IMG/VR virus record: IMGVR_UViG_3300021425_000165
Location: 1 to 26,063 of that record
Source: a virus
Length of the DNA stretch: 26,063 nt
Reading direction: 5' to 3' (one strand)
Shown here: one piece after another, positions 1-26,063 of the stretch
How the letters are laid out: every line of letters starts with the position of its first letter
Numbering within the stretch: position 1 is the first letter of the stretch
Position numbers and translations under genes: made by a program
Notes under the pieces: model-generated
What the model saw: the letters and a program-made list of their open reading frames with translations, nothing else
What the model was told of the DNA's origin: nothing
The model's database searches: none

Positions 1-128
1 CCATCAGGGAAATGGTGGAGGTACTTATTTCCTTACCACCCTCAGGTAAGGATATGAGAGACGGATTGGTAACTCTGCCTAGTCTCGGTCAAACGGCAGA
101 GGTTCTAACAATGTTAAGAAAATCTTGA
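1..128 (+). CDS. 3' end of an unidentified gene (partial)
   Basis: The frame starting at base 3 is open from the window edge to a TGA at 126-128, giving about 41 C-terminal residues that end in TMLRKS. The residue mix is that of a normal soluble protein, and the next gene on this strand begins only after a promoter-like gap, so this reads as the tail of a gene that starts outside the window. An internal ATG at 54 could also start a 24-aa ORF, but the open frame upstream of it favours a longer protein. I do not recognise the family. Confidence 0.6.
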   Translation, partial: IREMVEVLISLPPSGKDMRDGLVTLPSLGQTAEVLTMLRKS

Positions 129-193
129 TTTCCGTAACATTTGTTTACCTATTTATCATACTACGGTTTTCCTGCCCTGTCAAGACTCACATC

Positions 194-201
194 CCTAAAT
201 A
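194..201 (+). promoter_or_regulatory. candidate T4-type late promoter (CCTAAATA)
   Basis: CCTAAATA resembles the T4 late box TATAAATA and sits 24 bases before the ATG at 226. The rest of the gap 129-225 shows no other gene. T4-type late transcription starts a few bases after the box, near 207, which is too close for the in-frame GTG at 208 and favours the ATG at 226. Confidence 0.4.
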
Positions 202-225
202 ATTGCAGTGTTCAAATCCCGAAAA

Positions 226-714
226 ATGAAAAAAGCAGCATTGTTTTTTGGTATGTTACTGATGGCGGCACCAGCTAATGCCGATCTTATTACTAAACAT
301 TCAACTAGTGTTCAACTAACTGTTGATGCTGCTGCCTCTCAGGCAACTCGTCTAGGTTCATCATATTCTGTGAGTGGTTCTAATGTCTCTGCTACTCTTG
401 GTGGTCTTACTGCTCCTGTTTCGGCAACTGCTGCGGCGACCATGAATGCTGGAACATATACCCAGACAACTGCTGGTAGTGCGTTTTCCTTCACAGAAAC
501 CTTCAACCAAGGTGACGCAATCCCAAGCAACACAACCATTACTTCAGGTGTGGCTCCATCCCTCCCTGCGTTTGGAAGTGTCACCACAACTGCTGGTGGG
601 GTGGCTGGCACTCTCGCTGGTACTATCGATTCTGCTGGGGTTATGTCATTGACTGCTGGTGGTGCTGGCACCTCGGCAACAGGACAATTCGTTTCTGAAA
701 TCACCATTAGATAA
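226..714 (+). CDS. exported Ala/Thr/Ser-rich protein (paralogue of next gene)
   Basis: The 162-aa product starts with a clear Sec signal peptide (MKKAALFFGMLLMAAPANA, cleavage after residue 19). The mature part is rich in Ala, Thr, Ser and Gly, has no cysteine and has almost no charged residues, as in secreted or surface beta-structured proteins. An in-frame GTG at 208 would add six residues, but the ATG gives a better signal peptide. A segment around AFSFTETFNQG (about residue 86) recurs in the next gene as AFQFTETYKGPG. The family is unknown to me; a virion-surface or periplasmic role is only inference. Confidence 0.75.
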   Translation: MKKAALFFGMLLMAAPANADLITKHSTSVQLTVDAAASQATRLGSSYSVSGSNVSATLGGLTAPVSATAAATMNAGTYTQTTAGSAFSFTETFNQGDAIPSNTTITSGVAPSLPAFGSVTTTAGGVAGTLAGTIDSAGVMSLTAGGAGTSATGQFVSEITIR

Positions 715-729
715 CTTGTATAGATAACC

Positions 730-1146
730 ATGAAGAGATTACTTTTCGTGGCATTCTTACTGGGATCTCCTGCTATGGCGGTCCCAGTAGTCCCTAACTT
801 CACACAGGGATCGATGACTAGCCACACTGAGACGACACAAAAAATTACAGAGACCATCAACTCGATGGATTATAACACAGGGTATCAATACTCTGTGACA
901 GGGAGTGGAATTACAGCATCAGGTTCTTTACAACCAGGAACAGGTGCTAACAATGTAACTATAGACGGCGTGACTTCAACATGGACAGGAATCAATACAA
1001 GACCAAACTTTACACAGACAGATCCAGGAGCAGCGTTTCAATTCACAGAAACTTACAAAGGTCCTGGTTTAAGCAATCAAACAATAATTCAAAGAACCAC
1101 AGAAGTTCAAAGCATAACCGACACTACCTCTATCTTCTCGCAATAG
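730..1146 (+). CDS. exported Thr/Ser-rich protein, second copy
   Basis: The 138-aa product has a signal peptide (about residues 1-17, ending PAMA) and a Thr/Ser/Asn-rich mature part without cysteines. It follows the previous gene by 15 bases. The shared AFxFTET motif and composition suggest an ancient tandem duplication. Its last 166 bases overlap the next gene in another frame. No enzymatic motif is visible and function is unknown. Confidence 0.75.
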   Translation: MKRLLFVAFLLGSPAMAVPVVPNFTQGSMTSHTETTQKITETINSMDYNTGYQYSVTGSGITASGSLQPGTGANNVTIDGVTSTWTGINTRPNFTQTDPGAAFQFTETYKGPGLSNQTIIQRTTEVQSITDTTSIFSQ

Positions 1147-1823
1147 GACTTAACTGTGTTTTCCCAATTCAAGCATACGCTGAAATCGGGGGTGTTAGTG
1201 CTACAGCTGCTCCCGTTGCTAATTCTTCAGGCTCTGTTACAAATCAGGCAATCCAAGTTTTACAAGGACCCTACATTACAAACACCTATGGGGCTGGGAT
1301 CCAGTGTCAGGGACCAACTATGAATATCACTCCATATGTGACTGGTAGTGCTTCTGCTACCAAACCATATGAACCGTATTATATGGATCCTGTCTATGAT
1401 ATGAGAGACATGGATGAAGATGGAGCACCTGATAATCCTGGTGATATTTTATATCGTGTTCCTGTAAGGACTGGACAAAAAGATAACTACAACCTAGGTT
1501 TGGGGTTCTCTATGACATGGAGCAAACCATTAGATAAGAAACTACAAGATCAATGTAAAGAAGCAGCTGCTGCTAACATCGCACTGATGCAACAGCAAAC
1601 TGCTAATAAAAGATTAGATTTTGAGATCGCTAGACTCAAGAATTGTGGTGAATTGATGAAGCAAGGAATTCAATTCCACCCCAAATCACCTTATTATAAG
1701 GTATGTGCTGATGTGGTTGTGAATAATCCTCCAGGACATACTCACCCACACTATCATACTATTCCTGCTCCTGTGTCTCAGAAGGCTGAGGATCTTGGGG
1801 GTCCACTACAGACGACTCGTTAA
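981..1823 (+). CDS. exported His-tailed protein overlapping the previous gene
   Basis: The 280-aa frame has its only ATG at 981, deep inside the previous gene. Its first 45 residues (basic, Asn/Ser/Arg-rich) come from the overlap and look like by-product sequence. From about residue 48 a hydrophobic stretch (YLYLLAIGLNCVFPIQAYA) resembles a signal peptide, followed by a mature domain of about 210 residues with four cysteines, a central helix rich in Ala, Gln and Lys, and a His-rich segment (HTHPHYH) near the end. No ATG, GTG or TTG lies just before the signal-like segment, so either a very long n-region is used or the protein is made by a -1 shift from the upstream frame. The 3' end overlaps the convergent gene by 65 bases. 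Family unknown. Confidence 0.65.
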   Translation: MDRNQYKTKLYTDRSRSSVSIHRNLQRSWFKQSNNNSKNHRSSKHNRHYLYLLAIGLNCVFPIQAYAEIGGVSATAAPVANSSGSVTNQAIQVLQGPYITNTYGAGIQCQGPTMNITPYVTGSASATKPYEPYYMDPVYDMRDMDEDGAPDNPGDILYRVPVRTGQKDNYNLGLGFSMTWSKPLDKKLQDQCKEAAAANIALMQQQTANKRLDFEIARLKNCGELMKQGIQFHPKSPYYKVCADVVVNNPPGHTHPHYHTIPAPVSQKAEDLGGPLQTTR

Positions 1824-2175
1824 TAAGTTTAGCAAGAACTTCCTGGTTGTGTTTTTCGAGAGCACATGGCATTGCTTCTTTGAGTGCTTCTGCTACATTC
1901 TCCTTGAATGAGCGATAGGGAATGAAGATGTCATCATCTTCAGTCTTATAGTCCTGGTGCGTCTCTTTGAACTTACGATCTACATCATATAGGAGATTTG
2001 TTACGATGTCATTGATAACTTCAATAGATGAAGGTGGCAGTGATACCCACTTGTATCCAGGGAACATATCATCCTTGACACGATCTAGCAGTGCTTTCTT
2101 GCAATGCCATTGTTGATCAAAGATTTGGGTAAATGCTTCCCAATCATGTTGGGATTTGAAATGTGGGATACTCAT
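1759..2175 (-). CDS. hypothetical acidic protein, 138 aa
   Basis: Soluble protein with a Trp/Phe-rich N-terminal third, an acidic middle (TEDDDIF) and a Gln/Glu/Pro-rich tail. It has no signal or membrane segment. The start ATG overlaps the upstream stop by one base (TAATG), so it is translationally coupled to the 267-aa gene. Its 3' end overlaps the convergent plus-strand gene. Function not recognised. Confidence 0.7.
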   Translation of the reverse strand: MSIPHFKSQHDWEAFTQIFDQQWHCKKALLDRVKDDMFPGYKWVSLPPSSIEVINDIVTNLLYDVDRKFKETHQDYKTEDDDIFIPYRSFKENVAEALKEAMPCALEKHNQEVLAKLINESSVVDPQDPQPSETQEQE

Positions 2176-2978
2176 TAGGGTTTGAGCGTTTGTCTCAATG
2201 CCATTATAGCACGGTTTCGGTCTCTTTGCTCGTTTCTACGCTCGGCAGTGGACAGTACGGGAACTGACTTCCCCCTAAGTTTAGCAATCTTTTTCATTAC
2301 TTTCTTGACCGTTGGTTTGATAACCTTTAGTAGGATATCTGCCAGCGGTTTTGCCATAAGTGCTGATGCAGTGGCAATGACAGCAACTCCACCAACCTGA
2401 ATAACCTGACCACTACTAGGCAGTCCTGCTACTATCTGTTGAGGTAGTGGGACTGCTTCTGTTATCTGAACACACTCATTACCTATGAGTTTATATTCAG
2501 TAACCTTCTTTCGGAAACCCTCTACATATGTTCCTACAGGTTCCCTGGCGTTCTGTGCTGCTGTAGGACAATCAATCTTAGCAGTAGCAGGTGGTGCTGC
2601 TGGTGGTATCTCCACTTGTCCAGGAGGTTTAGGTTTCTCTGGCTCTGGCGTTTCTGTTTTTGGAATCCCAGCAGGACGAGTCTGATTTACCTGTTGAGGT
2701 GTTTGTTCAGGTTCATAAGTAGGAGGATTAAAACTGGGGAGATTACCATCACAGTAAGTAACCAATCCTTTGGGGTCATCCCCTCCAACTGTTTTTGACT
2801 TTGAATTCGACTCATGAGCTTCTACGCATCCTGGTACGTCAACGATAGGCACACCAATATTTACCACTACAGGAGGTGCTAGTGGTGTTTGTATGTAGTT
2901 TTCTGAAGATGTTACTACTTGAGGTATTTGAATTCCATGAATATTAATATCTCTAGAAGTAATATTAGGAATCTCCAT
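2175..2978 (-). CDS. Pro-rich protein with C-terminal membrane segment, 267 aa
   Basis: An N-terminal region of about 90 residues is followed by a long Pro/Glu/Lys linker (about residues 80-135). A domain with two of the four cysteines comes next, then a hydrophobic helix (around IQVGGVAVIATASALM) and a strongly basic tail (KVMKKIAKLRGKS, then Arg-rich). The layout suggests a protein anchored by a late helix with a long flexible arm, such as a structural or envelope-spanning component, but no family is recognised. Confidence 0.7.
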   Translation of the reverse strand: MEIPNITSRDINIHGIQIPQVVTSSENYIQTPLAPPVVVNIGVPIVDVPGCVEAHESNSKSKTVGGDDPKGLVTYCDGNLPSFNPPTYEPEQTPQQVNQTRPAGIPKTETPEPEKPKPPGQVEIPPAAPPATAKIDCPTAAQNAREPVGTYVEGFRKKVTEYKLIGNECVQITEAVPLPQQIVAGLPSSGQVIQVGGVAVIATASALMAKPLADILLKVIKPTVKKVMKKIAKLRGKSVPVLSTAERRNEQRDRNRAIMALRQTLKP

Positions 2979-3081
2979 CGTTAAACAAATTTATTATCGC
3001 AGTAAACACAGAATGAAATGCGACATATAGAAAGAACTCACTCTTTCCATCATCTTTCTTTTTTCTTCTAGTTGTTGTCAT
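2965..3081 (-). CDS. small membrane protein, 38 aa
   Basis: Starts MTTTRRKKKDDGKSEFF: a basic, hydrophilic N-terminus followed by one hydrophobic helix (about residues 20-34) and the stop. It begins three bases after the 28-aa gene ends and overlaps the start of the 267-aa gene by 14 bases, filling an otherwise empty gap in the series. Function unknown; the spacing is the main support. Confidence 0.5.
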   Translation of the reverse strand: MTTTRRKKKDDGKSEFFLYVAFHSVFTAIINLFNDGDS

Positions 3082-3084
3082 TGG

Positions 3085-3171
3085 TTAAAATTTCCTATTT
3101 TTTATTGGCCAAGTAGATTCCATTCCTGAGATTAATAGAATCGCAAATAAAAATACAAAAAGTGTGCTCAT
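3085..3171 (-). CDS. small membrane peptide, 28 aa
   Basis: One hydrophobic helix (MSTLFVFLFAILLISG) followed by a short polar tail. The ATG overlaps the nuclease stop codon in an ATGA junction, the commonest junction in this region, which supports a coupled real gene. No function can be assigned. Confidence 0.55.
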   Translation of the reverse strand: MSTLFVFLFAILLISGMESTWPIKNRKF

Positions 3172-3629
3172 TCTACAAGAGTGCCATGAGCACGACGAAT
3201 CTCACGAAGTTCCTCAAAATCTTTCTGTTTAGTTCCACCATCATATGCCCAGGCGTAGCCTTCTGTAATCATTTGCTCATTGAGGGAGAGTTCTGCGTCT
3301 CCGATGTATAACCACCCGAGAAGACGCCCATACTTACCCATACCGCCAACAAGCTCAGTCCTAATAATGAGATCATCGTCACCAGAGATAGCACCTTCAA
3401 GCTTGTCCTTAAGCCAGTTGGTGGCATCGTATCCCAGTGCCTTCTCTTCATCATCTTTAGTTCGTTTTTCTGGAGTGTCAACTCCTGCCACTCTAACTCT
3501 CTCTTTTTTATATAAGTCAAAACCCAAGTCAATCGTGACATCAATTGTATCTCCATCAAGAACTCTATTGATCTCGATTACTCTAAAATTGTAGCAGCTC
3601 TTCCTGCTTGGTGGTGTCATTGCTCCCAT
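3168..3629 (-). CDS. staphylococcal-type nuclease (thermonuclease family)
   Basis: SNase-fold endonuclease that cleaves DNA or RNA phosphodiester bonds with Ca2+. The 153-aa product carries the family signatures: LDGDT (Asp25 and Asp27), RVRVAGVDTPE (Arg46, Asp51, Glu54) and KYGRLLGWLY (Arg102). These match the metal ligands and the two catalytic arginines plus glutamate of staphylococcal nuclease, so it should be active. No signal peptide is seen, so it probably acts in the infected cell or is packaged. A strong ribosome site (AAGGAG, six bases before ATG) makes it the best-translated gene locally. Degradation of host nucleic acid is a plausible but inferred role. Confidence 0.9.
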   Translation of the reverse strand: MGAMTPPSRKSCYNFRVIEINRVLDGDTIDVTIDLGFDLYKKERVRVAGVDTPEKRTKDDEEKALGYDATNWLKDKLEGAISGDDDLIIRTELVGGMGKYGRLLGWLYIGDAELSLNEQMITEGYAWAYDGGTKQKDFEELREIRRAHGTLVE

Positions 3630-3632
3630 ACT

Positions 3633-3824
3633 TTACTCCTTAATGCAAATAATTTGTGATGGATTGTAGGTATTTAGACCACAGGTAAAAACTTCGTGTG
3701 GGTATACAAAAATTTTATACAAAGTAAGAGTAGAAATTACAAGATTCATACCAATAATCCAAGGTTGTGCCTTATGAATCTTGTTAATATTTTCTTCACT
3801 CCAATACTCTTTCCACCACTTCAT
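3633..3824 (-). CDS. small membrane protein, 63 aa
   Basis: A Trp-rich amphipathic N-terminus (MKWWKEYWSEEN) leads into one hydrophobic helix (about residues 22-40), then a tail with two cysteines. It overlaps the upstream 79-aa gene by 29 bases and ends three bases before the nuclease start. Function unknown. Confidence 0.65.
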   Translation of the reverse strand: MKWWKEYWSEENINKIHKAQPWIIGMNLVISTLTLYKIFVYPHEVFTCGLNTYNPSQIICIKE

Positions 3825-4035
3825 TACATTCTTCCCTATGAAATCCTTCAGGTTCTGTCTTATGTATCCAATCTTTTAGTCTTGAAACATATAGCCTTAA
3901 TAAATCTGCCTGGTTCAGATGAAAGGTATCTTGACTTTCAAGATACAACTTATTATGGAGATCGACCCCATCTAAGCACTTCTTTATGATAGGGTTCCAG
4001 GGTTCCCTAAAAGAAGTATTCCATTCGCGTGGCAT
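3796..4035 (-). CDS. hypothetical soluble protein, 79 aa
   Basis: Predicted helical, charged protein without membrane segment; begins MPREWNTSFREPWNP. It starts three bases after the Lys-rich 32-aa gene. No motif recognised. Confidence 0.65.
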   Translation of the reverse strand: MPREWNTSFREPWNPIIKKCLDGVDLHNKLYLESQDTFHLNQADLLRLYVSRLKDWIHKTEPEGFHREECNEVVERVLE

Positions 4036-4038
4036 ATA

Positions 4039-4137
4039 CTATTTCTTCTTACCACCGTTTTTTGCTTTCTTAGCAGTCGCGTTCCCTTGATTCTGCTTCG
4101 ATTGACCCTTCTTGCCCTTGTTCGCGGACTTGGCCAT
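4039..4137 (-). CDS. Lys-rich basic mini-protein, 32 aa
   Basis: Begins MAKSANKGKKGQSK and ends KNGGKKK. Twelve of 32 residues are lysine, there is no acidic residue, and Gly, Asn, Gln and Ala make up most of the rest. The composition is that of a disordered nucleic-acid-binding or condensing peptide. Its first 68 bases overlap the 3' end of the 68-aa gene in another frame; the next gene starts three bases after its stop. Its codons are more GC-rich than its neighbours'. The coding call rests on composition and fit in the gene row. Confidence 0.55.
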   Translation of the reverse strand: MAKSANKGKKGQSKQNQGNATAKKAKNGGKKK

Positions 4138-4276
4138 CGTCTTCTAGTTCCTTAAAAGATAGTCTCAATATATATACGACACAATATAGTGTAAATGCTA
4201 ATCCACAACAAAGAAGAATAATAACAGACCATACTGGATCAGTTAAATTTTCATGGGGTCTCAGAATTAATTCCAT
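4070..4276 (-). CDS. membrane protein with acidic tail, 68 aa
   Basis: One strong transmembrane helix (VWSVIILLCCGLAFTLYCVV, about residues 15-34) followed by an acidic tail (ELEDDGQVREQGQEG). The tail is encoded by the same bases that encode the Lys-rich peptide in another frame. Overlaps the upstream gene by 26 bases. Function unknown. Confidence 0.6.
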   Translation of the reverse strand: MELILRPHENLTDPVWSVIILLCCGLAFTLYCVVYILRLSFKELEDDGQVREQGQEGSIEAESRERDC

Positions 4277-4460
4277 TTAAGTACTCCTTTTCCATTTGAT
4301 AAGGAACAACTTTTCCAGTCTTAAGTTCCCATGCACTAGTTAAGTCTGGTATTAACCACTTATCTATACGAGAGCAATGCTCCCAGTTAGCAGGAACAGT
4401 AGCACAAGGAATAACTACAGTAGACCAAAAGGCAGCAACATAATTTAGAATTGTAAGCAT
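4251..4460 (-). CDS. small protein with hydrophobic N-terminus, 69 aa
   Basis: MLTILNYVAAFWSTVVIPCATVP is hydrophobic and could be an anchor or signal; the rest is polar and Trp-containing, with two cysteines in total. I place the start at the ATG at 4460; the frame also allows a TTG one codon earlier. Follows the 114-aa gene closely. Not recognised. Confidence 0.6.
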   Translation of the reverse strand: MLTILNYVAAFWSTVVIPCATVPANWEHCSRIDKWLIPDLTSAWELKTGKVVPYQMEKEYLNGINSETP

Positions 4461-4466
4461 CAATGT

Positions 4467-4811
4467 TCATCTCCACTTCCTATGATTTATAGAAGTATCA
4501 TTCCAATCATTGGCATCTGACCAAGGAGCAATGATACGAATATCATCAAGACCCTCGATATCAGACTTCTTAATTTCTCTTATTGGTTCTTGCGTCTCTT
4601 CTTCTTCCCAAGTTTTTATGATCTCATTAACTTGTTTATCTACGTCAGTCATTTCCATATCAACTTTACCTTGAACCCACATAGTCCATAACCACTCAAT
4701 AAAACCTAGAGCAAGATGATTGATGGGGAACTTTTGTTCGTTTGCCCACCTTTTACTCTTAGTATACCAGTTTTCTTCTCCACCCCAATAATACTTAAAC
4801 TTGTGCTCCAT
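4467..4811 (-). CDS. hypothetical protein, 114 aa, Trp-rich
   Basis: Soluble protein with many aromatic residues (MEHKFKYYWGGEENWY) and an acidic central helix. The ATG overlaps the upstream TGA by one base (TGATG), which decides the start over the in-frame GTG one codon earlier. No known domain seen. Confidence 0.65.
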   Translation of the reverse strand: MEHKFKYYWGGEENWYTKSKRWANEQKFPINHLALGFIEWLWTMWVQGKVDMEMTDVDKQVNEIIKTWEEEETQEPIREIKKSDIEGLDDIRIIAPWSDANDWNDTSINHRKWR

Positions 4812-5368
4812 CACTCACAGTCCTTCACCATTGTAGCAACATCACCACCAATATCTGCTCCTTTATCCTGAGCAAACATTGCTACCCATCCTGCAGCCAA
4901 CCAACCAATATAAGGAATGCTACTAAACCATGGGGCAACAGCAGCACCAGCACTAGCTCCAACCATTCTACCTGCATTTTCTCCACCACCTTCCGCCTTG
5001 ATACACTCGACTTGTTGGGCAGTCAACTTTCCCGATTCACCACCCTGGAGATGCGTTGCTCCGTCCATGGTGTATTGTTCTTGTTGAATGATATTAGTTT
5101 TTCCACCAATACCAAAGAAACCATTCTTTTTATTAACAATCCTATCCTTAGTCATCACCTTAGGATCATTAGAATTGTATTTGATTCTATACCCATCTCT
5201 ACCATACTCAACTGTATAAGAAGTGTAATTACCAACAGGCAGATTAGGAAAAATGGGACGGTTGATTAAGTGTCCAACCATCCCCAGATGTGCGATACCA
5301 AACAAAGTACCTACTCCAATAGCAGCCCACTTAAATGGCGACTTCGGTGGCACATTGTTTGGTTTCAT
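4811..5368 (-). CDS. membrane protein with Gly/Ala-rich C-terminal helices, 185 aa
   Basis: An N-terminal helix (about residues 13-33) is followed by a polar domain rich in Tyr and Asn, then a Gly/Ala-rich hydrophobic region (RMVGASAGAAVAPW and IGWLAAGWVAMFA, about residues 133-166), which resembles glycine-zipper segments of pore or envelope proteins. A ribosome site AAGGA lies eight bases before the ATG. Two cysteines, Cys near 122 and the penultimate residue, might form a disulfide. Function not identified. Confidence 0.7.
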   Translation of the reverse strand: MKPNNVPPKSPFKWAAIGVGTLFGIAHLGMVGHLINRPIFPNLPVGNYTSYTVEYGRDGYRIKYNSNDPKVMTKDRIVNKKNGFFGIGGKTNIIQQEQYTMDGATHLQGGESGKLTAQQVECIKAEGGGENAGRMVGASAGAAVAPWFSSIPYIGWLAAGWVAMFAQDKGADIGGDVATMVKDCE

Positions 5369-5369
5369 T

Positions 5370-5528
5370 TTACCATTCCTTTAATTGTTTATCTAAATCT
5401 TTCAATTCAGAATAATACTCACAAGGATATTCCATAGTAATTTGATCACCCTGAAGCATTAAGTCAGTTCTACACATTCCATTACCAATTTCCATGTGTC
5501 CAACAATAAACAAAGTAAGTAGCATCAT
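5370..5528 (-). CDS. small protein, 52 aa
   Basis: Starts MMLLTLFIVGHMEIGNG, then a polar region with two cysteines and a charged helical tail. Only one base separates its TAA from the next ATG, and its 3' end supplies that gene's AAGGA ribosome site. The short hydrophobic N-terminus may be a signal or anchor. Function unknown. Confidence 0.6.
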   Translation of the reverse strand: MMLLTLFIVGHMEIGNGMCRTDLMLQGDQITMEYPCEYYSELKDLDKQLKEW

Positions 5529-5532
5529 TGTT

Positions 5533-5997
5533 CTATACCGTAGGCATTACAGGTGGTTCGCCGTCTTTCTTAGGAGCAGTTGCAATCTGAATAGGTGCTT
5601 GTTCAATACGAATGGTTTGAGCAGGTGCTGTTTGTGCAGCAGCAGCAATCAGTTTCTCTAGATCTGCCTTAGTGATGCCACCACCAGCACCACCCATCTT
5701 CATCGTTCCATCACCAGACTTCTTTGCTGTCTGGACACCGAAGGTAGCAAGAACTCCTGTAAAGACAGAAGCAATAAAAGTAGGATCAAGTTTCTGTTCA
5801 GGAATACCAAAAGCAGGTGGCAGTTTAATATAAGCAAGGGTTAAAATACCACCAGACCAAACAAGAATGCCAAGGCGAACCATAGTGCTGATTGCTTCCA
5901 ACTGACCTTCGTGATCATCGGCAGCTGCTTTTATTTTACCAAATAAACCTTTCTTTTTCTCTTCCTCTTTCAGAGGTTCTTTTACTTCTTCAGACAT
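5533..5997 (-). CDS. two-helix membrane protein, candidate holin
   Basis: A charged N-terminal tail (about 25 residues, Lys/Glu-rich) precedes two hydrophobic helices (about residues 41-62 and 72-92) joined by a short Pro-containing turn. Next come a Gly-rich linker and an Ala/Gln-rich C-terminal helix. Size and two-helix topology fit class II holins, and a lysozyme-like gene lies 2 kb upstream on the same strand, but no holin family is recognised and the tail is long. A late-type promoter sits 23 bases before the ATG, with a six-bp hairpin (6000-6017) in the leader. It could instead be a virion membrane-interacting protein. Confidence 0.7.
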   Translation of the reverse strand: MSEEVKEPLKEEEKKKGLFGKIKAAADDHEGQLEAISTMVRLGILVWSGGILTLAYIKLPPAFGIPEQKLDPTFIASVFTGVLATFGVQTAKKSGDGTMKMGGAGGGITKADLEKLIAAAAQTAPAQTIRIEQAPIQIATAPKKDGEPPVMPTV

Positions 5998-6019
5998 TTA
6001 GTGCAGAATAATGCACTGT

Positions 6020-6027
6020 TATTTATG
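6020..6027 (-). promoter_or_regulatory. candidate late promoter CATAAATA
   Basis: Minus-strand CATAAATA matches the T4/cyanophage late box nATAAATA. It ends 23 bases before the ATG of the two-helix membrane gene and lies inside the 3' end of the gene upstream. The same octamer precedes the Dps-like gene. Confidence 0.6.
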
Positions 6028-6217
6028 GATTAAGGTAGTCAACTGTGATATTTGTATCTGTTATTTGATTATATTTTTTACAAAGGTCTTCACTTGATGC
6101 GTGTTCCCACTTGTGTTTTGTTTCTTTTAACTGTTTTGTGTAATCTTCACCATCGTTTGTTTGCATCTCAGTGGCAACGATGGTTTTGATTAACACATCT
6201 CTTGTTAAATGTGTCAT
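6023..6217 (-). CDS. hypothetical soluble protein, 64 aa
   Basis: Charged helical protein (MTHLTRDVLIKTIVATEMQ) with one cysteine and no membrane segment. It has an AAAGG ribosome site. The roughly 100 bases upstream (6218-6317) hold no gene; they contain a CCCAAA/TTTGGG hairpin and an AATAAATA late-type box at 6315-6322. Not recognised. Confidence 0.6.
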   Translation of the reverse strand: MTHLTRDVLIKTIVATEMQTNDGEDYTKQLKETKHKWEHASSEDLCKKYNQITDTNITVDYLNP

Positions 6218-6317
6218 ACCTTTAAATGCTTTCCAACAAAAAATTTACCATAACAAAACAAGAAGTATTCACAGAATTTTTCTTGGCTGGTTTCCCAAAA
6301 AATTTGGGTGATATTAT

Positions 6318-6479
6318 TTATTTAAATTCATCCCTTACATACTTATATGGAAGTGTCCCTTCTAAGATTTCCAAAAGTTCTCCATACTCTTTATATCGTC
6401 TATCACCAGCAATAAAATGATGCTGACGTTTCCATACAGCATCAATAAGAAGTTCTGTTTGTTCGTTTGTAAGTTTCAT
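6318..6479 (-). CDS. hypothetical soluble protein, 53 aa
   Basis: MKLTNEQTELLIDAVWKRQ begins an amphipathic, charged helical protein that would form a small helical bundle. One base separates it from the upstream stop codon. Function unknown; the coding call rests on spacing and normal composition. Confidence 0.6.
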   Translation of the reverse strand: MKLTNEQTELLIDAVWKRQHHFIAGDRRYKEYGELLEILEGTLPYKYVRDEFK

Positions 6480-6480
6480 T

Positions 6481-6705
6481 TTAATCAAAAATTGGTTTTA
6501 CTGGAGGATTCCACTCATCTCGTACTGCTTTCATAACATCTTTAGGGACGCCATAATAACCCATATGCATCCACACACAGTCGATATAACGTAAGTCTTC
6601 TCGGTCTGCATCTATCGTGAAAGAATCACAATACTGAACAATATCATAAGGAACTTCTACTTTCTTCCAAGTGTGAGGTTCTTCAACAAAAAATGGTACA
6701 GTCAT
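6481..6705 (-). CDS. hypothetical soluble protein, 74 aa
   Basis: Acidic protein rich in Asp, Val and aromatic residues (begins MTVPFFVEEPHTW). The ATG overlaps the upstream TGA by one base (TGATG), so the TTG one codon earlier is not needed. No motif recognised. Confidence 0.65.
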   Translation of the reverse strand: MTVPFFVEEPHTWKKVEVPYDIVQYCDSFTIDADREDLRYIDCVWMHMGYYGVPKDVMKAVRDEWNPPVKPIFD

Positions 6706-7370
6706 CAATTAATAAATCCCTCTTCACGCAGCCATTTTTCAGTCAGTGGTGTGGGTTCATAAATCTCCCACATCTTACCAGTGGTGCAAGCATCAAGTGC
6801 TTTGGCAGTCATACCTTGAGTCATACCTGCCCACTTTGCTTCTGCTTCAAAAGGAACAGCAGACTTTGGATAGGTTTTCTCTACAATATCACGCCATACT
6901 TGTGGAACCTTTTCCTCTGGATAGATGAGAGCAATCAAACTATTCTTGATAGTTCCTGCCATACAATCTTGTGCAGAGTGCCATCCTTCATGACGCATGA
7001 CAGTCATAAGAACATGAGGGCGATGCACAAAGGCATCATTCAGATAAAAGTTATTTGATACTGTGTGATAAACACCACGATGACCAGGGGGGAAATACTT
7101 CTCATTCCCTAGAAAAACCATAACTCCGATCTTATCAAGGGATACCAGCATCGAGTCAAACTCGTCAGCAACAAGATCAAAATTAGAATTAGGAAACTCT
7201 TTACGAATATCGTTGATACTCTTGATTCGTCGGACATCTTTGGTGCATTCTCGTGTAATCATGCAACCCATAGCATCCATACTATAGAATCCTTTTTTAA
7301 GTTTTGGTTCGGCAAAAGCAGGTGCCACAAAAGACATTGCTGCTAGCATAGACAAAGCAAATTTTTTCAT
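6705..7370 (-). CDS. secreted HExxH zinc-metallopeptidase-like protein
   Basis: The 221-aa product starts with a Sec signal peptide (residues 1-20, ending PAFA). The mature part holds HEGWH (His127, Glu128, His131), the zinc-binding and catalytic motif of gluzincin-type peptidases. Downstream is a PFEAEAKWAG segment whose Glu175 or Glu177 could be the third zinc ligand. Four mature cysteines fit an exported, disulfide-bonded protein. This suggests a periplasmic or envelope peptidase acting in lysis, superinfection control or surface remodelling; the substrate is unknown. The start overlaps the upstream stop (ATGA) and the stop is coupled to the next gene. The short motif could occur without activity. 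Confidence 0.7.
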   Translation of the reverse strand: MKKFALSMLAAMSFVAPAFAEPKLKKGFYSMDAMGCMITRECTKDVRRIKSINDIRKEFPNSNFDLVADEFDSMLVSLDKIGVMVFLGNEKYFPPGHRGVYHTVSNNFYLNDAFVHRPHVLMTVMRHEGWHSAQDCMAGTIKNSLIALIYPEEKVPQVWRDIVEKTYPKSAVPFEAEAKWAGMTQGMTAKALDACTTGKMWEIYEPTPLTEKWLREEGFIN

Positions 7371-7603
7371 AGTCCAGGAATAGAGGGAATAGCACCACCA
7401 GTTGCTGATGGCATTTTTGGCATAGCACCCTGAATCATACCAGGAAGTGCTCCAGCAACTGCATCTGTTGCTGCTTTGACAGCTTGCTCCTTAGCAGATT
7501 CAATCAGTGCATCTTTGTTGAGAAGAACATAAGTACTTCCACCAATCAATGCTAAAGAAGTTAAACCAGAAAGAAGAGCGATTGCGTTAATTACTTTTTG
7601 CAT
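7367..7603 (-). CDS. membrane protein with Ala/Gly/Pro tail, 78 aa
   Basis: One N-terminal helix (about residues 5-28), a short amphipathic Ala/Lys/Glu helix, then a flexible tail of Gly, Pro, Met and Ala. It overlaps the upstream gene by 17 bases and the peptidase start by an ATGA. Function unknown. Confidence 0.65.
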   Translation of the reverse strand: MQKVINAIALLSGLTSLALIGGSTYVLLNKDALIESAKEQAVKAATDAVAGALPGMIQGAMPKMPSATGGAIPSIPGL

Positions 7604-7805
7604 AGTATGCCTCGTAATATTTTACAATGCCGAATGTAGTAGCATTGCCTTGAGAAACCCAGTCATGAGCACACTCATAAATGGATTGACTGGAATATTT
7701 AGGAGTACCACCTTCTAAACGATGTCCAAATTTAGCAAGAAGAATTTTAAGTGCTTCTGTTCGCACTTTCATTCTATCATCACTGTACCTCCAGTCTTCG
7801 TTCAT
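7587..7805 (-). CDS. hypothetical soluble protein, 72 aa
   Basis: Starts MNEDWRYSDDRMKV; helical, aromatic-rich, one cysteine. The ATG sits in an ATGA junction with the upstream stop. No domain recognised. Confidence 0.65.
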   Translation of the reverse strand: MNEDWRYSDDRMKVRTEALKILLAKFGHRLEGGTPKYSSQSIYECAHDWVSQGNATTFGIVKYYEAYYAKSN

Positions 7806-8185
7806 TTAAACTGCCCCAATCCTGTTCCAGAGTTCCAACCATTATTTTCATGGAAGTTTTCAGAACCACCAGGAAGTTCTTCCTTCCATGTTCCCCAATA
7901 TTTAGAAGCACGTTCATACATCAGTTGATGAATGTTTTCAGGTTCTTTTAATTTGGGTTCTGCAAGTTTACGATGAAGTTCATTCTTAACATACTCCATT
8001 GCCTTTTCAGTCTTTGGAGCAGAACCAAACCAAGGATCATCAGGAGACACTACTGGAGCAGGAACACCAAGGTAAGTAGATTGAACTTGAGGAGTGATAT
8101 TTACTTTTTGAAGAGTAGTTTCTTCCTCAAATTCACTTCTAGGAATAAAAACTTTTTTGATTTTGTTAATAAATTTTTTAATCAT
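7802..8185 (-). CDS. hypothetical protein with basic N-terminal helix, 127 aa
   Basis: A strongly basic amphipathic N-terminus (MIKKFINKIKKVFIPR) could bind membrane or nucleic acid. It is followed by a Pro/Val-rich stretch and a charged helical C-terminal half ending in GTGLGQFK. Coupled to the lysozyme-like gene by an ATGA junction, which hints at a shared role at the envelope. Function unknown. Confidence 0.65.
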   Translation of the reverse strand: MIKKFINKIKKVFIPRSEFEEETTLQKVNITPQVQSTYLGVPAPVVSPDDPWFGSAPKTEKAMEYVKNELHRKLAEPKLKEPENIHQLMYERASKYWGTWKEELPGGSENFHENNGWNSGTGLGQFK

Positions 8186-8796
8186 GACCAGATTATTTTT
8201 TTAGCGTAATTATGTGCGTATTGCTCACGATAACCTTTGATTCCCCACCCCAACCAGTAATAAGCACCAACCATATATTGACGAATTGGTTGTCCATGTC
8301 CTTCAAACTCTGGAAGAATTTTTTGGAATTGAGACTCATTAATCATATAACGAGTTTGTCCTTCAAGAGAAGATGGATCACAAGAATACTTTTTACAGAA
8401 CTTACCAAGACCATTATATCTGGCAGTGGTGGTCCATTGAATCAAACCATAACCACCACGGAGACATTTTTCGTAAGGAACAATAGCACCACCTTCACAA
8501 ACATTAGGACGGAATCCAGATTCTGCTTTGATATTACCCATAATTGTAGCAAGGGCATTGCGATCAGAAATCTTAGTCTTGTCCTGAAGTTCTTTAAGAA
8601 CATACTGCTCGTTCTTATTGCATCCAGGACACTTCCATTCTTTTTCTACAACCTCGATAGGAACTGCCTTTCCATGATCAACTTTTACATCAACAGAAAC
8701 AATTTGTGGAGGTGCTGCGATCTCACTGATTGACGGATAAGCACAAGCAGCGACAGGAATGGTTAACAGAAGTGGAGCAAATAATTTATTAAACAT
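8182..8796 (-). CDS. lysozyme-like protein with lipoprotein-type signal
   Basis: The 204-aa product has a signal of about 18 residues ending PVAAC, a fair type-II lipobox with Cys18, then a linker with a CxxC pair (Cys57, Cys60). The C-terminal domain carries a phage-lysozyme-like pattern: MGNIKAESGF with candidate catalytic Glu92, then GGYGLIQWT (about 114-122). These fit the phage tail-lysozyme/transglycosylase-like fold that cuts the glycan of peptidoglycan. As a membrane-anchored or exported protein it would act in the periplasm at lysis, or locally at entry if packaged. The 8797-8914 gap upstream holds a terminator and a weak late-type box. Confidence 0.75.
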   Translation of the reverse strand: MFNKLFAPLLLTIPVAACAYPSISEIAAPPQIVSVDVKVDHGKAVPIEVVEKEWKCPGCNKNEQYVLKELQDKTKISDRNALATIMGNIKAESGFRPNVCEGGAIVPYEKCLRGGYGLIQWTTTARYNGLGKFCKKYSCDPSSLEGQTRYMINESQFQKILPEFEGHGQPIRQYMVGAYYWLGWGIKGYREQYAHNYAKKIIWS

Positions 8797-8852
8797 TAAA
8801 TTTAAACAATTCTACATCCGTTATGGAAATCGCACTCCCTACGGCACTTGCA

Positions 8853-8860
8853 TATTTAGC
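8853..8860 (-). promoter_or_regulatory. possible late-type promoter GCTAAATA
   Basis: Minus-strand GCTAAATA lies just beyond the terminator and about 60 bases before the lysozyme-like ATG. The CTAAATA core is the same as at 194-201. The motif is weak in AT-rich DNA, so the position after a terminator is the main support. Confidence 0.3.
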
Positions 8861-8885
8861 AAAAAGGAGGCAGTTAAGCCTCCTT
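8861..8885 (-). terminator. intrinsic terminator after the redox operon
   Basis: AAGGAGGC and GCCTCCTT form an eight-bp stem with a six-base loop, followed on the minus strand by a run of T. It lies 30 bases after the peroxiredoxin stop and would end the Hli-ferredoxin-peroxiredoxin transcript. Confidence 0.85.
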
Positions 8886-8914
8886 ACAAATCATATCAAG
8901 TTTTAAGTGTAATG

Positions 8915-9457
8915 TCAAGCAGTAACGGGTTCCCGTGTTGCAGTCTTCACATATTCCAGGACTGCTTCAGGAGTGGTTTCTCCATAGGGATCGTCAGCAG
9001 CATTATCACACCTGCCAGGTTCTTCAAACAGTTTCTCAATGATACCGTTATCAACCACAGCAGCATAACGCCAGGAACGCTCACCAAATCCAAGATTGGA
9101 CTTGAGAACTAATTGACCCATAGAACGGGTGAAGTGAGCATTACCATCAGGAATCAAAGTAACCTTTTCAATTCCTTGGTCTTTTGCCCAGGCATTCATC
9201 ACAAAACCATCATTAACAGAGATGCAGTAAATAGCATCGATACCAAGTTGAACAAACTCTTCATATCGCTCTTCAAATCCAGGGAGTTGATAAGCACTGC
9301 AAGTAGGAGTAAATGCACCAGGTAGACTAAAAATAACCACCCGCTTACCAGTGAAGAAATCCAGGGAAGGTTTAGTAACAAACTCTCCATTCTCACGGAA
9401 TACAAACTCTACTTGGGGGACTTGATACTGTTCTTTACGCATTTTTACTTCTATCAT
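8915..9457 (-). CDS. peroxiredoxin, Prx5/AhpC-TSA superfamily
   Basis: Thiol peroxidase that reduces H2O2 and organic peroxides. The 180-aa length and the active site PGAFTPTCS, with the peroxidatic cysteine at about residue 53, are typical of the Prx5 type; a downstream Trp/Arg pair (GERSWRYA) also fits the family. An in-frame ATG five codons later could be the true start. It is the last gene of the operon that begins with hli, so it probably protects the photosynthetic apparatus or phage replication from oxidative stress during infection. The electron donor (glutaredoxin or thioredoxin) cannot be read from sequence. Confidence 0.9.
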   Translation of the reverse strand: MIEVKMRKEQYQVPQVEFVFRENGEFVTKPSLDFFTGKRVVIFSLPGAFTPTCSAYQLPGFEERYEEFVQLGIDAIYCISVNDGFVMNAWAKDQGIEKVTLIPDGNAHFTRSMGQLVLKSNLGFGERSWRYAAVVDNGIIEKLFEEPGRCDNAADDPYGETTPEAVLEYVKTATREPVTA

Positions 9458-9458
9458 A

Positions 9459-9587
9459 TTAGTTAGTTGGATTATATGCGGGGACCATCATACCCCCGCC
9501 AAAGTCATCATCATCGTCAACATCATTATTGCCAAGGGAACTGATGAGAATCCACATCCCCAGCATCATGATTGCCAACAATAACAT
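9459..9587 (-). CDS. small membrane protein with poly-Asp tail, 42 aa
   Basis: The start ATG shares one base with the stop of the second hli (TGATG), which selects this 42-aa form over a longer frame that would overlap hli. One hydrophobic helix (MLLLAIMMLGMWILISSLG) is followed by an acidic run of Asp and a Gly/Pro tail. Its tight coupling to hli suggests a thylakoid or membrane partner, but it is not a recognised photosystem subunit. Confidence 0.65.
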   Translation of the reverse strand: MLLLAIMMLGMWILISSLGNNDVDDDDDFGGGMMVPAYNPTN

Positions 9588-9694
9588 CACCAGATACCAG
9601 GAATAATCTGGCCAGTAGCAGCATAACTGCCCATTGCGGCAACAATACCGATCATTGCTGCCCAACCATTAATACGTTCTGCTTTTTCGTTCAT
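9587..9694 (-). CDS. hli: high-light-inducible protein, short form (35 aa)
   Basis: Single-helix member of the light-harvesting/ELIP family that binds chlorophyll and carotenoid and helps dissipate excess light in the thylakoid. The product has the signature ERINGWAAMIG followed by a small-residue helix and TGQIIPG. The Glu-Arg-x-Asn-Gly block is the conserved chlorophyll-binding core. A strong AAGGAG site precedes the ATG, which overlaps the upstream stop (ATGA). At 35 aa it is shorter than most Hlips and keeps almost only the helix. Confidence 0.9.
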   Translation of the reverse strand: MNEKAERINGWAAMIGIVAAMGSYAATGQIIPGIW

Positions 9695-9966
9695 TGTTTT
9701 TCTCCTTGATAAGGGTGTTTTTGTTTAAGTTCGGGGTTTGGTTGTGAAGGAACAACGGGGTTCCTAGTCACATTTTCAATAACAATAAATGCATCATTCT
9801 GGTAACTAACAGTTCCATATGGTTTTGCCCATTTGGGATTAGCACCTTCAGTTTGGTGAATACCACTATTAGCAACACCACCAATCTTTACACGAAGTTC
9901 ATCATTTGGATCCCATCCTATTTTTTGGAGAGCAACCGCAAGTTGCCCAAGCATATTGGCACTCAT
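9691..9966 (-). CDS. hypothetical protein, 91 aa
   Basis: Soluble protein starting MSANMLGQLAVALQKIGWDP, with a beta-rich middle and a Pro/Gln-rich tail. No cysteine and no membrane segment. It is joined by ATGA overlaps to both the 31-aa membrane peptide and the short hli, so it is part of the redox operon. Family not recognised. Confidence 0.7.
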   Translation of the reverse strand: MSANMLGQLAVALQKIGWDPNDELRVKIGGVANSGIHQTEGANPKWAKPYGTVSYQNDAFIVIENVTRNPVVPSQPNPELKQKHPYQGEKQ

Positions 9967-10058
9967 GGAAAGAAAATCATACTAAGGGTGAATACAACAA
10001 AAATAATAACTGTAAATATCATTAAACCTACACCTGCCCAAATTATCCAGTTTGGCAT
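9963..10058 (-). CDS. single-helix membrane peptide, 31 aa
   Basis: The whole product is essentially one hydrophobic helix (MPNWIIWAGVGLMIFTVI and onward). Size and topology resemble the small subunits of photosystems or cytochrome b6f, and it sits between ferredoxin and hli, but I cannot match it to any known Psb or Pet subunit. The ATGA junction with the next gene supports it. Confidence 0.6.
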   Translation of the reverse strand: MPNWIIWAGVGLMIFTVIIFVVFTLSMIFFP

Positions 10059-10075
10059 AGGTTCATGATTGTGAT

Positions 10076-10369
10076 TCACAGATTCTCTTCTTGCTCAGTC
10101 AGGATCACACAGTCACTGGTGGGATATGCAACACAAGTGAGCACCCAACCATCAGCGAGTTGATCATCATCAAGGAACGATTGCTCCTCGTTATCTACGG
10201 TGCCAGAGATGAGTTTCCCTGCACAAGCACTACAAGCGCCTGCTTTGCACGAAGAAGGGAGGTCAACACCTGCTTCTTCTGCTGCTTCAAGAATGTACTG
10301 GTCATCAGGACACTCAATGGTAGTTTCAGTGCCATCGGGGGATTGAAGAGTGACGTTAAAAGTAGCCAT
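10076..10369 (-). CDS. petF: plant-type [2Fe-2S] ferredoxin
   Basis: Soluble one-electron carrier that takes electrons from photosystem I to NADP reductase, thioredoxin reductase, bilin reductases and others. The 97-aa length is typical. Cys41, Cys46 and Cys49 ([11 protein letters not shown]) and Cys79 form the cluster ligands in the usual CX4CX2C-X29-C spacing. The acidic surface (many Asp and Glu) also fits. Its ATG shares one base with the stop of the upstream 28-aa gene. It is the third gene of the hli operon and also has a likely internal promoter at 10433-10461. Confidence 0.96.
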
Positions 10370-10455
10370 TAGTAAGTTTCACAAAGTTTTTCTACAGATG
10401 CTGCCAGCAATACAAAGAAGGCAACGGATGTCATTGTAAACAAAAGTGAAGTCAT
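10369..10455 (-). CDS. single-helix membrane peptide, 28 aa
   Basis: [20 protein letters not shown] is a membrane helix followed by a short charged tail with one cysteine. The stop overlaps the ferredoxin ATG (TAATG). It lies nine bases after hli. A thylakoid-related role is inferred from neighbours only. Confidence 0.6.
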
Positions 10456-10461
10456 TGTCAA
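10433..10461 (-). promoter_or_regulatory. internal sigma-70 promoter before ferredoxin
   Basis: TTGACA (10461-10456), 17 bases, TACAAT (10438-10433). The -35 is consensus and the -10 matches five of six bases. It overlaps the start of the 28-aa gene and could give extra ferredoxin transcript with a leader of about 55 bases. Confidence 0.55.
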
Positions 10462-10464
10462 GTC

Positions 10465-10659
10465 TTAGAAGATACCAAAGTAAAGGTTTCCAGTCAGGGC
10501 ATAGGAAAGGAACCCTGCAACAATACCCATCATTGCCCAACGACCATTGGTACGCTCCTTTACCATATTAGGAGTCAGCATCCCATAGTTTTCATAGTAC
10601 ATTACGGGTTCTTTGGCAAACATATTCTGTTGCCCATATTCATTAGTTGTTACCGTCAT
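10465..10659 (-). CDS. hli: high-light-inducible protein, 64 aa
   Basis: The N-terminal half is hydrophilic; the C-terminal half has the Hlip core ERTNGRWAMMGIVAG followed by a helix ending in ALTGNLYFGIF. It should insert in the thylakoid and bind pigment, protecting photosystem II during infection, as established for host and cyanophage Hlips. It is the first gene after the consensus promoter at 10686-10714. Confidence 0.93.
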   Translation of the reverse strand: MTVTTNEYGQQNMFAKEPVMYYENYGMLTPNMVKERTNGRWAMMGIVAGFLSYALTGNLYFGIF

Positions 10660-10685
10660 AATAGTTTGTTAAGAACTGTTACAGA

Positions 10686-10714
10686 ATTATATAGCAAAAA
10701 TAAAGAGGGGTCAA
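10686..10714 (-). promoter_or_regulatory. sigma-70 promoter of the hli-ferredoxin operon
   Basis: TTGACC (10714-10709), a 17-base spacer and TATAAT (10691-10686) on the minus strand, 27 bases before the hli ATG. Near-consensus. Its -35 lies within the terminator hairpin of pstS. Confidence 0.85.
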
Positions 10715-10722
10715 GCCCCTCT
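10696..10722 (-). terminator. intrinsic terminator of pstS, overlapping a promoter
   Basis: AGAGGGG and CCCCTCT form a seven-bp stem with a five-base loop, followed on the minus strand by TTATTTTT. The loop and one arm contain the -35 of the next promoter. Confidence 0.8.
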
Positions 10723-10757
10723 GTTACGGTTTCCCGACAAATTGTTCAGTATGATAC

Positions 10758-11747
10758 TCAACGCAGAGTGTCTACTGCAGCAAGTGCTTTCTGTCTCAGG
10801 TCCTCTGGAAGAGGAACATAACCAAGACTATCAGACTTGCTTTGTGCTTCTTCACTCAACATATAACGAAGAGTGTCCTTCACTGCTCCATTCTTAGGAG
10901 ACTCAGGATAAGCAAGAATCCAAGTCAGGGAGACGATAGGATAAGCATTTTCACCTGAGGGGTTAGCATCAGCACCACGCAACTTATCGTCAAGGACAAT
11001 CTTAGAAAGACCTGCCGCAGATGTTTCAGCAGAAGCAGTGACATAGTTACCATCCTTGTTTTCTAGGGCAACTTGTTGGAACTTACCACCAGTAACATAA
11101 CCATAGTTCAGGTAACCAATGGCTCCATCCATCTGTTTGATTTGTGCTGCGACACCAGAGTTACCTTTGGCACCAACACCAGTGGGCCAAGATACTGCCT
11201 TGTTACTACCAACCTTTTCTTTCCACTCAGGAGAGAAGGCAGAGAGGGAGTTAGTGAAACCTTTGGTAGTTCCAGAACCATCAGAACGATACACAACTTT
11301 GATACCCTTATCAGTACAACCGAATGTAGACCAGTTGGTGATCTTACCCAGGAAGACATCGGCAAGTTGTGTCTGGGTCATCTTGGCATCACATCCAGGA
11401 TTATTATATGCGGGCACAATGGCACCACCAGTCATAGGAATGTGAACCAAACCAGATGCGGGGATCTTAGAGTCCTTTACCGCACCATCACTAGCACCGA
11501 AGTCAACAGTCCCAGCAGTAAACTGGCGAACACCAGCACCACTACCAACTGCTTGATACGATACTTTATGTTTTCCTGATGTTGCATAATCTTGGAACCA
11601 GCGTTGATACAGAGGTGCTGGGAAGGTAGCACCTGCTGCGGTTAGGGTTTCGGGAGTAAAAGTAGATGCAGATTCAGGTGCTGAACCACAAGCAACTAAA
11701 GTGCCGCCAGCGGCGACAGCAGCGAGAGTAGCAAGAACTTTTTTCAT
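10758..11747 (-). CDS. pstS: phosphate ABC transporter substrate-binding protein
   Basis: Binds inorganic phosphate in the periplasm and hands it to the host PstCAB transporter. The 329-aa length and the motifs GATFPAPLYQRW and GSGAGVRQFTAG (phosphate-binding loops), plus the later SDGSGT block, are diagnostic. The N-terminus is a lipoprotein signal with Cys20 in LVAC, so it would be membrane-anchored. A strong AGGAG site precedes the ATG. It is cotranscribed with the small barrel gene 21 bases upstream, behind a candidate Pho box. Phage PstS under host PhoB control is established for some cyanophages. Confidence 0.97.
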   Translation of the reverse strand: MKKVLATLAAVAAGGTLVACGSAPESASTFTPETLTAAGATFPAPLYQRWFQDYATSGKHKVSYQAVGSGAGVRQFTAGTVDFGASDGAVKDSKIPASGLVHIPMTGGAIVPAYNNPGCDAKMTQTQLADVFLGKITNWSTFGCTDKGIKVVYRSDGSGTTKGFTNSLSAFSPEWKEKVGSNKAVSWPTGVGAKGNSGVAAQIKQMDGAIGYLNYGYVTGGKFQQVALENKDGNYVTASAETSAAGLSKIVLDDKLRGADANPSGENAYPIVSLTWILAYPESPKNGAVKDTLRYMLSEEAQSKSDSLGYVPLPEDLRQKALAAVDTLR

Positions 11748-11768
11748 TGTTATCTCCTTTCTTCTTTA

Positions 11769-12125
11769 TCAGAAACGATACTTGGTGCTGAGTTCAGCCT
11801 TCCAGTCGGTCTTGGTGCTGTAACTGATTGCTTCAATCTTTGCCTTAGCAGAGAGATTGCTGCTCAGTTTGATAGCACTGCCAAGTTCAGCAGCAGTGAA
11901 ACCCTTAGTAGTGCCACCATCAGGGGTGTTAGCACCGGCACCCAGTTCAACATAAGGTTTCAGAGCACCAACTTTCCAGTCGTAACCAAGACGTGCCTGG
12001 TTGACTGCACCTTTATAGTTGTCGTCGGTGAACTTTGCTTCCGATTTGGTCATAACGTAGGGACCAGCAAGGGCAGGTGCCGTCACCATAGGAATTGCCA
12101 GGGCGGCAAGAGCGATTGCTTTCAT
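11769..12125 (-). CDS. small outer-membrane-barrel-like protein, 118 aa
   Basis: Signal peptide (residues 1-20, ending ALA) and a mature part of alternating polar and hydrophobic strands ending in KYRF. A terminal phenylalanine is the usual signal for barrel insertion in the outer membrane. It aligns with the product at 12331-12696 across signal end (AGPYV), a GALxxYV block, a PDG turn and the terminal aromatic, so the two are paralogues. With only about 98 mature residues it would form a small barrel or oligomer. Cotranscription with pstS suggests a phosphate-stress role, such as aiding phosphate entry; this is inference. Confidence 0.75.
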   Translation of the reverse strand: MKAIALAALAIPMVTAPALAGPYVMTKSEAKFTDDNYKGAVNQARLGYDWKVGALKPYVELGAGANTPDGGTTKGFTAAELGSAIKLSSNLSAKAKIEAISYSTKTDWKAELSTKYRF

Positions 12126-12171
12126 GAGTAATTTCCTTTTCTAGTGTTTGTTGTCTGTTGAAGACTTGTTT

Positions 12172-12215
12172 ATTTTAACAGAGTCTTTAGATTTTGTCGT
12201 TAAAGATTGGTTAAC
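12172..12215 (-). promoter_or_regulatory. candidate Pho box and -10 of the pstS operon
   Basis: On the minus strand GTTAACCA (12215-12208) and TTTAACGA (12204-12197) are 11 bases apart, with a degenerate third copy AATCTAAA (12193-12186). A TAAAAT -10 follows at 12177-12172, eight bases on. Tandem eight-base TTAAC repeats with three-base gaps are the cyanobacterial PhoB site pattern. There is no -35, as expected for an activator-dependent promoter. Confidence 0.55.
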
Positions 12216-12281
12216 CTTATTTTTAGACAAAACCTTCGTATATAGAGCAACTTAACTTTCTTTTAATGTTCATCCATACAC

Positions 12282-12309
12282 AAAAAAAGGATCCCCGTTA
12301 GGAGATCCT
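12282..12309 (-). terminator. intrinsic terminator after the upstream barrel gene
   Basis: AGGATCTCC and GGGGATCCT pair over nine positions (one G-T) around a four-base loop, followed by seven T on the minus strand. It separates the two barrel genes into different transcripts. Confidence 0.9.
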
Positions 12310-12330
12310 GACTTTTATCTGATTAAGTTA

Positions 12331-12696
12331 TCAGAAGCTGTACTTCACACCAACCTTGGTGCCGTAACCGTTATCAGCACCATTAGCGCCAGTAGCGAAT
12401 GCGAATTCACCATAGACACCCAGGTTCTCGGTAGCAGCAACAGAACCGCCGACCTTACCAGAAAATACGGTGTCAGAAGCAGCACCGTCAGGGCTGACCA
12501 GGGAAGGACCACCTTGGACATAGTAACCCAGAGCACCAGTCGAACCTTCGTAACCTACGTGGAAGTCGGTGGTGGTGCCAGAGTAGTCACTACCAGTGAA
12601 ACCAGAGTTGGCTTCAACGTTCACATAAGGACCTGCCATTGCAGCGCCAGCGAAAAGGGGAGCAGCAGCCAGAGCTGCGAATGCGGATTTGATCAT
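12331..12696 (-). CDS. small outer-membrane-barrel-like protein, 121 aa
   Basis: The ATG at 12696 (ribosome site GAGG) begins a clean signal peptide ending GAAMA; an upstream in-frame ATG at 12738 would add 14 polar residues and spoil it. The mature part has amphipathic beta strands rich in Gly, Val, Tyr and Ser, and ends in KYSF, the outer-membrane barrel signature. It is a paralogue of the 118-aa protein beside pstS. It has its own promoters and terminator, implying independent, probably strong expression. It may act as a small porin or surface protein; no named family is claimed. Confidence 0.78.
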   Translation of the reverse strand: MIKSAFAALAAAPLFAGAAMAGPYVNVEANSGFTGSDYSGTTTDFHVGYEGSTGALGYYVQGGPSLVSPDGAASDTVFSGKVGGSVAATENLGVYGEFAFATGANGADNGYGTKVGVKYSF

Positions 12697-12776
12697 TTTA
12701 GATACCTCGTAATTTTTACTTGTGGAATGGTTACCCACAGATGTTGGATCGGATTCGACTTCCCGATCGCATTAAT

Positions 12777-12805
12777 AGAATACCACATTACCGTGGTCAG
12801 GTCAA
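12777..12805 (-). promoter_or_regulatory. sigma-70 promoter of the 121-aa barrel gene
   Basis: TTGACC (12805-12800), 17 bases, TATTCT (12782-12777). It gives a leader of about 75 bases before the ATG at 12696. Confidence 0.6.
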
Positions 12806-12870
12806 CAAAACGTCTGCGAGTAGTTGAGGCTTTCGTTTGTTGTAAAACGTAACACTGGGTTACGTCCATT

Positions 12871-12878
12871 TATTTATA
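12871..12878 (-). promoter_or_regulatory. late promoter TATAAATA
   Basis: Exact match to the T4 late box on the minus strand, upstream of the 121-aa barrel gene. It overlaps the -10 of the sigma-70 site below, so the gene may be read both early and late. Confidence 0.6.
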
Positions 12879-12904
12879 TTACCTTAATTTTTGGTTAATG
12901 TCAA
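12876..12904 (-). promoter_or_regulatory. second sigma-70-like promoter, -35 on a stop codon
   Basis: TTGACA (12904-12899), 17 bases, TAATAT (12881-12876). The TGA inside the -35 is the stop codon of the GT25 gene. The spacer contains TTAACCA and TTAAGG 11 bases apart, a weak Pho-box-like pair. Confidence 0.5.
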
Positions 12905-13704
12905 GAGGGTGGGGGATTTTCTGCACCAGTAGGTTCAGAAACCCGACCCAGATAAGGATCATAATCCATCAAATTTTCAATCGTAAAGCTTGCACCTGTT
13001 GTTTCCCAGAAATTAGAAATTGCTTGATGGTTTCCTTTATGAAAAGCATCAACATGTTCTGGATGAATAGATGAACCCAATTCAATTCTATAAAGAAGAA
13101 AAGGAATCGAATAGGTATTACCAGAATTGTAAAGCAAATCATCAGCAACTGGTCTTGGTCTTACACCATTGTCCAGTTTATATTTGTCTCCACGACAATG
13201 AAGACGGATCATTTTTTCTGCATGATGACGAGTGATCACATAGCAAGCAGTAGAAAATTCATTTACAAATCTTTTATGAATTTTTACATGAACATCACCT
13301 GTACAGATAATTGCAAGTTGAATTACATCCCAATCGTATGGAACTCTGCCAATGGCATCTTGCCAAGTAAAGTTCCAACACTTAACCGTATTTAAACTAC
13401 AATCATCTTCCATAATGATTGCATATGGAGTATCGGATGTTTCATACCAGTGTTTGATCGCTTTGAGGTGAGAAGTTACACATCCAATCTCACCAGAAGT
13501 CATCATCTCAGGATACCTACCTTTAATGATATCACTTAGATCATCATCTCTACCATCATATGCAGAGATGCGAGTATAGTTTTCAATCTCCCAATACTTA
13601 AACTGGTTTTCCATATACTCTTTTCTTTCTGGTTGTCCATCAAGATTAATATAGTATATGGGACCAAAGTTTTTGAGTTTGTATGTTGACTTATTTTTAT
13701 CCAT
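12901..13704 (-). CDS. glycosyltransferase family 25 (LPS-type)
   Basis: GT25 enzymes transfer hexoses to lipopolysaccharide or related acceptors. The 267-aa product shows the family blocks in order: YYINLDGQPERKEYM (about 17-31), GEIGCVTSHLKAI (71-83) and the metal-binding IIMEDD (96-101). The His/Arg-rich remainder is less conserved. It is the last gene of the glycan cassette; its ATG shares one base with the stop of the GT15-like gene. No signal or membrane segment, so it acts in the cytoplasm. Confidence 0.88.
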   Translation of the reverse strand: MDKNKSTYKLKNFGPIYYINLDGQPERKEYMENQFKYWEIENYTRISAYDGRDDDLSDIIKGRYPEMMTSGEIGCVTSHLKAIKHWYETSDTPYAIIMEDDCSLNTVKCWNFTWQDAIGRVPYDWDVIQLAIICTGDVHVKIHKRFVNEFSTACYVITRHHAEKMIRLHCRGDKYKLDNGVRPRPVADDLLYNSGNTYSIPFLLYRIELGSSIHPEHVDAFHKGNHQAISNFWETTGASFTIENLMDYDPYLGRVSEPTGAENPPPS

Positions 13705-14489
13705 TATACTGTATAAACTGCTCCATGTTGATAAGTAAATCCACTAACTGGAATAATATTTTGTTCACTCATGAATAAATTAATTCCAAGAAATTTAATG
13801 GGAGCATCCCCCCATCTTTTTGTATAGATTCCACCACTTTTATCAATGTAATTATAAAAGTTCATGTATTCACTTGTCAAGAACCAAGATACTTTACCCA
13901 ACTCAAAGTTGGTATAGAACATCCATCTGGCAGGAATATTGTTTGGATAAATGTTGTTAACAAATTCCCACAATCCTTCAACAACTTTTTCATTATCTTG
14001 TTGAACTGCTGGTGCAATAAATCCATAATAACATTCATTCTCTTTAGCCCACTCAAAGATGTCATAATTGAGTGGAGTATGAATAAAGGAATCGGTATCT
14101 AGTCTCAGGTAATAATCATACTCTTTGATAATATCAAACTTATAAATTTCACCAGAGAAGAATCTACACATGTGACGATACCCCATGGAAAAACCAGGAT
14201 GCCCCCAAGCAACTGGACCATTTCCATGAGTTGGATGTGGAAAGAATTCTGGAATATTATTTTTTATTTCTTCTGGATAATCGGGAACGTCAAACTCAAT
14301 TGATTGATACTTGATATTAAGTTTAGTTTCTACTCTTGACTTAAATTTTTCAAATGATTCTTCACAAAAAACTACCAAGTCAACATTGTCAGTGAACGGA
14401 ATTAAATTTTCTTCAAGTAGAGATAATGATTTATTGAAATCAATTAAATCATCTTCAGAAGATCGAACAAGATATACTATACAATTCAT
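13704..14489 (-). CDS. GT15-like (Kre2/Mnt1-type) glycosyltransferase
   Basis: The 261-aa product resembles the fungal alpha-1,2-mannosyltransferase family GT15. It has GYRHMCRFFSG (103-113), YDYYLRLDTDSF (124-135, replacing the usual Glu-Pro-Asp block by Asp-Thr-Asp) and KRWGDAP (224-230) followed by a hydrophobic stretch. In that family GDP-mannose is the donor. The start at 14489 is fixed by an ATGA overlap; an in-frame ATG five codons upstream is less likely. There is no N-terminal anchor, unlike the Golgi enzymes. Donor and linkage here are inferred. Confidence 0.78.
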   Translation of the reverse strand: MNCIVYLVRSSEDDLIDFNKSLSLLEENLIPFTDNVDLVVFCEESFEKFKSRVETKLNIKYQSIEFDVPDYPEEIKNNIPEFFPHPTHGNGPVAWGHPGFSMGYRHMCRFFSGEIYKFDIIKEYDYYLRLDTDSFIHTPLNYDIFEWAKENECYYGFIAPAVQQDNEKVVEGLWEFVNNIYPNNIPARWMFYTNFELGKVSWFLTSEYMNFYNYIDKSGGIYTKRWGDAPIKFLGINLFMSEQNIIPVSGFTYQHGAVYTV

Positions 14490-15190
14490 AAGTATTGCTT
14501 CCAATCAATAGTTGGTGATTGAAGATGGTCACAATGGGTTGCATAACCAGGAATAGATGTGATTAACCTCTTACCAATATTTCCTAGATGAACAAACTTT
14601 GCATGATCCATTGATACACCATCAGGAGATGCATCACTATAATGTTTGTGAATATTATAATCTTCTTTCAGTGTTCCCACCCTTGCAGCATAGGTATTAC
14701 ATGTAGATGGTACAGTTCTCCAATGAACCGATTCACTAACCATCACCTTTGATACTAAACCATCATAACCAGAATCAATATACTTATCAAGGTGATCGTA
14801 CAATGAGATGTAATGTGTTGGTAGTGTGAATCCTTCCATTAAAATTTCACACCATCCAGGTTGATGTAAATAATCATCTTCTAAGAAATAAATTATTGTA
14901 TCGTCAGAAAAATCTTTCTCTAATGCAATATCAATTGTACGAGAAAAACTTCCTGACTCATAACCAAAATTAATTATCTCAACATTCTCCTCATCCTTTA
15001 AGAAGGTATCGGAAATTGGACCATACTTTTCATCATATACAATTGTATAATCAGCAAGTTCTGGATTGATAGTTTTCTTAAAGTTTTCAAAGAGTTTAAT
15101 CTTATCAAACCATTCTGGTCTATGTCTATTTGGTAGAGCACTGTTTGGAGAATAATAACAATGTCTCATGAATACTTGAATTGGTTTCAT
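14486..15190 (-). CDS. putative GT-A glycosyltransferase, 234 aa
   Basis: A nucleotide-sugar-binding pattern is suggested by YFLEDDYLHQPGW (101-113), where EDD is the likely metal-binding motif, preceded by an early hydrophobic strand (ADYTIVYDE). The position in the cassette, coupled by ATGA junctions on both sides, supports a glycosyltransferase. I cannot name the family. The start at 15190 is chosen because it overlaps the upstream stop. Confidence 0.65.
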   Translation of the reverse strand: MKPIQVFMRHCYYSPNSALPNRHRPEWFDKIKLFENFKKTINPELADYTIVYDEKYGPISDTFLKDEENVEIINFGYESGSFSRTIDIALEKDFSDDTIIYFLEDDYLHQPGWCEILMEGFTLPTHYISLYDHLDKYIDSGYDGLVSKVMVSESVHWRTVPSTCNTYAARVGTLKEDYNIHKHYSDASPDGVSMDHAKFVHLGNIGKRLITSIPGYATHCDHLQSPTIDWKQYL

Positions 15191-16176
15191 TTCCAATAAT
15201 CGTAAATGTCTTTTGTTACTTCGTATTCCATATCTTTCACTTTTCTGTTGGGTTGTTTAACTGCCCATTCAAACATACTGTCAATTAAAGATTCAAGTTC
15301 AGTTCCGTCTTCAAAATTCAATAATGTTTTTGCTTTAGTATGATCGCAATAGGCGTGTTTAACTTCATGTCTAGATTCGACGTGTTCAATAGTTGCATCA
15401 TATCCATATTTGGATGCAACTTTCCTTACAGTTTCTGCAGCTTCATTGATAGTAAAGTATTTGTCTGCACCAATGTTAAATATCTCACCATCATAATCGG
15501 TGAGAAGTTTATCAAAAGGTTTCATATAATATTTGATATCAGAGAATGCTCTAGTTTGTTCACCATCACCGTAGACCAATAGAGGTTGTCCAGTAATTGC
15601 TTTGCGAATAAAGATGCCAATTACATTTCTATATCTATCCCAAATGTTTTGATATTTTCCAAGAACATTATGAGGACGAACAATGTTATAACGCAATCCA
15701 AATTGATCTCCAGCAAGTTTTAGATCAACTTCTACAGAATACTTGGCAACACCATAAGGATCAATTGGCATTGGTCTTAAATCTTCGGTAAATGGTGGTT
15801 GCTGTTCACCATAAACTGCCATACTAGAAGTAAAAATCAACTTGCTATTAAAGTTGATAGACTCATTGATAATATTTGCAGAACAAATTACATTATTTCT
15901 GTAATTGTAGTTGCGTATAAAAGGAGACAATCCTTCAGCAGCATATGCAGCAAAGTGATATACTACATCAGGATTTTCTTGTTCAAATACTTCTTTTACT
16001 TTTTTTCTATTCTCAAGATTGACTTTGTAGAATTTTAGATTATCATTTTTAGGAAGAAAAGCTTTATAACCTCCAGAAAAATTATCAATACCAATTACTG
16101 TGTGACCATTTTCTAGAAGATGTCTTGAATAGTTTGCCCCAAGCAAACCAGCTGTTCCAGTTACTAATACTTTCAT
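15187..16176 (-). CDS. NAD-dependent sugar epimerase/dehydratase (extended SDR)
   Basis: Converts a nucleotide sugar, most likely by C4 epimerisation. The 329-aa protein has the Rossmann motif GTAGLLG (7-13), an acidic residue after strand 2 (IDNF), the FTSSMAVYG serine block (about 115-123) and the catalytic YGVAK (Tyr141, Lys145). This is GalE/WbpP-like organisation. The substrate cannot be told from sequence. It supplies an activated sugar to the adjacent transferases. Confidence 0.88.
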   Translation of the reverse strand: MKVLVTGTAGLLGANYSRHLLENGHTVIGIDNFSGGYKAFLPKNDNLKFYKVNLENRKKVKEVFEQENPDVVYHFAAYAAEGLSPFIRNYNYRNNVICSANIINESINFNSKLIFTSSMAVYGEQQPPFTEDLRPMPIDPYGVAKYSVEVDLKLAGDQFGLRYNIVRPHNVLGKYQNIWDRYRNVIGIFIRKAITGQPLLVYGDGEQTRAFSDIKYYMKPFDKLLTDYDGEIFNIGADKYFTINEAAETVRKVASKYGYDATIEHVESRHEVKHAYCDHTKAKTLLNFEDGTELESLIDSMFEWAVKQPNRKVKDMEYEVTKDIYDYWK

Positions 16177-16880
16177 TGGTACTTCAGTCTCATCAACTCA
16201 TTTGTGTTTGTAAAATTTGAACCGTGCCATCCAAAATGTTTTGATTTATCAAATGACGTTGGTTGATTCCAAGGGATCCCAAACTCTATGCACGGATTTT
16301 CATATGAAAATTTTGCAGCAAGTTCAAGTGGAGCAAACTTGATTCCATATTCAATTGCTTCCTCATATTTTCTAGTGCAAAGAAAAGTATCTTCCCCAAG
16401 ACCATTACAAGAATCAAACTGTGATGAAAACTCAAGGAACTTCTTACTTCTCAAACAAAATCCACCATTACCAACTCTATTTTTAGGAAAGTTTTTCCTA
16501 ATGTATGGTTGTTGTTCTTCTAGTTGAAGACTAATCCAACTTTCTTCACCTGGCCATGGTGCTCCAATATAATCATAATTTAAAAAATCATCGTCCCAAA
16601 GATCTGGATTAACGATATGTCCATCATCTTGAATTAACATTACATAATCATTTTCAGTATGATCAATAAGTTTCAAAACATGATCATTATACTGATACCA
16701 ATCTAATTTGTCAATTAAGTGAAGTTCAATATCATATACCTCAATGTCTTGATGGGTAACTAAAATGCTTTTACCAAATTCAAAGAACTTTTGGCAATGA
16801 TTAATAGCAGCTGCAGATTGATATGGATCTACACAGTTAATTGAAATTAAATCAACATTAGTTAGTTTCTTTTTCATCAT
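16173..16880 (-). CDS. DUF5672-like glycosyltransferase
   Basis: The 235-aa product has the features of the DUF5672 group: a LIQDDGH metal-site motif (83-88), DYIGAPWP (103-110), VGNGGFCLRS (136-145), a later GEDTF acidic pair and a terminal HFGWHG. Proteins of this group are GT-A-like transferases found in bacteria, algae and viruses; donor and acceptor are unknown. It begins inside the methyltransferase 3' end (23-base overlap) and is coupled by ATGA to the epimerase. Confidence 0.78.
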   Translation of the reverse strand: MMKKKLTNVDLISINCVDPYQSAAAINHCQKFFEFGKSILVTHQDIEVYDIELHLIDKLDWYQYNDHVLKLIDHTENDYVMLIQDDGHIVNPDLWDDDFLNYDYIGAPWPGEESWISLQLEEQQPYIRKNFPKNRVGNGGFCLRSKKFLEFSSQFDSCNGLGEDTFLCTRKYEEAIEYGIKFAPLELAAKFSYENPCIEFGIPWNQPTSFDKSKHFGWHGSNFTNTNELMRLKYQ

Positions 16881-17472
16881 TTTTAGTCCACGTCAAATAT
16901 GCACAATTTGCTCCATGAAATCTTGCAACAGAACCTCCATGATACATTTTAACTTCAGCATTTGGAAACTGTTCCTTAAAAAACTGCATGTCAAAACTAT
17001 GAGGATGTTCTTGATTGATTGCAGTATCTATAGGTTCAAATACTCTTATAACATTTGCGATCTTTTTTGCATTTTGAATTTGGAGGAATGGATCTCTAAC
17101 GTGTTGAAGAACATTAAAGAACCACACTTCATCAAACTTAGATCTTCCAGTATAATCTTCAAACCCTACAGATATAGATTCAATACCAGTGTTAGAAATT
17201 TTAGATCTCACATCCTCTGGAAATTGATCATAAAGTGGTTCTACATTTACTGCCTTCTTCAAACCTTTGCAGAATGATATTGCAGGATGACAACCACCAC
17301 CAGACTCTAGAATTTTTTTGCCTACAAGATCAGTTTCTGGATCAATATTGAAATGATCTTTGAGAATTATGTATGCAGAATTTTTATAGTTCTCTCGATT
17401 TCCATAATCATAGTGATTGATTTCACCAGATTGTGCTTCTGTCCATCTTTCTTGACTAATAACCTCAACCAT
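16858..17472 (-). CDS. class I SAM-dependent methyltransferase
   Basis: A Rossmann-type motif I, KKILESGGGCHP (52-63), is followed by an acidic residue after strand 2 (VEP) and by FDEVWFFNVLQHVRDP (113-128), the motif IV/V region of Methyltransf_11-like enzymes. In this cassette it probably methylates a sugar or glycan. The ATG at 17472 has an AGGAGG site seven bases before it; a TTG one codon earlier is not used. No strong substrate-specific motif is seen. Confidence 0.78.
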   Translation of the reverse strand: MVEVISQERWTEAQSGEINHYDYGNRENYKNSAYIILKDHFNIDPETDLVGKKILESGGGCHPAISFCKGLKKAVNVEPLYDQFPEDVRSKISNTGIESISVGFEDYTGRSKFDEVWFFNVLQHVRDPFLQIQNAKKIANVIRVFEPIDTAINQEHPHSFDMQFFKEQFPNAEVKMYHGGSVARFHGANCAYLTWTKNDEKETN

Positions 17473-18280
17473 CAACTAACCTCCTGTCTTCATTTTGATA
17501 TTCTAAATTAATAAGATCTTTATGACGTTCATAAAATATTTTCATATTCTTATGATTTGCTTTTAATAACCATGGAGCAGGAGATCCAGAAACTCTAGTT
17601 CCACCCCACTCATCCTTTGATTCAAAATCAATCCAATAACATCCACAAACCTTATCAAGTTCTTTATGCATTCTATACATCAAATCATGATCATCCATAT
17701 CTTGTGGAGAAAATTCTTCATCAAGATAGTTTAACTTTTTCAAGTCCTCATGATTAATCATCAAAGGTCCCCTATTTACTGAGGCACGAACAGCAAAAAT
17801 ATCTCTTGAGATATTTGTTCTATCCGCATGATTAGTATGTATACAGATATCGCACCAGCAATTATCAAGATCCTCTTTCATTCCCAAGTGAGTTGTATTG
17901 GGATTAAATTCCCATCCATGAGCAGTTCTTGAAGTCACTGCAAATACGTCATCAAACGCATCAAAAGGTTTTTGCATTCGAAGATTCCAACCATCTTCTT
18001 TGATGATCATATCATCTTGAACGATGATTACATATTCTCCTTTAGCACTTTTTAATCCAACATTATTTGCTTTGGTTTCATAAACATCAGGAGTTGTTGC
18101 TATGGTTACATTACAGTTCTTACCACAAAAATAGTCTTCAACAACATTAAAAGATTTATCAGTACATCCATCAAGAACTATAATGAGTTCATAATCTCCT
18201 CTAGTATTTTTTACAATACCATCTAGAACTTGTTGAACCAACCACTCTTTATTATGAATGGTTAAAATGATACTATGCAT
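17465..18280 (-). CDS. family 2 glycosyltransferase
   Basis: Classic GT2: SIILTIHNKEW (3-13), then IIVLDGCTDKS (33-43) and the DxD-type VQDDM (87-91). A later PQDMDDHDLM block supplies the catalytic acidic residue region. The 271-aa length fits a single cytoplasmic transferase domain. It overlaps the upstream gene by eight bases and the methyltransferase by eight. Confidence 0.9.
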   Translation of the reverse strand: MHSIILTIHNKEWLVQQVLDGIVKNTRGDYELIIVLDGCTDKSFNVVEDYFCGKNCNVTIATTPDVYETKANNVGLKSAKGEYVIIVQDDMIIKEDGWNLRMQKPFDAFDDVFAVTSRTAHGWEFNPNTTHLGMKEDLDNCWCDICIHTNHADRTNISRDIFAVRASVNRGPLMINHEDLKKLNYLDEEFSPQDMDDHDLMYRMHKELDKVCGCYWIDFESKDEWGGTRVSGSPAPWLLKANHKNMKIFYERHKDLINLEYQNEDRRLVDG

Positions 18281-19010
18281 TCTTGATCTCCACTAGGAAT
18301 CTATCAATGTCTCTACCTAAGTTAGAACCAGGATATCGTTCATACCAATAGTCATAGTCACACTCAATAAAATTTCTAAACTCATTATTACTTACACTCA
18401 ATCCTTCACGAATTGCGATATTGGTTAGAACACTTTGATCGTTGCGATGCTCTTTAAATGTAGCAAGTTCCTCACCAAGTGCGCTTGGATCATTTTTAAT
18501 GATTCTAGAATCCAAACAAAACTTCATCCAATCACTAATAATGTTAATAGACTCTTCAGTTTTTTTCCAAACTTGAACACCTGCTTCTAGTTGATTTGAA
18601 TTCCAATAGTCTTCTTCATCACATCCCATTAGGATAAAACAATCTCTCTTAGTATAATCTTTATTCTTATTATTGCCCAAGAGAAGAAGACAAAATTCAT
18701 CTTCACTCAAAGTACTTTCAACATATGATTTAATATTTGGGGATACCATATCTCCACAATCACAATAAATCACATAATCATTCTCTTCAACTTTAGATAG
18801 TGCATCAAGAATAACATATGGTTTCCATGTCCACCATCCACCACCATGACTTTCATCAAGAATGTTTTGATTATCTTTATAAAAATCAGTAGAAACTAAC
18901 CAGTCTCTATCATAAGAGAGAATATTAAAATTCTTAGAGTGAATTTTCTCTAAGAATTTTTGTTCTTCTTTAAATTTTCCGTCAGCATAATTTACTAGAT
19001 GCCAAGTCAT
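18273..19010 (-). CDS. putative glycosyltransferase, WKPY/DxGD type
   Basis: GGGWWTWKPYVILDAL (56-71) followed by DYVIYCDCGD (78-87) is a pattern I associate with capsular and O-antigen loci: an aromatic WKPY block before a hydrophobic strand ending in a DxGD metal site. The remainder is a helical domain with a conserved-looking HRNDQSVLTN near the end. No family number is claimed. ATGA-coupled to its upstream neighbour. Confidence 0.65.
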   Translation of the reverse strand: MTWHLVNYADGKFKEEQKFLEKIHSKNFNILSYDRDWLVSTDFYKDNQNILDESHGGGWWTWKPYVILDALSKVEENDYVIYCDCGDMVSPNIKSYVESTLSEDEFCLLLLGNNKNKDYTKRDCFILMGCDEEDYWNSNQLEAGVQVWKKTEESINIISDWMKFCLDSRIIKNDPSALGEELATFKEHRNDQSVLTNIAIREGLSVSNNEFRNFIECDYDYWYERYPGSNLGRDIDRFLVEIKNA

Positions 19011-19879
19011 TTTAGTTTCTCCTTCACATACTCTTGGTTCTCATAATACTCTATAATTTGATCTTTAGAAAGCCCCTTTAGATATTCCCAGAGTTGATTA
19101 TTCTTTTGCATAAATGGATTATTGAACCAAGAGTTTTGAGTTCTTTTATGTTCTAAGTGATATGCATGATTATCAACTCTACCAATTGTGTATCCCAAAA
19201 TATTCCATCTATGATGTCTCTCAACATCTTCTGGAGCATATGCAATGAAGTTTTCATTTTCTAAATACCCATTTTTATAAACTTGAGTATTGAAAAACTG
19301 AACCATTCCATACTCAGCCCATCCAAGTCCATTCACATTCTGAGCATATCCATATGACTTATCAAAGGTTTCTGGACTGAATTTAGAAATAAACTCTTTG
19401 ATCAAAGGAAAATTTAGAAGACATTTCAAATCATTTTCATCTTCGACTTTGGTATCAATGACTACTTTACGTTCACCTTTTTCACCAAATCTATATGGAT
19501 AAACAACATCATATTTCTTAGAGTCCAACATTTCCTTTGCTTTCACATAAGATTCAATTGGAAGAATAATATCAGAATCATAGTTAACCACAATATCAGT
19601 CGTGGTTTCCAGAATCATTTCATTCAGCAATCTGGTTCGATGGAAGTGTTCATCACAATTTTCTTCAAAGATATAAGTCAGATTCTTTGTATCAACGATT
19701 GATTCAATTAAAGGTCTAGCCCAAGTATCGAACTTAGACATATCATCAGATTCTTTGATAATAACTTTACAATCAAAGTTACTCAATAAAAAAGAGGTTG
19801 ATAGGATGATATTACGAAGTCGATCATCACTATCAATCCTTAATGGAATAATAAAAGTTACGTTATTCAAATCAATCAT
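19007..19879 (-). CDS. GT-A glycosyltransferase with GT7-like C-terminal block
   Basis: The 290-aa protein has an N-terminal strand typical of GT2 folds (VTFIIPLRID), VVNYDSDI with the DxD motif (97-104), and NGLGWAEYGMVQFF followed by APEDVERHHRW (215-225). That last block resembles the acceptor and metal region of galactosyltransferase-type C-terminal domains, where an EDxE/DxxxR segment is conserved. Donor unknown; UDP-sugar likely. It is coupled by ATGA overlaps on both sides. Confidence 0.75.
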   Translation of the reverse strand: MIDLNNVTFIIPLRIDSDDRLRNIILSTSFLLSNFDCKVIIKESDDMSKFDTWARPLIESIVDTKNLTYIFEENCDEHFHRTRLLNEMILETTTDIVVNYDSDIILPIESYVKAKEMLDSKKYDVVYPYRFGEKGERKVVIDTKVEDENDLKCLLNFPLIKEFISKFSPETFDKSYGYAQNVNGLGWAEYGMVQFFNTQVYKNGYLENENFIAYAPEDVERHHRWNILGYTIGRVDNHAYHLEHKRTQNSWFNNPFMQKNNQLWEYLKGLSKDQIIEYYENQEYVKEKLK

Positions 19880-20673
19880 ATCTTAATCCACCTATCAGGA
19901 ACCAAATCTTTAGTGTCGTTTTGATCACTTAGTGGTGGACCAAACCATCTCTTGGGTGCAATAACTTTTTTACTATTGGATAACCACGCTCCCCACCAAG
20001 AGAATGATGAGTTTGCAATAATATGATAATCACATAAAGTCATCAGACACATATCAAACAAATTACTATTTCCTTGAGAGACATAGAATCTATCTGATCC
20101 AAAAACGTTTTGATTCAATGCCCACTTTGGATCATCAGTGAAAATAATAACAGGAATATTAGAGTCAAGCATAGAAAGAGCTTCTTGATAATATTCAAGG
20201 GGACAACATCCATGCCAAGGTTGGTTTACATAGTCACCTCTACGAACGTGTAATGAGATAACTTCTTCACTGTTAATTTGACTTCTATAATCTTTAGCAA
20301 CTGACAGAATATTTTCTTTAAAGGTAAAATCCTTTTTTACATCTTCTTTGATGTTTGAGAAATACTTTTCAGTTTGAAAGTATCCAAAAAGATCTACATC
20401 GTCAGGACAATTTTCATAGAGTTCTTGATTGAAATGAAAGTGTCCTTCCTCCACTCTCTTATCTGTTCGGTTATGTTTAATATTTTCTTTTGGTAGGGAA
20501 TAAAGTTCAAATCCTTCAAAGAGTTGATGATCGTGCCAAGGATCATTGAAATCACTTGGAGGGATTGTAAACTCATACCCATGTTTTGCAGCAATAGATT
20601 TTAAAGTTGCATACTGGAACATCTGGTTACCAAGTCTACCATGATGTCCCAAAAGATTGAAACTGATAGTCAT
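19876..20673 (-). CDS. GT11 fucosyltransferase-type enzyme (possible L-galactosyltransferase)
   Basis: GT11 enzymes usually transfer L-fucose from GDP-L-fucose in alpha-1,2 linkage. The 265-aa product has all signatures: GRLGNQMFQYA (12-22), HVRRGDY (142-148, GDP binding), FTDD (178-181) and NSSFSWWGAWL (221-231). It overlaps the GDP-mannose 3,5-epimerase gene by an ATGA. No GDP-fucose synthesis gene is in the window, whereas the epimerase yields GDP-L-galactose, a close analogue of GDP-fucose, so the donor here may be L-galactose; this is inference. Confidence 0.9.
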   Translation of the reverse strand: MTISFNLLGHHGRLGNQMFQYATLKSIAAKHGYEFTIPPSDFNDPWHDHQLFEGFELYSLPKENIKHNRTDKRVEEGHFHFNQELYENCPDDVDLFGYFQTEKYFSNIKEDVKKDFTFKENILSVAKDYRSQINSEEVISLHVRRGDYVNQPWHGCCPLEYYQEALSMLDSNIPVIIFTDDPKWALNQNVFGSDRFYVSQGNSNLFDMCLMTLCDYHIIANSSFSWWGAWLSNSKKVIAPKRWFGPPLSDQNDTKDLVPDRWIKI

Positions 20674-21713
20674 TTTTGCAATTGCTCTTTAATCCAGTCA
20701 TAAGTTCTAGCAATTCCTTCCTCTAGAGACATTGAATAAGTCCATCCCAACTTGTCATGAATCAAATCATTATTTGAATTACGACCACGAACTCCAAGAG
20801 GACCATCAATGTGGTTTTTCTCTACAGTTTTATCAGCAACTTTAGCAGTAATATCTACGAGTTGATTGATAGTTACCATTTCCTCAGAACCAATATTCAC
20901 AGGTCCAATGAAATTAGAATTCATCATACGACGAGTTGCTTCAATACACTCATCGACATAAAGGAATGAACGTGTCTGTTTTCCATCACCCCACACTTCA
21001 ATTGTTCCACCATCCTCAGAAAGTTCTGCTACTTTACGACAAATAGCTGCAGGGGCTTTTTCCCTACCACCAGTCCAAGTCCCTTCTGGTCCAAAAATAT
21101 TGTGGTATCGAGCAACACGTACAGGAATACCATAGTTGCGATGATAAGCAAAATACAAACGTTCCGAAAAGAGTTTTTCCCAACCATATTCAGAATCTGG
21201 ATTAGCAGGATATGCGGACTCTTCACGACAATCAGGATTGTCTGGATCAAGTTGATTATGCTCAGGATACATGCAAGCAGATCCAGAATAAAAAACTCTA
21301 GTTACATTCTTGCCAACAAAATCATTGAACTTTCTTACAGACTCAAGAACATTCAGATTAATTGAAGCAGAGTTGTGCATGATATCTGCATCGTTCTCTC
21401 CAGTAAAAACAAAACCAGCACCACCCATATCAGCTGCAAACTGATAAATTTCATCAAAGGATTGGAGATACCTAGATGGAACAAACTTATAAAAGTTTCC
21501 ACGATCACCCTTATATTGAATGACTCGTTCTACAAAAGAAACATCTCTCAAATCACCAATAATAAACTCATTAGCTTCAGTATCAGAAAATTCTGGGTAC
21601 TTTAGGTCTACACCACGAACCCAATATCCTTCAGAACGAAGTCTCTTTACCATATGACTTCCAATAAAACCACCAGCACCAAGCACAAGTGCCTTCTTTA
21701 CATATTGACTCAT
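20670..21713 (-). CDS. GDP-mannose 3,5-epimerase-type enzyme
   Basis: Extended SDR that turns GDP-D-mannose into GDP-L-galactose and GDP-L-gulose. The 347-aa product has GAGGFIG (12-18, NAD binding), AADMGGAGF (93-101), SGSACMYPE (143-151), EYGWEK (175-180), then GPEGTWTGGREKAP and GVRGRNS. These are the hallmark blocks of the plant and bacterial enzyme. Cys147 and Lys219 have the same 72-residue spacing as the acid/base pair Cys145/Lys217 of the Arabidopsis protein. First gene of the cassette, 28 bases after the TATAAT. Confidence 0.9.
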   Translation of the reverse strand: MSQYVKKALVLGAGGFIGSHMVKRLRSEGYWVRGVDLKYPEFSDTEANEFIIGDLRDVSFVERVIQYKGDRGNFYKFVPSRYLQSFDEIYQFAADMGGAGFVFTGENDADIMHNSASINLNVLESVRKFNDFVGKNVTRVFYSGSACMYPEHNQLDPDNPDCREESAYPANPDSEYGWEKLFSERLYFAYHRNYGIPVRVARYHNIFGPEGTWTGGREKAPAAICRKVAELSEDGGTIEVWGDGKQTRSFLYVDECIEATRRMMNSNFIGPVNIGSEEMVTINQLVDITAKVADKTVEKNHIDGPLGVRGRNSNNDLIHDKLGWTYSMSLEEGIARTYDWIKEQLQK

Positions 21714-21740
21714 AGAAAATGAATAATCTCTGTACTATCT

Positions 21741-21769
21741 ATTATACAAAAAAAGAGGAGTTTGTGCAA
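21741..21769 (-). promoter_or_regulatory. promoter of the glycan cassette
   Basis: Perfect TATAAT (21746-21741) with TTGCAC (21769-21764) 17 bases upstream. The -35 is weak (three of six). It is the only promoter seen for the eleven-gene cassette and lies inside the terminator hairpin of the preceding transcript. Confidence 0.7.
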
Positions 21770-21777
21770 CTCCTCTT
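21748..21777 (-). terminator. intrinsic terminator overlapping the cassette promoter
   Basis: Perfect ten-bp stem AAGAGGAGTT/AACTCCTCTT, five-base loop, then seven T on the minus strand. It ends transcripts from the 79-aa gene and the 32-aa ORF. Confidence 0.9.
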
Positions 21778-21785
21778 AGGGTAAC

Positions 21786-21884
21786 TCAGGCTCGCCACTT
21801 GTTTTGAGTACGAGAAAACAAGAAACTCGGCGGGAGTAAGATCCCATCCGCACCAACGGCATTTGAGAGATGACGTAAACTCAT
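21786..21884 (-). CDS. possible 32-aa protein
   Basis: The ORF starts MSLRHLSNAVGADG, continues ILLPPSFLFSRT and ends in a basic tail, just before the terminator. It is more GC-rich than its neighbours. A ribosome-like GGTGGAG lies upstream of a four-codon ORF (MTLL) whose TGA overlaps this ATG, which would allow coupled translation. It could instead be part of a structured RNA, since the sequence upstream folds well. No homologue recognised. Confidence 0.4.
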   Translation of the reverse strand: MSLRHLSNAVGADGILLPPSFLFSRTQNKWRA

Positions 21885-21979
21885 AATAGGGTCATATTGA
21901 CTCCACCAGTGCTGTTATAGTCCTTCCGTGACTAAGGGGTTTGCTCCCGACCAGGGCAAGTTTTAAGTCTATCCGAGAC
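21885..21979 (-). other. structured RNA-like 3' region
   Basis: Three local inverted repeats lie in a row: AAGTCT/AGACTT (21965-21981, overlapping the 79-aa stop), TTGC/GCAA with inner CC/GG (21941-21959), and TAGTC/GACTA (21918-21934). GC is higher than around it. It lies between the 79-aa gene and the 32-aa ORF. It may be a small RNA or a stabilising 3' end. Confidence 0.35.
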
Positions 21980-22219
21980 TTACAGCAACCCTTTAGAAAG
22001 TTTTTCGATATTGTTTTTAGGATTTGCCTTTAAAACAGCAACTAAAATTTCAAATTTAGATTCTAAAGAAGCAAGTCTTTCTTCAACCTCAGAAGAAGAA
22101 CCACCACCACAAGGAGTATGTGTCTGTGCTTCTAATTTTTGAAGTCTAGATTCAACTTCAACATCATACTTTGACATGAAAGCACCCGATTCGGACGTTG
22201 TTTTTTTTCTTGTAGACAT
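21980..22219 (-). CDS. coiled-coil protein, 79 aa
   Basis: Lys/Thr/Ser-rich N-terminus (MSTRKKTTSESGAFM), then a heptad-like helix (VEVESRLQKLEAQ), a Cys-Gly-Gly-Gly-Ser loop, and a second helix (VEERLASLESKFEILVAVLK). The two helices could pair in a hairpin or oligomer, as in small fibrous virion or scaffold proteins. A late promoter 20 bases upstream supports late expression. Family unknown. Confidence 0.7.
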   Translation of the reverse strand: MSTRKKTTSESGAFMSKYDVEVESRLQKLEAQTHTPCGGGSSSEVEERLASLESKFEILVAVLKANPKNNIEKLSKGLL

Positions 22220-22239
22220 GATTATTTAAAAATCTGTTC

Positions 22240-22247
22240 TATTTATC
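22240..22247 (-). promoter_or_regulatory. candidate late promoter GATAAATA
   Basis: nATAAATA late box on the minus strand, 20 bases before the ATG of the coiled-coil gene and overlapping the stop of the gene upstream. Confidence 0.6.
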
Positions 22248-22494
22248 AATCATCCTTAACGTAAGCAGGAACACCATCTGGATCCAACCAACAAGTATAA
22301 TCATGATCTTCCATAGCAGTTAGCAACTGCATTTCATTATCACAAAGATACATGTCACGATAACGTCCAGTATAAGAATCTACCTTTTGAATACGACAAT
22401 CGGGTTTACCATTGATTTCCAAAGTACCAACTTGTATGTAACGATAAGGAAATCGTTCCATAAGAACAGTTGGTTTGCGTGTAACTTTCATCAT
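22246..22494 (-). CDS. hypothetical protein, 82 aa
   Basis: Soluble beta-rich protein (begins MMKVTRKPTVLMERFPYRYI) with Asp-rich end and three cysteines. The ATG overlaps the upstream TGA (ATGA). Looks like a small early-type phage protein; function unknown. Confidence 0.7.
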   Translation of the reverse strand: MMKVTRKPTVLMERFPYRYIQVGTLEINGKPDCRIQKVDSYTGRYRDMYLCDNEMQLLTAMEDHDYTCWLDPDGVPAYVKDD

Positions 22495-22706
22495 GCAACC
22501 TCAATAGACTCAAGATCCTGAAAGATATATTCCATAAGCATCTCATAGTCGTCCAAAGGATCTCCAGAGAATACTACACCTTCACCTTCATAATACCGAC
22601 GAACCTTTTTGTAAAGTTTCGGATTCTTTACATCAAGATAAAAATCACCGTTTGCTGCACCACGAAGGGTTTGGACATCTTTCTTGAATTTTGCGGTCAG
22701 TGCCAT
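22491..22706 (-). CDS. hypothetical acidic protein, 71 aa
   Basis: Begins MALTAKFKKDVQTLRGAANG and becomes acidic and helical at the end (DDYEMLMEYIFQDLES). First gene after a near-consensus promoter, so probably expressed early; such small acidic products often target host proteins, but nothing specific is seen. Confidence 0.7.
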   Translation of the reverse strand: MALTAKFKKDVQTLRGAANGDFYLDVKNPKLYKKVRRYYEGEGVVFSGDPLDDYEMLMEYIFQDLESIEVA

Positions 22707-22729
22707 TGTTTTGTGTTGATTACCTAGTT

Positions 22730-22758
22730 ATTATAGGGGTTTGACTTAGAGAAGTCAA
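22730..22758 (-). promoter_or_regulatory. sigma-70 promoter with operator-like dyad
   Basis: TTGACT (22758-22753), 17 bases, TATAAT (22735-22730). A perfect inverted repeat TTGACTT-AGAG-AAGTCAA (22741-22758) covers the -35 and half of the spacer. Confidence 0.8.
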
Positions 22759-22784
22759 GGTGGACAGTGTTGATTCTGTCCTAG

Positions 22785-22857
22785 TGCTCGTTGTGGGGAA
22801 CGATCCCACCTATGCCGATTTATGAGATCGGTGCATTCACCAGATTGCTAAACGAGC
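22785..22857 (-). tRNA. tRNA with CAU anticodon (Met or lysidine-Ile2)
   Basis: 73-nt cloverleaf with acceptor GCTCGTT/AACGAGC, anticodon stem CCGAT/ATCGG around CTCATAA, five-base variable loop and discriminator A. It lacks initiator features, so it is elongator Met or Ile2. The T-loop ATCGTTC is unusual: T54 and A58 are exchanged for A and T. CCA is not encoded. Confidence 0.85.
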
Positions 22858-22878
22858 ATAAAATCCACAAAAGTGGAA

Positions 22879-22953
22879 TGGGAATACTGGGGATTGAACC
22901 CAGACAAGACACCCGTTATAAGCAGGCCGCTCTACCAGTTAAGCTATACTCCC
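22879..22953 (-). tRNA. tRNA-Ile (UAU)
   Basis: 75 nt. Acceptor GGGAGTA/TATTCCC (one G-T), D arm with GCTT/GAGC, anticodon loop CTTATAA, T arm CTGGG-TTCAATC-CCCAG and discriminator A. The variable region is seven bases. It reads AUA, a rare codon in many Synechococcus hosts. Confidence 0.85.
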
Positions 22954-22966
22954 ATAAGACCAAATT

Positions 22967-22995
22967 ATTTTAGGAGAATCGAAACTCTTTGTCAA
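22967..22995 (-). promoter_or_regulatory. promoter of tRNA-Ile and tRNA-CAU
   Basis: TTGACA (22995-22990), 17 bases, TAAAAT (22972-22967), about 13 bases before the mature tRNA-Ile 5' end. The -35 contains the TGA stop codon of the Phd-like gene. Confidence 0.65.
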
Positions 22996-23165
22996 GATGC
23001 TTCGTTGTGTTCTGTGTATATGCGTATGAGTTCATCATTCGCTGGTATCATTACTGCTCTCTCGCCTGTTATTATATTCTCTACACCTATTGTCTCACCA
23101 TTTTCTACTCTGTCCAGAAGAGTGTCCCAATTGTCTTGCCAGTATTCCACTGAATAAAAATCCAT
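22992..23165 (-). CDS. orphan Phd/YefM-like protein, 57 aa
   Basis: The sequence WDTLLDRVENGETIGVEN followed by TGERAVMIPANDE fits the core of Phd/YefM antitoxins, whose usual pattern is LLxRVExGExxxIxxxGxPxAxLxP. The 57-aa length retains the DNA-binding and dimer core but lacks most of the toxin-binding tail, and no toxin gene adjoins. It may therefore block host toxins or act as a repressor. A TATAAATA box lies eight bases before the ATG, leaving almost no leader. The similarity is by eye and moderate. Confidence 0.6.
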   Translation of the reverse strand: MDFYSVEYWQDNWDTLLDRVENGETIGVENIITGERAVMIPANDELIRIYTEHNEAS

Positions 23166-23173
23166 AGTTGTGA

Positions 23174-23181
23174 TATTTATA
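23174..23181 (-). promoter_or_regulatory. late promoter TATAAATA before the Phd-like gene
   Basis: Exact T4 late box on the minus strand, between tRNA-Pro and the ATG at 23165. Only eight bases separate them, so the message would be nearly leaderless. Confidence 0.5.
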
Positions 23182-23183
23182 AG

Positions 23184-23257
23184 TCGGGGTGACAGGATTC
23201 GAACCTACGACTTCTGCTTCCCAAAAGCAGCGCTCTACCAAACTGAGCTACACCCCG
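23184..23257 (-). tRNA. tRNA-Pro (UGG)
   Basis: 74 nt. Acceptor CGGGGTG/CACCCCG with the C1-G72 pair typical of bacterial tRNA-Pro, anticodon loop TTTGGGA, GGTTCGAATCC T arm, discriminator A, no encoded CCA. Confidence 0.95.
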
Positions 23258-23274
23258 TTGTTGCTTACCTAATA

Positions 23275-23303
23275 ATTATACTACTTCTCGTGGTGTTTGT
23301 CAA
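23275..23303 (-). promoter_or_regulatory. perfect consensus promoter of tRNA-Pro
   Basis: TTGACA (23303-23298), 17 bases, TATAAT (23280-23275): both hexamers match exactly. The -35 lies inside the 3' end of the 50-aa gene. The start would be about ten bases before the tRNA. Confidence 0.85.
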
Positions 23304-23433
23304 ACGGTGCCCAGTGCTGCCAGTTGTATTTGTGGACTGCCCAGATACCCATAATGGGCACAAACACAAGTATATAACAAATGAATGCTAAAAACAAGTC
23401 GTTGTTAAGTGCTACTGCTGCGAAGTGTCCCAT
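23281..23433 (-). CDS. small membrane protein, 50 aa
   Basis: MGHFAAVALNNDLFL, then one hydrophobic helix (about 13-34) and a Trp/His-rich tail ending HHEK. The ATG shares one base with the stop of the 24-aa peptide. Its 3' end carries the tRNA-Pro promoter. Function unknown. Confidence 0.6.
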   Translation of the reverse strand: MGHFAAVALNNDLFLAFICYILVFVPIMGIWAVHKYNWQHWAPFDKHHEK

Positions 23434-23507
23434 TAGATTATAGACATAAAGAACAAGAAAAAACCGAATGCTATGAAGAATCCTAAAATTAAGAATTGTG
23501 ATTCCAT
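23433..23507 (-). CDS. membrane peptide, 24 aa
   Basis: MESQFLILGFFIAFGFFL and onward is one Phe-rich helix and nothing else. It overlaps the upstream gene by 19 bases and the next gene by one. Position and hydrophobicity support it weakly. Confidence 0.45.
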   Translation of the reverse strand: MESQFLILGFFIAFGFFLFFMSII

Positions 23508-23704
23508 AGTTCTCTAAAATATCTGTCTGTGTGATTTAAACAATCGAGTGGTGCTGTTTCGTCTTTTAATGCCCATTCATAACAAAAGTCAATCATACTA
23601 GATGAAACATGATTGACTCCAAAGATTCTAGAAAATGCTGATGATGCGAAATGAAACCTTCGTCTAGTGTGCGGTGCCATTGCCCTTATAGTGTTCGGAT
23701 TCAT
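23489..23704 (-). CDS. hypothetical protein, 71 aa
   Basis: Basic N-terminus (MAPHTRRRFHFASS after a short leader), then a helical region with two cysteines. The ATG at 23704 has an AAGGGG site seven bases before it, which favours it over an internal ATG at 23680. Function unknown. Confidence 0.6.
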   Translation of the reverse strand: MNPNTIRAMAPHTRRRFHFASSAFSRIFGVNHVSSSMIDFCYEWALKDETAPLDCLNHTDRYFRELWNHNS

Positions 23705-23795
23705 AGTAGTGCCCCTTCTTTGAACCGAAATAAATTGTAGTTAATACAAATGGTATTGCAACTATAATAAGTGCTTTTCCTAACAGATGTTCCAT
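23664..23795 (-). CDS. small membrane protein, 43 aa
   Basis: MEHLLGKALIIVAIPFVLTT is a membrane helix, followed by a polar, Tyr/His-rich tail. The start at 23795 forms a TAATG with the upstream stop; the longer frame to 23861 would add unlikely overlapping sequence. Not recognised. Confidence 0.6.
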   Translation of the reverse strand: MEHLLGKALIIVAIPFVLTTIYFGSKKGHYYESEHYKGNGTAH

Positions 23796-23932
23796 TATTC
23801 TCCAGAGTTCAATTCGTTCAGGTAATCTGTCCACCATTGTGGATCCTTGTTCCTTCTCCACTGTGGAACCTCCATTCCCTTTTCAAAGTAATACTTCCAC
23901 AGGACCTCATCGATAATCTGTTTTACTTCCAT
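23795..23932 (-). CDS. hypothetical soluble protein, 45 aa
   Basis: MEVKQIIDEVLWKYYFEKG begins a helical, Trp-rich protein. A longer frame to 24040 exists, but it would overlap the 69-aa gene by 134 bases, so I prefer the ATG at 23932 (26-base overlap). The GAGGAG before it is very close to the ATG, so the start is uncertain. Confidence 0.5.
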   Translation of the reverse strand: MEVKQIIDEVLWKYYFEKGMEVPQWRRNKDPQWWTDYLNELNSGE

Positions 23933-24116
23933 ACTCCTCGTCCTCTTCATCAACGTCTCCATATGGGTTTTCCACATAGGGTCCATGTGGTCGTTTGGCA
24001 TCATCTCTGACATAGGTCCTTTCAGCTTCGATAGTTGCAATCCATACTGAGAGTTTCATTACTATGTAGATGATACCCAGTGGTAAAAAGCACGCAATGA
24101 GGATGAGTGGTTTCAT
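23907..24116 (-). CDS. membrane protein with acidic tail, 69 aa
   Basis: An N-terminal helix (MKPLILIACFLPLGIIYIVM) then a charged tail with an acidic run (DVDEEDEEYG). One cysteine in the helix; a lipobox is not convincing. ATGA-coupled to the 59-aa gene. Confidence 0.65.
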   Translation of the reverse strand: MKPLILIACFLPLGIIYIVMKLSVWIATIEAERTYVRDDAKRPHGPYVENPYGDVDEEDEEYGSKTDYR

Positions 24117-24292
24117 TTGTCTTTTAGCAACTCTTCTATTCTTTTACGCATGTCTTCGGACTTCTTCTGTTCTCTTTCACAATGTCTGTAACCATGTTGT
24201 CCTCTCAGGATCATTGTGCTCTGATAGAACATCGTGATCCCAAAAACAAATAATAAAATACAACCAATCAGTTCAATGTGATTTTGAGCCAT
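24113..24292 (-). CDS. membrane protein with basic coiled-coil tail, 59 aa
   Basis: One helix (about 7-27, IELIGCILLFVFGITMF) and a long charged helix (REQKKSEDMRKRIEELLKDK). The ATGA junction with the next gene and a 25-base overlap with the previous one fit the local pattern. Function unknown. Confidence 0.6.
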   Translation of the reverse strand: MAQNHIELIGCILLFVFGITMFYQSTMILRGQHGYRHCEREQKKSEDMRKRIEELLKDK

Positions 24293-24468
24293 GGCAGTAG
24301 GGGTGGAATAGCCCCGACGAGTCTTAGAAGTCCCTCAGCAAATAAAGCAAGAACCACCCAACCGACGCACATACTAATGATAGAAGCATTACGGTTGTGT
24401 CGTCGTATTGCTGCATCGATCATCTCCTGAATTTCAGCACGACTAACCAATTCATCTTGAGGTTCCAT
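24268..24468 (-). CDS. membrane protein with acidic N-terminal helix, 66 aa
   Basis: A soluble helix (MEPQDELVSRAEIQEMIDAA) then a basic turn and a C-terminal membrane region (about 32-60). The ATG overlaps the upstream TGA by one base, which decides it over the GTG one codon earlier. The domain order is opposite to that of its downstream neighbours. Function unknown. Confidence 0.65.
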   Translation of the reverse strand: MEPQDELVSRAEIQEMIDAAIRRHNRNASIISMCVGWVVLALFAEGLLRLVGAIPPLLPWLKITLN

Positions 24469-24617
24469 CACGGTTCATCTCCAAGAAATTTTGCCAGAGG
24501 GTCTCTTCTGGTTTTTACGATTTCTATTGCTCTTTTGTAGAACATATTGTCTGTGTTGCCAGACTGTTCGAAGGTCTCCTTGATCTTCACCCAATTATTA
24601 TAGGTGTGTTGATCCAT
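24468..24617 (-). CDS. hypothetical soluble protein, 49 aa
   Basis: MDQHTYNNWVKIKETFEQ begins a helical, charged protein with no membrane segment. GGAG ribosome site. First gene after the promoter with a palindromic -10 region, so it heads the row of small genes down to 23281. Confidence 0.65.
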   Translation of the reverse strand: MDQHTYNNWVKIKETFEQSGNTDNMFYKRAIEIVKTRRDPLAKFLGDEP

Positions 24618-24630
24618 TCGTTTTCTCCGT

Positions 24631-24652
24631 ATTACTACTATATTGTAGTAAT
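24631..24652. repeat. perfect inverted repeat over a -10 box
   Basis: ATTACTAC and GTAGTAAT are perfect eight-bp arms around six bases. The repeat covers the -10 (24647-24642) and the start region of the promoter of the 49-aa gene, as an operator or a 5'-end hairpin would. Confidence 0.6.
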
Positions 24653-24669
24653 CATACTTTTGAAGTCAA
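24642..24669 (-). promoter_or_regulatory. sigma-70 promoter of the small-gene row
   Basis: TTGACT (24669-24664), 16 bases, TACAAT (24647-24642), 25 bases before the ATG at 24617. Confidence 0.65.
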
Positions 24670-24729
24670 CAAATGTGTTCACAACGTAACAGTGTTGAAG
24701 AAAATATTAAATTTGTAACTTATCTTAAA

Positions 24730-24814
24730 CGGAAAGTCAGGGATTCGAACCCTGGGAGGTGTGACCCTCGCTGGTTTTCAAGACCAGTGCCATAAACCAC
24801 TCGACCAACTTTCC
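24730..24814 (-). tRNA. tRNA-Ser (UGA)
   Basis: 85-nt class II tRNA. Acceptor GGAAAGT/ACTTTCC, anticodon stem CTGGT/ACCAG around CTTGAAA, long variable arm with a GAGGGT/ACCTCC stem, T arm CAGGG-TTCGAAT-CCCTG and discriminator G, as expected for serine. Confidence 0.95.
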
Positions 24815-24822
24815 AGGTTTTT

Positions 24823-25074
24823 TCAACGAATTTCGAAGTCTAATCTACGAACTTTACGTTGTCTTCTTGCCTCTTGCCAGGCAATATCTTGAGAGGATAA
24901 CACACTTGTTTTTTGTGTTTCCTTTAAAGAGTTTAACATAACAACTTTAGATAAGTCAAGTGCTGAAATCTTATCACCACGAATTGTTGCCATGTTAGGG
25001 CATCCGCAAGTAACTGTTTTACTTGGATGACCTGTTATCTCTCTATTGCAATCTTTGCATCTTATAGAAATCAT
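24823..25074 (-). CDS. zinc-ribbon-like protein, 83 aa
   Basis: The N-terminus MISIRCKDCNREITG followed by VTCGCPN gives CxxC (residues 6, 9) and CxC (23, 25), enough to bind one zinc. The rest is a helical, basic region ending in ARRQRKVRRLDFEIR. This suggests a small nucleic-acid- or polymerase-binding protein. It starts three bases after the Dps-like gene and is therefore probably late. Confidence 0.7.
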   Translation of the reverse strand: MISIRCKDCNREITGHPSKTVTCGCPNMATIRGDKISALDLSKVVMLNSLKETQKTSVLSSQDIAWQEARRQRKVRRLDFEIR

Positions 25075-25077
25075 TTC

Positions 25078-25515
25078 TCATTCCTTTAAATACGACCTTA
25101 ACATCCAAACAAATTTACCATGAGTTTCAATTAAATCTTGAGCAATATTTGACGTAGTATATTGCTTTGTTTTTTCCGATTCTTCCACTACTGTTGTAAG
25201 AAGTTCAATTACTTTCTTATTATCAGAAAGTAATTGAGATACCATAGATCTATCAGTTGGACTTAATGATGCCTCTGGAATCTCAGATGTTTCAATAACT
25301 GTACTAATTGACGAAATAGCCTTCATGCGAAGATATCTCATATGTTCAGTTAATCTATCTAACTCACCTTGCATTGTAGTGTATTGTTCACCAAATGCTT
25401 CATGGAGTTCAAAAAAATCAGAACCAACTACATTCCAATGATACACCCACGTTTTCTGCATTAAGCAAAAAAGACTTGTTTGTGTTTTATGTAATGATTG
25501 GTATAACTCGTTCAT
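25078..25515 (-). CDS. dps: Dps-like ferritin-family protein with altered metal site
   Basis: Dps proteins form dodecamers that bind DNA and oxidise iron with H2O2. The 145-aa product has the N-terminal signature YHWNVVGSDFFELH with His26 and His38, then Asp53 and Glu57, at the same spacing as His51, His63, Asp78 and Glu82 of E. coli Dps. The position of the ligand Asp67 is Gly42, with Glu43 next to it, so ferroxidase activity may be changed. The ATG at 25515 follows a CATAAATA late box; the longer frame to 25713 runs through tRNA genes and is not real. Together with peroxiredoxin it may limit oxidative damage. Confidence 0.82.
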   Translation of the reverse strand: MNELYQSLHKTQTSLFCLMQKTWVYHWNVVGSDFFELHEAFGEQYTTMQGELDRLTEHMRYLRMKAISSISTVIETSEIPEASLSPTDRSMVSQLLSDNKKVIELLTTVVEESEKTKQYTTSNIAQDLIETHGKFVWMLRSYLKE

Positions 25516-25528
25516 TATCTTTTTGAAA

Positions 25529-25536
25529 TATTTATG
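25529..25536 (-). promoter_or_regulatory. candidate late promoter CATAAATA before dps
   Basis: Same octamer as at 6020-6027, 13 bases before the ATG at 25515 and directly after tRNA-Val. Confidence 0.6.
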
Positions 25537-25537
25537 A

Positions 25538-25610
25538 TGGGAGCAGAGGGATTCGAACCCCCGACATTCTGCGTGTAAAGCAGACGCTGCTACCGCTGAG
25601 CTATGCTCCC
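25538..25610 (-). tRNA. tRNA-Val (UAC)
   Basis: 73 nt. Acceptor GGGAGCA/TGCTCCC, anticodon stem TCTGC/GCAGA around TTTACAC, T arm GGGGG-TTCGAAT-CCCTC with a G-T pair, discriminator A. Confidence 0.95.
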
Positions 25611-25613
25611 TAA

Positions 25614-25654
25614 AGGGTGGAAGGTAATCCCACTCGCATAAATGCGTCCACCCT
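25614..25654. other. 41-nt structured spacer element
   Basis: A perfect eight-bp outer stem (AGGGTGGA/TCCACCCT) encloses an inner hairpin (CGCAT-AA-ATGCG, 25635-25646) and an unpaired side. It lies between tRNA-Asn and tRNA-Val. It may be a processing signal, a stable small RNA or a tRNA remnant that kept its acceptor stem. Confidence 0.4.
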
Positions 25655-25655
25655 A

Positions 25656-25728
25656 CTCCCCCACCTGGACTCGAACCAGGAACCCCAAAGTTAACAGCTT
25701 CGTGCTCTGCCAATTGAGCTATAGAGGA
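25656..25728 (-). tRNA. tRNA-Asn (GUU)
   Basis: 73 nt. Acceptor TCCTCTA/TGGGGGA with two G-T pairs, anticodon loop CTGTTAA, T arm CCTGG-TTCGAGT-CCAGG, discriminator G as expected for Asn. It is the only tRNA here with G34 rather than U34 or C34. Confidence 0.93.
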
Positions 25729-25747
25729 ATAAAATCCCCGAAGGGGA
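25728..25747 (-). terminator. weak terminator or processing hairpin between tRNAs
   Basis: TCCCC/GGGGA with a TTC loop (or a cUUCGg tetraloop), followed by TTTTATT on the minus strand. It lies between tRNA-Gly and tRNA-Asn. The stem is short, so it may only help 3' processing. Confidence 0.4.
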
Positions 25748-25819
25748 AGCGGAGTATCGGAATCGAACCGACGACATCTAACTTGGAAGGATAGCGTTCT
25801 ACCGCTGAACTAACTCCGC
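25748..25819 (-). tRNA. tRNA-Gly (UCC)
   Basis: 72 nt. Acceptor GCGGAGT/ACTCCGC, anticodon stem CTATC/GTTAG around CTTCCAA, T arm TCGG-TTCGATT-CCGA, discriminator T as expected for glycine. Confidence 0.94.
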
Positions 25820-25828
25820 AATGAGACA

Positions 25829-25857
25829 ATCATAAACCATTTTGGTTTGATTGTCAA
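25829..25857 (-). promoter_or_regulatory. promoter of tRNA-Gly, in an inverted repeat
   Basis: TTGACA (25857-25852), 17 bases, TATGAT (25834-25829). The hexamers lie in the arms of an imperfect hairpin (25825-25855). The expected start, near 25822, is only about three bases before the tRNA. Confidence 0.75.
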
Positions 25858-25931
25858 CGACTCAGGAGGGACTTGAACCCCCGACCAACTGCTTAGAAGG
25901 CAGATGCTCTATCCAACTGAGCTACTGAGTC
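25858..25931 (-). tRNA. tRNA-Arg (UCU)
   Basis: 74 nt. Acceptor GACTCAG/CTGAGTC, anticodon stem TCTGC/GCAGT around CTTCTAA, T arm GGGGG-TTCAAGT-CCCTC with a G-T pair, discriminator G. It reads AGA, a rare codon in many Synechococcus hosts. Confidence 0.94.
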
Positions 25932-25939
25932 ATAAGACA

Positions 25940-25968
25940 ATCATACCAGTTCAGGATTTGATTGTCAA
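25940..25968 (-). promoter_or_regulatory. promoter of tRNA-Arg, copy of the tRNA-Gly promoter
   Basis: TTGACA (25968-25963), 17 bases, TATGAT (25945-25940). Ten to twelve bases around each hexamer are identical to the tRNA-Gly promoter, including the GACAATCATA/TGATTGTC repeat arms. Start expected about two bases before the tRNA. Confidence 0.75.
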
Positions 25969-25973
25969 GTCTA

Positions 25974-26063
25974 TTATCTAATGTCCACTTCTTGGTCTCC
26001 CCACTCCTCTTCCTCTAAGCAAAGATAATCAATTTCTTGAGTTCCTTCGGGGATATTTAACCA
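25974..26063 (-). CDS. 3' end of an unidentified acidic protein (partial)
   Basis: The minus-strand frame is open from the window edge to a TAA at 25976-25974, giving 29 residues including PEGTQEIDYL and an acidic run (LEEEEWGDQEV). It ends just before the tRNA-Arg promoter. Its start lies outside the window. Family not recognisable. Confidence 0.6.
   Translation of the reverse strand, partial: WLNIPEGTQEIDYLCLEEEEWGDQEVDIR

Follow-up and report, generated by a model that had tools for sequence, protein, structure and literature searches.

The window, that is, the whole 26,063 bases of the IMG/VR virus record IMGVR_UViG_3300021425_000165, contains cyanophage genes; the phage-encoded origin proposed by an initial annotation for the two proteins studied here is supported. 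Both are encoded on the minus strand, where the order of transcription is a glycosyltransferase family 25 gene (13704–12901), omp-B (12696–12331), omp-A (12125–11769) and pstS (11747–10758). The glycosyltransferase gene lies just 5′ of omp-B (P0002), which encodes 121 amino acids from the ATG at 12696. The 118-residue omp-A (P0001) is the first gene of a unit shared with pstS (P0003), the gene for the periplasmic phosphate-binding protein, which starts 21 nt after it. The PstS of the window scored 262.1 bits with the NCBIfam equivalog TIGR00975, above its cut-off of 205. The sites found between these genes are likewise on the minus strand. A Pho-type direct repeat (12199–12214) precedes omp-A and consists of two TTAAC (12199–12203 and 12210–12214) 11 bp apart, the sequence signature of the Pho regulon; a second TTAA pair of 11-bp spacing lies at 12252–12266, and a −10-like TAAAAT (12172–12177; 9 of 12 consensus matches, poor −35) is found downstream of the repeat. 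A terminator-like hairpin with a T run (12288–12309) separates omp-B from the Pho-type repeats. For omp-B, the T4-type late-promoter motif TATAAATA (12871–12878) overlaps a sigma-70-like site, TTGACA-17-TAATAT (12876–12904), and the 5′ UTR contains a two-hairpin leader RNA (12703–12779) that scored 57.3 bits (E 2e-12) with the model R1, which includes this copy among its sequences. Thus, one copy lies behind tandem TTAAC repeats with pstS and the other has its own terminator, sigma-70-like site and late promoter motif, as had been claimed. Because the site scan is expected to return 1.3 promoter-like and 1.2 terminator-like sites in the window by chance, single sites are weak proof and the weight is carried by motif counts across the family.

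Both proteins belong to the Pfam family PF24653 (Phage_OMP), titled “Cyanophage outer membrane protein like beta barrel domain” and annotated as DUF680 in phages. The scores were 123.9 bits (5.6e-36, residues 1–118) for omp-A and 173.1 bits (3.3e-51, residues 1–121) for omp-B against a cut-off of 27 bits, and both fall in PHROG 417, which is labelled function unknown. The two align by BLASTP with 26% identity over 102 residues (E 1e-13); since both also score far above the same Pfam cut-off, the paralogy noticed earlier is not due to chance. The landmarks AGPYV, GAL(KP/GY)YV and PDG were found in both, as were the related C termini KYRF (omp-A) and KYSF (omp-B), and among 213 distinct relatives AGP is present in 207 and the terminal F in 211. 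The signal peptides of the initial annotation correspond to short hydrophobic leaders ending in A-GP, as read from the sequence; with such leaders and a C-terminal aromatic-x-F, both proteins look like exported proteins. The OprB (PF04966) and SLH (PF00395) families were not among the Pfam matches of either protein at E up to 10.

One 100/100 branch divided a 94-sequence tree into 39 and 55 rows. The rows adjacent to pstS fell in one group, clade A, in 30 of 31 cases, and those one gene further upstream fell in the other, clade B, in 33 of 34. The tree kept 94 of 213 sequences, after removal of rows shorter than 112 aa and of those sharing 85% identity or more with another row, and the branching order within the clades is left unclaimed because the tree program warned of few columns and long branches. 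When the 213 distinct proteins were scored with profiles, 104 were assigned to clade A, 109 to clade B and none was ambiguous; omp-A belongs to clade A and omp-B to clade B. TTAA repeats at 11-bp spacing were found 5′ of 64 of the 86 pstS-adjacent clade A genes, where first-order shuffles predict 3.4, and spacings of 8, 9 and 12–15 bp in 0 to 8 of the 86. Within 150 bases upstream of these genes, the spacing of 11 was seen in 63/86, of 10 in 31/86 and of 21 in 30/86. A looser Pho-type pattern was present before 74 of 86 (9.4 expected), and the strict CTTA-N7-CTTA form before 13 of 86 only. Among the 19 clade A genes for which no pstS was seen, 12 also have the 11-bp repeats upstream, compared with 5/48 and 2/60 in two sets of clade B genes. 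The reverse was found for TATAAATA, which lies upstream of 36/48 and 34/60 clade B genes (expected 0.5 and 0.8), and of 1/86 pstS-adjacent clade A genes and 0/19 of those with no pstS seen. The two copies are therefore two clades with opposite upstream signals, Pho-type in clade A and the late-promoter motif in clade B, which fits the proposal that the second copy serves another phase of infection. Late and Pho motifs of this kind are used in passages of PMC3037559, and the Pho motif also in passages of PMC10976474. Two TTAA 11 bp apart, the Pho-type spacing, occur on the minus strand at 12884–12898, inside the spacer of the sigma-70-like site of omp-B; unlike in this spacer, such pairs are scarce across clade B overall.

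The 5′ UTRs of clade B genes contain two hairpins immediately ahead of the start, and the first loop is usually GTCGA. In an alignment of 66 leaders (A3, made of 65 of the 69 CATCYG leaders and that of the window, the badly aligning L092, L104, L107 and L241 being omitted), standard pairs filled 90.7% of the pair cells against 73.0% in shuffles, both-side changes were seen in 141 cells against 45.9, and the covariation score was 0.537 against 0.227. Pairing fell to 32–60% when the helix partners were slid. Two of the five covariation measures were about the same as in shuffles (double-changed pairs, 9 vs 8.7; further pair types, 25 vs 22.7). The second helix is paired in every sequence, with double changes in three of five pairs; the first is paired in 82.9% of cells, a low figure that is partly explained by about a dozen leaders, including that of the window, which look register-shifted by eye. 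Both GTCGA and CATCYG are present in 78 of the 108 distinct clade B leaders, CATCYG only in 13, GTCGA only in 1 and neither in 16; in the leader set of 80, CATCYG was absent from 11. The idea that the omp-B leader is unusually stable by itself was rejected (z −1.40 in the window, with 19 of 200 shuffles equally good), and as lone folding stability is unremarkable, the case for the RNA rests on covariation. Rfam 15 gave no gathering match near 12703–12779, the best of any family in 12100–12920 having E 1.7 and lying off the leader. When 12 whole records or genomes were searched with the leader model, seven had matches at E < 0.001, all of which precede a clade B leader peptide as read by eye; among the same 12, no leader was found in two porin carriers (G006 and G007) or in P-SSP2, and only a weak one in two. 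A strict DNA pattern of the leader picked out 25 viral contigs, of which 24 have a clade B gene as the next open frame and the 25th a clade B gene with an in-frame internal gap. At about 5290–5510 of contig L336, a clade B gene has been cut by an in-frame gap to its leader, first and last strand, with the leader RNA kept. That this RNA controls translation or message stability is a plain guess.

AlphaFold predicted six strands in each protein, with a mean pLDDT of 84.7 for omp-A (58 sequences) and 85.8 for omp-B (53 sequences). The top-ranked structural matches of both models were mostly outer-membrane barrels, and no Foldseek match of either model reached E 0.001. On second-look alignment, the OprF N-domain came first for omp-B (Z 11.0, 2.6 Å over 101). 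Omp-A aligned with OprF at Z 9.5 (4.1 Å over 108) and more tightly with stretches of TMB10_163 (1.5 Å over 87 residues, Z 8.9) and KdgM (2.0 Å over 89, Z 9.3), the signal peptide taking part in many of the omp-A match rows. Avidins appeared lower in the second-look list of omp-B, and a few non-membrane proteins were among the other structural matches. The OprF N-domain, NspA, OmpX and KdgM are among the best matches, with 9 to 17% identity in those rows, and these barrels have eight or twelve strands, against six here. To our knowledge, no natural membrane barrel built from one chain has fewer than eight strands, and with six predicted strands both proteins fall short of the at least eight strands round a pore in each chain that define general porins. 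The models may be read as an open six-strand sheet, the strands having been counted without coordinates, and a pore made from two or more chains is possible. Hence, of the mini-barrels claimed earlier, for which structure prediction had been suggested as a check, the six confident strands, the barrel-type matches and an outer-membrane type by prediction hold, whereas strands are fewer than eight and closure of the barrel was not seen. In both clades, strand faces alternate between polar and apolar (p 1e-4 and 1e-3 relative to column shuffles). A net charge of +2.5 was found on the more polar face in clade A, with 11.4 K/R and 8.9 D/E on average, and of −2.2 in clade B; the whole mature proteins are net negative in both (−3.0 and −8.3).

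The distribution of the family was monitored by tblastn over 50,697 phage records. With clades pooled, relatives of omp-A were found in 167 records and of omp-B in 463, and the names of the matching records start with Synechococcus, Cyanophage, Prochlorococcus, Marine or uncultured; a PstS relative was found in 105 records, of cyanophages and others. PF24653, PHROG 417, DUF680, T4-GC 241 and PhCOG173 are the same family, and P-SSM2 has the gene order of the window, g246 and g247 (both noted T4-GC 241) followed by pstS (g248). In S-SM2 the order is omp-B, omp-A, pstS and phoA. A scan of the 80 best viral matches to the PstS of the window, which is not a random draw, left 64 scorable loci, the other 16 having less than 700 bases upstream. 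Ahead of pstS, 36 of these carry both omp-B and omp-A and 9 omp-A without omp-B; 15 have a porin, one a porin together with omp-B, one omp-B by itself and two none of these, so that an outer-membrane-type gene is found in 62 of 64. In S-TIM4, P-RSM4 and P-SSM4, pstS is present and no Phage_OMP member was found in the 2.5–2.7 kb read, which weakens the tight pairing of omp-A and pstS. The clade A gene of S-B64 adjoins hsp20, and that of the podovirus P-SSP2 lies between hli and psbA, with no pstS annotated within 3 kb of either. Genes of clade B type were also noticed in bacterial and archaeal metagenome bins (L245–L250 and L252–L254), including a 188-kb contig of a Nonlabens assembly (L248); these are perhaps cyanophage contigs put in the wrong genome.

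The porin of about 500 aa that stands ahead of pstS in 16 of the 64 scored loci was of the OprB/SLH type, both domains having been found by Pfam in the two porins tested (L232 and L230) and the others being recognised by a model built from three porins. Like the genes of the window it is found before pstS, in other cyanophage contigs, yet it is unrelated in sequence; in S-SRM01 the porin is present with no pstS annotated within 4 kb. Ten of the 18 porin loci also contain a relative of the glycosyltransferase of the window. Each of the 14 distinct gaps from porin to pstS holds a Pho-type repeat (1.9 expected); three of these gaps exceed 500 nt and have another frame inside. TATAAATA was absent from all 13 distinct porin upstreams, and the idea that the porin shares the late motif of omp-B was rejected; TAAATA is present in 10 of the 13, with a TTGAC-like box preceding it in 8. 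The porin as a replacement of omp-A was also rejected: because the Pho-type repeat follows the porin and stands before pstS alone, the porin takes the place of omp-B and omp-A is missing. Its position supports a porin-kind identity of omp-B more than of omp-A. The leader RNA was also found ahead of two porin genes, L226 and L230 (71.6 and 66.6 bits), among the 17 pstS loci of L221–L240 searched, and these two have a similar leader peptide as well. The “putative S-layer protein” of S-PM2 (H164–H166) matches the L232 porin at residues 54–141 only, its SLH-domain region, and may be a remnant of an OprB/SLH-type porin.

Relatives of the family were also found in hosts. Among 300 genomes from the family to which G001, a single-cell genome of Prochlorococcus, belongs, 43 had a PF24653 match at E ≤ 0.001, 28 of them above the cut-off; none of 14 control genomes had one. 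Most of these matches are parts of frames of about 200–440 aa. The neighbourhoods were examined in 35 of the 43 genomes (loci L275–L279, L287, L288 and L290–L321; G001, G026, G075, G079, G138, G199, G237 and G288 are outside the count), and in 29 of the 35 loci a larger host kind of 318–335 aa directly adjoins ZnuA on the same strand. These loci mostly have ZnuB and ZnuC too, and often a Fur-family gene; ZnuA (6.6e-43), the ABC-3 permease and the ABC_tran ATPase were confirmed by Pfam in one locus and recognised in the others by phmmer to these. Of the six other loci, L287, L311 and L313 have Fur and CobW-type genes and three have none of these genes, one of them at a contig end. A smaller kind is made of two units. 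Five host frames of 260–360 aa, counted from stop to stop, hold two PF24653 matches, and Pfam found two stretches in each of three scanned proteins of 256–260 aa (1.1e-13, 5.9e-11 and 2.3e-13). Compared with one another, the halves of this kind aligned at E 1.5e-16; with clade B they gave E 2.2e-9 and 2.7e-6, and with clade A only poor matches (probabilities 5.7 and 59.8). The two-unit kind adjoins the larger kind in the ZnuA cluster of L310 and L312 and stands with Fur and CobW genes in three loci. In the larger kind, a relationship could be demonstrated for the C-terminal half alone, with clade B; the N half has no significant relation to clade B, so the description as two units was dropped for it and kept for the kind of about 260 aa. 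Where read, the larger kind includes a His-, Asp- and Glu-rich stretch. Plain single-unit host copies were rejected, as the short strong matches in G001, G075 and G288 may be phage DNA, and the G124 copy has internal stops. The idea that this outer-membrane protein was named in studies of the zinc sensor of Synechococcus WH8102 was dropped, since PMC9337993 contains none of the terms porin, outer membrane and histidine-rich. As in the window, the host gene beside znuABC adjoins the periplasmic binding protein of an importer, but the host proteins are of about 256–335 aa where read, one kind has two units, the substrate is zinc and not phosphate, and a Fur-family gene is often near. The ZnuA neighbourhood is the strongest pointer to function and suggests that the family goes with the periplasmic binding protein of an importer.

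Among the auxiliary genes of cyanophages, pstS is well known, and in 2012 Zeng and Chisholm reportedly found it to be controlled by the host PhoBR. The pstS of P-SSM2 is placed under host PhoBR control in passages of PMC10976474. The unit in the window has Pho-type repeats ahead of it as in these phages; unlike the pstS described there, its first gene is omp-A, and it is known here from sequence alone. The PF24653 family and its phosphate link are not new: a role of DUF680/PhCOG173 under phosphate limitation has been suggested in published passages, and PMC9146016 mentions that DUF680 is preceded by Pho boxes “in some reports”. A passage of PMC3037559 gives pstS in 9 of 16 cyanophages and DUF680 in 15, and one of PMC3686209 describes a DUF680 cluster from 7 of 17 T4-like phages as over-represented at BATS, like phage PstS; this cluster is presumably clade A. 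New in the present analysis are the division into two clades, the covarying leader, the gene counts upstream of pstS, the link of the larger host relatives with ZnuA, the two-unit host kind and the six predicted strands. The published passages on the family treat Phage_OMP as one, whereas two clades with opposite upstream motifs are seen here. A literature search did not find the split, the leader RNA or the zinc link stated, which is weak evidence of novelty as most subscription papers were outside its reach. The split matters for the reading of older DUF680 work. For example, the DUF680 gene of S-TIM4 was lost repeatedly when the phage grew in Synechococcus WH8102 (PMC6224464), and the protein is clade B by profile models (91.4 vs 31.3 bits) with TATAAATA upstream; a nutrient-response label may thus not fit it, and its loss need not concern phosphate. 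Because the loss of this omp-B relative was selected in that experiment and three phages have pstS without omp-A, neither omp-A nor omp-B is essential.

For a periplasmic binding protein to be of use, phosphate must first get across the outer membrane. Our best explanation, held tentatively and at slightly less than an even chance, is that these cyanophage genes form an outer-membrane module with two phases, in which omp-A would be the outer-membrane partner of the phage PstS. In a phosphate-short infected cell, the host PhoB would turn on omp-A and pstS together, as the Pho-type repeats suggest. Omp-A would be exported and inserted in the outer membrane, in line with its leader, strand pattern and C-terminal aromatic-x-F, and PstS would be exported to the periplasm. 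Omp-A might let phosphate through or hand it on, perhaps as a two-chain barrel, and together they would raise the phosphate supply to the host PstCAB permease. Late in infection, the putative late promoter would make omp-B, a general outer-membrane protein, under the structured leader RNA. The initial annotation had proposed a phosphate uptake route; the nutrient link gains indirect support from the host ZnuA adjacency (29/35) and the outer-membrane-type genes before pstS (62/64), and the evidence, mainly that of the host zinc neighbourhood, suggests that the idea is better supported than before, although unproven. Several observations count against uptake. A lone six-strand chain, if the models are right, would have no room for a pore; the clade A members of S-B64 and P-SSP2 have no pstS nearby, and the mature proteins are net negative; in the porin loci the Pho-type repeat precedes pstS without omp-A, and it is omp-B, not omp-A, whose place the porin occupies; and the ZnuA-adjacent host relatives appear tied to clade B, and only through their C-terminal half. 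A more specific form, which we think unlikely, is that Phage_OMP is a six-strand half-barrel closing as a chain pair into a 12-strand pore; hosts would fuse both halves in zinc-import clusters, and phages would keep a Pho-controlled half with a basic inner face for phosphate beside PstS and a late half under the leader RNA. If so, it would be the smallest known building block of a natural outer-membrane channel, in a phage-made uptake line from the outer to the inner membrane. Should omp-A supply the missing step at the outer membrane, the uptake unit carried by phages would span two membranes, and a function would be gained for a very common cyanophage gene (omp-B relatives in 463 phage records) and for a host family beside znuA.

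Enteric phages encode outer-membrane proteins that exclude other phages or hide receptors, such as Lom of lambda and the PA-2 porin, and both cyanophage proteins might remodel the outer membrane in the same manner, with Pho control merely matching the supply of omp-A to starved cells. The excess of omp-B relatives (463 records, clades pooled) over records with a PstS relative (105), the late motif of clade B and the glycosyltransferase neighbours, which also suit surface change, agree with remodelling, as does the loss of a clade B gene in single-host passage (PMC6224464), expected of a protein needed only under competition. It predicts, however, neither the Pho-type unit common to omp-A and pstS nor the ZnuA neighbourhood in hosts, and we rate it as rather unlikely. 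Omp-A could instead be a channel-less partner of PstS in the outer membrane or periplasm, an anchor or phosphate gatherer, while host porins do the transport by diffusion. Six strands leave no pore in one chain and clade A packs many charges onto its more polar face, unlike an open channel; the OprB/SLH-type porin in the cluster of other phages nevertheless favours membrane passage, albeit in the place of omp-B, and a channel-less role seems doubtful to us. It is very improbable that the clade members are minor virion or lysis proteins with pstS as an incidental neighbour. A DUF680 protein is listed in purified S-SZBM1 particles, apparently with 2 peptides and 25.4% coverage, in part of PMC9146016, and the late motif of omp-B would suit such a role, but the S-TIM4 DUF680 gene is among the mutated genes listed as not particle-associated (PMC6224464) and such a role leaves the Pho-type repeats of clade A unaccounted for.

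Elsewhere on the minus strand of the window, the wcaG and PhotoRC-II RNA motifs (21784–21884 and 17–116) scored above the Rfam gathering scores. Eight Rfam tRNA matches lie at 22785–25931, also on the minus strand, and a ferritin-like gene is found inside 25078–25713.
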